A DNA stretch of 61,068 nt from Prochlorococcus sp. AG-409-D09 (GTDB lineage Bacteria > Cyanobacteriota > Cyanobacteriia > PCC-6307 > Cyanobiaceae): the NCBI GenBank assembly GCA_003215935.1, contig QCJQ01000001.1, positions 75,731 to 136,798 on the forward strand. Direction: 5' to 3'. Every line of letters begins with the position of its first letter. The stretch's first letter is position 1. The notes beneath the pieces are model-generated. The model was given only the letters and a program-made list of their open reading frames with translations. It made no database searches and was not told the origin of the DNA. Made by a program: the position numbers and the translations under genes. Below are positions 1 through 61,068 of this stretch, in pieces.

Positions 1-738
1 GTTTCGAAGGTTTGGCATACTGTAGAAAAACATAAAAAACATACATTTACTTCAATAATTCATGGAAAATATAAACATGAAGAAACCCTTGCTACAAGTT
101 CATTTGCTGGGACATATCTAGTTGTTTATGATTTAGCGGAAGCTAAATATGTTGCTGATTATATTCTTGGAGAAGGTGATAGGGATGATTTCCTAAAAAG
201 ATTTTCTAAAGCCTCATCTAAAGGTTTTGATCCAGATATTGATTTGCAGCGAATTGGAGTGGCAAATCAAACAACAATGCTGAAGAGTGAAACTGAGGAG
301 ATTGGAAGATTATTTGAAAAAACAATGCTTAGTAAGTATGGACCTTCTGAATTAAATGAACATTTTCTGGCTTTTAATACTATTTGTGATGCTACTGAAG
401 AAAGACAAGGTGCAATGTTTTCTTTGGTTGATGAGCCCCTAGATATGATGGTAGTTATAGGTGGATTTAATTCTTCAAATACTCAACATTTACAAGAAAT
501 TGCTATCAGTAGAGGTATCAGGTCATTTCATATAGATACACCTGACCGTATAGGTGAAAAAACTAATTCGATTACTCATATGACTTTAGATGGTGATTTA
601 GTGACTGAAAATAATTTTCTTCCAAAAGGATCTGTCTCTGTTGGGATTACTTCAGGTGCTTCAACTCCTGACAGAGTTGTAGAGCATGTAATTCGCAAGC
701 TTATGAACCTTAGTGAAGCCAATCTAGTAATTGGTTAA
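1..738 (+). CDS. ispH: 4-hydroxy-3-methylbut-2-enyl diphosphate reductase, 5'-truncated by the window edge
   Basis: IspH is the iron-sulfur enzyme that makes IPP and DMAPP in the last step of the MEP isoprenoid pathway, which feeds carotenoid, phytyl and quinone synthesis. The frame is open from base 1 and ends at TAA 736-738, giving about 245 residues; the family is near 400 in cyanobacteria, so roughly the first 150 are missing. Visible signatures are HGKYKHEET near the start, [10 protein letters not shown] with a cluster cysteine, the [11 protein letters not shown] substrate loop and the late [12 protein letters not shown] motif. The only incompleteness is the window boundary; there is no internal break. 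Confidence 0.95.
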
Positions 739-792
739 TACATCATTTTAGTCATTCATTCTTTTAAGATAGTTATCTAACTCTTAGAGAAG

Positions 793-1338
793 ATGCCTGA
801 AAAAGTAAATCCCAATTCCAACGGAGTGAAAAACTCTGCTCAAAAAGTTGAGGTTGTTGTGCAAAGTCCTTCAGCAGATGGAGAAGTGAATATTATGGGC
901 GAGTTGTCCATACTTGTTCTCCGAGTTATTTTTAGCTTGATGATGGTTCATCATGGTCTGGAGAAATTTAATGATCCACAAGGGTTTGCAGAATTTGTTG
1001 TTGGAAAATATTTTCCTTTTTTACCTGGTGATCCAGTGATTTGGACTTATGCAGCTGCAGTAACTCAAATTATTTGTCCTATAGGATTGGCTACTGGTAT
1101 TTTGGCAAGAATTTCAGCATTGGGAATTCTAAATACAATGATATTTGCTTTATATTTTCACTTTATTGATACTGGACTTGAAGGATTTCCATTTGCAGTT
1201 GTGGAAAACCATAATTATATATTCGAGCTTTCTGCCATATATGCAGCCATATCATTTTATTTTGTATGTGCAGGACCAGGAAGGTTATCTGCTTTTAGAA
1301 AAACAAATAAAATAACTTATTACCCTAAATCTAATTAA
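793..1338 (+). CDS. DoxX family membrane protein
   Basis: A 181-residue protein with a hydrophilic, low-complexity N-terminal stretch of about 35 residues. It is followed by four hydrophobic segments (about residues 38-56, 83-103, 108-126 and 138-160). The pattern LRVIFSLMMVHHGLEKF followed by a PxGLATGILARISALG-type helix is typical of the DoxX/DoxD-like family. DoxX-like proteins are associated with quinone-linked redox or oxidative-stress membrane complexes, but the role in cyanobacteria is not established, so no substrate is assigned. It lies 54 bp after ispH on the same strand and converges on purH. Confidence 0.75.
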   Translation: MPEKVNPNSNGVKNSAQKVEVVVQSPSADGEVNIMGELSILVLRVIFSLMMVHHGLEKFNDPQGFAEFVVGKYFPFLPGDPVIWTYAAAVTQIICPIGLATGILARISALGILNTMIFALYFHFIDTGLEGFPFAVVENHNYIFELSAIYAAISFYFVCAGPGRLSAFRKTNKITYYPKSN

Positions 1339-1372
1339 ATAGAAAAATAATTTAAGATTAAAATTTAGAAAT

Positions 1373-2929
1373 TTAATGTAAGAAGTGTCTCATTCCTGTT
1401 AATACCATTTTGATACCAAGTTCATCGCAAGCTTCTATAGACTGCTTGTCTTTGATGCTTCCTCCAGGTTGAATAATTGCAGAGATTCCATACTTTGCAG
1501 CCAAGCGAACTGTATCATCAAAGGGGAAAAATCCATCACTTGCTAACACGGCTCCTTTAGATTTTGAACCGGCAGCTTCTAGTGCTAATTTCGCCGCACC
1601 AACTCTATTCATTTGCCCTGCTCCTATACCTAGACTTTGGCCATTAGATGCAATGGCAATTGCATTAGATCTGATATGTCTAACAACTTTCCAAGCAAAC
1701 TTAAGATCTTCAGATTCATTAGGATTTGGTGAGATTCGTGTGACTGTCTTCCATTCTTTTTCATTTATTCTTTTATCATCTTGATCTTGAATTAAAAGTC
1801 CACCAATTATGCTCCTTATATGTTTTCTTTCTGTATTATTAATTGCTAGTGAATTAAGTTCTAATAATCTGAGATTTTTCTTCTGAGAAAGTATTTCTCT
1901 TGCTTTGTTTTCAAAAGAGGGAGCAACAACACATTCTAAAAAAAGATTGTTTAATTCGACTGCCGTTGCTAAATCCACTGGAGCATTAAGAGCAACTATT
2001 CCTCCAAATGCGCTTATTCGATCTGCATCAAGGGCTCTTTTTAATGCTATTGCTAATGATTCACCAACTGCAACTCCACATGGATTTGTATGTTTAATAA
2101 CTACGGCAGCTTTTTCTAGATAATTAGTTTCTTTAGGGTTTTCATAGCCAAATTCTCTAACTGTTTGAAAAGCTGCTTCTAGATCTAGGAGGTTATTAGT
2201 ACTAAGTTCTTTTCCTTGAAGTTGTTTAACGTTTCCCCAGCCTACTTTTGGGGTGCTATACCAAATTGCTTTTTGATGAGGGTTTTCTCCATATCTAAGT
2301 TTTTGTTGAATAGGATAATCAGATATCCAAGGTGATTCTTCTGATTTAAGCTTTTGAGATAACCATTTACTAATTGCTATGTCATATGATGCAGTATGTT
2401 CAAATGCTTCTAAAGCTAATTGTTGCTTAAATTCTTGAGAAATTTGACCTTTACTTAAAGCGTTTAAAAATAATTTGTATTGATTAGGATTGGTCAAAAT
2501 AGATACTGATTGGTGGTTTTTTGCTGCAGCCCTAATCATTGCTGGTCCTCCTATATCGATGTTTTCGATAGCTTCATCCCATATGACATTTGGATTTGAT
2601 ACGGTTTCTTTAAATGGGTACAAGTTGACTATTACTAGATCAAATACATCAATATTGAGTTCTTTTAAGTCTTTTTGATGATTTAGATCGTCCTTTTTGG
2701 CGAGTATTCCTCCATGTATTAATGGGTGAAGAGTTTTGACTCTTCCTCCAAGTATCTCAGGAAAACCAGTTTTCTGAGATACTTTTTGTACAGGGATGTT
2801 TTCTGATTGAAGGAGTTGTGCTGTTCCCCCACTTGAAATAATTTCAAAGCCATGATCTTTCGTTAAGGATTTCACTAAAGGCAATATTCCTTGTTTGTTT
2901 GAGACACTTATCAATGCTCTTGGCGACAT
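1373..2929 (-). CDS. purH: Bifunctional AICAR transformylase / IMP cyclohydrolase
   Basis: PurH carries out the last two steps of de novo purine synthesis: formylation of AICAR with 10-formyl-THF, and ring closure to IMP. The 518 residues match the usual family length. The N-terminal MGS-like cyclohydrolase domain shows [10 protein letters not shown] and [17 protein letters not shown]. The transformylase domain shows LRYGENPHQ, the catalytic [30 protein letters not shown] and SDGFFPFDD, and ends in MRHFLH. It is single and complete, convergent with the DoxX gene and divergent from the esterase, with about 60 bp of upstream spacer. Confidence 0.97.
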
Positions 2930-2991
2930 GACTTAAGAGTTTTAAATGGATTCAATGTTCAACTTACGTAGCACAGAAGTAAATTGTTGGA

Positions 2992-3588
2992 ATGAATAAT
3001 GAAATTATTTCTATTTTTTCTGAAGGGGCCACTAAAAGGTTGGTTTTTCTTCATGGATGGGGAGCGGATGCTGGCGATTTATTGCCTCTTGGTAAAGCTT
3101 TAAATGCAACTGCAAATGAGAATTTTGAATTACTTTTTTTGCAAGCTCCTTATCAACATCCGCAAGGACTAGGTCGGCAATGGTTTTCTCTTTATCCTCA
3201 CGATTGGGAATCTATGCCCAAAGAGATAGAAGTTTTAAAAAAACGATTAAATTTATTAGAAACGAAAGAAATTGGACTCCAGAAAACTGTATTAGTTGGT
3301 TTTTCTCAAGGAGCAGCTATGGCATTAATTAGTGGTTGTCATTTGCCAGTTGCTGGAATTATTTCTTGCAGTGGATTTACTTATCCAGGTTGGATTCCTC
3401 CATTAAATAGGCCACCGGTCCTTTTGACTCATGGAAAAAACGATAATGTTGTTCCACCTCAATCTGCAGAAAACATTTTTGAGGTTTTAAATAAAAACAA
3501 TGTAGAACTAGAATTTTTCAATGGTGGACATGAAATCCCTCAATGCCTATTACCTAAATTTTTATTAGCTATTAATAATTGGATGTAG
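2992..3588 (+). CDS. Alpha/beta hydrolase, phospholipase/carboxylesterase family
   Basis: A 198-residue serine hydrolase. The HGWGADAGD oxyanion-hole region is followed by the nucleophile elbow GFSQGAAMA, an acid in THGKNDNVVPP and the catalytic histidine in NGGHEIP, completing a Ser-Asp-His triad. Length and order fit the small carboxylesterase/lysophospholipase group (pfam Abhydrolase_2). It is probably cytosolic, as there is no signal peptide. The natural substrate cannot be told from sequence. It is divergent from purH and converges on the DUF3155 gene with a 7-bp gap. Confidence 0.85.
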   Translation: MNNEIISIFSEGATKRLVFLHGWGADAGDLLPLGKALNATANENFELLFLQAPYQHPQGLGRQWFSLYPHDWESMPKEIEVLKKRLNLLETKEIGLQKTVLVGFSQGAAMALISGCHLPVAGIISCSGFTYPGWIPPLNRPPVLLTHGKNDNVVPPQSAENIFEVLNKNNVELEFFNGGHEIPQCLLPKFLLAINNWM

Positions 3589-3595
3589 ATAAGCT

Positions 3596-3964
3596 TTAAA
3601 CAAATGCATATTCATATTCTTCTATTTCTTCCCAATCATCAGCTGTAAGCTCAAGTCCGGCAAAAATTTTGTCTTCTCCTAAGAAATCAACAATAACTCT
3701 TAATGATGGAAAAAGAAAATGATTTTCTTCTGCATATTGAGCACTAAATAAACCTTTTTCTCCCCAAAAAAATCTGTCAGTAGTGTGTTCATTTCTCCTG
3801 ACATTTAGTATTGCAGGAGCACTAATCCCTTCTTCTGCAATGTATCTTCTTGCTGCAGTAACAGGCTTATGCTGTCCTGTTAAGAGGTGAAAAATAGGTA
3901 CATGAGCCATGACTCTTTGACCGGCAAGTCTTCTGCGGCTAATTCTTTTGCGCTTCTTAGACAT
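3596..3964 (-). CDS. DUF3155 family cyanobacterial protein
   Basis: A 122-residue protein with a very basic N-terminus (MSKKRKRISRRRLAGQRV), a central region containing KPVTAARRYIAEEGI, and an acidic C-terminus. This profile matches the cyanobacteria-specific DUF3155 family, whose function is unknown. The basic head suggests nucleic-acid contact, but that is inference only. The upstream 250 bases hold several perfect hairpins (see the RNA candidate at 3985-4240) that could be its 5' leader. Confidence 0.75.
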   Translation of the reverse strand: MSKKRKRISRRRLAGQRVMAHVPIFHLLTGQHKPVTAARRYIAEEGISAPAILNVRRNEHTTDRFFWGEKGLFSAQYAEENHFLFPSLRVIVDFLGEDKIFAGLELTADDWEEIEEYEYAFV

Positions 3965-3984
3965 GAAAAAACTAAAATTAGTGT

Positions 3985-4240
3985 TTGAGTAATTGAAGAT
4001 GCTTAGGTGCGCCTAAGAAATCCTCCTCGAGCATTAACTCGAGAGTAAATGCCAAAGTGTTAGGCGATAGAACCTGAAATTGTCGCGAAACACTGCGACT
4101 TAAATAGTGATCAAATCAACCCAGCTTGACGCATGCAGAGAACCCCGTAACCTCTGAAATAGTCCTGTTAGCACTCATGTGCAATTGAGCCGAATTAATC
4201 TTGAGCAACTTCCTTGGAAGTCTCATCACCTATTTCTACT
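3985..4240. ncRNA. Candidate structured RNA or long structured leader, unidentified
   Basis: This gene-free 358-bp interval is much more GC-rich and structured than other spacers here. It contains perfect inverted repeats in series: CTTAGG-tgcg-CCTAAG (about 4001-4016), CTCGAG-cattaa-CTCGAG (about 4027-4044), GTCGC-gaaacact-GCGAC (about 4082-4099), CAGAG...CTCTG (about 4136-4156), GCAC-tcat-GTGC (about 4171-4182) and ACTTCC-tt-GGAAGT (about 4207-4220). I see no RNase P, SRP or tmRNA signatures in either strand. 6S RNA cannot be excluded by eye. The strand is undetermined; one extra G-U pair in the CAGAG hairpin slightly favours minus, which would make it a leader of the DUF3155 gene. Confidence 0.5.
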
Positions 4241-4322
4241 AATATATATCTTAATACTTTTTTTCAAATTTACAACATTTTTATTCCTTCATCTTTAATC
4301 TTTTCTCCCAGAATTTTTCTCA

Positions 4323-5459
4323 ATGCATCTGACTGACAGGTTTTTGAATTTAGTACAGCAGCAATTGATTAGCTATGAAGATGATCAAAATATTGATCAT
4401 CTGGTTGTTTATGTAGCTAGATCAAATGACGGAAATTCTCCAAGATTGGAAGTTGTAGGAGAATGGCCAGCTTCAAAAAAAGTTTTACAACCAGTTGAGT
4501 CTGACCCTGAATTAAGAGCTCCTTCCTCTAATAGAAGATGGTACCCATTACAAGAAGGGTCGATTTTATTAGGTGTTCTTAGAGCTGAAAGAGTCCCTTC
4601 GACTGAGAATTGGCCAGAGTATTTAGATAAGCGACTTCAATCAACTGCTATTGCTCTTGGGCATTGTTTGGGTTTGGAATTTGATCGCAATAGACTTAAC
4701 AATGAACTTGCAGGACTTAAGGACCAGATAGGTGCAATGGTCCATCAGTTGCGAAATCCTTTAGCAGCTTTACGAACTTACGCACAACTCTTGATAAGAA
4801 AAATTGGTACAGATAGTGATCATATAAATTTAATTCAAGGCCTTTTAAGTGAACAGGATCAATTAAATAAATATCTTTTATCTTTGGAGCAATTAAGTAA
4901 TATGAAGCTTCCTAGTATTTCTGAAGGCTCAACAAGGTTGCTATTGCCACCATTGGTTTCAAAAGAGTCTTCTATTGATGTGAAGAGTTTGATTGAACCA
5001 TTAATAGAAAGGGCTTCTGCAAAAGCTAATTTACAAAATCGATTATGGAAAGGACCTTCATCTTGGCCTGATTGGACTGAAAAGGTTCGATCTATTCATC
5101 AAGGTCTTATTGGTGAAATAGTCGCTAATCTTTTGGAAAATGCTTTTAGATATAGCCCTCCTTCTGCGTCTATAGGTCTTGAGATTAGTAATAATGGTAT
5201 TTGTGTTTGGGATAGCGGTATGCCAATTAATGATAAGGAGAGAGAACGAATTTTTCAAAAAGGTTTTAGAGGTACAAGTAGTTCAGAATTGCCAGGAAGT
5301 GGATTAGGACTTGCGCTGGCGAGGCAATTATCTCAACAGTTAGGAGGAGATTTGGTCTTAATTAGTACTCCTTTTTCTTTTAATTCACTTCTACCAAAGG
5401 TAGGAAATGCTTTTGTGTTAACTCTACCTATGCAAATAATGTCAGAAGAAGAAATGTAG
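4323..5459 (+). CDS. Two-component sensor histidine kinase with N-terminal GAF-like region
   Basis: A 378-residue soluble sensor kinase with no transmembrane segment. Residues 1-125 look GAF-like. The HisKA helix follows with H-box MVHQLRNPLAALRTYAQLL (about residues 138-157). The HATPase_c domain shows the N box NLLENAFRYSP, the G1 motif VWDSG and the G2 motif GSGLGLALARQL. The soluble GAF-HisKA-HATPase plan resembles the cyanobacterial Hik2 / chloroplast sensor kinase group, but I cannot confirm that orthology by reading. No response regulator is adjacent. Its 3' end overlaps the convergent cobS by 32 bp. Confidence 0.85.
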   Translation: MHLTDRFLNLVQQQLISYEDDQNIDHLVVYVARSNDGNSPRLEVVGEWPASKKVLQPVESDPELRAPSSNRRWYPLQEGSILLGVLRAERVPSTENWPEYLDKRLQSTAIALGHCLGLEFDRNRLNNELAGLKDQIGAMVHQLRNPLAALRTYAQLLIRKIGTDSDHINLIQGLLSEQDQLNKYLLSLEQLSNMKLPSISEGSTRLLLPPLVSKESSIDVKSLIEPLIERASAKANLQNRLWKGPSSWPDWTEKVRSIHQGLIGEIVANLLENAFRYSPPSASIGLEISNNGICVWDSGMPINDKERERIFQKGFRGTSSSELPGSGLGLALARQLSQQLGGDLVLISTPFSFNSLLPKVGNAFVLTLPMQIMSEEEM

Positions 5460-6207
5460 AAGTTTCTACTAAAACAACTGAAGCTCCGTAGGAGTCTCCA
5501 TTGTGACCTTTAATTTTTCTTGCTAGATAAAATGGAATTATCAATGATGGAATAGTTCCAATAGATAGGAAATATAGAGCTAAAAGAGCTTTTTCTTTTT
5601 GTAATGGTGAGAAAATTATATAAAGAATCGACATGAAAATTATGACTAATGAAGGTATAAATTCCTTTAAATTACCTTGCCAATATTTTTGGTGAAATGA
5701 TTGTGATTTCTGTTTGTCAAGATATTTGAAATTTCCTATAGCAAAGAGAGCAGAACATCTTCCCCAAAAGCAGGCTATAGGAAAAGAATAAGGTGCTAAT
5801 TCACCTAATTCTATTAAAGAAGCTAATTGAAGAAGCATTACCAAAGAGAAGGATTGAACACCTGCTGCACCAACTCTGCTGTCTCTCATGGCCTCTAAGC
5901 ATTTTTGAGGCCCTGCAGCTATTCCATCTGCTGTGTCTATTAGTCCATCAATATGAAGGCCTCCAGTTATCCATATCCCTATCCCAACTGTAATTAGCGA
6001 AATTGTTATATTTGACCAGTGAAGTTTTGCTAAAATTAGCCAGATGATTCCTTGGAATATTCCAATAACAATTCCAATTAGTGGTGCAAAACGAGCAATC
6101 CTTTCGAATTGACAGTCAATCCATAGACATTTTGGTAAAATGGTATAAAAGACCCACGCTCCAGATAAATCTTTAATCCATTTTTGCTTATTCAGAATCT
6201 TTAGCAT
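5428..6207 (-). CDS. cobS: Adenosylcobinamide-GDP ribazoletransferase (cobalamin synthase)
   Basis: CobS joins adenosylcobinamide-GDP and alpha-ribazole in the final assembly of the (pseudo)cobalamin nucleotide loop at the inner membrane. The protein has 259 residues with several hydrophobic segments. The family hallmark HIDGLIDTADGIAAG near residue 83 is followed by MRDSRVGAAG, both characteristic of CobS. Length is normal. It is convergent with the histidine kinase (32-bp overlap) and divergent from tgt, apparently monocistronic. I saw no obvious cobalamin riboswitch upstream. Confidence 0.93.
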   Translation of the reverse strand: MLKILNKQKWIKDLSGAWVFYTILPKCLWIDCQFERIARFAPLIGIVIGIFQGIIWLILAKLHWSNITISLITVGIGIWITGGLHIDGLIDTADGIAAGPQKCLEAMRDSRVGAAGVQSFSLVMLLQLASLIELGELAPYSFPIACFWGRCSALFAIGNFKYLDKQKSQSFHQKYWQGNLKEFIPSLVIIFMSILYIIFSPLQKEKALLALYFLSIGTIPSLIIPFYLARKIKGHNGDSYGASVVLVETSTFLLLTLFA

Positions 6208-6279
6208 TTAGCTTTAAATTATAGAAGTTAAATTAGATTCAAAATTAATTTATTGCTCTTTTAAAAGGACTTTTAATAA

Positions 6280-7407
6280 GTGAACTCAGTGTTTAGGTTT
6301 CATATTGAAAATAATTGTTCTCAAACTTTTGCAAGAGTTGCTGTCCTAGACACTCCACATGGAAAAGTAAAAACGCCAAGGTTTATGCCTGTGGGAACTT
6401 TAGGAACTGTTAAAGGTATCACCTCTGAACAGTTGAAAAGTACCTCTGCGCAAATGATTCTTGCTAATACTTTTCATCTTCATTTACAGCCTGGAGAAGA
6501 TGTAGTCCGTATGGCTGGTGGTATTCATAAATTTATGAATTGGAAGGAGCCGATACTTACTGATTCTGGAGGGTTTCAAGTATTTAGCTTGGCAAAACTT
6601 AACAGCATTGATCACAAAGGAGTTTCTTTTCAAAGCCCAAGAGATGGACAACTTATAGAGCTTACTCCAGAAAAATCTATTCAAATTCAAATGGCTTTGG
6701 GTGCTGATGTAGCAATGGCTTTTGATCAATGTCCTCCTTTCCCAGCATCAGAAAATGATGTTAATGATGCATGCAATAGAACACATGATTGGTTAAAGCG
6801 ATGTGTATCCGCTCATTACAAAAAAGATCAAGCACTATTTGGAATAGTACAAGGTGGTTGTTTTGAACATTTACGTAAAAAAAGTGCTCAAGTTGTTTCA
6901 GAATTCGATTTACCTGGTTTCGCAATAGGCGGAGTTAGCGTTGGAGAGCCAATTAACGAAATTCATAAAATTGTTAGGCAAGTTCCCCCTCTGCTGCCCC
7001 AAGATCGACCTAGGTATTTGATGGGGATAGGTACACTTAAAGAAATGTCACTTGCAGTAGCAAATGGTATTGATCTTTTTGATTGTGTTTTGCCAACAAG
7101 GTTAGGCAGACATGGAACCGCTTTAGTCGAAGGAGAGCAATGGAATTTGCGTAATGCTCGATTTAAGAATGACTTTTTACCATTGGATAAAAGCTGCGCT
7201 TGTGAGACCTGTAAAGGCTATAGCAGGGCATATCTTCATCATTTGATTCGTAATAAGGAATTACTTGGTTTAACTTTATTAAGCCTTCATAACATTTCAC
7301 ATTTGATTCGTTTTACTAATGCAATGAGGCTTGCAATAAAGGATGGTTCTTTTTCAGAGGATTTCGCTCCATGGCAGAGTCGTTCTAAAGCACATCACAC
7401 GTGGTAG
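6280..7407 (+). CDS. tgt: tRNA-guanine(34) transglycosylase
   Basis: Tgt exchanges guanine-34 for the queuosine precursor preQ1 in GUN-anticodon tRNAs. The 375-residue protein shows the nucleophile and substrate loop [26 protein letters not shown], the second aspartate region [14 protein letters not shown], and the zinc site [17 protein letters not shown]. Length is normal. The start is GTG at 6280, preceded by an AAAAGGA-like ribosome site; no ATG fits. psbK begins only 21 bp after its stop, so the two are probably cotranscribed, an arrangement common in picocyanobacteria. Confidence 0.96.
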
Positions 7408-7428
7408 CGTGCGTGCAATCCAAGTCCA

Positions 7429-7587
7429 ATGATTTCTTTAGGGATGGTACCTGTTTTCTTTAACTTGCTTGCAGAATTGCCTGAGGCTTATCAAGCCTTT
7501 GCTCCAACAGTGGACGTACTTCCACTAATCCCACTATTTTTCTTTCTGCTTGTTTTTGTATGGCAAGCTGCAGTTGGGTTTCGCTAA
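7429..7587 (+). CDS. psbK: Photosystem II reaction centre protein K
   Basis: A short 52-residue precursor. The mature-type sequence [20 protein letters not shown] leads into a single transmembrane helix and ends VWQAAVGFR, which is diagnostic for PsbK. The residues before LPEAY form the short presequence that is removed in PsbK. It starts at ATG 7429 and stops at TAA 7585-7587, 21 bp downstream of tgt, and is followed by a hairpin terminator at 7636-7682. PsbK sits at the periphery of the CP43 side of the PSII core. Confidence 0.95.
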
Positions 7588-7635
7588 CTGGTTGTGATTA
7601 GTAGGTATTGAGCTATTAATCAAAAGAAAAATAAC

Positions 7636-7682
7636 AAAAATTTAATCCATATCTCTTTGAAAAGGTATGGGTTAAATTTTTT
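7636..7682 (+). terminator. Rho-independent terminator after psbK
   Basis: The stem AATTTAATCCATA pairs with TATGGGTTAAATT across a 14-base loop, with one G-T pair, and the 3' arm runs into a T6 tract. It lies 50 bp after psbK and before the convergent oxidoreductase gene. The A-run on the other side could let it serve both strands. Confidence 0.75.
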
Positions 7683-7704
7683 GGTGAAATTTACTTGAAT
7701 TATA

Positions 7705-8709
7705 TTAAATACCTTGATCTACACAAATTTCTAATTCAGGATTTTCAACTGATTTTTCAATTAGATCTGCTAGATGAAGGGCTCTAGAAGCTTGTGTACC
7801 ACCTACTGCAGGTTTTTCTTTGCCTCTTACACATTGAAGAAAATGTTCTAGTTCGGCATATAAAGGTTCAATTGATGTAGTACTTACTTCTTCTATAAAT
7901 CCATCATTACGATAAAGCAGTTCTCCGTGGTCTGCTGAATACCATTCATGAGCTCTCCTATGAATATGCAAAGTGTGATTTAGAAAATCAGTTTCAATAA
8001 GACTTTGTTTGCAGTGTGCGCTTAAACTTCTTATTTTTCTATGACTCATTTTGCTGGCGGTAAGGCTAGCTATGACACCATTACTGAACCCAAGTGTTGC
8101 ATTTACATAGTCGATAGGCCCTTTGCTGCTACAACCTCCTACTGCTGCGATTCTAATTACATTTGAATTGGCTAATTCTAAAATTAGATCTAGATCATGA
8201 ATCATTAGATCGAGTACAACTGAGACATCATTTGCTCGATCTCCATGAGGGCTATGCCTTCTTGCTTCAAGAACTACAACTTTTTCGTTGGCAACAACTT
8301 TTGTTAATTCTCGAAATGCTGGATTAAATCTTTCGATATGACCAACTTGAAGAATCCTATTGGCTTTATTAGATGCTTTTATTAGATCAGAAGCTTCATC
8401 TTGATTGGCAGCTATTGGCTTTTCAATTAATACATGTGTGTTTGCTTTTAAGCATTCCAATCCAACTTTATGGTGAAGCAACGTTGGGACTGCAATACAG
8501 ACTGCTTCTACCTCTTTTAATAAATCTTTGTAGCTTTCAAACCATTTGCAATTGAATTGTTCAACTGCAAGATTTCCTCTCTGACTGTCAGGATCCGCTA
8601 CCCCAATCAATTCAGCATCTTTTAGGAGGCTTAAGACTCGAGCGTGATGCCAGCCCATATTGCCTATTCCTATTACCCCAACCTTCACTGGGACCATATT
8701 GGGTTCCAT
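7705..8709 (-). CDS. Gfo/Idh/MocA family NAD(P)-dependent oxidoreductase
   Basis: A 334-residue sugar dehydrogenase-like protein. The Rossmann motif GVIGIGNMGWHHARVLS lies at residues 9-25, followed by the family signature EKPIA at about 95-99, GHIERFNPAF and the catalytic-region motif DLMIHDLDLI. The GHxERFNP pattern is common in the branch that oxidises UDP-GlcNAc-type sugars at C3 (GnnA/WbpB-like). That substrate is inference. It follows the CNNM gene by 10 bp and is probably in one transcript with it. See the finding on the dispersed sugar genes. Confidence 0.8.
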   Translation of the reverse strand: MEPNMVPVKVGVIGIGNMGWHHARVLSLLKDAELIGVADPDSQRGNLAVEQFNCKWFESYKDLLKEVEAVCIAVPTLLHHKVGLECLKANTHVLIEKPIAANQDEASDLIKASNKANRILQVGHIERFNPAFRELTKVVANEKVVVLEARRHSPHGDRANDVSVVLDLMIHDLDLILELANSNVIRIAAVGGCSSKGPIDYVNATLGFSNGVIASLTASKMSHRKIRSLSAHCKQSLIETDFLNHTLHIHRRAHEWYSADHGELLYRNDGFIEEVSTTSIEPLYAELEHFLQCVRGKEKPAVGGTQASRALHLADLIEKSVENPELEICVDQGI

Positions 8710-8719
8710 ATAATGTGAA

Positions 8720-10036
8720 TCAGGGTTTATAGAGATTATCGTTCATTAAGCCTTCTTTGGGAGACTGATTAGGAAGAGTTATTTTTACTTTATTGATTCT
8801 AGGTCCATTCATTGAAGTGATTTCAAAAAGAATCTCACAATGAATTAGTTTTTCTCCTGTTGAAGGGACTTCTTGAAGCTTTTCTAAAAGGAATCCAGCG
8901 AGAGTATGGTGATCAGGAGCTTCTGGAAGATCTAAATATAATTGTCGATTTAGATCAATTATTTCTATGTCTCCATCTGCTATCCAGTTGATTTTTGTGG
9001 TATCTAAGGGAATAAGGTCTGGTTCTTTGATATCTGATTGGATTTCATCACCTACGATTTCACCTGTTAGATCAGCTGCTGTAATAAGACCTTCTGTTCC
9101 TCCATGTTCATCTACAACAAGTAATAATGGATGTCCTCTTTTGATTAAAGGAATTAATTCAGCTAAATTCGCCGTCTCTAGAACTCGAGGTGCTGGTCTA
9201 ATAAAGGGTTCTAAAGGGGTATTTGCTTGCATAACCCCTTGGGAAATTGCTTGAGCAAGCTGTCTCAGATCTAACACTCCTAGAACATCATCAAGAGATT
9301 CATTGATAACAAGAAATCGAGCATGTCTTGTTCGATGAACTTCTTTCATTAATTCTGAGAATTTAACTTCTTTAGGTAGAGTTACCATTCCTGAACGAGG
9401 AACCATAACTTCTCTTACTTGTGTATCTCGCAGAGCAAATACTCCTTCAAGAATGTTTCGTTGATCTGGCAGTAGCCCTGTTACTCCACCTGTCTCAATC
9501 AAAGTTTCTAATTCACCTGCTGAAAGAGCAGATACAATTGAATCCCATTGGGTGTTGAGCCCTATTAGTTTAAGAATTAGTGAGGCGAATTTCTCTAATA
9601 AAGCAAGCAAAGGAGAGATTGCTTTCATAGCCGCTTCAAGGAGAGGTGAAAGTCGAAGAGCTGCAACTTCAGGTTGATTAAGAACTAATGCTTTAGGTAA
9701 TAAACCTGCTAAAATTGTTGCGATTAAAACCAGAGAAATAAAAAGAAGAAGATCTAGATACCTGCTATAAGTCAAGTCATTTGACCACAATTTATTTGCA
9801 AAACCTTTACCAATCCAGCCAATAGAGATAAGTGAAATTGTTACACCTAATTGAACAAGAATTAATGCTCGCCTTAAGCGTTTTTGTAATCTTAAAATTG
9901 ATTTAGAACCTTTTTTACCTTCTTCAACTAATCTTTGTGCTCGACTTGGTCGCAGTCTTAAAACAGCAACTTCTCCAGCTGCAAAAAATGCTGGAAAAAG
10001 AAGCAAGATTACTAAAAGGAGAATTAATCTCATCAA
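8720..10036 (-). CDS. CNNM/CorC family membrane protein with CBS pair (hemolysin-like)
   Basis: A 438-residue protein. An N-terminal DUF21/CNNM membrane domain (about 1-165, helices near 1-20, 55-80, 90-115 and 125-150) includes the typical FFAAGEVAVLRLRPSRAQRL. A CBS-domain pair follows (about 200-335; VREVMVPRSGM-type start, LLLVVDEHGGTEGLITAADL), then a CorC_HlyC domain at the C-terminus (about 345-425, GFLLEKL). These proteins are linked to Mg2+/Co2+ transport; the older hemolysin name is historical. It lies directly downstream of a tRNA gene on the same strand, which may share its promoter. Confidence 0.85.
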   Translation of the reverse strand: MMRLILLLVILLLFPAFFAAGEVAVLRLRPSRAQRLVEEGKKGSKSILRLQKRLRRALILVQLGVTISLISIGWIGKGFANKLWSNDLTYSRYLDLLLFISLVLIATILAGLLPKALVLNQPEVAALRLSPLLEAAMKAISPLLALLEKFASLILKLIGLNTQWDSIVSALSAGELETLIETGGVTGLLPDQRNILEGVFALRDTQVREVMVPRSGMVTLPKEVKFSELMKEVHRTRHARFLVINESLDDVLGVLDLRQLAQAISQGVMQANTPLEPFIRPAPRVLETANLAELIPLIKRGHPLLLVVDEHGGTEGLITAADLTGEIVGDEIQSDIKEPDLIPLDTTKINWIADGDIEIIDLNRQLYLDLPEAPDHHTLAGFLLEKLQEVPSTGEKLIHCEILFEITSMNGPRINKVKITLPNQSPKEGLMNDNLYKP

Positions 10037-10047
10037 GTTTGGGTGAT

Positions 10048-10119
10048 GGGGGTCGCGAGGATCGAACTCGCCTTAGCCAAATTATGAGTTTGGTGCATTC
10101 ACCAGATTGCTAGACCCCC
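10048..10119 (-). tRNA. tRNA with CAU anticodon (Met-elongator or Ile2)
   Basis: A 72-nt cloverleaf on the minus strand. The acceptor GGGGGTC pairs with GACCCCC; the anticodon stem CCAAA/TTTGG encloses the loop CTCATAA (anticodon CAU); the T arm is GCGAG-TTCGATC-CTCGC. CCA is not encoded. The arm sequence around the anticodon is reminiscent of plastid trnI-CAU, so lysidine-modified tRNA-Ile2 is as plausible as elongator tRNA-Met. Initiator tRNA is unlikely because the three G-C pairs below the loop are absent. Confidence 0.9.
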
Positions 10120-10121
10120 GT

Positions 10122-10151
10122 TTGATTGAATTAATGGAGTATTTTTATAAT
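10122..10151 (+). promoter_or_regulatory. Putative sigma-70-type promoter of pyrE
   Basis: A perfect -10 box TATAAT (10146-10151) sits 18 bp after a TTGATT -35-like element (10122-10127), just beyond the divergent tRNA. Transcription would start near 10158, inside a possible upstream GTG-start extension of pyrE. This argues for the ATG at 10198 or 10231 as the true pyrE start. Confidence 0.55.
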
Positions 10152-10197
10152 AGTGAATAAATTTGCATTAATAATAAATAAAAGCAAGCGAGTCTCA

Positions 10198-10815
10198 ATG
10201 AACCAATGTAGCAATGATGCAACTGCCAATATGAATTACCATTCGGCAAACAACAAGCTTTTGAAAGAAGGATTGCTAACCCTTTTAGCTAAGGATGCAT
10301 ATCGATATGGCAAATTCACTTTATCTTCTGGTATGGAAAGCAGTCATTATGTCAATTGCAAGCCTGTTTGCTTAAGTGGCAAGGGTCTTATTTTAATAAG
10401 TGAATTATTGCTAAGAGAAGTTGAAAGTGATTCTTGTGCAGTAGCTGGTTTAACTCTTGGAGCAGACCCTCTAGTAAGTGGCGTTGCTATGTTGGCAGCT
10501 CAATTTAGCCGAGAATTAAACGCCTTGATAATTAGGAAAGAAGCTAAAGGGCATGGAACTGGAGCTTGGATTGAAGGACCTTCTTTGCCCAAAGGCTCCA
10601 AAGTGACTGTTTTAGAGGACGTTGTCACAACTGGTGCCTCATCTTTGAAAGCTGTTGAAAAGCTTCGTAATGAAGGATATATCGTTAATTCAGTTATTGC
10701 TATTGTTGATAGAGAAGAAGGTGGGGAACTTTTAATTAGAGAGGCTGGTTTAACATTAAAAAGTATTTTTTTACTTAACGATATTGCTGACAAGGCAAAT
10801 GTTTTGAGTAAATGA
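10198..10815 (+). CDS. pyrE: Orotate phosphoribosyltransferase
   Basis: PyrE adds the phosphoribosyl group of PRPP to orotate, giving OMP in pyrimidine synthesis. The signature PRPP loop [19 protein letters not shown] is clear, with [33 protein letters not shown] and [10 protein letters not shown]-like motifs. The frame extends upstream to a GTG at 10153, but a TATAAT box overlaps that position, so I use ATG 10198 (205 residues); ATG 10231 is also possible. The stop overlaps the start of the next gene (ATGA), indicating translational coupling. Confidence 0.93.
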
Positions 10816-11669
10816 TATTTCCTTCAAATCTTTTTTGGGAAAAAAACTTTCCTTCGTTTAGCTTATTAGGTGAGGGGAGTCGAAAATTTCTTAATGGTCA
10901 GACAACTACAGATTTTCTAGGGTCTGATTCTGGTCACATTATTAGAACCTGTTGGTTGTCTTTAACTGGAAAAATGAATGCTTTGTTGGAAGTGAAATTG
11001 CATGAAGAAGGTGCAGATTTAATTGTCATCGAGGGAAATATTAATGATGTCCTAGAAGGTTTTGAACGTGTAATTTTTCCTGCAGATAAAATTAAAGTTA
11101 GCTATAGGAATGATATTAAGAGGGTGCAAATATTAACTATGAATCTTTCATGGAAAAATTCAAGTGTTCAATGGTTTGAATTAGATCAGAAGTTGCCAAA
11201 TGAATTTAATGCATTAATAAAAACTAGTTTACAAGATTTAGAGGTTTGGAAAATCAAGCAAGGACTTCCTACATATTCTAGAGAAATTAATGGTGAAAAT
11301 AATCCATTTGAATTAGGTCTTTCAGACATTGTCAATCTAAATAAAGGTTGTTATTTAGGACAAGAAGCAATGGCAAGGATTTTTAGAAGCAATTCGTTGA
11401 AACATCAATTGCGTTATTGGGAAGTGGACTCTGTTGATTCTTCTGGAATCAAGGCTAATCAGCTTGTTAATTCTCTTGTTTTTGACTCAGGACATAAAGT
11501 AGTAGGTGAAATAACAACAGTTGTTAAGATTAATGATTCTTGTTTTTTAGGGCTTGCACTTATTAGATCAAAATATTTGTTTAATAAAGAGCTTTTTATT
11601 TCAGAAAAAATGTTGAGAATTAGAATAGAAATCCCAATTGGTTTTACAAGCATCTTTAATGAAGAATAA
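10812..11669 (+). CDS. ygfZ: Folate-binding YgfZ/GcvT-like protein (Fe-S cluster maintenance)
   Basis: A 285-residue GcvT-fold protein. The YgfZ signature [13 protein letters not shown] is intact (about residues 178-190), with the cysteine that YgfZ proteins conserve, and [10 protein letters not shown] near the N-terminus matches the family. YgfZ proteins use folate to help assemble or repair certain iron-sulfur enzymes; true glycine-cleavage T proteins are longer and lack the KGCYxGQE box. It overlaps pyrE by 4 bp and converges on the RecB-like nuclease gene. The symbol is by family resemblance. Confidence 0.82.
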
Positions 11670-11676
11670 AATATAC

Positions 11677-13137
11677 TTAATTCTCTTCTAAAATCCATTT
11701 TGCAATTTCCCAGGTTGCAAGACAATCATCGCGGTTATAATCAAAAATTAATGATAGATTCTTGGAGTATTTTTTTCCTGTCTTTCTCGAACACTTCCAT
11801 TGCCTCCACCAAAGTAATGCTTTGGGTCCATCAGCATTTGGTTCCCTCCAATTAAACCCTAGCCATTTAGCTATAGCTTTTAAGCTATAATTATTTGTTG
11901 GCAGAATCCAATGACTTTTTAAACATGAATGGATATCAATAAAGCGGTTTTTTAAAGCTCTTATTTCATTTGTACTTGCACCATTTATTTTTGCGATTTT
12001 AATTATTGATAATAACTCGGTTTGACCATAATGAAGAACAGGCCATTGTTTGTATTGATTTAACTTTCTCTTTATTCTTTTCCAGATTAATTCTTGCTTA
12101 TCATTTTCGAGATTTAGAATATTATGATATTTAGCATTTTTTAGATTAAAACTACCATTTTTAGATCTCTTGATAGAAATAAATCCATGCAGGAAATCAT
12201 GATTTGAATCAGGATCTGATTCAATATCGTAAATTAAAATACCTTGAGATTTTTTAATTTCTGATAGGCTACTACTTGTATTTATTCTTTTTTTCTTTCC
12301 TGAGACTTGTGATATTGCCTGCAGAATTATTTGATGTGCAATTTCAATATTATTTTTTTCACCAAATGTATTTAATTTTGTTTGAAGACTAATTGGATTT
12401 TCTCTTGCTAAATCTTTAATGGACTTAACTCCTATATTATTTAGTATTTCTTTTCTTCTTTTCCCAATACCATTGACTTCGCTTAAATCACCAAGATTAA
12501 TTGCTTCTTGATTGCAAAAATTTTGCCAAGAACATAAAGAGCATTTCTTTCGATTCGATGTTATTGGAGGTGGGATAAAGTGAGATAAATCCTTTTTTAT
12601 TTTATGTATAGTTTCTATTAAATCTGTATATAAACCGCTATGAAGTGGCACGGTATTTATTTTAAGACCATTATTAGTTAAGCAGATTACAACTCCTTTA
12701 TTCACTTTGAAACCTTGTATTTTTTCTAGTAAAATTCCATTCATCATAAGTAATAATTTATGTTCTCTAGTAATGTTTTTCCCTTGACGAGTTATTACAG
12801 GTCTATAGCTAAATTCTCCCCATTTACTCTTGCCTTTGGTTTTTTGTGAAAGAACTAAATTTGATTTAATTCTTTCTTGAGCAATCTCACCTTGAACGCG
12901 TACTCCAAAAACATCAGTTTTTCCTTCTAAGCAAGCTTTGATTCCAATACCAGGTTGTTTTTGAATAAAAGCCAAAAAACTCTTTTTTTGATGATCTAAT
13001 TGAAGAGCTTTATGTGCGGTCCATATTTTTTGACTTTTATCTCCATGACTATCCAGCCAAGCTTTGCGCCTACAACGAACCCAGCTTTGCAGTAGGCGAT
13101 CATTAATTAAATCTTTTCTTGTGGATTTTGAAATCAT
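11677..13137 (-). CDS. TM0106-type RecB-like nuclease with RNase H-like C-terminal domain
   Basis: A 486-residue protein. The N-terminal region (about 1-210) is RecB/Cas4-like, opening with LLQSWVRCRRKAWLD and closing with a cysteine group KKCSLCSWQNFC that could hold an Fe-S cluster. A helix-hairpin-helix-like stretch VNGIGKRRKEILNNIGVKS lies near residue 225. The C-terminal half has an RNase H-fold exonuclease pattern: acidic pair in IYDIESDP, LHYGQTELLSI and YNRDDCLATWEIAKW. This matches TM0106-family putative nucleases of unknown role. No cas genes or repeats are nearby. Its start overlaps the extended frame of the divergent phosphohexomutase. Confidence 0.75.
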   Translation of the reverse strand: MISKSTRKDLINDRLLQSWVRCRRKAWLDSHGDKSQKIWTAHKALQLDHQKKSFLAFIQKQPGIGIKACLEGKTDVFGVRVQGEIAQERIKSNLVLSQKTKGKSKWGEFSYRPVITRQGKNITREHKLLLMMNGILLEKIQGFKVNKGVVICLTNNGLKINTVPLHSGLYTDLIETIHKIKKDLSHFIPPPITSNRKKCSLCSWQNFCNQEAINLGDLSEVNGIGKRRKEILNNIGVKSIKDLARENPISLQTKLNTFGEKNNIEIAHQIILQAISQVSGKKKRINTSSSLSEIKKSQGILIYDIESDPDSNHDFLHGFISIKRSKNGSFNLKNAKYHNILNLENDKQELIWKRIKRKLNQYKQWPVLHYGQTELLSIIKIAKINGASTNEIRALKNRFIDIHSCLKSHWILPTNNYSLKAIAKWLGFNWREPNADGPKALLWWRQWKCSRKTGKKYSKNLSLIFDYNRDDCLATWEIAKWILEEN

Positions 13138-13190
13138 ATAGACACGATAAGCTAGTTCTCTTAGAGATAGACAATTGCAAATTAATTATT

Positions 13191-14642
13191 ATGGGGAACA
13201 CTAAATTGAATTTAAATTCTGATCCAATTAAATTCGGTACTGATGGATGGAGAGGAATATTAGGTGTCGATTTTACTTTAGAAAGACTTTTAAAAGTTGC
13301 AGTTGCTTCTGCTCAGGAGCTTGCATATAGAGCTCCTGAAGATCTTTCTAGTAATCAAATCGTCATTGGATATGACCAGAGATTTTTAGCAAAGGAAATG
13401 GCAGAAGCAATTGCATCTGCTGTAAGGGGCTGTGGACTTGAACCACTTATTTCTTCAACCTCAGTAACCACTCCTGCTTGCAGTTGGGCAGTAGTAAATC
13501 ATAAAGCTTTAGGTGCTTTGGTTATTACCGCGAGTCATAATCCACCGGAATGGCTTGGCTTAAAGATTAAAAGTTATTTAGGAGGTTCAGTTGAAAGAGA
13601 ATTTACTAGTGCAGTTGAGAAGAGACTTCTAGCAGGGGGGGGTATTGTTCCAATTGAAGGAAAGACTAAAATATTTGATTGTAGAAAAGAGCATTTGAAT
13701 CAATTACGTAGAAAATTTGATATCTCTGCGATATCTACTGCTCTTAAAGATAAAAATATTAAAGTTTTAGTTGATCCAATGCATGGTTCTGCTGCAGGTT
13801 GCCTATCAGAACTATTTGAAGATAATAATATTCATGAAATTCGTTCTAATAGGGATGCATTTTTTGGAGGAGATCCACCCGAGCCACTTTTAAAGTATTT
13901 AAGTCAATTAATATTGAATATAGAAAATTGCGCAAAATCAGGTTTTATTCCTTTGGGAATAGTTTTTGATGGAGATGGAGATAGAATCGCAGTAATAGAT
14001 GAAAAAGGAAAGTATTGCAATACACAATTATTGATTCCTTTATTTATTGATCATTTGGCAAGAGTGAAAAAACTTTCAGGTTGTGTTGTGAAGACAGTTA
14101 GTGGGTCAGATTTGATTAGGTTTGTGGCTGATTATTATCAAAGAGAAATATTAGAACTTCCTGTTGGGTTTAAATATATTGCATCTGAAATGCTTTCTAG
14201 GCAGGTTTTAGTAGGAGGAGAAGAGTCAGGAGGTGTTGGATTTGGAGGACATATTCCTGAAAGAGATGCACTATATGCTGCTTTGCTTTTGTTAGAAGCT
14301 ATAGCCGAAGGCTCTCAGCCTCTTGGGCAGCGTATTTCTTCTTTGCAAAATGATTTTGGTTATAGTCATTTTGATCGAATTGATGTTGTTCTTGAGAATT
14401 CGGAGCTTAGAAAAAAATGTGAATTGTTTCTGAGGCAAAACCCACCTGGAAAGATTGGAGGGAAATTAGTTGAGGAAGTTATTACTATTGATGGAATTAA
14501 ACTTAGATTAGGTACTAGTCATTGGCTTATGTTTCGTTTTTCTGGAACTGAACCACTTCTTAGAATATATTGTGAAGCTCCAACAAAAGAAGAGGCTTTG
14601 TCTACTCTTCATTTAGCAAAAGAATTAGTGGAAGGAATATGA
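13191..14642 (+). CDS. Phosphoglucomutase/phosphomannomutase family protein
   Basis: An alpha-D-phosphohexomutase interconverting 1- and 6-phosphosugars. All four signature loops are present: phosphoserine loop TASHNPPEW, metal loop DGDGDR, sugar-specificity loop GGEESGG and phosphate-binding loop RFSGTEPLLRIY. The frame runs back to ATG 13119, overlapping the divergent nuclease gene, but homology begins with KFGTDGWRGI, so ATG 13191 (483 residues) is preferred. Specificity (glucose, mannose or glucosamine) cannot be fixed by reading. It overlaps rdgB by 4 bp. Confidence 0.9.
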   Translation: MGNTKLNLNSDPIKFGTDGWRGILGVDFTLERLLKVAVASAQELAYRAPEDLSSNQIVIGYDQRFLAKEMAEAIASAVRGCGLEPLISSTSVTTPACSWAVVNHKALGALVITASHNPPEWLGLKIKSYLGGSVEREFTSAVEKRLLAGGGIVPIEGKTKIFDCRKEHLNQLRRKFDISAISTALKDKNIKVLVDPMHGSAAGCLSELFEDNNIHEIRSNRDAFFGGDPPEPLLKYLSQLILNIENCAKSGFIPLGIVFDGDGDRIAVIDEKGKYCNTQLLIPLFIDHLARVKKLSGCVVKTVSGSDLIRFVADYYQREILELPVGFKYIASEMLSRQVLVGGEESGGVGFGGHIPERDALYAALLLLEAIAEGSQPLGQRISSLQNDFGYSHFDRIDVVLENSELRKKCELFLRQNPPGKIGGKLVEEVITIDGIKLRLGTSHWLMFRFSGTEPLLRIYCEAPTKEEALSTLHLAKELVEGI

Positions 14643-15253
14643 ATTTCAAAGTTAAGAATAAAAGTTTAGTTTTAGCTACCACTAATCTTGGTAAATTTAA
14701 AGAGTTCTCTAGACTTTTATCAGATTTTCCTCTAGATCTGCTTTCTCCTCCAAATGGATGGAATTGTGAAGAAACAGGAGTAACTTTTCAAGAAAATGCA
14801 AGAATAAAAGCTTCATCAATGGCTAATTTCTCTGGCTTTTGGTCACTTGCTGATGATTCTGGATTGATGGTTGATCAGCTAGGAGGAAAGCCAGGTGTTT
14901 ATTCTTCTAGATATGCTAAAAGTGATCAAGAAAGAGTAACTAAAATTCTGAAGGAACTTGGTAATAAAATTAATAGAAGTGCCAAATTTGTCGCAGCAAT
15001 TTGTATTGCTTCTAAAGAAGAAATATTATTAGAAGTGCATGGAGTATGTGAAGGTTATATAACTTTTACTCCTAGAGGAAAATTTGGTTTTGGTTATGAT
15101 CCAATTTTTCAACCTCTTGGACAAGAATTAACTTTTGCTGAAATGAATAATGAAACCAAAAATTTATTTAGCCATAGAGGAAAGGCTTTGGAATTGTTAA
15201 AGCCAGAACTAAGTAGGATTCTTAATTTAAATTCAACATCATGGTCAAATTAG
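14639..15253 (+). CDS. rdgB: XTP/dITP diphosphatase (Ham1/RdgB family)
   Basis: A 204-residue house-cleaning enzyme that hydrolyses non-canonical purine triphosphates such as dITP and XTP to monophosphates. The N-terminal LVLATTNLGKFKEFSRLL, central ADDSGLMVDQLGGKPGVYSS and C-terminal GFGYDPIFQP with SHRGKALE are the standard Ham1/RdgB motifs. It begins inside the end of the phosphohexomutase gene (ATG overlapping TGA), which implies translational coupling. It converges on the carotenoid oxygenase gene 9 bp away. Confidence 0.95.
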   Translation: MNFKVKNKSLVLATTNLGKFKEFSRLLSDFPLDLLSPPNGWNCEETGVTFQENARIKASSMANFSGFWSLADDSGLMVDQLGGKPGVYSSRYAKSDQERVTKILKELGNKINRSAKFVAAICIASKEEILLEVHGVCEGYITFTPRGKFGFGYDPIFQPLGQELTFAEMNNETKNLFSHRGKALELLKPELSRILNLNSTSWSN

Positions 15254-15262
15254 ACTTATTTT

Positions 15263-16744
15263 TTAATCATTAACCCAACTTCCATGTAATCCATGAGGAA
15301 TTGCAATTGGTAATTCCAAAATTGCTTCTTCCTTAAGATCTTCTGCTTTAAGTATTACAAGATCTGTTCCTGATCTTTTACCATTCCACACTAATACAAC
15401 TACCCATCCTTCATCTTCTTTGTGAGAGTGTTCTCGCGGGATAAATAACGGCTCCCCAACGAAACCTCTTGGTGCAGAACTCCATAGACATTCTTTTTTA
15501 GTTAACAAGTTTAATTTTTTAATAGCTTGAAGTGGCCCATTCCCAGATTTCTTTTCTGCAATAGCCATCCAGCTATATTGTGCACGTAAGCCTTGTTTAA
15601 GTGGATTTACCATTGCAAATTCACAACATTGATTACTTAGAATTTCCGTACTGATTTCATTGTTTGAGAGGTTTATGTTGCATCTTTTTAAAATTCCTTC
15701 TGGTAATTGATCAAAATCTATTTCCCGGAAATTTTGATCAGGACCTATGGAAGGGAAGTCTTCGTAAAATATACTTTCTATAGTTACTTTATCGTTGTCT
15801 TCCCAAGCATTTAAATGGTGAAAGACAAATCCATTGGGAGCATTAAAAATCTTTGGATTTCCTCCAGCAAATTGTCCACTATCCCTAGGAATTAACCAGA
15901 ATTTCGATTGACCATTTCGCTTTGATGAAAGGCATTGAGCAGCTCCTTTGGCCCCAAGAATAAAAGGGAGGGGATTAAAATCGATGGCATTCTGAATGAA
16001 TATTGCCCAGTTAGGAGTTATTGCAAAATCATGTAGAAAGGCAAAACCATTAAATATATCTTTTCTATCAAATAACAACTGCCCTTCTGTAGAGAACTCC
16101 ATTAATCTAATTTTGCTTTTTGGACCAGTTTTCACGCCGAAAGTCACCATTTTTTTCTTCTTTTGATGATGACCAGGGTCGAATTTTGGGTGTGCACTTA
16201 GAGCTTCTCCAGGCTTTAGGACACCATTTAGATATGAAATCCCATTAGTTTTTAGAGTTTCTGGATCAAGAGAATGAGGGCTTGAAGCTTCCCAAAGAGC
16301 AAGTAATTCATTCCCTAGTTTGACGATGTTTGTGTTGGCGATATTTTTAAGACGCAAATCAAAAGCATTAGCAAGAATCCCTCCAGGTTTTTTAGTGCCA
16401 AATACACCCCTATAAAGAAATTTTTTTGCTTTTTGTTCAGCTACCCAGGCTTCAGTCTCAATGAAACGATTACTTAATTGGACTCTTCCATTTTTAAATT
16501 TCATTGCGGCTATCATTCCATCGCCATCGAAAGGATGATGAACCCAGGTTCCTGCTCGTTCTAATTGACCAGGCCCATTTCGATAAAAAGTTCCACATAA
16601 TTCTTTGGGCACTTCACCTTTGACAACCTTTAATTCAACATTTTCAAGTTCTTTTTCAACATTGCAGTAAGCGCTTGCCCAATCTTCTTGATTAAATAAT
16701 GGCGTTGTTCTTTTTTCTGCGTTTTCCAAAGTAGATGTCAGCAC
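15263..16744 (-). CDS. Carotenoid oxygenase (RPE65 / carotenoid cleavage dioxygenase family)
   Basis: A 493-residue seven-bladed-propeller-type dioxygenase. The four iron-ligand histidines are recognisable in AHPKFDP (about 185), LHDFAITP (238), FHHLNAWED (309/310) and the C-terminal PHGLHGSW. The N-terminal FYRNGPGQLER and HHPFDGDGM also fit. It probably cleaves a polyene double bond in a carotenoid or apocarotenoid; the exact substrate is not readable from sequence. It lies alone on the minus strand upstream of hisB's 3' end. Confidence 0.9.
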   Translation of the reverse strand: MLTSTLENAEKRTTPLFNQEDWASAYCNVEKELENVELKVVKGEVPKELCGTFYRNGPGQLERAGTWVHHPFDGDGMIAAMKFKNGRVQLSNRFIETEAWVAEQKAKKFLYRGVFGTKKPGGILANAFDLRLKNIANTNIVKLGNELLALWEASSPHSLDPETLKTNGISYLNGVLKPGEALSAHPKFDPGHHQKKKKMVTFGVKTGPKSKIRLMEFSTEGQLLFDRKDIFNGFAFLHDFAITPNWAIFIQNAIDFNPLPFILGAKGAAQCLSSKRNGQSKFWLIPRDSGQFAGGNPKIFNAPNGFVFHHLNAWEDNDKVTIESIFYEDFPSIGPDQNFREIDFDQLPEGILKRCNINLSNNEISTEILSNQCCEFAMVNPLKQGLRAQYSWMAIAEKKSGNGPLQAIKKLNLLTKKECLWSSAPRGFVGEPLFIPREHSHKEDEGWVVVLVWNGKRSGTDLVILKAEDLKEEAILELPIAIPHGLHGSWVND

Positions 16745-16824
16745 AATTATTGATGCAATTGTCCTTGATTTTCGCTTAAAAGTTTTCCAGCTGTGAGCTT
16801 TCGTCTTTTCTTTTCGAAAAATGA

Positions 16825-17442
16825 TTAGTTTTTTGTGCCTGCTTGTTCTAAAACCCCTTTGCTACTTGGTATTTTTCCCATTCGTCTTGAATCAATTTCA
16901 ATTGCCATTCTTAATGCTCTTGAAAATGCTTTAAAACTTGCCTCAATAATGTGATGAGCATTGGAGCCATCTAATTGGCGTATATGAAGGGTAAGACCAC
17001 TATTATTTACAACGGCAACGAAAAATTCTTTTACTAATTCCGTGTCATATGTACCTACTTTTGGAGCTGTGATATCAACTGAAAAACTTAAATGGGGCCT
17101 ACCAGAGCAATCTAGTGCAACTTGAATCAAGGCTTCATCTAAAGGCGCAACAAAATGCCCAAAACGTTTAATACCTTTTCTATCTCCTAGTGCTTTAGAT
17201 AAAGCTTGCCCCAGAGCTATACCTACATCCTCATTCGTGTGATGGTCATCAATATGTGTATCACCCTTAGCAGTTACTTCTAAATCCACAAGTCCATGAC
17301 TAGCGATTTGTTGAAGCATGTGATCAAGAAAACCTACTCCAGTTTTGATTTTGGATTTCCCAGTGCCATCAAGATTCAGATTAACGAGAACATCTGTTTC
17401 TTTGGTGACTCTATGAATTTTGCCTTGTCTTTTGGAAGTCAT
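16825..17442 (-). CDS. hisB: Imidazoleglycerol-phosphate dehydratase
   Basis: HisB removes water from imidazole glycerol phosphate in histidine synthesis. This is the 205-residue monofunctional type without the N-terminal phosphatase. The two pseudo-symmetric metal-binding motifs are present: [19 protein letters not shown] and [30 protein letters not shown] and CSGRPHL also match. It lies 14 bp after fabI on the same strand and is likely cotranscribed, although the two pathways are unrelated. Confidence 0.96.
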
Positions 17443-17456
17443 ATCATCTCAAGAGA

Positions 17457-18239
17457 TTACATGCCATTAATGCAATATCCTGCATCAACATAAATTGTTT
17501 GTCCTGAGATGCCACTAGATAAATCACTTAGAAGAAATGCAGCTGTATTGCCTACTTCAATTTGAGTCACTGTTCTTCTTAATGGCGCTTTCTCTTCAAC
17601 ATTATGGATCATATCTAATATTCCACCAATTGCTGAACTTGCCAAAGTTCTTATAGGTCCAGCACTGATGGCATTTATTCTTACCTGTTTATCTTCTCCA
17701 AGCTCAGCCGAAAGATAGCGAACAGAAGCCTCTAGAGCAGCTTTTGCTACTCCCATTACGTTGTAATTAGGTATTGCTCGCTCTGCTCCCAAATAAGTGA
17801 GAGTTACAACACCAGCACCTTTGCTGAATAATGGTTTTGCATGTTTACAAAGAGGGGCTAGAGAATATGCACTGATTTCTAGAGCGCGAGAAAACCCTTC
17901 TGAACTTGTATCACTATAATTTCCAATTAGCTCTTCTTTCCCAGCAAAGGCAAGGCAATGGACAAGACCGTCTAATTGGCCCCAATCTTTTTTGATAATC
18001 TCAAAAACTTCTGAGATTTGCTTGCCATCTTGAACATTTAAAGGAAGGAAAAGACTTGGATTAAGCGGTGCAGTAAGGTCTCTTACCTTTGCCTCAAACC
18101 GGCCTTTTTCGTCAGGAAGATATGTAATTCCTAACTCCGCACCTGCAGCTTTTAATTGTTGGGCTATGCCCCATGCGATTGAACGATTGTTCGCAATTCC
18201 TGTAACGAGGATTTTTTTTCCACTTAGGTCTAGAAGCAT
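17457..18239 (-). CDS. fabI: Enoyl-[acyl-carrier-protein] reductase (NADH)
   Basis: FabI completes each elongation round in type II fatty acid synthesis. The 260-residue SDR protein has the atypical nucleotide loop GIANNRSIAWGIA in place of TGxxxGxG. Its catalytic pair is Tyr-x6-Lys in NYNVMGVAKAALE, both typical of FabI. LTYLGAERAIPNYN and ISAGPIRTLASSAI are FabI hallmarks. Length is normal. It is the first gene of a two-gene unit with hisB and is divergent from the thioredoxin-like gene. Confidence 0.96.
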   Translation of the reverse strand: MLLDLSGKKILVTGIANNRSIAWGIAQQLKAAGAELGITYLPDEKGRFEAKVRDLTAPLNPSLFLPLNVQDGKQISEVFEIIKKDWGQLDGLVHCLAFAGKEELIGNYSDTSSEGFSRALEISAYSLAPLCKHAKPLFSKGAGVVTLTYLGAERAIPNYNVMGVAKAALEASVRYLSAELGEDKQVRINAISAGPIRTLASSAIGGILDMIHNVEEKAPLRRTVTQIEVGNTAAFLLSDLSSGISGQTIYVDAGYCINGM

Positions 18240-18358
18240 CTGTTCGAAATCATTAGAATCATTATCTAATTCTCTCTTATTTTGGGTAAAGCTTTTGATT
18301 TCGATTATTTATATAGTTAAAAAGTAGTTTTTCAACGGATCAAAAAAGGATTCAATTC

Positions 18359-18973
18359 ATGGTGAGAACTTCTTCTACAATGCTTCCTTTAGGGACTCAG
18401 TTACCTTATTTTGATTTATCTGGAGTGCCTGGGACTCGCCTTGATGATGACTTTCAAGGATTGAAAAGCTTTTCTAGCAAAATGTTTTTTGAAAAGCCTT
18501 TGTTATTGATGATTATTTGCGCACATTGTCCGTTTGTAAAGCATATTGAAAGTGGTATTACTAATTTGCATATTGATTATCAGAAGAAGGTTCAATTTGT
18601 TGCCGTTTCTAGTAATAGCTTGATTACCCATCCTCAAGATGGTCCTAAGTTTCTTTCGGCTCAAGCTAATTCGCATGGATGGACTTTCCCTTATTTATTT
18701 GATGAAAGTCAATCTTTAGCTATTTCACTTAAGGCTGCTTGTACGCCAGACTTTTTTCTTTTTGCGCCTTCATCTAAAGGTCAACAATTATTGAAATATA
18801 GAGGCCAGATGGATGGAAGCCGTCCTGGCAACAAAGAACCAGTTACAGCCAGAGATTTACGTTCTGCTATTGATATAGTTTTATCAGGTCAAACTACTTT
18901 GATTGATCAAAAACCATCTATAGGTTGCAATATTAAATGGCATCCTGGTAAAGAGCCACCTTGGTATGGATGA
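18359..18973 (+). CDS. Thioredoxin-fold / AhpC-TSA-like protein
   Basis: A 204-residue thioredoxin-fold protein. The LMIICAHCPFVKHIESG segment gives a CxxC active site (CAHC) after a beta strand, and FVAVSSNSLITHPQD plus GWTFPYLFDESQ resemble the AhpC/TSA-like group of single-domain proteins found in cyanobacteria. The role (peroxiredoxin-like or disulfide reductase) is not established. No signal peptide is visible, so it is probably cytosolic. It starts at ATG 18359 and is divergent from fabI, with 119 bp between starts. Confidence 0.8.
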   Translation: MVRTSSTMLPLGTQLPYFDLSGVPGTRLDDDFQGLKSFSSKMFFEKPLLLMIICAHCPFVKHIESGITNLHIDYQKKVQFVAVSSNSLITHPQDGPKFLSAQANSHGWTFPYLFDESQSLAISLKAACTPDFFLFAPSSKGQQLLKYRGQMDGSRPGNKEPVTARDLRSAIDIVLSGQTTLIDQKPSIGCNIKWHPGKEPPWYG

Positions 18974-19016
18974 TTAAAAAAATGAATACAAAGGTACTAA
19001 GTTTTAATTTCTAAAT

Positions 19017-20213
19017 ATGCAAGTCCCTCCTTTTAGTCTTGAAAAGCAAATTCTTGAATTGCAGTCTGAAATAGAGAATGCTGTTCTCAAAGTTATACAT
19101 AGTGGAAAATATATTGGGGGTGAGGAGGTTCAGGCTTTTGAAAAAGCATTTGCATCTTATTTAGATGTACCTTATTTGATTGGCTGCAATAGTGGTACTG
19201 ATGCTTTAATTCTTGCTCTTAGAGCATTAGATATTGGTCCTGGAGATGAGGTCATAACTCCATCTTTTAGCTTTTTTGCAACAGCAGAGGCAATTAGTAA
19301 TGTTGGAGCTAAACCAGTTTTTGTAGAAGTTGACCAAAATAATTATTTGATAAATTATCAACAAATTAGAAATGTTATAACTAGTGCGACAAAAGCAATA
19401 ATGCCAGTGCATCTTTTTGGATGTCCAGCTGACATGGAGCAATTGCTATGTATAGCTAAAGAATATAATTTAAAAGTTATCGAAGATTGTGCACAAGCAG
19501 CAGGGGCACGTTGGAAGGGTAAAGCGGTTGGCAGCTGGGGAGATATTGGTTGCTTTAGTTTTTTCCCTACAAAAAATTTAGGTGCAGCTGGTGACGGCGG
19601 TGCCGTAAGTACTCATGACTCGGCTTTAGCTAGACGCATGAAAGAGTTAGCTGTTCATGGGATGCCAGAACGCTACCTTCATACTGAGCTAGGCTATAAC
19701 AGTAGATTAGATGCAATTCAAGCTGCAATATTGAATGTAAAATTACCTAAACTAGATTATTGGATAAAGAAAAGGACGGAAATTGCAAATAGATATGCAA
19801 ATATGCTTAAAGATTTTGATGATATAGAAATACCAGTTTTCGCAGAATATTCAAATTTTGTGCATAGTTGGAATCAGTTTGTAGTTAGAATTAAAAATTT
19901 TCAATTAGAGAATTCTAATTTTATTTCTGATAATATGAATATTATCAGAAATAATAACCTTGAATCGAGTCTGCACAATTCAAGATCTTTATTAAAACTT
20001 AAACTTGAAGAGCATGGGATAAATACAATTATTTATTACCCAAAACCTATACATCTTCAGCCAGCATATAAAGAATTATCTTATAAGATTGGCTCAATGC
20101 CTGTAACAGAGAGTCTCTGTGATCAGGTTCTTAGCTTACCTATTTTCCCTGAAATGAGGCTAGATCAACAAGAATATGTTGTTACTATTTTAAGGAAGCT
20201 ATACAATTTATAA
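19017..20213 (+). CDS. DegT/DnrJ/EryC1/StrS-family sugar aminotransferase
   Basis: A 398-residue PLP-dependent enzyme acting on nucleotide-linked keto sugars. Motifs are GCNSGTDALILALRAL, TPSFSFFATAE, PVHLFGCPADM, the cofactor-binding IEDCAQAAGARW (Asp157, Gln160) and the PLP lysine in FFPTKNLGAAGDGG (Lys186). The PVHLFG(C)PADM form is seen in WbpE/GnnB-type 3-aminotransferases, so a UDP-3-keto-GlcNAc-derived substrate is plausible. Oddity: between VHSWNQFVVRIKN and LEEHGINTIIYYP there are about 30 extra Asn/Ser-rich residues (about 294-325). Confidence 0.88.
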   Translation: MQVPPFSLEKQILELQSEIENAVLKVIHSGKYIGGEEVQAFEKAFASYLDVPYLIGCNSGTDALILALRALDIGPGDEVITPSFSFFATAEAISNVGAKPVFVEVDQNNYLINYQQIRNVITSATKAIMPVHLFGCPADMEQLLCIAKEYNLKVIEDCAQAAGARWKGKAVGSWGDIGCFSFFPTKNLGAAGDGGAVSTHDSALARRMKELAVHGMPERYLHTELGYNSRLDAIQAAILNVKLPKLDYWIKKRTEIANRYANMLKDFDDIEIPVFAEYSNFVHSWNQFVVRIKNFQLENSNFISDNMNIIRNNNLESSLHNSRSLLKLKLEEHGINTIIYYPKPIHLQPAYKELSYKIGSMPVTESLCDQVLSLPIFPEMRLDQQEYVVTILRKLYNL

Positions 20214-20221
20214 GTTGCTTT

Positions 20222-21703
20222 TTAAGTAGTCAGTTTTGCATATAACTTTTTAAATATAGCCTGCTGTTCTTTATGATTGACTAAGGGGCTTGGATAGCCT
20301 TTTCTCTCAATAGGAGTAATTTCTCCTGTTATTAAATCAGCTGTAGGCACATGAGCTAGTTCTGGAATCCAATATCGAATGTAATCAGCTTTTGGGTCAA
20401 AGTTGTGTGCTTGTCTTGATGGATTGAAAATTCTCAGTGGCTTTGTGTCCATTCCACTGCTAGCAGACCATTGCCACCCTCCATTGTTAGCAGCAAGATC
20501 ACCATCTACAAGAATATTCATAAATGCTTTTTCTCCCCATTGCCAGTTGCAAAATAGATCTTTAACTAGAAAAGAAGATACGATCATTCTGCATCTGTTG
20601 TGCATCCAAGAAGTTGTATTCAATTCACGCATTGCAGCATCAATAATTGGAAATCCAGTTGTTCCATTTAGCCAGCTATTAAAATATTCTTCATTATTTG
20701 CCCAGGGAAATTTCTCCCATTTTTTCCTATAAGGACCATTAGATAATTGTGGAAAGTTTAATAATATATTTTGATAGAATTCTCTCCAAGCAAGTTCTTT
20801 TATCCAAGTATTAATAGATTGTTCTTCTCTTTGATTTCTGGATATAAGCTTAGATTGTTTTGCTGCTCTCCAGGTTTCCCTGCAGCTAATTGTTCCTAGA
20901 TTTAGTGAAGCACTAAGGCAAGATGTCCCTTTTAATGAAGGAATATCTCTATTTTTATCGTAATTCAATATAGTTTGATTTTTGCAGAAATAATTTAATT
21001 GCGCCTTTGCTTCTTTTTCCCCAGGCTTGCAAGGGGAAATGTGAAACTGATTATAATTTGTTCTTTCTAGAATTATATCTATATCTTCGATACTTTTTTG
21101 AGATAAATTGTATAGACCTGAATCTTTTAGCCTTGATGATTCGAAGTTATTTAAACCTATTAAATTATTAGGACAGATTCCTTCTGATTCTTTTATGCTA
21201 TTTTCTAGATTTAGGATTGCATTCCATTTTTTAAAAAAAGCTCCATATACTTTATAAGGTTGATCATTTAACGTTTTAATTGAATTTGGATCTACTAACA
21301 ATTGATCCCAAAACTTTAAAACTTTTTTCCCTTTTTTTGTAAGTATATACTCTATTTCTATATCTCTATTGACTTCGTATGGCTCTATATTTCGATTCCA
21401 GAAAATATTTTGAATTTTTAATGAATCAATTAATTTTGGGATGAGATAGTTAGGGTTACCTTTTAAGATTATTAGACTACTACCTTTATTATGCCATGCT
21501 TCTTTCAGTTCTAAAAGACTTTTAAGCAAAAACCAAATCTTTGAATTTGAGATTGGAGTTATACTTTCTTTTGTACTGATTATTTTAGGGTCTAAAATAT
21601 AAACACCAATAATAGCTTTACTTAATTCAATTGCTTTATTTAAGCCAATATTATCATTAACTCTTAGGTCTCTTCTGTGCCAAAATAATAAACGATTATG
21701 CAT
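20222..21703 (-). CDS. phrA: Deoxyribodipyrimidine photolyase / cryptochrome family
   Basis: A light-driven DNA repair flavoprotein of 493 residues. The N-terminal antenna domain begins LLFWHRRDLRVNDNIGLNKA. The C-terminal FAD domain shows IKELAWREFYQNILL, GTTGFPIIDAAMRELN, WMHNRCRMIVSSFLVKDL and DGDLAANNGGWQWSASSG, matching class I CPD photolyases. A central region (about residues 130-250) is diverged and Asn/Ile-rich, as is common in AT-rich Prochlorococcus. It is the last gene of a folK-nudix-phr run with an 11-bp gap to the Nudix gene. Repair versus signalling cannot be told apart by reading, but repair is the likely role. Confidence 0.92.
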   Translation of the reverse strand: MHNRLLFWHRRDLRVNDNIGLNKAIELSKAIIGVYILDPKIISTKESITPISNSKIWFLLKSLLELKEAWHNKGSSLIILKGNPNYLIPKLIDSLKIQNIFWNRNIEPYEVNRDIEIEYILTKKGKKVLKFWDQLLVDPNSIKTLNDQPYKVYGAFFKKWNAILNLENSIKESEGICPNNLIGLNNFESSRLKDSGLYNLSQKSIEDIDIILERTNYNQFHISPCKPGEKEAKAQLNYFCKNQTILNYDKNRDIPSLKGTSCLSASLNLGTISCRETWRAAKQSKLISRNQREEQSINTWIKELAWREFYQNILLNFPQLSNGPYRKKWEKFPWANNEEYFNSWLNGTTGFPIIDAAMRELNTTSWMHNRCRMIVSSFLVKDLFCNWQWGEKAFMNILVDGDLAANNGGWQWSASSGMDTKPLRIFNPSRQAHNFDPKADYIRYWIPELAHVPTADLITGEITPIERKGYPSPLVNHKEQQAIFKKLYAKLTT

Positions 21704-21714
21704 TTAGCTTTTAA

Positions 21715-22275
21715 TTATATGTTTAGTTCTTGGCAAGCTCTAAACCATGCAGTTATTGTTTTGCCATCCAAGGCTTCATTCCCATCCTTAATTAACTGAT
21801 TAAACTCATCTTTAGACATTTTTAGTATTTCAATATCCTCGTCTTCGTCTCCAGGTGGCTTATTAGTAAGTAATTCTAAATCTCTTGCTAAATAAATATG
21901 AATAATTTCATCGGCGTATCCAGGTGCAGGAATCATTTGACCTAGAGAATCCCATTTGGATGCTTTGTAGCCACTTTCTTCTTGAATTTCTCTTTTAATA
22001 GCTGTTAATGGATCTTCTCCTGCTTCTAGAGTGCCAGCTGGGAATTCTAGGATTCTTCTTTCTACGGCAAAACGATATTGTCTCAGAATAATTACTTCGC
22101 CTTGATCTGTAATAGGGACGGCAAGAGATGCACCTGGATGTCGTATAAGTCCAAATTCTCCATTCATACCATTAGGCATTTGAATTTTATTTATTTCAAA
22201 ACGAATTTTTTTTGCGTCCATACATGCTTTTGTTTCTAAAAGCTTTGAAGGTTCTTTTGGGGATAAAGGGGACAT
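21715..22275 (-). CDS. Nudix hydrolase, ADP-ribose pyrophosphatase-like
   Basis: A 186-residue Nudix protein with a complete Nudix box: GTLEAGEDPLTAIKREIQEE followed by SGY. It is preceded by VIILRQYRFAVERRILEFPA, which is typical of the ADP-ribose/ADP-sugar branch (NudF-like). PAPGYADEIIHIYLARDL after the box supports this. It most likely hydrolyses ADP-ribose or another nucleotide sugar. It lies between folK (67 bp upstream) and the photolyase (11 bp downstream) on the same strand. Confidence 0.88.
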   Translation of the reverse strand: MSPLSPKEPSKLLETKACMDAKKIRFEINKIQMPNGMNGEFGLIRHPGASLAVPITDQGEVIILRQYRFAVERRILEFPAGTLEAGEDPLTAIKREIQEESGYKASKWDSLGQMIPAPGYADEIIHIYLARDLELLTNKPPGDEDEDIEILKMSKDEFNQLIKDGNEALDGKTITAWFRACQELNI

Positions 22276-22342
22276 GTTGATTTTTTCTTTTTAAGTATGC
22301 CAAACAATCTATAAAAATTGTGATTGCTTTTGCTTTGAATTT

Positions 22343-22945
22343 TTATTCTTTCCATCCATTTTGAGGCGGGAGTCTTTTAGGTGGACTATCACTACATTCT
22401 GTGAGAGCAAAAGCTAATGGAAGAATTACAAAATCTCTTTCAATTAATCTTTTATGAGGAAGTGTAAGAGTTGTATTGTTTATTTGTAGATCGCCCCATG
22501 CTAAAAGATCTATATCTATTGGTCTAGAACCCCATCGGACACTCTTTGACTTGTTTTTTCTTCCATATATTTTCTCTAGATTTTGAAATTTTGAAAATAG
22601 AATTGAAATCTTATTTTCTGTTGGAGTTACTGAATAGATTCGTTCACCATCAATTATAAGAACAGCATTAATAAAATTTGGTTGCTTGGGAGAACCTTTT
22701 ATTGGCCTGCTTTCAAATAATGGAGACCATCTAAATCGTAAATTCAAATGAGCGTGTTCTATTAAATTTTCGTTAAATAAAATTTCATTTACCCATTGTT
22801 CAATGATTTCTTCGATTTGCTTTCTAAGGGTTATTAGAGTTTCAATAGGATTTCCAATTTTGCTTGGGATATTGGCTCCTAGTCCGATGGCGAGACTTCT
22901 TGGTTCAGGGATAATTGGATGATTCATGCGATCATTAGAAAGCAT
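22343..22945 (-). CDS. folK: 6-hydroxymethyl-7,8-dihydropterin pyrophosphokinase
   Basis: HPPK transfers pyrophosphate from ATP to the pterin in folate synthesis. The 200-residue protein shows [37 protein letters not shown], and the ATP/metal-binding [12 protein letters not shown] followed by [17 protein letters not shown]. It is longer than the E. coli enzyme (about 160) because of a spacer near residues 105-125. The start may be ATG 22945 or ATG 22927. It is divergent from chlD with 29 bp between start codons, so the promoters must overlap. Confidence 0.93.
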
Positions 22946-22974
22946 CTAAAAAGTTTGATCCAGTTAGGAAGATC

Positions 22975-25110
22975 ATGGTTGATGAAGGAATAGGTGCCAC
23001 TATGAAAATCTCTGAACAAAGAGATAAGGCCTCAAAAGAAATGGCTGGAAGGGCTTTCCCTTTGGCCGCAATTACTGGGCATGGAACATTAAAGCTGGCT
23101 TTGATGTTGGCTGCAGTAGACCCCGGACTAGGGGGAGTAATTATTGCTGGTGGAAGAGGTACAGGTAAATCTGTTCTAGCAAGGGGACTGCATGCTTTGC
23201 TTCCTCCTATTGAGGTTATTGATCTTGATGCTCTTTCTGAAAGGCTCTTATCTAATGATAAACAAAAACCTATTGGAAGAAATTTAGATCCTGATTCTCC
23301 TGAGGAATGGGATGAGGCAACACAAGAGTTGCTTCTGAATAACTTGTCTGCTAATTCATCTAATCTGGATGAAATACCTAAATGTGTCACATCAGCACCA
23401 TTTGTCCAGGTTCCTTTAGGTGTTACAGAAGATCGACTTGTAGGAGCTGTAGATGTTGCTGCTTCTTTGTCAAGCGGTATCCCTGTTTTTCAGCCAGGCT
23501 TATTGGCTGAAGCTCATAGAGGAGTTCTTTATGTTGATGAATTAAATCTTTTGGATGATGGAATAGTTAATTTAATTCTTGCTTCTTGTGGTGCAGGTGA
23601 AAATCGAGTTGAGAGAGAAGGTTTAAGTCTCAGACATCCTTGTAGACCTCTTTTAATTGCTACTTATAACCCTGAGGAGGGTGCATTGCGCGATCATTTA
23701 CTTGATCGTTTTGCAATAGTTTTATCTGCTGATCAAATAATTTCAAATGAGCAAAGAGTAGAAATCACTCAGTCTGCTATCTCTCATGGAGAATGTAGTG
23801 AAAGCTTCTCTAAAAAATGGTCTCAAGATACAGATGCTCTTGCAACTCAGCTTTTGCTTGCGAGACAATGGTTGCCTGATGTTCAGGTTACTGATCAACA
23901 AATTGAATATTTAGTTAAAGAAGCGATTAGAGGTGGGGTTGAAGGACATCGTTCGGAATTGTATGCAGTGCGTGTAGCAAAAGCGCATGCTGCATTGAGT
24001 GGAAGAGATCAAGTTGATGCAGAGGATTTGCAAATCGCTGTTCGTCTTGTCATTGCTCCAAGAGCTTTACAAATCCCTCCTCAAGATGAAGAAATAGAAC
24101 CGCCACCACCTCAAGAACAAGAGCCGCCGCCTCCAGATCAATCCCAAGATGATGATTCTGAGCAAGACCAAGAAGAAGAGGATGATGATACCCCTGATGA
24201 TGAATCATCCCCTCCTGTCCCAGAAGAATTTATGCTTGATCCAGAGGCTTGTGCTGTTGATCCAGATCTTTTACTTTTTGCATCAGCAAAATCTAAAAGT
24301 GGAAATAGTGGAAGTCGATCAGCAGTACTGAGTGATAGTAGAGGAAGGTATGTTAAGCCGATTTTGCCCAGAGGACCTGTAACTCGAATAGCTGTAGATG
24401 CAACTTTAAGAGCTGCGGCTCCATATCAAAAAGTTAGAAGGGCTAGAGATCCGGATAGAAAAGTAATTGTTGAGGAAGGGGATTTAAGGGTAAAGCTTTT
24501 ACAAAGAAAAGCAGGGGCTTTGGTCATTTTTCTTGTAGATGCAAGTGGCTCAATGGCATTAAATAGAATGCAAAGTGCAAAAGGAGCGGTTATTCGCCTG
24601 TTAACTGAAGCTTATGAGAATAGAGATGAGGTCTCTCTTATACCTTTTAGAGGGGATCAGGCTGAGGTTTTATTACCTCCAACAAGATCGATTACTGCTG
24701 CCAAGAGAAGATTAGAAACCATGCCTTGTGGTGGGGGATCCCCTTTAGCGCATGGTTTAACCCAAGCTGCTCGAGTAGGCGCCAATGCCCTTGCTACAGG
24801 GGATTTGGGTCAGGTTGTAGTGGTTGCAATAACTGACGGGAGAGGCAATGTTCCTTTAAGTACCTCTTTAGGACAGCCTATTCTTGAAGGAGAAGAATCA
24901 CCAGATTTAAAGCAAGAAGTTATTGATGTTGCTTCTCGTTATAGAAGTCTTGGGATTAAATTATTAGTTATTGATACTGAAAGAAAATTTATTGCTAGTG
25001 GAATGGGAAAAGACTTAGCAGATGCAGCAGGTGGTAAATATGTTCAATTACCAAAAGCTAGCGACCAAGCAATAGCTGCCATTGCAATGGATGCTATTAA
25101 TGAAGTTTAA
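22975..25110 (+). CDS. chlD: Magnesium chelatase subunit D
   Basis: ChlD works with ChlI and ChlH to insert Mg2+ into protoporphyrin IX, the first committed step of chlorophyll synthesis. The 711-residue protein has an N-terminal AAA+ domain with [14 protein letters not shown] and [15 protein letters not shown] proline/acidic linker follows (about residues 365-415). The C-terminal integrin-I/VWA domain has the MIDAS motif DASGSMAL (about 523-530) and ITDGRGN. A TAGGAAG ribosome site lies just before ATG 22975. Complete and of normal length. Confidence 0.97.
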
Positions 25111-25121
25111 TTAAACTAAGT

Positions 25122-25967
25122 TTATGGATAAAGCTCATTAAACAATTTACTTAAACCAATTGTTATCTCACGAAGTGCATCCATTAATTCTTTATCATCT
25201 ATAACCTCTTCAATATCTGCCCCCAACCTGTCAAGTTTTTTTGCTATTGAGTTAGACGTTGTTGATATTTCTTTGATTTCATTAATAGTTTTTGGATTAT
25301 TTATTGCGGCTAAAATGTTGTTTAAATGTGAAGAAGCTTCAATTAATTGTGTAATAATAGGTTGAGCTCTAGTTAATTCAGATTTAGATTGATAAATTAA
25401 CTCATCTAGATTTTTCTGTGTATTATCAAATTGTCTCATTGATTTTGATAAACCTAAAACAATCTTTTCTTCTTCCGCTTGACTAAGCATTGCTTCAAAT
25501 CCTTCTGTTAAAGTAGATAGACTTTTTAAACTTTGTCCTTGAATTACATCTCCGTCGCATAAATTATTAAGCGAATCGCAATTTTTTGATTTTGGATTGA
25601 ATTTTCTTGAGTCGTTTGATTGGCCTTCACTAATTAGTGTTAATTGTGCATCTCCACCCAATACAGAACTAGTGATTATTTTTGCATAAACAGGTTTAGA
25701 TAGTAGTAAGTTTTTATAATTGATTTGAATAATTGCTTCTACAGATTTTGGCGTGAAATTTATCTTTTTGATTGAGCCTATATTTATACCTCGATATGTA
25801 ACAGGAGACATAACAGCAAGGCCACTTGCATCAAGAAGGTCTGCTGTTACTTCCCAGCTGTTTGCTTGTAATTTGAACCCTCTGAGCCAAAGAATTGAGC
25901 CTGAAAAAACGGCAATTCCTCCTATTAAGGAGAGACCTACAATGGCATCACGAAAACTGCGACGCAT
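25122..25967 (-). CDS. MlaD/Mce-family lipid transporter substrate-binding protein
   Basis: A 281-residue protein with one N-terminal transmembrane helix (about 9-29). The MlaD domain (LLDASGLAVMSPVTYRGINI followed by GSIKKI, about 43-120) is followed by a long helical, coiled-coil-like tail. Proteins of this kind (cyanobacterial and plastid TGD2-like) bind phospholipid at the membrane for an ABC transporter. The partner ATPase gene lies 5 bp upstream on the same strand; the permease is not in this window. It converges on chlD. Confidence 0.87.
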   Translation of the reverse strand: MRRSFRDAIVGLSLIGGIAVFSGSILWLRGFKLQANSWEVTADLLDASGLAVMSPVTYRGINIGSIKKINFTPKSVEAIIQINYKNLLLSKPVYAKIITSSVLGGDAQLTLISEGQSNDSRKFNPKSKNCDSLNNLCDGDVIQGQSLKSLSTLTEGFEAMLSQAEEEKIVLGLSKSMRQFDNTQKNLDELIYQSKSELTRAQPIITQLIEASSHLNNILAAINNPKTINEIKEISTTSNSIAKKLDRLGADIEEVIDDKELMDALREITIGLSKLFNELYP

Positions 25968-25972
25968 AGAAA

Positions 25973-26764
25973 TTAAATGTCCTCTGCTTGCATAGGTCCT
26001 TGCAGGTTACCCCCGCGGAACTGTTTAACAAAAGGATTTTCACTTTGTTTGAAATCATCAATAGAACCATCCCATTGAAATGAACCACCATAAAGCAATA
26101 AAACTCTGTTAGAAGTTCTTTCAATTGTGCTTAAAACATGACTTACGACAATTGAACATCCATTTGCGACTTTGGTTGATTTAACAATTAAATCTTCTAT
26201 ACGCGTGCATGCTATGGGATCTAATCCAGCCGTAGGTTCGTCGTATAGAAGTAATGGCATCTTTTCTTCTTTAATAATAGGATCGTTGATTAGAGCTCTT
26301 GCAAAACTTACTCTTTTTTGCATTCCTCCACTTAATTGACCTGGGAATTTATTTTCTATGTCGTAGAGTCCAACGGCAGAAAGGCTTCGCTTAACTTTTT
26401 CATTTATTTCGCTTGAACTAAGAGTCTTATCTTTTCTTAAAATAAAGCTTACATTTTCTTTTACAGTTAAAGATCCTAATAGAGCAGGGTTTTGGAACAC
26501 AAGACGCACGTCAGGGGGATGATTTTGATCTAACCTTAGATAATTTTGATCTTTACCAAATAGTCGAAGTCTTCCTTCGGTAGGTAGTAATAAGCCAGCA
26601 AGTAATCTAAGGATTGTTGATTTGCCTGAACCAGAAGGACCTATTATTGATAATGTTTCACCAGGTTTCATAGTAAGATTGACGTTATTTAATATGGAAA
26701 TATCACCCCAACGCATTGTTAAGCCTTCCATTTCAACGACTTGTGCCTTCTTATGTCTTATCAC
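25973..26764 (-). CDS. ABC transporter ATPase of an Mla/TGD-type lipid transporter
   Basis: A 263-residue ATPase with Walker A GPSGSGKST, Q-loop region VFQNPALLGSLTVKENV, signature LSGGMQKRVSFARAL, Walker B PLLLYDEPTAGLDP and the switch histidine in VVSHV. The sequence up to GSLTVKENVSF resembles MlaF and plastid TGD3. It is the first gene of a two-gene unit with the MlaD-like protein. Together they would move phospholipids between membranes. The start at ATG 26764 leaves about 100 bp to the divergent yvcK-like gene. Confidence 0.9.
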   Translation of the reverse strand: MIRHKKAQVVEMEGLTMRWGDISILNNVNLTMKPGETLSIIGPSGSGKSTILRLLAGLLLPTEGRLRLFGKDQNYLRLDQNHPPDVRLVFQNPALLGSLTVKENVSFILRKDKTLSSSEINEKVKRSLSAVGLYDIENKFPGQLSGGMQKRVSFARALINDPIIKEEKMPLLLYDEPTAGLDPIACTRIEDLIVKSTKVANGCSIVVSHVLSTIERTSNRVLLLYGGSFQWDGSIDDFKQSENPFVKQFRGGNLQGPMQAEDI

Positions 26765-26868
26765 TTTCGATGCAGCTACTTTTTCTTATAATGCCTTAAA
26801 TAATGATTTAAGTGAGTTTACCTAACATTGCTTTATATCTTTATTTATAAGAAATTCTGGGAATACAT

Positions 26869-28263
26869 GTGAAGAATCGTAGAAGAAATCACTCCAAATT
26901 CAGGAGATCTAGGAAAAGACCATTTGATAGTGCTTATCAAATGAATCTCTTTTTGCGTTTTAGGCGTGCAATTAGATGGCTTTTACCTGGATTAGTTGTT
27001 AAACGTTGGTTGATTGCTTCTGGATTTGGGCTGCTGATCACTTTATTAGGAGCAGCAATCTGGGCAGATATGCGTCCAATTTATTGGACTGTTGAAATGT
27101 TGTTTTGGTTTTTGAATGCTATTACAACTTTTCTTCCAAGAAGTATTACTGGCCCATTAGTTTTGTCTTTAGGATTAGTCTTGCTTTTTAGAGGAATAGG
27201 AAGAAGTTTTGAATCTATAAGGCAAGCATCTTCTTCTAATCGAGATAGGTTTTTAGTTGATGCACTACATGCCAAAAGTAAGCTAAATAGAGGTCCTAAT
27301 ATTGTTGCTATTGGAGGGGGTACAGGATTATCTTCTCTTTTAAAAGGATTAAAGAGATATAGCAGTAGGATTACAGCGATTGTAACTGTTGCAGATGATG
27401 GTGGAAGTAGTGGTATTTTGCGGCGAGAGCTTGGAGTTCAGCCCCCTGGAGACATAAGAAACTGTATAGCTGCTCTTTCTACAGAAGAACCACTCTTAAC
27501 TCGATTATTTCAATATCGTTTTTTAGCTGGAAGCGGTTTGGAAGGTCATAGTTTCGGAAATTTGTTTCTTTCAGCTTTAACAGCGATTACTGGAAACTTT
27601 GAGGCAGCAATTACTGCTTCAAGTCGTGTTCTTTCCGTTAGAGGTCAAGTTGTTCCTGCAACTAATGTAGATGTACGTTTATGGGCAGAATTAGAAAATG
27701 GCGAAAGAATAGAAGGAGAATCAGCTATTGGTAAATCTTCAAAACCGATTTTGAGAATTGGTTGCTATCCAGATCGTCCACCTGCATTACCAAGTGCATT
27801 AGAAGCTATTAAAAACGCTGAACTTATTTTGCTAGGTCCTGGTAGTCTTTATACATCTTTATTGCCTAATTTACTTGTTCCAGAAATTGTCCAGGCAATT
27901 CAAAACAGCAAGGCTCCGACTCTATATATTTGTAATTTAATGACGCAACCAGGAGAAACTGATGGTTTGGATGTTGGAGGCCATGTAAGAGCAATAGAAG
28001 CACAATTGGCTGATATGGGAATTACTAAAAGAATTTTTAATGCAATTTTGGCCCAGGATGATTTGCTTCCTTCTTCTTTGGTTGAAGAGTACCGATTAAA
28101 AGGATCAGAACCGGTGAATTGTAATAGAGAACAATTAATTGCTAATGGTTATAAAGTCTTTCAAGCACCACTCCAAGGGAAACAAGCTTCTGCAACTATG
28201 AGGCATGACATTAAACGACTTGCTTCAGCAGTGATTCGTTTTTACAAACAGAACAAACTTTAG
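26869..28263 (+). CDS. YvcK/CofD-like protein (gluconeogenesis factor family)
   Basis: A 464-residue protein. A basic N-terminal tail is followed by two hydrophobic segments (about 45-65 and 78-110). The CofD/YvcK domain shows VAIGGGTGLSSLLKGLKRY, VADDGGSSGILRREL, PPGDIRNCIAALS and LLGPGSLYTSLLPNLL. YvcK proteins bind UDP-sugars and influence carbon metabolism and cell-wall growth; the membrane-anchored form is common in cyanobacteria. It starts at GTG 26869, because the overlapping ATG is followed at once by TGA. It ends 5 bp before the convergent ndhJ. Confidence 0.88.
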   Translation: MKNRRRNHSKFRRSRKRPFDSAYQMNLFLRFRRAIRWLLPGLVVKRWLIASGFGLLITLLGAAIWADMRPIYWTVEMLFWFLNAITTFLPRSITGPLVLSLGLVLLFRGIGRSFESIRQASSSNRDRFLVDALHAKSKLNRGPNIVAIGGGTGLSSLLKGLKRYSSRITAIVTVADDGGSSGILRRELGVQPPGDIRNCIAALSTEEPLLTRLFQYRFLAGSGLEGHSFGNLFLSALTAITGNFEAAITASSRVLSVRGQVVPATNVDVRLWAELENGERIEGESAIGKSSKPILRIGCYPDRPPALPSALEAIKNAELILLGPGSLYTSLLPNLLVPEIVQAIQNSKAPTLYICNLMTQPGETDGLDVGGHVRAIEAQLADMGITKRIFNAILAQDDLLPSSLVEEYRLKGSEPVNCNREQLIANGYKVFQAPLQGKQASATMRHDIKRLASAVIRFYKQNKL

Positions 28264-28267
28264 TTTT

Positions 28268-28813
28268 TTAATAAGCATCTTGCATTTCATAAAAATCAGG
28301 TTGTACGTAATCTTTTCTTAGGGGCCAACCTTTCCAATCTTCAGGCATTAATAATCGTTTTGGATGAGGATGCCCTTCAAATTTCACACCAAACATGTCA
28401 TAAGTTTCTCTCTCCTGCCAATCAGCTCCTCTGAAAAGTTTGTATAAACTTGGTACGGTTAGATCCCCATCTCTAGCTAGAAATACTTTCAATCTAACTT
28501 CTCTTATTTGATCAATTTTATCGATATTATTGATTTCGATTAAATGGTAAAAACAAACAATGCTTTGACCAGGACCTTCATCATATCCGCCTTGACATTG
28601 TAAATAGTTAAACCCATCATTCTTAAGCTCTTGCGAGGCTTTTAATAAATTATTTGGTTTGATAGATATTATTTCTATTCCTAGATTATCCTTTTCTAAC
28701 TCTTCATGATTTATTCCTTTTGAAGTTAGGAATTTACTTATAGTTCCAGGCTCCTTAGATTGAATTGCTTCAGGATTTTCTTCCTGATTGATTTTAGATG
28801 TATCTTCTTTCAT
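28268..28813 (-). CDS. ndhJ: NAD(P)H-quinone oxidoreductase subunit J
   Basis: A hydrophilic-arm subunit of thylakoid NDH-1 (homologue of the complex I 30-kDa subunit), used in cyclic and respiratory electron flow. The 181-residue protein contains the family signature [20 protein letters not shown] and ends with [17 protein letters not shown]. The first 35 residues are variable and polar. It is the third gene of ndhC-ndhK-ndhJ, 8 bp after ndhK, the classic cyanobacterial/plastid order. Confidence 0.96.
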
Positions 28814-28821
28814 TGATTTAT

Positions 28822-29598
28822 TCAGTTTGATTGTATATTTGTAGGTTTTTTTGCATGATCTTCTTTCTCAGATTGAAAAAATATTTCTTGACTTGATTCT
28901 TTTAAAGCTGCTTTTTGAGATTCTGCATTTAAATACGCACCTGTAACCATTGGCTTAATTCTTTTCATTGCATGTGGGATTGTTAAGTATCTATGTGTTT
29001 GAGATATTTTTCTTCTTTCCATTACAGATTCATTACCGACTTTCTTTCGAAGTTTGATTACTGCGTCAAAGATTGCTTCAGGTCTCGGAGGACATCCAGG
29101 AAGGTAAAGATCTACAGGGATTAACTTGTCAACACCTCTTATAGCAGTAGTTGAGTCAGCACTAAACATCCCCCCAGTAATAGTGCAGGCACCCATTGCT
29201 ATAACGTATTTAGGTTCAGGCATTTGTTCATAAAGCCTTACTAGTGCAGGAGCCATTTTCATTGTTACTGTTCCTGCAACTATTAATAAATCTGCTTGTC
29301 TTGGAGAGCTCCTTGGAACTAAGCCAAATCTATCGAAATCGAATCTAGAACCTATTAAAGCGGCAAATTCTATAAAGCAGCAAGCTGTTCCATATAAAAG
29401 GGGCCATAAACTACTAAGCCTGGCCCAATTGTGTAGATCATCAAGGCTTGTAAGGATGATGTTCTCACTTAGGTCACTAGTTACTGTAGGGGCACCTACT
29501 GGTCCACATGATGCAGAGCGTAAATCTCTAACGGCATTAATAGAAGGAGAATTATTCAAGAATTCAGCTCCATTCGAGTGCTCCTTTTCTCCATGCAT
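28822..29598 (-). CDS. ndhK: NAD(P)H-quinone oxidoreductase subunit K
   Basis: NdhK carries the terminal N2 Fe-S cluster next to the plastoquinone site of NDH-1. Cluster cysteines are visible in the GTACCFIEF pair, [11 protein letters not shown] and [12 protein letters not shown]. The protein has 258 residues, with a variable 35-residue N-terminus and a polar C-terminal tail. Its ATG at 29598 lies inside ndhC, overlapping by 35 bp, as in many cyanobacteria and plastids. [12 protein letters not shown] marks the start of conserved sequence, so a shorter start cannot be excluded. Confidence 0.96.
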
Positions 29599-29926
29599 AT
29601 GCTAGCGCTACAACAAGAATTGCAATAAAAATAAGAGCTTCTATAAATGCTAATAGCCCCAGTCTGTGAAAGGCTACAGCCCATGGATATAGAAAGACAG
29701 TCTCTACATCAAAGATAACAAAAACTAATGCAAACATGTAATAGCGAATATTAAATTGTATCCAGGCACCTCCAATAGGCTCCATGCCTGACTCATATGT
29801 CAATTGTCTTTCACCAGCTTTACTTTTGGGTGAAATAATTTTATTTGTTCCTAAAGCTAGTACTGGTACTGCTGCAGAGATGAGAAGAAAACCTAGGAAA
29901 TAGTCGTAACCTTCAAGTGAAAACAT
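29564..29926 (-). CDS. ndhC: NAD(P)H-quinone oxidoreductase subunit 3
   Basis: A small 120-residue membrane subunit of NDH-1 with three transmembrane helices. The family signature [20 protein letters not shown] lies in the loop after helix 1, followed by [20 protein letters not shown]. It is the first gene of ndhC-K-J. It is divergent from the rubredoxin gene with 50 bp between start codons, so the NDH and PSII-assembly promoters lie back to back. Confidence 0.97.
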
Positions 29927-29976
29927 TTAAGCTCCAACTATTTGATTATTAGTTTGCCATTTCCTTTTAAGGACTA

Positions 29977-30411
29977 GTGCAGATAGAGTTGTCATGTGTG
30001 AAAGTGAAAACTGTGAATGAGGACACCAGCAAACCATCCAAAAATCATACAGATGAGCAAAATGCTGTTGAAGATGCTTTAGTTGATAAGGATGACCAGC
30101 TATTTCACCGGTTTGAGTGTTGTAGCTGTGGATATATTTATGACCCATCTGAGGGTATAAAGAAAATGAATATTTCTCCTGGTACTGCTTTCTTTCAATT
30201 AGACAGAGCTACATTTCGTTGTCCAGTTTGTAGATTAGGTATTGAATACTATAAAGATATTGGTCCAGCATCTAAGCCAAGTGGTTTTGAAGAGAACCTG
30301 ACTTATGGGTTTGGGTTTAATAAACTACCTGCAAGTCAAAAAAATGTGTTGATTTTTGGCGCTTTTGCATTTGCAGCTGCTTGCTTCTTATCTCTTTATT
30401 CGTTGCATTAA
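29977..30411 (+). CDS. rubA: Membrane-anchored rubredoxin (PSII assembly factor RubA)
   Basis: A 144-residue protein. A polar N-terminus is followed by a rubredoxin domain with two iron-binding knuckles (CCSCGY near 50 and CPVCRLG near 78) and one C-terminal transmembrane helix (about 120-140). This build is the cyanobacterial/plastid RubA, needed for photosystem assembly. It is encoded with ycf48 and psbE, as in other cyanobacteria. The start is uncertain: GTG 29977 has AAGGA just upstream, and in-frame GTGs follow at 29998, 30004 and 30013. Confidence 0.93.
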   Translation: MQIELSCVKVKTVNEDTSKPSKNHTDEQNAVEDALVDKDDQLFHRFECCSCGYIYDPSEGIKKMNISPGTAFFQLDRATFRCPVCRLGIEYYKDIGPASKPSGFEENLTYGFGFNKLPASQKNVLIFGAFAFAAACFLSLYSLH

Positions 30412-30412
30412 C

Positions 30413-31429
30413 ATGAAAAATTTTTTTTCTAAGTGTTTTAATTTATTTCTGATTTTTTGTATTGGGATTGGTCTAAGTGGTTGCACTGTCAGCAATGCTT
30501 CTATGGCTGAAGAAAGTCCTTGGCAGTCAATTCAATTGAATACGGACTCAAATCCTTTAGATATAAGTTTTGTTGATGATGAAAATGGGTTTTTAGTTGG
30601 GACTGATCGACTAATTCTCGAGACAAATGATGGGGGTGTTTCTTGGAGTGAAAGAAATTTGGATATTCCTTCTGAAGGTAATTTTCGAATGATCAGTATT
30701 GATTTTCTCGATGATGAAGGTTGGATTGCTGGACAACCAGGTTTAATTTTGCATTCAACTGATAAAGGTAAAAATTGGGTCCGATTGGATTTGGGCAGCA
30801 AATTACCTGGAGATCCATATTTGATAACTTCTTTAGGTAATGATTCCGCAGAACTTGCAACTACTGCAGGAGCAATATATAAAACTGTAGATGGAGGTTC
30901 AAATTGGGAAGCAATTGTCTTAGATACTTCCGGGTCAGGAGGTATTAGGGATCTTCGACGGTTAGATGATGGGAGCTATTTGAGCGTTAGTAGCTTAGGA
31001 AACTTTTTTTCTTATGTTCCTCCTAATGGAGAAAACTGGGAGCCTCATCAAAGAGCAAGTAGTAAAAGAGTTCAAAGTGTTGGTTCGAACACAAGTGGAG
31101 ATGTGTGGATGCTTTCAAGAGGGGCTGAAATTCGTTTTAATAAACAAACAGGAGATTTAGATAATTGGCAGAAACCAATCATCCCAATCGTTAATGGATA
31201 TAACTATCAAGACTTGTCTATTGACCCAAATAATTCAATTTGGGTTGCTGGCGGGAATGGAACATTGCTTTTTAGTAAGGATCAGGGTGAATCTTGGCAA
31301 CAAGACCCTATTGGGGATGCAGTTCCTACTAATTTCATTCGCATTCAGTTTGAGAAGAGCAAATCAACTGGTATGACTAAAGGATTTGTCTTTGGAGAGA
31401 GAGGAAATCTTTTACTTTGGCGAGGATAA
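30413..31429 (+). CDS. ycf48: Photosystem II assembly lipoprotein Ycf48 (HCF136)
   Basis: Ycf48 binds early D1 intermediates during PSII assembly. From ATG 30413 the 338-residue protein has a signal peptide with a lipobox (GIGLSGC), so it should be lipid-anchored on the lumenal side. The rest is a seven-bladed propeller with repeated segments such as ETNDGGVSWSER, HSTDKGKNWVRL, KTVDGGSNWEAI and FSKDQGESWQQD. The frame can be extended back to 30356, but that removes the signal peptide from the N-terminus and overlaps rubA. It starts 1 bp after the rubA stop. Confidence 0.95.
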   Translation: MKNFFSKCFNLFLIFCIGIGLSGCTVSNASMAEESPWQSIQLNTDSNPLDISFVDDENGFLVGTDRLILETNDGGVSWSERNLDIPSEGNFRMISIDFLDDEGWIAGQPGLILHSTDKGKNWVRLDLGSKLPGDPYLITSLGNDSAELATTAGAIYKTVDGGSNWEAIVLDTSGSGGIRDLRRLDDGSYLSVSSLGNFFSYVPPNGENWEPHQRASSKRVQSVGSNTSGDVWMLSRGAEIRFNKQTGDLDNWQKPIIPIVNGYNYQDLSIDPNNSIWVAGGNGTLLFSKDQGESWQQDPIGDAVPTNFIRIQFEKSKSTGMTKGFVFGERGNLLLWRG

Positions 31430-31536
31430 GCCAGTTTTTTTTGTCACATTGCACAACGCTGTGTAACCAGCTAGTCACAGAGTCGCAAACTTTACTGAGG
31501 TACTTGATAAGATCTTTGGGCTGATTAAGTGAGGCT

Positions 31537-31785
31537 ATGGCTGCCGGCTCTACCGGGGAACGCCCGTTTTTTGAGATCATAACCAGTGTCCGGTATTGGA
31601 TTATCCATGCTGTGGCTCTGCCAGCGATCTTTGTTGCAGGATTTTTATTTGTTTCATCTGGGCTTGCCTACGATGCTTTTGGAACTCCTCGACCCGATAC
31701 CTATTTCCAGGCTGGAGAGACTAAGGCTCCAGTTGTTGTTCAGCGATTTGAGTCAAAGTCTGAACTTGACCTGCGCTTGAAATAA
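31537..31785 (+). CDS. psbE: Cytochrome b559 alpha subunit
   Basis: An 82-residue PSII core protein. The heme-ligand helix begins [20 protein letters not shown] (axial His24), followed by [11 protein letters not shown] and the lumenal tail ending SELDLRLK. It is full length. Its heme partner PsbF should be encoded just downstream but is absent: psbL starts after only 28 bp. See the corresponding finding. It follows ycf48 by 107 bp. Confidence 0.97.
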
Positions 31786-31813
31786 ACCATCATCATCTGA
31801 TTGCTATTTAGCT

Positions 31814-31933
31814 ATGCAAGTCAATCCAAATCCAAATAAGCTTCCGGTTGAGTTGAACCGTACAAGTCTTTATCTGGGACTTCTCCTTGTTTTTGTAATG
31901 GGAATTCTTTTCTCTAGTTACTTCTTTAATTAA
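31814..31933 (+). CDS. psbL: Photosystem II reaction centre protein L
   Basis: A 39-residue single-helix protein at the PSII dimer interface. The sequence [20 protein letters not shown] followed by [19 protein letters not shown] is almost the textbook PsbL. It starts at ATG 31814 and stops at TAA 31931-31933. It lies directly downstream of psbE instead of downstream of psbF, and psbJ starts 11 bp later. Confidence 0.97.
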
Positions 31934-31944
31934 ACTTTCTTATC

Positions 31945-32142
31945 ATGAGTAAAACAAAAGGGCCTGATGGACGCCTTGGAGATCGACTTCCAGATGGACG
32001 TCCGGCTGTTTCATGGGAGCGACGTTGGACTGAAGGGGCTTTGCCTCTATGGTTGGTTGCTACTGCAGGTGGTGTTGCTGTAATCTTTGTCTTGGGAATA
32101 TTTTTCTATGGTTCCTATACAGGCGTTGGTAACGCTGGATAA
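31945..32142 (+). CDS. psbJ: Photosystem II reaction centre protein J
   Basis: A 65-residue protein with a polar N-terminus ([20 protein letters not shown]) and one transmembrane helix ([20 protein letters not shown]) ending [12 protein letters not shown], as in other Prochlorococcus PsbJ. PsbJ lies near cytochrome b559 and the QB site. It is the last gene of the psbE operon and is followed by a strong terminator at 32173-32211. Confidence 0.96.
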
Positions 32143-32172
32143 AGATATTAATTTCTTTCCATGAAATTAAAC

Positions 32173-32211
32173 AAAAAAACACTTGAGGGATTGCCTCTCA
32201 AGTGTTTTTTT
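32173..32211 (+). terminator. Terminator of the psbE-L-J operon
   Basis: A-rich sequence and stem ACACTTGAG pair with CTCAAGTGT around a short GGATTGCCT loop, followed by T7. The A/T flanks extend the stem and make it usable on both strands, which also suits the convergent mtnP gene. Confidence 0.85.
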
Positions 32212-32236
32212 GATGCATGATTTTTTGATTAATGTG

Positions 32237-33172
32237 TTAATTATCCCAATATTTTTTAGTTAAAACTTCTAGTTTCTTAAGAGTTTGTTTGGGGACTTTT
32301 TCTGGTGATGTAACTAGTCCATTTCTTAAAGAATTATGTGCAGAACTGCTGGGCCTGATGGAAGCTACTTTTAATGCAGTTGCTTTTATAATTTCTTCTC
32401 CAATTTTTGCATTTTCGATCACATTTTTAATGATCATTTCTACTGTTACGTTTGCATGATCGTGATGCCAACAGTCATAGTCAGTAACCATTGCAAGAGT
32501 TACATACGCTATTTCAGCTTCTCTCGCTAATCTTGCTTCGGTATGGTTCGTCATTCCAATGACTGAGCACCCCCATTGCCTGTATAAATTAGATTCTGCT
32601 CTTGTTGAAAAGGCGGGTCCTTCCATTGCAAGATATGTTCCTCCAATATGCACTTCTCTAGAGAGAGGTAAAAACTTCTTTGCTTCTTCAATAAGAATCT
32701 TTGAAAGATTGGCACAAAAAGGGTCTGCCATACTTACATGGGCAACCGCTCCATCACAAAAAAAAGTTAAAGGTCTTTGTTGAGTCCTATCGATAAATTG
32801 ATTTGGAATCACCATATCTAATGGTTTTATATTTTCTTTAAGAGAGCCCACTGCTGAAGGTGAAAGAATCCATCTCACATTGAGATAGCGAAATGCCCAT
32901 ATATTGGCTTTATATGGAACTTCTGTTGGATTAAGTGTGTGATTTCTTCCATGGCGAGCAAGGAAAATAATCTCTATTTCGTCTAAATTTCCAATAAGTA
33001 GATTGTCAGAGGTTTTGCCAAAAGGCGTATCTATTTCAATCTCCTTGAGGTTTTTTATCCATTTAATGTTATACACCCCACTTCCACCGATGACTCCAAT
33101 GCGCGCTTTTGCTAAATCGGAGTTATCTAACGCTGTTCCTGAAATGTTTTCAGATAAATAATTGTGGATCAT
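32237..33172 (-). CDS. mtnP: S-methyl-5'-thioadenosine phosphorylase
   Basis: MtnP splits methylthioadenosine into adenine and methylthioribose-1-phosphate, recycling the by-product of polyamine synthesis. Motifs are IGVIGGSGVYNI, FLARHGRNHTLNPTEVPYKA, GTYLAMEGPAFSTRAES and GMTNHTEARLAREAE. The frame reaches ATG 33202, but this overlaps 39 bp of the divergent selD. ATG 33172 (311 residues, 9-bp overlap) is the better compromise, since conserved sequence begins much later. Confidence 0.93.
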   Translation of the reverse strand: MIHNYLSENISGTALDNSDLAKARIGVIGGSGVYNIKWIKNLKEIEIDTPFGKTSDNLLIGNLDEIEIIFLARHGRNHTLNPTEVPYKANIWAFRYLNVRWILSPSAVGSLKENIKPLDMVIPNQFIDRTQQRPLTFFCDGAVAHVSMADPFCANLSKILIEEAKKFLPLSREVHIGGTYLAMEGPAFSTRAESNLYRQWGCSVIGMTNHTEARLAREAEIAYVTLAMVTDYDCWHHDHANVTVEMIIKNVIENAKIGEEIIKATALKVASIRPSSSAHNSLRNGLVTSPEKVPKQTLKKLEVLTKKYWDN

Positions 33173-35362
33173 CTTGTTCTTGCTGGTGGTGGTCATGCTC
33201 ATGCTTTGATTTTGCTGAGATGGTTAATGAATCCTGAATTTCGCCCTAAAGGATTAATAACTCTAATAAATAGATCTAGTACAACTTTTTATTCAGGCAT
33301 GATGCCTGGAGTTTTATCTAAGAGATACTTTACAAATGAAGCATTAATAAATATACGCTTTTTAGCAGATCGTGTAGGTGTTGATTTCATTTGTGCCGAA
33401 ATAAATGGCCTCGATGTTTATGGACAAGAATTATATCTAGAAGGACGCCCTTCTTTATCCTTCTCCAAGCTTAGTCTAGATGTTGGATCAGAGATTAAAA
33501 CTAATAAAATAAATAGCCTACAGATTGATGATCAGACATTAGCTATACCAATTAAGCCTTTTTATAATGCATTACGTCTAATAGAAGTAGAAGATGATAA
33601 AGCTATGAGTATAAACGCTAAGCCATTTTCAATTATTGGCTCTGGTCTCTCTGGATTAGAGGTTGCATTTGCATTACGGCATAGATGGCCAATGCGATCT
33701 ATCCAACTCTACTCGCATTCTAAAATCTTTAATAGAAGTATAAAAGTTGCTTTAAGAGAGGCGAAAATTCAGTTGAAATCTAATCAAGAAAAGATTTCCT
33801 CCACGGCATTAATATGTACCGGAAGTAAGTCTCCTCAATGGCTACAAAATAGTAATTTACTTGTTGATTCTTCGGGAAGAGTTTTAACGACGAAGACTTT
33901 GCAAGTGATTAATTATCCAAACATATTTGCTGCTGGAGATTGCGGTGTGATTTCAGGTGAGTTTCGCCCACCTTCAGGTGTGTGGGCAGTACGCGCTGCG
34001 CAGCCTTTAGCAGAAAATATTGAAAGATCGTTACTGGGTCTTTCTCTTCGCCGTTGGTCTCCTCAAAAATGGGCAATGCAACTTGTTGGTGGTTTCTCTG
34101 CTTCAGATAAATATATAGCTTGGTGCTTTTTGGGGGGATTAATTCTTGGTCCCACTCCTTTGCTTTGGAATTTGAAAGAGAGCATTGACCGCAGATTTAT
34201 GGAGAAGTTCTCTTCTGTATTATCGATGAATAGTAGTGATGAAGAAAATCAGTTAAAAATGGAGTGCAGAGGGTGTGCTGCAAAGATTCCTGAACAGTCT
34301 TTAAAGGATGCTTTAAGTAAAGCGTCTTTACCTTTGTTAGCAACTGATCCTGAAGATGCTTCTTTCGTGGGGGAATTAAAAGGAGGGAAAAATTTGTTGC
34401 AAAGTGTAGATGGCTTCCCTGCTTTGGTGGCTGACCCTTGGTTGAATGCACGTTTGACAACCTTGCATGCTTGTTCAGATCTTTGGGCTAGTGGTGCATT
34501 TGTGTCTTCAGCTCAGGCATTAATTACTCTTCCAGCTGTTTCTTCAAATATTCAAAAGGAATTATTGATACAAATTTTGCATGGAATTCAATCGGTTTTA
34601 ACTCCTCAAGGTGCAAAACTGATTGGTGGACATACAATGGAATCCCGTAATTCTTATCCTATATCAACTCCTATTAGTCTTTCTATAGAGATATCTTTAT
34701 CTGTTAATGGAATAGTTGAAAACAGTAAAAGTATTTGGTCAAAGAGTGGATTGGAAGATGGAGATGATCTTTTAATAAGTAGACCATTAGGAACCGGAGT
34801 TCTTTTTGCGGGGTTAAGGAAGGGAATTGTTGCATTGAGAGATTTTGAGAAGAATTTCGCTCAGATTAACGCCAGTCAGGACAATCTCTTAAAAACTTTA
34901 ATTGGAATGCAACGCCAAAGTCCTTCTGGCAGAATTGTTCATGCATGTACAGATATTACTGGTTTTGGTTTGTTAGGACATTTAGGCGAAATGATTAATT
35001 CAACAAATAAATCTCGTAAGGCTCAAGGTTTATCTCTATTGAGAATTAATTTATTTGCTTTTAATATCCCAGTATATGTAGGAGTTTTTGATCTTTTTGA
35101 GCAAGGTTGTTTTTCAACTTTGGCTCCATATAATCGTAAGGCATGGAAGTTTTTACAACCGAGTTTGGAAACTTCAGAACTTATTTCACTGGATGTTGGG
35201 ACAATGTCACAAGATAGTGAAAAGTACAAAGCTATTATGGAATTAATTGTGGACCCTCAAACATGTGGTCCTTTGGTATTAGCCTGTTCTCGGAAGACTA
35301 GCATTGAGTTAATGAAAACCGGCTCTTGGAGTCAAATCGGTAAAGTTGTCGAGTCTTATTAG
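33164..35362 (+). CDS. selD: Fusion of NDH-type FAD oxidoreductase and selenide, water dikinase
   Basis: A 732-residue two-domain protein. Residues 1-345 form a pyridine-nucleotide disulfide/NDH-2-like flavoprotein: FAD loop LVLAGGGHAHALIL, second nucleotide loop IIGSGLSGLEVA, and FAAGDCGVI. Residues 365-732 form SelD: active-site ECRGCAAKI with Cys371 and Lys374, SVDGFPAL, and DITGFGLLGHL. SelD makes selenophosphate from selenide and ATP, and the fused flavoprotein is known in cyanobacteria. It starts at GTG 33164, needed to keep the GGGHAH loop, and overlaps the divergent mtnP start. Confidence 0.92.
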   Translation: MDHLVLAGGGHAHALILLRWLMNPEFRPKGLITLINRSSTTFYSGMMPGVLSKRYFTNEALINIRFLADRVGVDFICAEINGLDVYGQELYLEGRPSLSFSKLSLDVGSEIKTNKINSLQIDDQTLAIPIKPFYNALRLIEVEDDKAMSINAKPFSIIGSGLSGLEVAFALRHRWPMRSIQLYSHSKIFNRSIKVALREAKIQLKSNQEKISSTALICTGSKSPQWLQNSNLLVDSSGRVLTTKTLQVINYPNIFAAGDCGVISGEFRPPSGVWAVRAAQPLAENIERSLLGLSLRRWSPQKWAMQLVGGFSASDKYIAWCFLGGLILGPTPLLWNLKESIDRRFMEKFSSVLSMNSSDEENQLKMECRGCAAKIPEQSLKDALSKASLPLLATDPEDASFVGELKGGKNLLQSVDGFPALVADPWLNARLTTLHACSDLWASGAFVSSAQALITLPAVSSNIQKELLIQILHGIQSVLTPQGAKLIGGHTMESRNSYPISTPISLSIEISLSVNGIVENSKSIWSKSGLEDGDDLLISRPLGTGVLFAGLRKGIVALRDFEKNFAQINASQDNLLKTLIGMQRQSPSGRIVHACTDITGFGLLGHLGEMINSTNKSRKAQGLSLLRINLFAFNIPVYVGVFDLFEQGCFSTLAPYNRKAWKFLQPSLETSELISLDVGTMSQDSEKYKAIMELIVDPQTCGPLVLACSRKTSIELMKTGSWSQIGKVVESY

Positions 35363-35382
35363 GCATTAAGCTCCTGATGGAT

Positions 35383-36636
35383 TTACTTTATACTTTCATC
35401 CAGCTTCTTGGCTCTTTGTTTTTTTAATTCTTCCCCAAGTGAGGGACCGGCTTCCCATCCTTTCTCTATTAATTCATTCGCTGTTACTGGTGATTTGGTT
35501 AGTCTCCAACGAAGTAGCCATTTTAGTAGATATTTCCATAGAGGATTGCGTAAACTAATGATTATTCCAATTACATCTTTATCATAGTTATTCTCTTCAA
35601 TTATTTGACTCCATTGAGAAGGGGACCATGTTAAGTATTCATTTTTAGTAGATTCTTTTTGGAGATAGGCATTGAACTCTTGACTTTTACTTAATAGATC
35701 TTGTTCTTTTGATGGCAACTGCAACCTTTTTGCTAAACCTTTAGGGTTTGACGCTCCAGAAATGAATGCTGTTATAGGATTGATGCCTAATCTCAATGCC
35801 CAATGAATTCTTTTTTTCCAGTGAATATCATTTTGTAGTTTTGTATCGAATAATAAAAACCCATCCCATGACTGTAAAAGTCGAAGAGCTTCACTCCAAT
35901 TCTTCTCTTGAAATAGGAGTTTTAATTCCATACTTAATCTTGATCCTAATGCTGGTGGAGGACATGTTTTTGTTTCGTTTGGACTCCAGTCCCATGGCCA
36001 TTTTGCTATGGTTGATTGAACTTGAAGGAGAGAGTCTTTCGATAACATGAAGTTGAATCTCGCAGCATAACGAGCCCCTCTAATAATTCTTGTGGGATCT
36101 TCAGCCACACTTTGATCATGTAAGAAGTGCAGTGCTTTTTGTTTTATTGCATCTCTACCATCATGTGGATCTATTATTTTGCTTCTTAATAGATCAAATG
36201 CTATAGCATTGATAGTAAAGTCTCTGCGCTTCAGATCTTTAGGGATAGTACTTATCTGTATTTGTGGATTTTGTGCATTACTTTCATAGGTTTCTTCTCT
36301 TGCATGAGCTATATCAATTTTAATCCCTTCAACAATCATTTCTATTGTTTTAAATTTGTTATTATTTCTGATAATGGTTACACTTTTTTTTTCAAAAGCC
36401 GATTGAATCGTAGTTACAAAACTAGATGTCGATCCTTCTATGACAAGATCTAAGTCATGAAATTCCGTTATTGAATTTTTATAAGATTGTTTAATAATTT
36501 CGTCTCTAATTACACCTCCAACTATTGCTATCCCTTTTATGTCTGAATTCATGGAGGCAATTTTGATTACCTTAAGCAGAGCTTTAGGTAATATTGATGG
36601 TTTAAATTTTAACTCCGGATTAACCGGTACCTTCAT
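35383..36636 (-). CDS. tRNA nucleotidyltransferase / poly(A) polymerase family (CCA-adding type)
   Basis: A 417-residue class II nucleotidyltransferase. The head domain shows GGVIRDEII, the catalytic DLDLVIEG, RRDFTINAIAFDL and DPHDGRDAIKQKALHFL. The neck follows with EDPTRIIRGARYAARFNF, which binds the incoming nucleotide. Because the tRNA genes here do not encode CCA, CCA addition is required, and this is the obvious candidate. It lies 47 bp downstream of the helicase gene on the same strand. Confidence 0.9.
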   Translation of the reverse strand: MKVPVNPELKFKPSILPKALLKVIKIASMNSDIKGIAIVGGVIRDEIIKQSYKNSITEFHDLDLVIEGSTSSFVTTIQSAFEKKSVTIIRNNNKFKTIEMIVEGIKIDIAHAREETYESNAQNPQIQISTIPKDLKRRDFTINAIAFDLLRSKIIDPHDGRDAIKQKALHFLHDQSVAEDPTRIIRGARYAARFNFMLSKDSLLQVQSTIAKWPWDWSPNETKTCPPPALGSRLSMELKLLFQEKNWSEALRLLQSWDGFLLFDTKLQNDIHWKKRIHWALRLGINPITAFISGASNPKGLAKRLQLPSKEQDLLSKSQEFNAYLQKESTKNEYLTWSPSQWSQIIEENNYDKDVIGIIISLRNPLWKYLLKWLLRWRLTKSPVTANELIEKGWEAGPSLGEELKKQRAKKLDESIK

Positions 36637-36683
36637 GATAGAAAAAGTAGTGTTTGTGCCATTTTTAGTTTTTTGATGTACTT

Positions 36684-39095
36684 TTAATTTTCTACAAATT
36701 GTTGAATAGGTGCAAGTCTTGGATCGAGAATTTTAGGGCTAAGATCCTTGAATTTTACTGCAAGTGAAATTTTTTGACCGCTTCCAAAAATATGAGTTAC
36801 TTTTCCTTTGCCAAAAGCTGAATGAATAACAATGTCTCCGACCGACCATTTCTGATTTGCTGTTGGATTTGCATTTTTTCTTCTGACTGCATTTTGAGGA
36901 TTTGTTGAATTGATACTTTGAGTTGGAACTCTGTCCACTCTAGTTAGTCGATCTATTCTTTTTTCACGTCGTAAGGACGCACCTCCAGTTAACTGAACAT
37001 CTCCTTGCATGAGTTCTTCTGGAATCTCTGAGAGAAATAAAGAGGGGATTGCTGGTTCTCTCATTCCTCCCCATAGTCTTCTTTCGCTTGCATGAAATAA
37101 AAACAGTTGTTCTTTAGCACGAGTTAAACCTACATAGCAAAGACGTCTTTCCTCTTCAAGGGAAGATGGATTATCTAATGAACGATAACTTGGGAAAAGT
37201 CCTTGCTCCATACCTACAAGGCAAATTACTGGGAATTCCAACCCTTTACTGCTGTGTAAAGTCATTAAAGTTACTCGATCTGAATCTGTGTCTTTACTGT
37301 CAGCGTCACTGGCAAGTGCTGCTAAAGCTAAAAAACCTTCAAGAGTTGCTTCTTCAGTTTCTTCTTGATATTGCAAAGCGGCATTAATTAATTCTTGTAG
37401 ATTCCTGCGGCGCTCTTCCGCTTCATCAGTTGCGGTCATAATAAGTTCTTTGAGATATCCGCTTCTTTCCATCACTAGTTGTATTAATTCGGCTGGTTTA
37501 TAGTTATTTACTTGATTTCTTATATTATTGATTAATTCACTGAATTCTAATATTCCTTTTGCAGATCTACCGCCTAAAGATCTTGCCGCTTCAGTATCAT
37601 TTACTACTTCCCAAAGAGGAACACCTAATTGACTAGAAGCATCACTAAGTCTTTGAACTGTTGTTTTACCAATCCCTCTTTTGGGTACATTTAAAATTCT
37701 TAGCAGACTAACACTATCTGAACTGTTAACTAATAATTTTAAGTACGATAAAATATCTTTAACTTCTCTTCTATCATAAAATTTCAACCCTCCTACAACT
37801 AAATAAGGAATACTCCATCGAACTAATGATTCTTCTATAGCGCGTGATTGTGCATTGGTTCTATAAAGAATGGCTATATCTTTCCATTTCAAGTCAGGGT
37901 TATTTGCGTTGATTAATCTTATACGATGTACTACTGCCTCTGCTTCTGAGATTTCATCATCGCAACGAGTTAGATGTATAGGAGAACCATTACTTCGAGT
38001 AGGACGCAAAATTTTATCTATCCTCTCTTTGTTATTAGAAATTAATGAATTTGCTGCTTCAAGTATTGTTGCAGTTGATCTATAATTATCTTCTAATTTT
38101 ATCAGTGTTGGTGAATTTCTTTCGATCAACTCATTACTAAAGTCGTCTTGAAAACCCATTAAAATCCTAAAATCAGCTGCCCGAAAACTATAAATACTTT
38201 GATCTGCATCACCAACCACGAATACTGATCTTTTTTCCCAATTATTGAATTCTTTTGGGGGCTCCCCATTAGTGATTAATAATTTAATTAATTCATACTG
38301 TGTCCAGTTAGTATCTTGATATTCATCTACTAGCAAATGCTTAAATCTATTATGCCAGTATCCTCTAACTTCTTTATTTTGTTGGAGCAATTGAACTGGA
38401 ATTAATAATAGATCATCAAAATCAAGTGCGTTATTGGCTGCAAGTGCCTTTCTATATAATCTATATACTTGAGCTGTTAACTTATCTCTTCTACCTTCAG
38501 CATTTAATTCTAACTCGTCAGGCAAAATCCCTCTGTTTTTTGCATGACTTATAGACCACCTGACTTTTTTAGGTTCAAAACGTTTAGGGTCAAGTTGCAA
38601 ATCTTGTGTGACGATCTCTTTTATTAAACTTTGTGCGTCATTTTCATCATATATAGAGAAATGCCTAGTCCATTTTAAACCTTCTTGGTCAGTAAATTTA
38701 TCTATATCAAAACGCAATAATTTAGAAAATAGAGCGTGAAAAGTGCCAATCCATAATTCTCTAGTAATTTGCTTATAAATTTGATTTCTTATTTGACGTT
38801 GCTCAACTAGTTTAAGAGTTGCTAAAGGTTGCCCATATTGTTTCTCCGCTAAATTTTTGCCTAGAAGTATTTCTAATCTATCTTTCATTTCTCTAGCTGC
38901 TTTATTGGTAAAAGTTACCGCTAAAATTTCAGAAGGATCTACTTTATGCTCAGTTAAAAGATGAGCGATACGATGTGTTAACGCTTTTGTTTTTCCGCTG
39001 CCTGCGCCAGCAACTACTAATAATGGCCCTTGAACATGATTGACAGCTTTTGACTGAGATTCATTTAGTCCTTGAAGGAATAAATTATTATCCAT
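36684..39095 (-). CDS. UvrD/PcrA-type superfamily I DNA helicase
   Basis: An 803-residue 3'-5' helicase of normal length. Motifs in order are: Walker A VVAGAGSGKTKALTHRIAHL, Ia AVTFTNKAAREMKDRL, II LLVDEYQDTN, III VVGDADQSIYSFRAAD, IV EDNYRST, V TLMTLHSSKGLEFPVICLVG, and VI EEERRLCYVGLTRAKEQL. A C-terminal Tudor-like patch, WSVGDIVIHSAFGKGKV, as in PcrA, contacts RNA polymerase in relatives. It acts in nucleotide-excision or mismatch repair and replication restart. It is probably followed by the CCA enzyme in one transcript. Confidence 0.95.
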   Translation of the reverse strand: MDNNLFLQGLNESQSKAVNHVQGPLLVVAGAGSGKTKALTHRIAHLLTEHKVDPSEILAVTFTNKAAREMKDRLEILLGKNLAEKQYGQPLATLKLVEQRQIRNQIYKQITRELWIGTFHALFSKLLRFDIDKFTDQEGLKWTRHFSIYDENDAQSLIKEIVTQDLQLDPKRFEPKKVRWSISHAKNRGILPDELELNAEGRRDKLTAQVYRLYRKALAANNALDFDDLLLIPVQLLQQNKEVRGYWHNRFKHLLVDEYQDTNWTQYELIKLLITNGEPPKEFNNWEKRSVFVVGDADQSIYSFRAADFRILMGFQDDFSNELIERNSPTLIKLEDNYRSTATILEAANSLISNNKERIDKILRPTRSNGSPIHLTRCDDEISEAEAVVHRIRLINANNPDLKWKDIAILYRTNAQSRAIEESLVRWSIPYLVVGGLKFYDRREVKDILSYLKLLVNSSDSVSLLRILNVPKRGIGKTTVQRLSDASSQLGVPLWEVVNDTEAARSLGGRSAKGILEFSELINNIRNQVNNYKPAELIQLVMERSGYLKELIMTATDEAEERRRNLQELINAALQYQEETEEATLEGFLALAALASDADSKDTDSDRVTLMTLHSSKGLEFPVICLVGMEQGLFPSYRSLDNPSSLEEERRLCYVGLTRAKEQLFLFHASERRLWGGMREPAIPSLFLSEIPEELMQGDVQLTGGASLRREKRIDRLTRVDRVPTQSINSTNPQNAVRRKNANPTANQKWSVGDIVIHSAFGKGKVTHIFGSGQKISLAVKFKDLSPKILDPRLAPIQQFVEN

Positions 39096-39180
39096 TTTTC
39101 TTAGATTGCCTTGTTAATTAGGATTGCTGTTGACTTTAAGGTTTGTTCTTTGTTTAAAGATCTTGTGATCTAATTTTAGG

Positions 39181-39214
39181 GATTTCAACTAAAAAGATCT
39201 TTTTAGTTGAAATC
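39181..39214. terminator. 34-bp perfect palindrome between the helicase and a small gene
   Basis: GATTTCAACTAAAAA-gatc-TTTTTAGTTGAAATC is a perfect inverted repeat over 34 bp. The TAA stop of the small minus-strand gene (39203-39205) lies inside the right arm. It is placed to terminate that gene before the helicase gene on the same strand. The A/T tracts inside the arms could act on either strand. Confidence 0.65.
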
Positions 39215-39421
39215 TGAGCTCTCAGTCTTCATATCTTTGAGTTTGGCAAGAATTTTATCTAATTGGTTTAATTCATCATGGTTCTTTAATGTTGAATTTA
39301 GTTGAGAAGAAGATATGCGGAGGTTTTTTGAAATGTTTCCCATTTCTCGCTTTATTCGATCTTTATAAATGGTTAGATCTTTAAATAAAGATTCAATATC
39401 TTCTTGTGACGGTTTTGACAT
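39203..39421 (-). CDS. Small hypothetical protein (helical, 72 aa)
   Basis: A 72-residue hydrophilic protein with no membrane segment. The sequence is predicted to be mostly helical or coiled-coil (LFKDLTIYKDRIKREMGNIS, LDKILAKLKDMK). I do not recognise a family; it is too unlike XseB to be called that. It is divergent from cpeB with about 250 bp between start codons, so it borders the phycoerythrin promoter region. It ends inside a perfect palindrome. Confidence 0.6.
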   Translation of the reverse strand: MSKPSQEDIESLFKDLTIYKDRIKREMGNISKNLRISSSQLNSTLKNHDELNQLDKILAKLKDMKTESSDFN

Positions 39422-39640
39422 TGTGATTCTTGTTTGGTTTGGAGATTAGCTTATGTTCTTGAAATTCCTTTATTACCAAGTGATTTTATAAGTATTTTCA
39501 TGAAATACATTTTGATTTTCACAAAATTTTCAGTTAAGAACCATTGCGGTCTGCGATGTCTTTTGAATCCATTATAGAAACAAGGCTTAAGTTGTTAATT
39601 GTGCTGCCTAGTATGCATTTGTAGCACTATTGTTCATTAG

Positions 39641-40216
<576 letters not shown>

Positions 40217-40271
40217 AAACTATTTGATTTTTTTCAACATCCTATTTTCAATTTAATATGAATACAATTAA

Positions 40272-40751
<480 letters not shown>

Positions 40752-40843
40752 AATACTGTTGCATTTAGGTGTAAATAATTTCGCCTTAAAAACTTAAAAA
40801 GTGTATATTTAAAAATTATTATACTTATAGATAGAAAGTGCAA

Positions 40844-41440
40844 ATGAAATCAAATCAAGTTCCCATTCTTGATGAATTAATTGAAGATTTTAAACACCCT
40901 AATCCGAATATCAATAAAGAAGCAATTTTGAAAATGATTAAATTCTGGCCTAAGGAAGCAATCGCTATATTTATTGATAACTTAGATCATTCTGATATAG
41001 AAATAAGGAGGAAGTCAGTAAAAGCTCTAGGGGAATTTGGGGAATTAGCTTACTCACCTATTGCGAACTACTTTATTTCTAGCACTAATAATATTATACG
41101 GACTAGTTGTCTTAAAGTCCTAGTTAATGTCGCTTCTAAAACTTCTTTTTCATCCATTCCAGATGAAATAATGAATGTTATTAGGCTATCTTTAATGGAT
41201 GATTCGGTTGAGATTACCTTGACATTGATTTCCTTATTAAGACAACTTGGGAGAAGCTCTATAAAGATTTTATTTGATTTATGTAAAGATAAGAATTTAC
41301 TTAAATCAAAAGCAGCTATTACAGCAATATCGGAAATAAAGGATAATGAGGTGAAATTATTTCTTATAGATTTGTTGAAAGATAAAGATATTGATATAAT
41401 GATCCAGAAAGATGCAATTAATGCTTTGAAAGAATATTAA
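40844..41440 (+). CDS. cpeZ: Phycoerythrin bilin lyase/chaperone subunit, CpeZ-like
   Basis: A 198-residue alpha-helical HEAT/armadillo-repeat protein. Repeats such as DIEIRRKSVKALGEFGELAY and IIRTSCLKVLVNVASKT are clear. Size and position directly after cpeBA match CpeZ, which with CpeY attaches phycoerythrobilin to phycoerythrin and acts as a chaperone. An AGAAAG site precedes ATG 40844; an in-frame GTG lies 6 bp upstream. It converges on cpeF with a 9-bp gap. Confidence 0.78.
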   Translation: MKSNQVPILDELIEDFKHPNPNINKEAILKMIKFWPKEAIAIFIDNLDHSDIEIRRKSVKALGEFGELAYSPIANYFISSTNNIIRTSCLKVLVNVASKTSFSSIPDEIMNVIRLSLMDDSVEITLTLISLLRQLGRSSIKILFDLCKDKNLLKSKAAITAISEIKDNEVKLFLIDLLKDKDIDIMIQKDAINALKEY

Positions 41441-41449
41441 AAATTCTTC

Positions 41450-42361
41450 TTATTTGGTAATAGGAATTTGAGCTTGACTTATTCTTTTTATTGCTAATTT
41501 AATTGTATTTAGAACGCTTAAATTTTTTTCACTATTCGCAACATTTTTTAGTTCATGTAAAACCGTTTTGTCATTTGAACTGATTAAAGATATTGCAGCT
41601 ATTTTTCTTATTTCTGGATTTTTAGATTTTAGCTTTTGAATTAAAATTTCTACAACCCATTTTTTATTCTTCAATTTGCCAATTAATCTTATTGCTTCAT
41701 TTTGCACTTCGGATGATGTGTCGTTTGTAGCATCTATCAGTAGAAGTTTTAATTCTTTATCACTTAATAAATTGATTTGGCTCCCTAAAGCCGAAATAGC
41801 AGCGCATCTAATTAATGAATTATTAGATCTGACTGATTCTTTAATCATACTTTCTGCTTGTGGACCTATAAAAGCTAGCCCCCAAGTGGCTAGTCCAGAT
41901 TGCATTGCTGAACTGTTTGGATTTTTAATGACTTTGAATAAATGTTCAACAGCACTCTCTCCAAATACCGCCATTGCTCCTGCGGCTGAACATTGAACTA
42001 CAGGATCACTATCATTGATTAATGCTTCTAATAGATGAGGTAATGCACTGGGATCACCAATTAATTTAAGGGTTTTCGCAGCTGCTCTTCTTACAATTAC
42101 ATTTTTGTTCGTAAGTAGAGCAGTTATTAAATAAGGTAATGATGTTTCTCCTATTTCAGAAAGTCCTTCTGAAAAAGTTTTTCTTACTAGACCTCTCTTA
42201 TCGGCGAGACCCCCCATCATTGCTTTAATTGTTTCTATATCGTTTTTTGGTTTATCTCCTTTTCTTAGCTTCTTTTTTAATTCGCTAGCAAGTCGTTCGG
42301 CTTCTGTCTCTGAGAGTTTTTGGCCGTCACTTTTATATTTTTCTAGGAATTTTTGATTCAA
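41450..42361 (-). CDS. cpeF: Phycoerythrin bilin lyase-type HEAT-repeat protein, CpeF/MpeV-like
   Basis: A 303-residue HEAT-repeat protein of the E/F-type bilin lyase clan. Typical repeats are NVIVRRAAAKTLKLIGDPSA, PVVQCSAAGAMAVFGESAVE and SLIRCAAISALGSQ, after a polar N-terminus with ADKRGLVRKTFSEGLSEIG. That last element and the length (about 300) resemble CpeF/MpeV, linked to the doubly attached bilin on the beta subunit (Cys50/61), which is present in this CpeB. It lies on the opposite strand, between cpeZ and cpeY. Confidence 0.68.
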   Translation of the reverse strand: MNQKFLEKYKSDGQKLSETEAERLASELKKKLRKGDKPKNDIETIKAMMGGLADKRGLVRKTFSEGLSEIGETSLPYLITALLTNKNVIVRRAAAKTLKLIGDPSALPHLLEALINDSDPVVQCSAAGAMAVFGESAVEHLFKVIKNPNSSAMQSGLATWGLAFIGPQAESMIKESVRSNNSLIRCAAISALGSQINLLSDKELKLLLIDATNDTSSEVQNEAIRLIGKLKNKKWVVEILIQKLKSKNPEIRKIAAISLISSNDKTVLHELKNVANSEKNLSVLNTIKLAIKRISQAQIPITK

Positions 42362-42376
42362 TTTTAAATAGACATA

Positions 42377-42407
42377 ATAGATAAATACATTTTATCTATT
42401 TTTTTTT
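42377..42407 (+). terminator. Hairpin with T8 tract upstream of cpeY (terminator or attenuator)
   Basis: ATAGATAAA-tacat-TTTATCTAT is a perfect 9-bp stem followed by eight T residues on the plus strand. It is 71 bp before the cpeY start and 16 bp beyond the start of the divergent cpeF. The stem has only one G-C pair, so it may be chance in AT-rich DNA. Its position suits an attenuator of cpeY, or a stop for plus-strand read-through across cpeF. Confidence 0.35.
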
Positions 42408-42478
42408 ATTTGATGTTAATTTTTATTCGCTCTTGTATAGTAGGTTAATATATTCAGACTGATAAACGATATTACTTA

Positions 42479-43819
42479 ATGATAAGTTCTCATTTTGATA
42501 ATTTACCAAAATTAACTAAAGAAGATGCTTTTAATATTTTGTCTAAGAATGTCAATTTTATTGATCTTGCGAGCGATTACTATAAAGCTATTTTTCATTT
42601 AGCTAAATATCCATCTGCTGACGTTGAGGACAAACTTATTGCCTTCTTAAAGTTATCCTCAGATGAAATAGCTGTTCGAATTGGTAAGAGAAAAGCAATT
42701 GAAGTTCTGGCTTCTTTTAAATGTCAAAGAGCAATCCCGTTGATTGCAGAACATTTAAATAGCAATGATCAATATATTGTTGAAAACTCAATCATTGCAC
42801 TTCAATTACTAAATTGTAAAAATCCAGAAATAGTAAATCATATGTCCAATCTTTTAGATCAAAATAAGCATAATCAAAGAATTTTAATTCAGACTATTTC
42901 AAGGCTCGGTGGTAAAAAAGAAATAAAAAAAATAGCAAAGTTGATTGAAAATAAGAAAGTACCCTCAGAAATAAGAGGAGCTGCAATAGCAGCTATAATT
43001 AGAATCAATGGGGAAATGAAATATTCTGGTGAGTTAAAGAAACATTTGAGACTAACGAATCAACAAAAGAGGCTTCTTGCTGTTAAGGATATTATTGATT
43101 CTGAAAGAATTGACTTGCTTCCATATGTTTTAAAGTCTCCAGTTCCTACTTCCTTTAGAGTTAAGGCTATAAAAGCTTTATGGCCAAAGTCAGAGTTAGA
43201 GATTAATAATATGAATTTATTTTCAGCGATAGAATCTACAATAATTGATGATCCTAAAAATATAAATTTTATTAAATTAATACCTAACTGTACTAACATT
43301 GATTCATTGGTTAAAGAATTATTTTCTACGGATTTTGATAGATCATACCAAGCGCTTTATAAATTAAGTGATTTCAAAGCAGATGAGATTTGGGATGTTT
43401 TGAAGGCATATACATATAACTCTAAAAAGGACTATGGTGTTTTGTACTTCTTTGTGAATTTATTTGGATTGAAATCTGATTGGAGTGCACCAGCTCTTAA
43501 TGAGATTAGAAATATTTTGGAATTTGCATTAAGTGATACTTGGCCAGACTTTATGAAATTCAGAGCAAAAGCTATTACTTCATTATCAATATTATTCCCT
43601 GTATTATGTAAGAAGAAATTATCACAATTTTTAAATGAGAGTTTGACACCATATTGGATAAATAGATTTGCAGCCCTTATGTGCATAGAAAAATTTTTAG
43701 ATAATCAATTTATTAATAAAAATGAGGCTCTAGAATTAATTAAAGGAAGCTTAAGTGATAATAATTTTTATGTATGTGCTAAGGCGAAGAAGTTATTACA
43801 TATTCATTTGAAAATTTGA
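42479..43819 (+). CDS. cpeY: Phycoerythrin alpha bilin lyase subunit, CpeY-like
   Basis: A 446-residue protein made of helical HEAT-like repeats (for example IAVRIGKRKAIEVLASFKCQ, YIVENSIIALQLLNCKNPEI, IRGAAIAAIIRINGEMKYSG). The N-terminal half is best conserved; the C-terminal half is diverged and Lys/Asn-rich. Length and position fit CpeY, the lyase that with CpeZ attaches bilin to the alpha subunit at the Cys82 site. It is divergent from cpeF and converges on cpeT with a 17-bp gap. Confidence 0.8.
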   Translation: MISSHFDNLPKLTKEDAFNILSKNVNFIDLASDYYKAIFHLAKYPSADVEDKLIAFLKLSSDEIAVRIGKRKAIEVLASFKCQRAIPLIAEHLNSNDQYIVENSIIALQLLNCKNPEIVNHMSNLLDQNKHNQRILIQTISRLGGKKEIKKIAKLIENKKVPSEIRGAAIAAIIRINGEMKYSGELKKHLRLTNQQKRLLAVKDIIDSERIDLLPYVLKSPVPTSFRVKAIKALWPKSELEINNMNLFSAIESTIIDDPKNINFIKLIPNCTNIDSLVKELFSTDFDRSYQALYKLSDFKADEIWDVLKAYTYNSKKDYGVLYFFVNLFGLKSDWSAPALNEIRNILEFALSDTWPDFMKFRAKAITSLSILFPVLCKKKLSQFLNESLTPYWINRFAALMCIEKFLDNQFINKNEALELIKGSLSDNNFYVCAKAKKLLHIHLKI

Positions 43820-43836
43820 TCTAAATAAATTAAATA

Positions 43837-44451
43837 TTATCCATAGAGCCATTTTAGATTTATTTCCTCATCAAATCTTTCTATCTTATCAAATATAATT
43901 GGTCCATTAGTTGATCCCCAGACTTTTTTATTACTTTTAATTTCTATCCCTTGATCTTCACTAATCCATTGTTTTTTATTGAGAGAAACATTACTGATGA
44001 GGTATGAAATCTTTCCATTTCTATTGATTAAGCATTTCTCCCCAGGCTGAACGTTCCCTTTATATGAATTGGTTTCTATTTGTTTGAAATGCATTTCACA
44101 CCCTTCTCTTAACTTTTTTTGCGCTTCAATTAAATTGTTAAAAATATATTTATTAAAACCAGCACCTGCAAGTCTTTTTGAATTAATTATCTGGAAATTT
44201 TGCAAGATAAAAGTATCTCCTTTTGATTCTAATTTGTGTAATGCTTGTCTATAAGGAGACCAAGGCCTATGAGCAAAACTTTGCTCTGAATAAAATCCAG
44301 GGCCATTCATTATATTCCATTTAATTGGGATAAAAAATAGATTAATATGAGCAAATAATCTTGGGTTTATATCTGATTGCCTCTTATTTGAATATTTCCC
44401 TGAAATAATTTTAGAAAATGATAATATCTCTAGATAGTTTTTTGTAGGCAT
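43837..44451 (-). CDS. cpeT: Bilin lyase, CpeT family
   Basis: A 204-residue protein of the CpcT/CpeT lyase family. The family pattern is clear: GKYSNKRQSDINPRLFAHIN, GPGFYSEQSFAHRPWSPYRQ, REGCEMHF and NVQPGEKCLINRNGKISYLI. T-type lyases attach bilin to the Cys153/159/165 position of beta subunits, matching Cys163 of this CpeB. It is the last gene of pucC-linker-cpeS-cpeT, 16 bp after cpeS. Confidence 0.9.
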   Translation of the reverse strand: MPTKNYLEILSFSKIISGKYSNKRQSDINPRLFAHINLFFIPIKWNIMNGPGFYSEQSFAHRPWSPYRQALHKLESKGDTFILQNFQIINSKRLAGAGFNKYIFNNLIEAQKKLREGCEMHFKQIETNSYKGNVQPGEKCLINRNGKISYLISNVSLNKKQWISEDQGIEIKSNKKVWGSTNGPIIFDKIERFDEEINLKWLYG

Positions 44452-44467
44452 AATTTATATATTTAAA

Positions 44468-45001
44468 TTAAACTTTTAAGTTCCTTACTTCAGAAGCATA
44501 TGCGGTTTGCAGAATTGCAGAGTTCTCTTTTGAGAATATTACTGATGATCTACATCTAACATTATTTGAGATAAACCATATTCTTTCCTCAGCAATAGTT
44601 TGATTGTATGGAGTGTTAATTAAAAATGTATTATCTGAAAGAAACTTGTATGTTGAAGTAGCGTTGATTTTTTCTGAATAACCTAGACTTCTTAAAAGTA
44701 AACCTGAATTTTCAGAAGCTGGTATAGCTATTAATATACTTTTACCAGAATCTTTTGCTCCTATTGAATCATTATTCCAATTACTTTCTGAAATCCAAGT
44801 TATTTGAAAAGCATACAATGTATCCTTTTTATAATTATTATAATCTTTAAGAAGATTAACTGCTACTTCATTATTGATATTAATAGCTTCTATTTTGATT
44901 TCACTCAGAACTTCTTCAAATTGTCTAAAAGCTAGAGAATGAGATGATCTCATTGACTTCCAACTGCCTATACTTTTTTCGATAAATTGATTGATTTTCA
45001 T
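44468..45001 (-). CDS. cpeS: Bilin lyase, CpeS family
   Basis: A 177-residue lipocalin-like lyase. The N-terminal GSWKSMRSSHSLAFRQFEEV matches the S-type signature, and the late ERIWFISNNVRCRSSVIFS is equally typical. CpeS attaches phycoerythrobilin to Cys82 of beta subunits (Cys82 here), and Prochlorococcus CpeS has been shown to do so in related strains. It lies between the linker gene (29 bp) and cpeT (16 bp) on the minus strand. Confidence 0.92.
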   Translation of the reverse strand: MKINQFIEKSIGSWKSMRSSHSLAFRQFEEVLSEIKIEAININNEVAVNLLKDYNNYKKDTLYAFQITWISESNWNNDSIGAKDSGKSILIAIPASENSGLLLRSLGYSEKINATSTYKFLSDNTFLINTPYNQTIAEERIWFISNNVRCRSSVIFSKENSAILQTAYASEVRNLKV

Positions 45002-45030
45002 TAATACTTAGCCAGTTTCTCCGACTTTTT

Positions 45031-45858
45031 TTATTGACTTGTGATTTCTCTGAAATGTTGTTTTGAATTTATTATTATATGATCACTGGTAGCAAATGAT
45101 TGAGTCAATAAGATGGTTTGTATGAAACTTGAGGTTTTCGAATTGGATGGAGAATTCCAACAACGCATATAAGGCACAACATTTTCTCCAAATAGTTCAT
45201 TATATTCGCTTGAATCTATTAAGGAATCAATATGTCCATAAAATCCCTCTGAGTTAATTAATTCAATGTTTTTAATTTTTTCCAACTCATTGAATATAGG
45301 TCTTCCAAGAATATGTTTGAAATTTAATTGAATAACTTTTAATTGATTAACTTTTTCAAAATAATGTTTGCGATAGAACTCTGATTTTGACAAAATTCTA
45401 ATGAATTCTCTTACATTTATATCTCCATTTCTTAATCTTCTTTTAGCTTCAACTGGTTCTTCACTTTCCATTGGTATGAAATTCCCAAAAATTTGCTTAT
45501 AGGCTGCAATAATTGTGTTTTCTAGTGATGAATCATCGTAAGGGTGATAGTTATTATAAGTGAAATTTTCTAAATTATCTTTACCATATTTTGGCCCAAT
45601 AGGTTTTCTCTGTTCTTTTTCTTTTTCTCTTCTAAAGCAGTTTTGTATTAAATTATTGCTTAACGGATCACTTAAATTAGGTTTACTTAGAGATGAAGGG
45701 ACAAAAAGATTTATTTGACCAGGCATGCATGACCCTTTTGAATGTAGAAAGTATGAAGCTTTATCACTTCCTGAAACTCTTATCTTTCCATAGCTAACTG
45801 GAAATTGATTCAATCTCTCAGCTCCAAATTTATTAGCTTTATAGGGTATAGAGGACAT
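45031..45858 (-). CDS. Phycoerythrin-associated phycobilisome-type linker polypeptide
   Basis: A 275-residue protein with one PBS-linker domain (about residues 105-230: ENTIIAAYKQIFGNFIPMES, REFIRILSKSEFYRKHYF, VIQLNFKHILGRPIFNELE, and YNELFGENVVPYMR). It has a unique polar N-terminus. In Prochlorococcus, which lacks phycobilisome rods and cores, the equivalent linker (often called ppeC) is thought to organise phycoerythrin near the membrane. The second gene of the pucC-linker-cpeS-cpeT run. Confidence 0.88.
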   Translation of the reverse strand: MSSIPYKANKFGAERLNQFPVSYGKIRVSGSDKASYFLHSKGSCMPGQINLFVPSSLSKPNLSDPLSNNLIQNCFRREKEKEQRKPIGPKYGKDNLENFTYNNYHPYDDSSLENTIIAAYKQIFGNFIPMESEEPVEAKRRLRNGDINVREFIRILSKSEFYRKHYFEKVNQLKVIQLNFKHILGRPIFNELEKIKNIELINSEGFYGHIDSLIDSSEYNELFGENVVPYMRCWNSPSNSKTSSFIQTILLTQSFATSDHIIINSKQHFREITSQ

Positions 45859-45888
45859 CTTTCTAAGATTTAAAGTTGGATTAATAAA

Positions 45889-47280
45889 TCAATTATCTAA
45901 TTCTGCCATAAAAAGAGATTCCATAGTTGTTGATGTTTCTTCTCTAAATCTTTTTACACTTACTTTCCCAAGTACAAAAATTGCTAAACCAGTAACTATG
46001 ATTTCTACAAAAAATACAAATGAATACGCTAAAAAAGGATTTTCTGGCCCTGTGAAGATTCTACCTAAATCGAGTAATCCACCTCCAAATATTTTCCCTA
46101 AGGCTCTAGATAAAGCTTGAGCAAGACCCCATACTCCAACTAATGTACCTGCCATTTCAGGTAGAGTTAAATCTAACATAAGGGAAAGTGCACTATTAGT
46201 TGCTATTCCAGCAGCTAATCCAAATATAACTAATACTCCAAACAAAGCATTAACGCTTTGAGAAATACCGCTAATTATTAATAGAGCTAATGAACTTAAA
46301 ATAAGCCAACAACCTATTCTTGCTGTTGATAACTTTCCAAATTTAGGAGTTACCCAAAGCCCACCAATTAGTAAACCTAATAAAGTTCCTACACCCCAAA
46401 AAGCATTTAAAAGAGTTGTTTTTGAAATTGGCAAACTAAATACATCCGCACCATAGCTTTCTAATATTGGATCTTGTAAGAATAGACCTAATGTATAAAG
46501 TAATAGGAATAAGAAAAAGATAATAATTTGTTTGCTTGAAGTGATAATTTTCCAAGATTCTTTTAGTCCAACTTCTTTATTTTTGAAATTCTCTAGAGAA
46601 TTATTATTTGATGCTAATGAAGGTTCAATTCCCCAACAGGCAAATATAGTTAAACAAAAAACTATACTACTAACCCAGACCATGAAACTCTGGAGGGACT
46701 CTTGCAATATCGAAGGTTCCGTCACACCATCCAGACCTTTTGTCGCAATTGAGATAGCAATTGCTCCTACTACTATTCCTACAGTAAGCATGCACCAAAT
46801 TACTCCTACAGCTCTAGGTCTTTCTTCTTCGGAAGTCATATCTATAACAAGTGCCAAATATGGAGTTGTAGCCATAGATACAGCTAATCCATAAAGAGAA
46901 AAAAGGGCACACAAACCAATTGAACAAAGGATTATTTGAAGTGCATCACCTTCACCTAGAATTTTTTCGGTAAAGAATATATATGGAATAGATAAAATAG
47001 CCATGATACAAAATCCACCTGCCCCTAGAAATATATAAGGAGTTCTTTTTTTGCCATTAATAGGCCATCTATCAGAAATATTGCCAAAAAGTACTCTGGA
47101 TGGAGCCATTAATTGTTCGAAAGCTAAACCTCCTCCTACTAAGATTGCTGGAAAAGCTAGTTCAGATATCATTATTCGATTTAGCATTCCTGCAAAAATT
47201 ACAGCGAGGCAACCCAGGCAACCTTGGAATAAGCTAAACCTTGCAAGATTTAAGGAGTTTAATCGCTGAGGTTCTTTCAA
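45889..47280 (-). CDS. PucC/LhaA-family (BCD) major-facilitator membrane protein
   Basis: A 463-residue protein with about twelve transmembrane helices. It has features of the bacteriochlorophyll-delivery family: LNRIMISELAFPAILVGGG, LMAPSRVLFGNISDRWPING, and GKKRTPYIFLGAGGF. Such proteins assist assembly of light-harvesting complexes and may move or hand over pigments. It is encoded just upstream of the linker and lyase genes (30-bp gap to the linker), which suggests a role in antenna assembly here, although a Pcb-related role is equally possible. Confidence 0.86.
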   Translation of the reverse strand: MKEPQRLNSLNLARFSLFQGCLGCLAVIFAGMLNRIMISELAFPAILVGGGLAFEQLMAPSRVLFGNISDRWPINGKKRTPYIFLGAGGFCIMAILSIPYIFFTEKILGEGDALQIILCSIGLCALFSLYGLAVSMATTPYLALVIDMTSEEERPRAVGVIWCMLTVGIVVGAIAISIATKGLDGVTEPSILQESLQSFMVWVSSIVFCLTIFACWGIEPSLASNNNSLENFKNKEVGLKESWKIITSSKQIIIFFLFLLLYTLGLFLQDPILESYGADVFSLPISKTTLLNAFWGVGTLLGLLIGGLWVTPKFGKLSTARIGCWLILSSLALLIISGISQSVNALFGVLVIFGLAAGIATNSALSLMLDLTLPEMAGTLVGVWGLAQALSRALGKIFGGGLLDLGRIFTGPENPFLAYSFVFFVEIIVTGLAIFVLGKVSVKRFREETSTTMESLFMAELDN

Positions 47281-47439
47281 AATAATCCATATATTATGTT
47301 TAAATTCTATAGGAGATTAAAGCTTTTGGCTTTCGAACTAATGGCCTGTTTCTAAATGTATTTAATTAAAATAAAAATCCGTCAATAACTATAAAACTAT
47401 TTAGGATCAGTATTTATTTAAAGCTGTCTATTCTTTCTC

Positions 47440-47676
47440 TTACGTAAGTTTTAGGAGCCTAATTCTAAACTCGCCAACTTCTTTCGCTTTTTTTGGATCG
47501 CTTTGAAAAAATGGATGTTCTTGTATCTCTTTTAGGATGAAATCTAATCTTTCATGAGCCGACATTTTTGATTCATTAGATCCGTTTTTAAAAGAACGTT
47601 CCCATGCCTTATCAAATGCCATTGCAAAGCTATCTGCATTATTGAAAAATCTTTCACGCTCTTGAAATTGCTCCAT
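47440..47676 (-). CDS. Small hypothetical protein (78 aa)
   Basis: A 78-residue soluble, charged protein with aromatic clusters (ERERFFNNADSFAMAFDKAW, SAHERLDFILKEIQEHPFF). I do not recognise a family. A 20-bp perfect inverted repeat ends 7 bp before its ATG, so no ribosome site is free in the spacer. Translation control by this hairpin, or a different start (Met19), is possible. It lies about 160 bp upstream of the pucC-like gene on the same strand. Confidence 0.55.
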   Translation of the reverse strand: MEQFQERERFFNNADSFAMAFDKAWERSFKNGSNESKMSAHERLDFILKEIQEHPFFQSDPKKAKEVGEFRIRLLKLT

Positions 47677-47683
47677 TGAAAGA

Positions 47684-47730
47684 ATAATGGCTTACTGCTT
47701 TAGATTCTAGCTAAAGCAGTAAGCCATTAT
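47684..47730. terminator. Perfect 20-bp stem-loop before the 78-aa gene
   Basis: Bases 47684-47703 pair perfectly with 47711-47730 around a 7-base loop (core GGCTTACTGCTTTAG / CTAAAGCAGTAAGCC). On the plus strand it is followed by AATTCTCTTTT; on the minus strand by TTCTTTC and then the ATG of the 78-aa gene. It may end a transcript or regulate translation of that gene. Confidence 0.6.
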
Positions 47731-48244
47731 AATTCTCTTTTAAATTAATCACCTTACTCGTAATAATAAAATTGAATAATGCTTTCTTAATCAGTAAGAC
47801 TTATTTATAAGGATAATTGTTTAGGTGTAATTTAATTATACTTATTATAATAAAGGTTGATCCGAGGTTGCTGAATGCATGCCCTTTTTAATATGAATCG
47901 AGGCATTTATAATTTGAGATCAAAATTAATACATTCATTTACAGAAAATATCTTTAAAATAAATTATCATAATTTTTCTTCTTTATGATAGCTATCATTT
48001 GCCTAGTATTTTACGCTGACACTAAATTGATTTGTATAGGCAATACATTTTTATCTACTTTTTCTAAGGGTTAAAGAATTGAAACTTCCAGATATTAATG
48101 ACCTTTTGGTCTTTTTCTTTATCATCCTTCTTCTTCTTCTAAATTGTATCCAGAAGAGAAAATAAAGATGTTAACCTTACTTGAGATATCATGCACCCTT
48201 CTTTGAAGAGAATAATTGTAGATATTAATTCTACCCTGAAAACT
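47731..48244. other. Gene-poor stretch before the 82-aa gene
   Basis: About 510 bp of very AT-rich sequence with many stops in all frames. The only coding candidate I can point to is a tiny membrane peptide at 48079-48165. There is no tRNA and no strong hairpin apart from the stem-loop at its left edge. Confidence 0.6.
48079..48165 (+). CDS. Possible single-helix mini-protein (28 aa)
   Basis: A TTG start with a TAAGGG site 8 bp upstream opens a frame encoding a charged head, a hydrophobic core (VFFFIILLLLL) and a basic tail (QKRK), ending at TAA 48163-48165. The layout resembles the tiny thylakoid subunits common in cyanobacteria, but the sequence matches none I know. A chance frame is possible. 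Confidence 0.25.
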   Translation: MKLPDINDLLVFFFIILLLLLNCIQKRK

Positions 48245-48493
48245 TTATTGCACTTCTTGTCCAATTGCTTCAGCATAAAAAACATGGCCAGATGGAGTCA
48301 TCATTAATTTATTCCATTCTCCATCTTCTGTTTTCACAGCAACTTCTAAAACTTTTTCTTTTCCTTCATTGGTTGACCACTCTCTTACCCAATATTGACT
48401 TTCCGGATCAAAGCAGTATCCCTTTGACTTTAGAAGTGCTCTGATAGTAACTTCCTTAGAGAATGACTCATTCATTTCGTTGATCCTGCTCAT
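48245..48493 (-). CDS. Small hypothetical protein (82 aa)
   Basis: An 82-residue soluble protein. Motifs such as LLKSKGYCFDPESQYWVREW and KLMMTPSGHVFYAEAIGQ suggest a compact beta-rich fold. I do not recognise the family, but the even composition and clean start (ATG 48493) suggest a real gene. It is isolated: 560 bp of non-coding sequence lies on one side and more than 750 bp on the other. Confidence 0.55.
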   Translation of the reverse strand: MSRINEMNESFSKEVTIRALLKSKGYCFDPESQYWVREWSTNEGKEKVLEVAVKTEDGEWNKLMMTPSGHVFYAEAIGQEVQ

Positions 48494-49250
48494 CCATTAC
48501 TTTTAAATTAATTTGAAAAATCGAAAAAGACAGGAGTATAAAAACTAGTTTTTTAAAATGATTTTCTGGAACCGAAACCGATGATTTAAAGTATGTACCT
48601 TTTATAAAGATTTTGCTATTTCATAGTGAGCACTAAAATATATTTACCCCTGCCTGTTTTTTCGTTGAACCATTACTACTTTGAATGTCATATTATGCAT
48701 TGTGTTTAAATGATTGATTTATAACTCTTTGTCTTTAGCCCAATAGTGATTTCAATCTTTTTATTAATGTTGGAAAATTTCTTTCTTATGAAATTAATAG
48801 TATTATTAAAGCTTAAGTAGTTCAAAATTATTTAGTAAAGCCAACTCTTTTGAAAGTCTTTCCGAATTTTTTTAGAGGTAACCAGCAAAGAGAGATAGTA
48901 GAAGTTTTAGAAGTTGTTCGTTCTGTATGTATAAAATGAGTTTTAGAAAAAGCTATTGATCTTCAATTTAGTAAGCTAAGAGTCAAGTTTCTCATAATAG
49001 ATTATATGAATCTTAGTAACTTAGGATCTGGCAATCTAGTATTTGGTAACAATATTGATTGTTCGGATTTTTCTTTCTCTAACTCTCTTTTAGGGAAGAA
49101 TCTATTTCCTGGTTAAAGTATTGTTCTAAAAAGATATATTCATAGTTGCTGACCCAATACCTATTTTTTCTTGATCCTGTTAATTGTTTATTTGAATATC
49201 ATTTGAGGGTTTGCCGAGTGATTTCCTTGACTGCTCTCCTGATCCTTAAA
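48494..49250. other. Long gene-free, apparently decayed region
   Basis: About 760 bp with no complete gene. In frame with position 48841, a frame stays open from about 48817 to 49116 apart from a single TGA at 48937-48939. Its first part reads FFRGNQQREIVEVLEVVRSV, which has protein-like composition. This may be the remains of a gene next to the tRNA-Phe insertion. Confidence 0.45.
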
Positions 49251-49290
49251 AACTAAGAGAGCCGCTGTTACTACAGCGGCTCTCTTAGTT
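49251..49290 (-). terminator. Strong terminator next to the tRNA-Phe fragment
   Basis: AACTAAGAGAGCCGCTGT pairs perfectly with ACAGCGGCTCTCTTAGTT over 18 bp with a 4-base loop. On the minus strand it runs into TTTTT. It stands 16 bp downstream (minus strand) of the 23-bp tRNA-Phe 3'-end copy and is probably the original terminator of tRNA-Phe before the insertion separated them. Confidence 0.75.
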
Positions 49291-49306
49291 CAAATTTAAA
49301 TTTGAG

Positions 49307-49329
49307 AGGTGCCAGGACCCAGATTTGAA
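49307..49329 (-). repeat. Distal copy of the tRNA-Phe 3' end (attachment-site repeat)
   Basis: The 23 bases are identical to 51975-51997, covering the 3' acceptor strand and part of the T arm of tRNA-Phe plus 3 bp beyond. The rest of the tRNA is absent here. Such 3'-end duplications are the usual footprint of tyrosine-recombinase integration into a tRNA gene. Confidence 0.8.
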
Positions 49330-49429
49330 AGGGTCAATTGGTCCCATATTAAGCAAAATATACCCAAAACCCATTGATTTTAGTATCACTTCGATACCAA
49401 ATAAGGTATGTTTGATTGCCTGACAAGAA

Positions 49430-49460
49430 GTTCCATACTGGTTCCATACTCGTTCCGTAC
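49430..49460 (+). repeat. Three tandem GTTCCATAC-like motifs, 11-bp spacing
   Basis: GTTCCATAC at 49430 and 49441, and GTTCCGTAC at 49452, are spaced exactly 11 bp apart, about one helical turn. A matching pair lies near the other end of the insertion at 51820-51839. The phased spacing suggests binding sites for a recombinase or regulator. Confidence 0.7.
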
Positions 49461-49773
49461 TACTTTTTGGAAATAGCACAGATTTTATCTGACAAGTATT
49501 AAATCAAAAAGTGAGGAACCTTAAGTTTGAAAAAAGCGTTGCCACAAGAATCGATTACAGGCGAAAAAAGTCATTAAATCTTCTATTGGATTTGGGGTTA
49601 TTATTCTCTTTTATGCTCCCTTAGAATGAAATTCGAAGTGACTTTCTTCGCTTCTTACTTTTGTCTATAATCTTCTCAAGACATCCGTAAAGTTTTGAAT
49701 TTCCTCTCGATTCAATATTACCCCGCTGAGTTCATGATTTTAATGTTTTGAAGATTAGAAATTTCAGGTTTTT

Positions 49774-51150
49774 TTAAAAATTAAGTTCAGAATCTAATCT
49801 TGATTCTAATTTCTCATTGAATTTTAAAATGGATAACATAACGGATGTATTTTTTATAGACCTTAGATCTTTAATTAAAGTTTGCTTGTCTTCATAAAAT
49901 TTATTAATGTTATTTGCATAGGGTATAAAGAAAAAGATAAAGAACTTATGAGCATTTTTGTAATTAAACTTTATTCGTGAATTGATGCTTAAAGTTCCTC
50001 TACTAAAATCATTTCTCATTAAAAACACAAATGTTTCAGAAGTTATTGAAATATCATATTTTTCGTTTTCTTTCTTATCTGTAAAAATGTAAAAATCTTT
50101 TTTGAAAAGAGAAATTTTAATTTTTTTATCTATATCTTCAAGTAGTATTTCTAAATTGAAATACTTAGGATCTAGTTCTCCTGTTAATTTTTTAATTAAT
50201 CTATTCCTAGAAAATATTCTCTCATAAAATTTAAAATAGGAATTCTTTAGTTGATCAATATCATTTATAGTTTTAGTTCTAAATTTAATTTCTGCTGATT
50301 TATGAAGTTCCTCCCAAAAATTTATTGCTTTTTTATTACTAAGTTCCAAATCAGGACTCATTTTAGAGAGATCAAAATTTTGATCGGGTTCTGGAACGAT
50401 AATCTGAGTCCCAAAGTTTGTTTTTTCTAGAGTATTAACTACATCTTTAAGGAAAAAATTATCATTCCAGAAAAAGTTTTCTTCGTGACAATAATATATA
50501 TAAGATGCTGTTAGCAGGCAATTTATTGGTTTTATTTTTTCTAAAATATAGATATTCTTATTGTCAATTAACCTCTGTTGATCTTTTGCTATGTCAACAT
50601 CTCCTTTGTTGCCTGCCCAATTTGCATAAGAGAATTGGAATGCTAAAAGATCAACTTTATTAATGGATAAATGAGGAATAATATCTTTTTCAAGTTGATG
50701 ATTAATATCAACTCTTGAGTCATTAATATTTAAGAATGAATAAGCATTATCAAATTCAAATAATATTGATGAGTCATAACCATCACAGATAAACAATGAT
50801 ATATTAATATCTCCAATTTTGATTCTTTGTTTGTCCTCAATTTCAATCACCTTATGCCCTTGACCTTCAAGATAATTTAGAACTTTTTTATCATTAGTTT
50901 GTTGGTATAAAAATGTAGTTTTTTTATTGAGTGATTTTAGGGTTGGAATAGAAAAATGGTCAGGGTGTTCATGAGATATCCAAATATAATCAAAATCTAA
51001 GGCATTAATATCATGAGATCGATCATATAGTAATTCCCATCCTTCCTGAAATGCTGAACCAAAAAACCATGGATCACAAAGTATTTTTGTATTCCGGTAT
51101 GAAACTATAAAAGCAGAATGATTAAGGAAAGTAATTATTGGTTTATACAT
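49774..51150 (-). CDS. MBL-fold hydrolase related to the CMP-sialate hydroxylase-like group
   Basis: A 458-residue protein whose N-terminal 170 residues form a metallo-beta-lactamase fold with the metal motif SHEHPDHF (His/His/Asp/His). [16 protein letters not shown] resembles the MBL part of CMAH (CMP-Neu5Ac hydroxylase) and its bacterial relatives in glycan loci. The Rieske domain of true CMAH is missing, and the C-terminal 250 residues are Lys/Asn/Phe-rich and unassigned. It overlaps the upstream acyltransferase by 8 bp, so the two are coupled. Reaction unknown; surface-sugar modification is inferred from its partner. Confidence 0.7.
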
Positions 51151-51640
51151 TTTTATTGCTTTTTAGATTTTTTGAAAAGGTAGCAGGAGAACCTTTTACC
51201 AGTGTATTTGGTTTAACATCTCTTGTTACCACCGAACCTGCTGCAAGCATTGAATTTTTCCCTATTCGTATACCAGGTAAAATCGTTGCATTTGCTCCAA
51301 TACTTGCACTATCTTCTACATTAGTTTGTGGATATGATTTTGGATATTTCTGACTTCTTGGGTACTTATTATTTGTGAAGGTTACGTTTGGACCAATAAA
51401 TACGTTATCACCTACTCTCAATCCATCCCAAATCTGCACACCACTTTTAATAGTTGTATTATCTCCAATTACGACATCATTTTCTATAAAGACATTGGCA
51501 CAGATATTGCAGTTTCTTCCAATCAATGCATCTTTAAGAACCACACAAAATTGCCATATTTTTGTTCCTTCTCCTATTGATTGTGATTGGCAATCAGCAT
51601 AATTATGAATAAAGAATTTACTGCTTTCCTCTTTAGTCAT
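51143..51640 (-). CDS. Hexapeptide-repeat sugar N/O-acetyltransferase (WbpD/WlbB/FdtC-like)
   Basis: A 165-residue left-handed beta-helix protein. Its hexapeptide repeats run from [20 protein letters not shown] through [19 protein letters not shown] and [20 protein letters not shown] to [25 protein letters not shown] and the TNNKYPRS loop are typical of acetyltransferases acting on 3-amino sugars bound to UDP or dTDP in O-antigen synthesis. It overlaps the MBL-fold gene and is cargo of the tRNA-Phe insertion. Confidence 0.85.
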
Positions 51641-51819
51641 CTTTTATTTAAAGAAGTTTAATTTATCCATATTAAAAGAAGAGAGAGATGGAAAGCGACC
51701 TTTTCATTCTTTTTCTCTATAAAATTTTGCGATATGTTTCTAACTTTGTAGAGTTTATAGAAAATAATGCAAAGTATGGAACTTTTGTTGTGTATAGGTC
51801 GTTGCTGGATTTTTACTAA

Positions 51820-51839
51820 GTTCCATACCAGTTCCATAC
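51820..51839 (+). repeat. Two GTTCCATAC motifs, 11-bp spacing, plus an inverted copy nearby
   Basis: GTTCCATAC occurs at 51820 and 51831 (11-bp period), and an inverted copy GTATGGAAC at 51774-51782. The block mirrors the triplet at 49430-49460 near the opposite end of the insertion. Confidence 0.7.
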
Positions 51840-51932
51840 CACGAATATGCCTCTCAGAAACGTCTTGAATTGGTTGTGTGTGATTTGACATGAACCATAC
51901 CTTAAGCACTGCTACAACTGCATACAGGCATT

Positions 51933-51956
51933 AAAAAAGCACCTATAGAAGGTGCT
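51933..51956 (-). terminator. Terminator just downstream of tRNA-Phe
   Basis: On the minus strand AGCACCT pairs with AGGTGCT around a 5-base loop, followed by T6. It lies 21 bp past the tRNA 3' end, inside the insertion, and would replace the original tRNA terminator displaced to 49251-49290. Confidence 0.8.
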
Positions 51957-51974
51957 AATTTAACTTCGTATTGA

Positions 51975-51997
51975 AGGTGCCAGGACCCAGATTTGAA
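51975..51997 (-). repeat. tRNA-proximal attachment-site repeat
   Basis: The 3' end of the intact tRNA-Phe plus 3 flanking bases, identical over 23 bp to 49307-49329. It is the tRNA-side boundary of the insertion. Confidence 0.8.
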
Positions 51998-52050
51998 CTG
52001 GGGACACGGCGATTTTCAGTCGCCTGCTCTACCAACTGAGCTATCCCGGC
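51978..52050 (-). tRNA. tRNA-Phe (GAA)
   Basis: A 73-nt cloverleaf on the minus strand. Acceptor GCCGGGA pairs with TCCTGGC (one G-U); D arm AGCTCAGTTGG...; anticodon loop CTGAAAA with anticodon GAA; T arm with TTCAAAT. The discriminator is A and CCA is not encoded. The gene is intact even though its 3' end served as an insertion site. Confidence 0.97.
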
Positions 52051-52173
52051 TTGTCCTTACTAACAATCTACCAACATGATCTAACAAAAAGTCAATTTAA
52101 TGCCAAGAAATCTTGCTTTTTGTATTTTCTGAATTTGGTTCATGGGCATTGAGCGAGTGTTGAAAATTGTTTT

Positions 52174-52455
52174 TTAAGAAGAAGTGTCTTTTTGTGTGAT
52201 GGATTTGAGCATAGACACCAATGTGTGATGTGCATCAGCACTATCTTCTAATTCATGGCTAAAGGGTATCTCAAAGATTCTTTCATCTATATTTATTTTC
52301 ATAAGCTTATTGTTTATTTCAACCATCTTGGCGGATTTCGGATCCTTGACTCCTGCATAATGAATTGCATATAAAAGTAATGAGTCTTGATGATCTTTAT
52401 TCATATGTTTGCATATTCTCTCGCTGATGGGCAAAGAGATTGCTTCATTTTTCAT
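52174..52455 (-). CDS. DUF2470 domain protein
   Basis: A 93-residue protein consisting of one DUF2470/HugZ C-terminal-like domain: ERICKHMNKDHQDSLLLYAI, followed by GVKDPKSAKMVEINNKLMKI and FSHELEDSADAHHTLVSML. In other organisms this domain is attached to FMN-binding heme-handling proteins; the stand-alone form is of unknown role. It lies 123 bp downstream of the tRNA-Phe promoter side, on the same strand, outside the insertion. Confidence 0.75.
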   Translation of the reverse strand: MKNEAISLPISERICKHMNKDHQDSLLLYAIHYAGVKDPKSAKMVEINNKLMKINIDERIFEIPFSHELEDSADAHHTLVSMLKSITQKDTSS

Positions 52456-52487
52456 GATAAATATTTTAAGTAATTGTTCTTTTCATT

Positions 52488-52619
52488 CTATTTTATCATT
52501 TTCAATATTAGTGAAATTAGATTAAATCCAGTAAATATTATGTAGAATGAAAGAATTATAAATAAAGTTATAGAAAAAATATCTTTTAGTTTTTTTATCT
52601 TCTTATCTTTTTTTGACAT
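52488..52619 (-). CDS. Possible single-helix small membrane protein (43 aa)
   Basis: A 43-codon frame starts at ATG 52617-52619, inside the last codons of the kinase gene (17-bp overlap), and ends at TAG 52488. It has a lysine-rich head (MSKKDKKIKKLKD), a hydrophobic helix (about residues 15-40) and a short Lys tail, giving a positive-inside membrane anchor. Overlap with the upstream gene would allow coupled translation. The AT-rich composition makes a chance frame possible. Confidence 0.4.
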   Translation of the reverse strand: MSKKDKKIKKLKDIFSITLFIILSFYIIFTGFNLISLILKMIK

Positions 52620-53859
52620 TTTTATTTTTTATTGCTCTTATTGCAATTTTAGCTGTTCCTATAGCTGGTTGAGATTTGCTTGTTCTGATAGGAATGCCTA
52701 TGAACTGTTCTCTGATTCTTCTCCATTGTTGATTTTGAGCGCCCCCACCAATGGTTATTATTTTCTGAGGTGTTTTCACACCTAATTCACTTAGCTTTTT
52801 CCAACCTAGTGCTTCTATTCTGGCCAGACCTTCAAGTATTCCATGGAGAAAAAGAGAATCACTTATTGGTCTGGGCTCAAGGATTGGTTTTAGATTTGGG
52901 TCTTCTATTGGAAATCTTTCTCCTATCCTTGGCAAAGGTATGTAATGAAGCCCACTTTTTTTAAAAGGATTTATTTGTTTGCTTAATTCATTTAGCTCTT
53001 CATTATTGAAGAACTTTTTAAAGACACCACAGCCAGCATTGGATGCTCCACCGCAAATCCATTTGTCAAGCAAGTAATGGTTAGATATTCCAGCTCTTAA
53101 TATAGGTTTTATATGGAATTTTTTTATAACTATTGTACTCCCTAAAACTGTTATTCCATCATTATCTGATGGGTTAATAGCTAAGACTGCTGCATTTGAA
53201 TCAGTAGTTCCAGTAAAGATTTTTAAATTATCGGGTAAACTTAATAGATCAGCCAGTTCTTTTGAAATATTACCTAGGTATTGTCCACTTGAAATAATAT
53301 TTGGTAGACATCTGAACCATTTTTGCTTTTTAAATGATTCAGGCCAACATTTTTGATTTATATCCCAGCCAAGTTTGATGTTGTTACTTTCTTCTCCCCA
53401 TTCCCAATTATTTAATAGCCAACCTGTAATCCAATCAGCTTGGTGTCTGAGTAATAAGTCTTCTGATTTGTATTTGAAAAGGTGAAATGCTCTTTCAAGG
53501 CTTTCAAAGCTAGTTAAGTATTCATTGTTATTGATAAATTCTTGAAAGATTTTCTCTCTATGCTCTTTAAAAGATACATAATATGGAATTGCTTCTCCAT
53601 ATGCTTCCCCTTTGGTATTACATGCAAGTAGGGTCCCTGATGTTCCATCTATGGAACAAGATAGAAGATCTTCTTTGTATTTAGTGGGAATATTTAAGAT
53701 CAGTTTTTTGCAACAGAATTTCCAATCATCGAATTGTTCAATTCCATTTGGATAATCAAGTGAAGCTTTATAAATACAGTCTTCAAAAGAATTAATTATT
53801 GCTAATTTTACTCCACTAGTTCCAAGATCTATTCCAAGTGCTAAATGTCTACTCGACAT
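52603..53859 (-). CDS. FGGY-family carbohydrate kinase (D-ribulokinase-like)
   Basis: A 418-residue sugar kinase. LGIDLGTSGVKLAII is the ATP phosphate-binding strand, SIDGTSGTLLACN the second motif, TGTTDSNAAVLA the adenosine-side motif, and ITIGGGAQNQQWRRIREQFI the late FGGY signature. It is about 80 residues shorter than classic xylulokinases, matching the compact cyanobacterial/plant form that includes characterised D-ribulose kinases. It follows metK by 4 bp and is probably in the rpsA-HAD-metK transcript. Confidence 0.87.
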   Translation of the reverse strand: MSSRHLALGIDLGTSGVKLAIINSFEDCIYKASLDYPNGIEQFDDWKFCCKKLILNIPTKYKEDLLSCSIDGTSGTLLACNTKGEAYGEAIPYYVSFKEHREKIFQEFINNNEYLTSFESLERAFHLFKYKSEDLLLRHQADWITGWLLNNWEWGEESNNIKLGWDINQKCWPESFKKQKWFRCLPNIISSGQYLGNISKELADLLSLPDNLKIFTGTTDSNAAVLAINPSDNDGITVLGSTIVIKKFHIKPILRAGISNHYLLDKWICGGASNAGCGVFKKFFNNEELNELSKQINPFKKSGLHYIPLPRIGERFPIEDPNLKPILEPRPISDSLFLHGILEGLARIEALGWKKLSELGVKTPQKIITIGGGAQNQQWRRIREQFIGIPIRTSKSQPAIGTAKIAIRAIKNKNVKKR

Positions 53860-53863
53860 TTTT

Positions 53864-55096
53864 TTAAGGGATTAACGTTTTAAGTTCTTCCGCTTTTTCT
53901 TTGACTTGTTCCCATGGTAATTGGAGATCATTTCTACCAAAATGCCCATAGGCTGCAGTATTTCTATAAAAACGTCCACCAAACTTTTTTGGAAGATGTT
54001 GTAGATCAAAATCTTTGATTATTGCACTAGGTCTTAGATCGAAATGATCAACTATAATTTCAGTTAATTCAGAATTGGATAATTTTCCAGTTCCAAATGT
54101 TTCAACAAGAATAGATACCGGCTTTGCAATACCAATTGCATAACTTAGTTGTACTTCTGCTTTATTGGCTAGACCTGAAGCAACAATAGCTTTGGCAACA
54201 TATCTAGCAGCATATGCGGCTGACCTATCTACTTTTGTAGGGTCTTTCCCTGAAAAGGCCCCTCCTCCATGTCTTGCATAACCGCCATAAGTATCAACAA
54301 TTATCTTCCTACCTGTAAGCCCCGCATCTCCTTGAGGCCCTCCAATAACAAATTTGCCCGTAGGGTTGACTAAGAAATTTGTTTTATCTTTTATCGGTTT
54401 TAATGAAAGATCTTTAGTGGCCGGTTCGACTACTTCTGTCCATAAGTCTTTTGCTATTTTTTTCCTTATTTCTTCTTCATTTGATATTCCATTTATTTCT
54501 GATTGATGTTGAGTAGAAATTAATATCGTATCTATAGCTATTGGTTGATCATTTTCATATATAACGCTGACTTGTGTTTTCCCGTCTGGTAATAAATATG
54601 GAAGGATTTGTTCATGTCTACATGCTGCAAGTTGTCTGGCTAATCTATGAGCGAGGCTAATTGGTAAGGGCATTAATTCAGGTGTCTCATTGCATGCATA
54701 CCCAAACATTATTCCTTGATCACCAGCTCCAACTTGATTAAGGGGATCTTCTGAATGGTCATCAGCCTCATTGACGCCTTGAGCAATATCTGGAGATTGT
54801 TGGTCTAAGGCAATTAAAACAGAACAACTATTTGCATCAAAACCTCCTGCTTTTGCTCCTACATATCCGATCTCATGGATTACTTTTCGGACTAGTTTGT
54901 TGAAATCTACTTCTGCGCTTGAAGAAATTTCTCCGGTTATAAGGCACAATCCAGTATTCACTACTGTTTCACATGCCACTCTACTCTTTGGATCTTGTGT
55001 AAGAAGCGCATCCAGGATTGAATCGCTAATTTGATCACAGATTTTGTCTGGGTGCCCTTCTGTTACCGATTCAGAAGTAAAGACGTATTTACTCAT
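53864..55096 (-). CDS. metK: S-adenosylmethionine synthase
   Basis: MetK makes S-adenosylmethionine from methionine and ATP. The 410-residue protein contains [35 protein letters not shown] and the P-loop-like [20 protein letters not shown], with all regions intact. It lies between the HAD phosphatase (32 bp) and the FGGY kinase (4 bp). I saw no SAM riboswitch in the short upstream spacer. Confidence 0.97.
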
Positions 55097-55128
55097 TAGG
55101 AATGATTCTAGACTTCTACTTTAATCAT

Positions 55129-55908
55129 TTATTTGATCGATAGTTCATTCCAGTTTTTAAAAAGGTATTTTTTAAAACTAATTTGCGGCTGAATTTTCCA
55201 ACCTCCAAGAAATCCAATTACTGTTTTAATATCTGCATCAATGGCCATTTTTATGTCGGTTTCTGCGTCGCCGATCAACATGCATTGAGATTCTTTTAAG
55301 TTTATTTTCTTACATAATTTATGCACTGCATTTGGGTTTGGTTTGCTGGGTTTATCATCGGCACTCCAAAAAGAAGAGAATATATGGTCTAGTTTGTTCA
55401 TTTTGATGAAACTCTCAATTCCTTTCTTAGTGTCATTACTTATTACCGCACATTTAACTTCTTTGCTTTTTAGTTTCTGAAGAAAATCTAATGCACCTGG
55501 AAACAAAGGTCTTTCAATTGTTTTTGTATTTTGATTGCTGTAATGATCAAAATCTGCAGCTATGAAAATCTTATTTGCTAAAGCTATTGATTGTGCCCAA
55601 TTTAAACCTGTTAATGACAAAATGGTTGCAGTCGATAATAAGTTTTCTTGTCTAGAACCTATTGCTATTGATTCATTAGGTGATAAACCCTTTTTTCTTA
55701 TGCCATATATTTCTTCCATTAAAATGATAGTTTTATTAATTGTCTTCTCACTAAGACCTTCTTTTTTTAATAAGATAATTGTTTGGTTTATTCTTGATTT
55801 ACTTAGAGTTAATAAATATTTTTCACTATTTGAAAGAGTACCATCTTTGTCGAACAATACTCCTTTGAAACAGCCAAGAGGTCTACCTCTTAGCAAGATT
55901 TGAGGCAT
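55129..55908 (-). CDS. HAD-superfamily hydrolase
   Basis: A 259-residue phosphatase-like protein. Motif I is LFDKDGTLSNSEKYL (nucleophile Asp), motif II VISNDTKKG, motif III around KPNPNAVHKLC, and motif IV LIGDAETDIKMAIDAD. A helical cap lies between motifs I and II, as in phosphoglycolate-phosphatase-like enzymes, but the substrate is unknown. It follows rpsA by 10 bp and precedes metK by 32 bp. Confidence 0.87.
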   Translation of the reverse strand: MPQILLRGRPLGCFKGVLFDKDGTLSNSEKYLLTLSKSRINQTIILLKKEGLSEKTINKTIILMEEIYGIRKKGLSPNESIAIGSRQENLLSTATILSLTGLNWAQSIALANKIFIAADFDHYSNQNTKTIERPLFPGALDFLQKLKSKEVKCAVISNDTKKGIESFIKMNKLDHIFSSFWSADDKPSKPNPNAVHKLCKKINLKESQCMLIGDAETDIKMAIDADIKTVIGFLGGWKIQPQISFKKYLFKNWNELSIK

Positions 55909-55918
55909 GAAAGATGAT

Positions 55919-57025
55919 TTATATGTTCATTACAGCAATTGGATCTTCTCCCTCTTCTGCTTGTTCTAGTAACATTTGCTTATAGCGAGCAGCCATTTCT
56001 TCTGCTTTGTCAAAGACCTTTTGTGGGTCAGTTAGCATGTCACCTGGCTCTGGCTCTAGAGCTTTAGTCGAAAGAGAAATTCGACCTCGTTCAGCATCTA
56101 AGTCTATGATCATTACTTTCATTTGATCATTTACATTTAAAACTGAATGAGGAGTTTCTATATGTTCATGACTTATTTCAGATATATGAAGTAGACCACT
56201 TACTCCGCCAATATCTATAAATGCTCCATAAGGTTTAATTCCGCGAACAGCTCCTACAACAACCTCACCAACTTCTAAGCGATTCATTTTTCTTTCTACT
56301 AGAGCACGTCTATGACTTAGAACCAGTCTGTTCCTTTCTTCATCTACTTCTAAAAACTTAAGAGGTAAAAAATCGGCAACAAGTTCTTCTTTTGCTTTTC
56401 TTGTGCTGATGTGAGAACCAGGTATGAAACCTCTGAGACCTTCTACTCTCACTAGAGCTCCACCTCTATTTGTAGCAAATACCTCAGAATAAATGGTTGC
56501 ATCTTCTTTTTGTAATTGTCTAACTCTTTCCCATGCTCGTTGATATTCGATTCTTCTAATAGAAAGAGATAATTGGCCATCTTCATTTTCCTCACTCATT
56601 ATGAAAAACTCTCTAACTTCTGAAGGTTGAAGTACATCACTTAAACCTTCTACTCTATTAATTGAAACTTCCTGCATAGGCATAAAGGCAGCAGTTTTTG
56701 CACCTATATCAATCATTGCTCCTTTAGATTCAAGAGCAAAAACAGTGCCATTAACAATATCTCCTGGCTTGAAGTTGTAGTCATACTTCCCTAATAAAGA
56801 AGCAAACTCTTCAAGAGTGAAACCAGCTGTTTCAAGATCATTTTTGTTAACCCTGCTAGTTGGGTCATCGGCCGTTGGTACTTCTTTGGGAATTGTTTCT
56901 TCTTCTTCAGCTATAGAGGAATTCTCATCATTAGAACTTGCATGTAATGAATCAACAGTCTGTTCAGTTTCATCCTTTTTATCTGAAGGTCCTTCTTGAA
57001 CAGTCTCTGTAAGATTTTCTGACAT
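55919..57025 (-). CDS. rpsA: 30S ribosomal protein S1
   Basis: S1 binds mRNA at the ribosome. The protein has an acidic N-terminal tail and three S1 domains (starting near FKPGDIVNGTVFALESKGAM, ATIYSEVFATNRGGALVRVE and GEVVVGAVRGIKPYGAFIDI). This is the short cyanobacterial/plastid form. The frame extends to a TTG at 57082, but ATG 57025 (368 residues, MSENLTETVQ) is the natural start. It is the first gene of the rpsA-HAD-metK-kinase group. Confidence 0.95.
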   Translation of the reverse strand: MSENLTETVQEGPSDKKDETEQTVDSLHASSNDENSSIAEEEETIPKEVPTADDPTSRVNKNDLETAGFTLEEFASLLGKYDYNFKPGDIVNGTVFALESKGAMIDIGAKTAAFMPMQEVSINRVEGLSDVLQPSEVREFFIMSEENEDGQLSLSIRRIEYQRAWERVRQLQKEDATIYSEVFATNRGGALVRVEGLRGFIPGSHISTRKAKEELVADFLPLKFLEVDEERNRLVLSHRRALVERKMNRLEVGEVVVGAVRGIKPYGAFIDIGGVSGLLHISEISHEHIETPHSVLNVNDQMKVMIIDLDAERGRISLSTKALEPEPGDMLTDPQKVFDKAEEMAARYKQMLLEQAEEGEDPIAVMNI

Positions 57026-57126
57026 GGGGGTAAGACGGTCTGTTTTTAAACAGTGTGAAAGGAAATTAAAATGGCCCGCCAACCATAGTTAATCGGTTAG
57101 TTACTCTACATAGCCATCTCACTGTT

Positions 57127-57606
57127 TTACAAAACTGTTGCTAGTTGCTCTTTGTTTGATGGTTCCAATGCTTTTAATGTTGCAACAAAATCATTGATTC
57201 CATGAAACTCTCTATATACAGAAGCAAATCGGATATAAGCCACTTCATTTCTTTTTTGAAGTTGAGCTAAAACCATTTCACCTATTTCTGAGCTATTTAT
57301 TTCTTTTTTGTTTCTTTGTTGAAGCTTCGCTTCTATATTGTCAGTTAACAATTCTATTTTCTCTGCAGTAAGAACGGTTTTTTGAGATGCTTTCGAAATA
57401 CCATTAATGATTTTGTTTCTATTAAATGTTTCACGGGAACCATTGCGTTTTAATACATTGATTGAAATTGTTTCTACCCGTTCATAAGTAGTAAAACGGA
57501 AGTTGCAATTCAAGCACTCCCTTCTTCTACGAACACTTTTTCCAGAGTCTGCAGAACGAGACTCAAGTACCCTGCTATCCGTATTTTGACATGAGGGGCA
57601 TTGCAT
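57127..57606 (-). CDS. nrdR: Transcriptional repressor NrdR
   Basis: NrdR controls ribonucleotide reductase genes in response to nucleotides. The 159-residue protein has the N-terminal zinc ribbon ([17 protein letters not shown] with [13 protein letters not shown], four Cys) and an ATP-cone ([20 protein letters not shown]). It lies 101 bp upstream of rpsA on the same strand and downstream of psbT beyond a terminator. Length is normal. Confidence 0.95.
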
Positions 57607-57762
57607 GTGCCCAGAAGTATTAAATGTATAAACTAACTGTATACATTTATTTGGCTTCTGAGAAGGGTTTGTTTAAGAGAAAACTGATTATTGTGGATGT
57701 TGACCTATTTATTCCATTTAATATCAATTATATTTTTGATTTCAAAAATCTGATTATTTTGC

Positions 57763-57802
57763 AATAAAAAAGGCCCTGATTAAATACAGGACCTTTTTTA
57801 TT
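57763..57802 (-). terminator. Terminator of psbB-psbT
   Basis: The stem AATAAAAAAGGTCCTG/CAGGGCCTTTTTTATT on the minus strand contains one U-G wobble that would be a C-A mismatch on the plus strand, so it acts on the minus strand. It lies 18 bp after psbT and carries a built-in T6 tract. Confidence 0.85.
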
Positions 57803-57820
57803 GGCTTTTAAATTATTTGT

Positions 57821-57916
57821 CTATTTGTCATACTTCGGTGGATCACGAAAAGCGACCGCGAAGAATAATGTGACAATTGCCAAAGTGAGGATGAGTACGT
57901 AGGAGAAGGCTTCCAT
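57821..57916 (-). CDS. psbT: Photosystem II reaction centre protein T
   Basis: A 31-residue single-helix protein ([20 protein letters not shown] then [11 protein letters not shown]), clearly PsbT. It sits at the PSII dimer interface near CP47. It starts at ATG 57914-57916, 34 bp downstream of psbB, and stops at TAG 57821, followed by a terminator. The psbB-psbT pairing is universal in cyanobacteria and plastids. Confidence 0.96.
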
Positions 57917-57950
57917 CTAGGTTCTCGGTAAAGGGTAAAGTTCCTAAAGT

Positions 57951-59507
57951 TTAGGTTTGGCCAGGGATTCGGCGAGTGGTTGAATCTCCAAGTTTCTTGA
58001 AGAGACCAAACTCAACCTGATCACCAATTTCAGGATCTATACCAGAGAATCTATCCCCAAATAGTGTCCTTGCCGCGTGCCACCAGTGACCGAAGAGATA
58101 AAGCAAACCAAAGCAAAGGTGGGCATAAGTGAACCATGCTCTTGGGGTGCTTCTAAATACACCATCAGACTTGTAGCGATCTCTATCGAATTTAAAAGCT
58201 TCACCAAGTTGAGCTTTACGGGCTAAACGCTTAACAATTACTGGATCACTAAAGGTCTGACCATTTAATTCCCCACCATAGACAGTTGCAGTAACACCAG
58301 TTTGTTCAACTGAATACTTAGCTTCCGCTCTACGGAATGGGATGTCAGCCTTTACGTTGCCATCTTTATCTTCAAGAATTACAGGGAAGTTTTCAAAGAA
58401 GTTAGGAATTCGTCTTACTTCTAATTCATTTCCTTCTTTATCTGTAAAGGAAATGTGTCCCTGCCAGCCAGTAGGAACTCCATCTCCATTAACCATCGCA
58501 CCTACTCTGAATAGGCCACCCTTTGCAGGGCTATTACCTACATAGTCATAAAAAGCAAGTTTTTCAGGAATTGCTGCATAAGCATCTGCTTTTGAAGCAC
58601 CTCCATCAATGGCTTCTTGAACTCTTCTATTTATTTCTGCTTTGTAATAACCAGAATCCCATTGGTAACGAGTTGGTCCAAATAGTTCAACTGGGGTTGT
58701 AGCTGATCCATACCACATTGTTCCTGATACAACAAAGGAGACAAAGAGAACCGCAGCTAGTGCACTTGCTAGTACTCCTTCAAGACTCCCTAGTTTTAAA
58801 GCTCTATAAAGCCTTTCACCAGGACGGTTAGTGATATGAAAAACACCACCAATAATTCCTAATAAGCCTGCTCCAATGTGGTTGGCAACTATTCCTCCAG
58901 GATTAAATGGGTTGAATCCTGCAGCACCCCAAACAGGTGCAACAGCTTCAACATGACCATTTAGTCCATATGGATCTGATACCCAAATGCCGACTGACGC
59001 GCAGTGGAAAGCTCCAAAACCGAAGCAAACAATACCTGCAAGTAGTAGGTGGATACCAAAGATTCTTGGAAGATCAAGAGCAGGTTCACCTGTTCTTGAA
59101 TCTTCCCAAAGCTCAAGATCCCAGTATGTCCAGTGCCAAATAGCAGCCAATATCATTAAGCCACTAAAGACAATGTGTGCTAAGGCAACCCCTTCAAACG
59201 TAGAAAACGGAAGAGCTTTGCCCCAAAAATCTAGTGCATCAAAATCAAATGATCCGACACCACCGGTTATATCCCAGCCACTCCAACTACTTGTAACGCC
59301 TAGGCGAGACATGAAGGGCATGACATACATGCCTTGACGCCACATTGGGTTCAAGACTGGATCCGTTGGATCGAAAATGGCCAATTCATAAAGGGCCATG
59401 GAGCCGGCCCAGCCGGCTAACAAAGCTGTATGCATGAGGTGCACGGCCAAGAGTCGGCCTGGGTCGTTGATTACGACTGTGTGCACCCGATACCAGGGCA
59501 ATCCCAT
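57951..59507 (-). CDS. psbB: Photosystem II CP47 chlorophyll-binding protein
   Basis: CP47 is the inner-antenna protein next to D2. The 518-residue protein starts [20 protein letters not shown] and has six transmembrane helices with chlorophyll-ligand histidines ([39 protein letters not shown]). It has a large lumenal loop between helices V and VI and ends RRIPGQT. It is full length, and psbT follows. Confidence 0.98.
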
Positions 59508-59978
59508 GGGTCAGGTTTCTTGTTAACGAAGCTGCTTAATGCAGCCAGACCGCATGATCGTAAATGGTCTACCTTGACTTAAGGCGAAGGTTGTAGCTAG
59601 CTGAAATGACTATTGACACTCTTTGATTCAAATTTTTTGAATTTTTATGGTTTTTTTCTCAATACTGTCCCTCTTAAATCATTGCTATTACTAATGTTTA
59701 GCAATGGTCAATCGGAAAAATTAAAAAAAAAAGATTTAAGATAATGATTAAGCTGAATTTTGGTTTTTTATCAAAAAAGCGAAATTTTTTGGTTTTTTAG
59801 GCCCAATGCCTTTGAAATTTTTCGATGATATATCCCTTCTGGTTGCAGAATTTGTATCTTTGTCTATCTAAGTGATTACAAAATCTCAGAGTCTTGTGAA
59901 TTATGTAAAGCAGTTGGAGAATTCAGATTTATAGTCTCTTTAAAAGTAGTACCCTTTCATTTCTAACCAACTGAGTTC
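59508..59978. other. Non-coding region between psbB and psbM
   Basis: About 470 bp with no convincing gene on either strand. It holds the divergent promoters of psbB and psbM and a small GCTGC-ttaat-GCAGC hairpin near 59530. I recall a ferredoxin gene here in several picocyanobacteria; no ferredoxin cysteine pattern is present in this window. Confidence 0.6.
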
Positions 59979-60131
59979 ATGGAAACGACAAATTTCGGTG
60001 CAGCAGCAAGCCTTCTTTTCGTTCTTGTCCCTACGATTTTTCTTATAGGACTTTATTTATCAACAGCTGAGGGCGAGAATTCCAGCTTTTTCTCTACTTC
60101 TGGTAAAGGGAGAATTGGGCCTCAAAAATAG
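59979..60131 (+). CDS. psbM: Photosystem II reaction centre protein M
   Basis: A 50-residue protein. The single helix (GAAASLLFVLVPTIFLIGLY) matches PsbM, which lies at the PSII dimer interface. The C-terminal 20 residues (from STAEGENSSFF onward) are longer than in typical 33-38-residue PsbM; picocyanobacterial forms are often extended. It starts at ATG 59979 and stops at TAG 60129-60131, followed by a strong terminator. Confidence 0.9.
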   Translation: METTNFGAAASLLFVLVPTIFLIGLYLSTAEGENSSFFSTSGKGRIGPQK

Positions 60132-60145
60132 TTGAAAGTATTTTC

Positions 60146-60196
60146 AAAGAAAACCTATGGTATTGATAGAAAAAATCAATACCATAGGTTTTCTTT
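60146..60196 (+). terminator. Terminator after psbM
   Basis: Bases 60146-60167 pair perfectly with 60175-60196 over 22 bp (core AACCTATGGTATTGAT / ATCAATACCATAGGTT) around a 7-base loop. The 3' arm ends in TTTTCTTT. It lies 14 bp past psbM and separates it from the thioesterase gene. Confidence 0.85.
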
Positions 60197-60265
60197 GTGT
60201 TGATTTCTTTTGAGCTTCTATACTGTCTTTACCAAAACATTCTGCATTAAGGCTTACTAGTTGTT

Positions 60266-60706
60266 TTGAGTGATAAAAATCCTTGGGTATTAGAGAAGGT
60301 TGTTTTGCCTCAACATACTGATCATGCAGGTGTTATGTGGCACGGTGCTTATTTGCAATGGCTGGAAGAAGGGCGAATTAAAGCTCTTTCTCAAGTTGGA
60401 TTGGAATATGCAAATCTTTCGACGAAAGGATTTGAAATCCCCGTAGTATCTTTAAATATTAAATATTCAAAGCCCTTATTGCACGGTGATAATGCAACTC
60501 TTAAAAGTTGGGTTTATCAATGTAAAGGATTAAGATTTAATTGGAAAACAATTTTTTTTAATGATATTAATCAAGAGGTTGCAAAGGCTGAAATTAGTTT
60601 AGTAGTTGTTAAAAAAACTGATGAAGGGTTAAGCAAAGTAATGCGTTGTCCACCTAAATATATTCTAGATGCAATTAGTACTTTAGGTTTAGGACCAAAT
60701 AGTTAA
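60266..60706 (+). CDS. Hotdog-fold acyl-CoA thioesterase (4HBT type, possibly DHNA-CoA hydrolase)
   Basis: A 146-residue hotdog protein. The 4HBT active-site segment HTDHAGVMWHGAYLQWLEEG includes the catalytic aspartate, and KYSKPLLHGDNATLKSWVYQ matches the rest of the fold. Cyanobacterial members near this size hydrolyse 1,4-dihydroxy-2-naphthoyl-CoA for phylloquinone synthesis; that assignment is plausible but unproven here. It starts at TTG 60266; no ATG fits. prmC starts 18 bp after its stop. Confidence 0.82.
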   Translation: MSDKNPWVLEKVVLPQHTDHAGVMWHGAYLQWLEEGRIKALSQVGLEYANLSTKGFEIPVVSLNIKYSKPLLHGDNATLKSWVYQCKGLRFNWKTIFFNDINQEVAKAEISLVVVKKTDEGLSKVMRCPPKYILDAISTLGLGPNS

Positions 60707-60724
60707 TTATATCTTTATTCTTAT

Positions 60725-61068
60725 ATGAAAAATAGATTGGTTTGTTCAGAAGATTTAAGACTTTGGAGAAAAAGAATGCTTAAGATGGGAGGAAGGAAAA
60801 TTGAATTGGATTGGTTACTAGATATTGGAGGAGGCCTCAATTTTAACTTAAATCAGAATCTAAAGTTATATGAGAATCATTATGAATTACTTGATATGTC
60901 TTTATCTAAGCTCGAAGAGATTTGGAGGAGATATGTATATGAAAATGTTCCTCTTCAATATCTTCTTGGTAAAAGTTACTGGAGGGATTTTGAATTAGAG
61001 ATTAATAAGGATGTCTTAATTCCTAGACAAGAAACTGAATTAATAATTGATTTAGCTTGTAATTTATT
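60725..61068 (+). CDS. prmC: Peptide chain release factor N5-glutamine methyltransferase, 3'-truncated
   Basis: PrmC (HemK) methylates the GGQ glutamine of release factors. The frame opens at ATG 60725 and runs to the window edge, giving about 114 residues of the usual 280-300. The N-terminal helical domain leads to NVPLQYLLGKSYWRDFELEI and the hallmark VLIPRQETELIIDLA at the start of the methyltransferase domain. The SAM-binding and NPPY motifs lie beyond the window. Confidence 0.9.
   Translation, partial: MKNRLVCSEDLRLWRKRMLKMGGRKIELDWLLDIGGGLNFNLNQNLKLYENHYELLDMSLSKLEEIWRRYVYENVPLQYLLGKSYWRDFELEINKDVLIPRQETELIIDLACNL

Follow-up and report, generated by a model that had tools for sequence, protein, structure and literature searches.

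The window, by which we mean the whole stretch of 61,068 nucleotides from Prochlorococcus sp. AG-409-D09, carries a psbE operon flanked by two conserved neighbours (Table 1). The upstream neighbour, which we take to be a ycf48-like gene, probably has its true start slightly downstream of position 30356, and the downstream one is presumably a methylthioadenosine phosphorylase-like gene (mtnP). A preliminary description of this DNA had claimed that psbF, the gene for the beta subunit of cytochrome b559, is missing from the operon, and this proved correct: psbE and psbL are intact and lie 28 bp apart, and the spacer has no coding capacity and no leftover of the PsbF helix. In a search of 60 relatives, PF00283 detected a psbE-psbF pair about 250-300 bp apart in nearly all cyanobacteria. 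The PsbE of the window retains the heme ligand His24 (codon 31606-31608) and Arg19, and has Ala27 (codon 31615-31617) where the usual residue is Thr.

Table 1. Genes and spacer of the psbE operon region in the window
Feature	Position	Strand	Evidence and remarks
ycf48-like gene (presumed), conserved neighbour upstream of the operon	30356..31429	+	adjoins psbE in the relatives examined
psbE, cytochrome b559 alpha, 82 aa	31537..31785	+	PF00283 57.9 bits, PF00284 64.5 bits; intact
psbE-psbL spacer, 28 bp, psbF site of other cyanobacteria	31786..31813	+	homologous spacer ATCTGATTGC... in LLI genomes
psbL, 39 aa, intact	31814..31933	+	PF02419 82.2 bits
psbJ, 65 aa, intact	31945..32142	+	PF01788 56 bits
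methylthioadenosine phosphorylase-like gene (presumed), conserved neighbour downstream	32237..33202	-	in the tree with ycf48, psbL and psbJ

Clade-wide loss of psbF

The assembly of the window genome comprises 1.22 Mb in 49 contigs and is 64.8% complete. With PF00283, a model that covers both cytochrome b559 subunits, psbE was the sole match in the whole assembly. A search of this genome for PsbF had been proposed in the preliminary description, and our query (its first few residues entered by hand, the remainder a 97% match to the psbF of SS120) returned psbE and noise at E≤10 and no psbF; its match to the psbF of SS120 had an E-value of 8.5e-20. Because of the incompleteness of the assembly, the absence of psbF elsewhere in the genome could not be proven from it alone. 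A phage-borne psbEFLJ was rejected, as no phage record matched the region.

Junctions without psbF were found in 18 genomes of one clade, the window included, and in one genome outside it. The psbE-psbL spacer measures 28-34 bp in the clade, whereas nearly all other genomes examined have about 145-250 bp there, psbF included, and the spacers of LLI and of the window are visibly homologous (ATCTGATTGC...). Seven of the clade genomes are closed and at least 99% complete, namely MIT1223, an LLVIII isolate (PMC11559063), and the LLI genomes NATL2A and MIT0801 (PMC4421930), G105, G130, G192 and G203. The pattern also occurs in eight single cells derived from several plates (AG-402-P18, AG-311-J23, AG-402-C09, AG-363-B05, AG-402-B19, AG-402-K14, AG-424-E20 and AG-410-A05); the single cells AG-402-M23, AG-402-O21 and AG-402-L09 have been assigned to LLI (PMC6370341). 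Since closed relatives and independent single cells share the junction, the operon is genuinely without psbF. In a fuller tree, built on ycf48, psbL, psbJ and mtnP with psbE left out and the draft genome G094 included, the window, LLI and LLVIII formed one clade (support 100/97) with the window as the sister of LLI. The junctions and this grouping together show that psbF was excised once, in the common ancestor of LLI and LLVIII, to which the window genome also traces back.

Two readings that the preliminary description had offered, a loss of about 150 bp from the assembly and a relocation of psbF, thus find little room. The window does come from a fragmented and incomplete draft, typical of single-cell amplification, in which a deletion by assembly or amplification could be imagined. 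However, homologous junctions without psbF are present in 17 other clade genomes, among them the closed NATL2A, MIT0801 and MIT1223, other LLI genomes and the single cells, and we regard the chance of such an artifact as negligible. A normal psbF lying elsewhere in these genomes and missed in our searches is almost as improbable. It would gain some ground from the window assembly, which is only 65% complete, but in all seven closed clade genomes PF00283 matched only psbE and the product of one other gene, and in MIT1223 this second match was distant from psbE, which has no psbF partner there, and lay in a longer frame. The PsbF query at E≤10 revealed no further copy in MIT1223 or in the single cells. 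The distant gene is a PsbY-PsbF-like paralogue, hereafter the long form, and not a canonical psbF with its His that has moved. What remains of the three readings is an unusual cytochrome b559, in that the beta-like protein left in these genomes is without the heme ligand: for a functional b559 heterodimer, the PsbE His ligand is present in the seven closed genomes and no His-bearing beta subunit was found in them.

No report of a psbF loss in Prochlorococcus was found in the literature searched, which lay outside the subscription journals. One survey called psbF 'semi-conserved' in cyanobacteria and ascribed discrepancies to the sets of genomes used (PMC5464585).

The long form

The long form is a protein of about 97-101 aa encoded at a distant locus outside the psbE operon, and it consists of a PsbY-like N-terminal helix, a linker of about 30 residues and a PsbF-like helix. 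An AlphaFold model of low confidence (pLDDT 59) has two helices at residues 3-25 and 64-90. Canonical PsbF (PF00283, TIGR01333), whose gene sits between psbE and psbL, is a single helix of about 40-50 aa. The long form shows homology to it in its C-terminal helix (YPVFTVR..A.N.LGIPTVFFLGAI.AMQF), which passes the PF00283 cut-off of 30 with 37-38 bits in the LLVIII and LLII/III proteins; against TIGR01333, MIT1223 scored 63.2 bits and an HLII copy 59.8, just under the cut-off of 61.15. However, Asn stands at the position of the heme-ligating His in each of the 60 distinct long forms, and in 59 of them Thr replaces the nearby Trp. Apart from these heme-pocket residues, the PsbF-like helix is nearly fully conserved, and the Arg on the propionate side (TVR) is retained. 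The N-terminal helix weakly matches the first half of PsbY, a neighbour of b559 in PSII, but stays under the PF06298 family cut-off of 24 (15.8-17.5 bits, E 0.0036-0.013), and the match to NF009711, also a PsbY model, is weak as well (E 0.012-0.12); unlike PsbY, the helix is fused to a PsbF-like one.

The protein is already catalogued by name in NCBIfam as 'cytochrome b559 subunit beta, long form' (NF002717/NF002720), whose models match the proteins of MIT1223, NATL2A, SS120 and HLII over their full length (NF002717, cut-off 153: NATL2A 182.3, SS120 179.3 and MIT1223 157.3 bits). The entries name it as a beta subunit, and we found nothing there about the missing heme ligand or about its status as the sole beta-like protein in the clade. 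Pairwise dN/dS of the long form was 0.04-0.06 in LLI, LLII/III and HL pairs, alike in genomes with and without psbF, when the NATL2A-MIT0801 pair, too close for use, and three saturated pairs are set aside. A ratio of about 0.05 indicates a working protein under strong purifying selection.

The distribution of the long form is uneven. It occurs alongside a normal psbF in SS120 and its relatives, in MIT9401 and MIT9107 and in many HL single cells, and in SS120 PsbF is present in the proteome (PMC5451487). Given this coexistence in SS120 and many HL strains, the original job of the long form was a different one, perhaps outside the PsbF place, which counts against the reading proposed below. It is absent from the LLVII strains MIT1300, MIT1341 and MIT1307 and from two genomes that we take to be MED4 and MIT9301, and the idea that it is universal in Prochlorococcus was therefore rejected. 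A separate PsbY was detected in SS120, MED4, MIT1300 and MIT1341; MIT1223 gave no match and NATL2A no significant one, so that in the latter two the long form is the only homologue detected of PsbF and of PsbY alike. In the 64.8%-complete assembly of the window genome neither the long form nor its neighbour genes (a joined query, run without a positive control) gave a match, and we infer from the relatives that this genome, too, has the long form.

Fusions of this kind have formed elsewhere. Chain F of the PSII structure 7ymi (99 aa), which we take to be from Acaryochloris, carries PsbF and PsbY helices on one chain, and its place in a solved PSII indicates that PsbF-PsbY fusions can be subunits of the complex. 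In the draft genome G038, of a cyanobacterium outside the Prochlorococcus family, a third gene (L230, contig 550) encodes PsbF followed by a PsbY-like helix. Both differ from the long form in their opposite order, with PsbF ahead of PsbY, and in having retained the His that ligates the heme; the G038 fusion is an independent one.

The long-form locus has further features. Two conserved membrane proteins adjoin the gene ('..LWHTYMFPRFF..' in one and '..RFMAIWVFP..FVGPLKGTNPFG' in the other, which SS120 shares), at L022:2981-3577 and 4165-4566, L191:1756-2184 and 2835-3281, L024:3190-3798, and L100:4410-4778 and 6095-6508. They had no relatives in NCBIfam or PDB and no Pfam match over the cut-off, and they are candidates for Prochlorococcus photosystem subunits of a new kind. 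In HL strains, the long form is followed directly on its downstream side by a second small PsbY-like gene (MDIRFLIVGAPF...), at L100:5310-5495 and at the corresponding position of most HL loci among L066-L115; this gene resembles a tandem duplicate of the N-terminal half of the long form. The long form of G013 (L026:3793-4068) retains the PsbF Trp and already has the change of His to Asn (TVRWLAINALGIP), and it may represent an intermediate; the G013 draft, 90% complete, yielded no psbE.

Second loss and changes in PsbE

The one genome without psbF outside the LLI/LLVIII clade is G094, a draft of 84% completeness. At L206:2403-2770 its psbE stop is followed by two bases and then the psbL start (TAG CC ATG), and the draft gave no match for psbF or for the long form. 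As the breakpoints differ and the fuller tree places G094 outside the clade, this is a separate loss of psbF; an earlier tree without G094 needed a single loss, whereas the fuller one needs two.

Among 74 distinct operon haplotypes, PsbE has Ala27 (HAVALP) in all six without psbF, compared to one of the 68 with psbF, and this one (L019) is from a distant cyanobacterium in which the alignment is doubtful. Since the change from Thr27 to Ala is present in both independent losses, G094 included, it is probably a co-adaptation to the loss of psbF. His24 of PsbE is retained in all genomes without psbF, and Arg19 and Tyr20 are also retained in the psbF-less clade.

PsbE was altered in another way in six LLVII-grade genomes: G001 (L033), G012 (L034), MIT1307 (G102, L195), G129 (L196), G020 (L202) and G021 (L203). 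In these, His24 is replaced by Gln and Arg19 by Lys or Asp, while PsbF keeps its His and has Phe for Trp. The Arg of Thermosynechococcus that matches Arg19 contacts a heme propionate (PMC4709441), and heme binding thus seems to have been lost in this lineage too. Taken together, the psbF losses in LLI/LLVIII and in G094 and the PsbE lesion in LLVII suggest a relaxed requirement for heme b559 among low-light Prochlorococcus.

Photosystem II and the heme of cytochrome b559

From the sequences we infer that PSII of the psbF-less clade probably functions with no heme b559 bound in the normal way. After the ancestor of LLI and LLVIII had lost the whole psbF from psbEFLJ, the long form would have taken the PsbF place beside PsbE, and it may also fill the neighbouring PsbY place, because searches of MIT1223 and NATL2A revealed no psbY gene apart from it. 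Cytochrome b559 would then serve as an assembly scaffold, its heme either absent or held on His24 of PsbE alone. We give a probability of about 0.6 to this reading, in which the long form acts both as structural beta subunit and as PsbY, while heme b559 either is missing or has a single His ligand. In PSII, PsbY runs from the lumen to the cytoplasm and PsbF from the cytoplasm to the lumen. A fusion of the two is topologically sensible because they run in opposite directions. It also fits the local geometry, since PsbY influences the redox form of b559 (PMC9214863). What drove the change is a matter of speculation; saving of iron in dim, iron-poor water and a weak need there for photoprotection by b559 might both have contributed.

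Work on mutants is relevant here. PSII assembly requires both b559 polypeptides, and water oxidation is independent of the heme (PMC4709441, PMC9214863). Like the PSII proposed here, that of the Thermosynechococcus alpha mutants H23A and H23M assembles without heme b559; the apo-b559 mutants reached the wild-type level of PSII and showed only a slower recovery from photoinhibition (PMC4709441, PMC9214863). However, those are laboratory point mutants of PsbE, whereas here we deal with natural clades, with a loss of psbF or with the LLVII change of His to Gln in PsbE. As a counterpoint, photoautotrophy was lost in most Synechocystis mutants of a single His ligand (PMC4709441).

A different arrangement, which we hold to be possible but considerably less probable, is that the heme was kept and its ligation altered, with His24 of PsbE paired with the Asn of the long form, with water or with a second PsbE (alpha-alpha), giving a low-potential cytochrome b559. 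The unchanged His24, Arg19 and Tyr20 of PsbE in the clade hint at some retained contact with heme, which speaks against heme loss, and the propionate-side Arg kept in the long form points in the same direction; in the LLVII His24 to Gln lineage, by contrast, Arg19 is gone as well, as expected with true heme loss. However, Asn ligates heme poorly, the adjacent Trp has become Thr in nearly all long forms, and with an alpha-alpha pair there would be nothing for the strongly conserved PsbF-like helix to do. It is more doubtful still that the long form is an antenna or assembly protein peculiar to Prochlorococcus, which might bind chlorophyll at the Asn, and that PsbE alone occupies the b559 place. 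Such a function would agree with its occurrence beside a normal psbF in SS120, MIT9401, MIT9107 and others, with its position next to conserved membrane proteins without an assigned family, and with the draft G094, in which neither gene was seen, though that draft is only 84% complete. The near-complete conservation of the PsbF-like helix argues instead for packing against the same partners, and an antenna or assembly role also fits poorly with NATL2A and MIT1223, where no other homologue of PsbF or PsbY was detected.

On a wider scale, PSII without heme b559 may have arisen at least three times in low-light Prochlorococcus: in LLI/LLVIII, in G094 and in the MIT1307 lineage, where His24 became Gln and Arg19 was lost. 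In LLI/LLVIII the Asn-bearing fusion would have taken the places of PsbF and PsbY, possibly saving iron or carrying another cofactor. We consider the odds on this extended scenario to be about even.

Cytochrome b559 has been described as an essential PSII component in all oxygenic phototrophs, and the role of its heme is an old open question (PMC4709441, PMC12661325). The cultured strains NATL2A, MIT0801, axenic MIT1223 and, on the PsbE side, MIT1307, all with closed genomes, appear to be naturally without one heme ligand, while their close relatives SS120, MIT1300, MIT1341 and MED4 kept both. A comparison of PSII between such strains would test the function of the heme directly and would need no engineered mutants. 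The loss also has a bearing on how much iron is required at the base of the sunlit ocean. psbF should not be treated as universal in models of PSII or in marker sets. If our reading is true, heme b559 would be dispensable in nature for some common ocean phototrophs.
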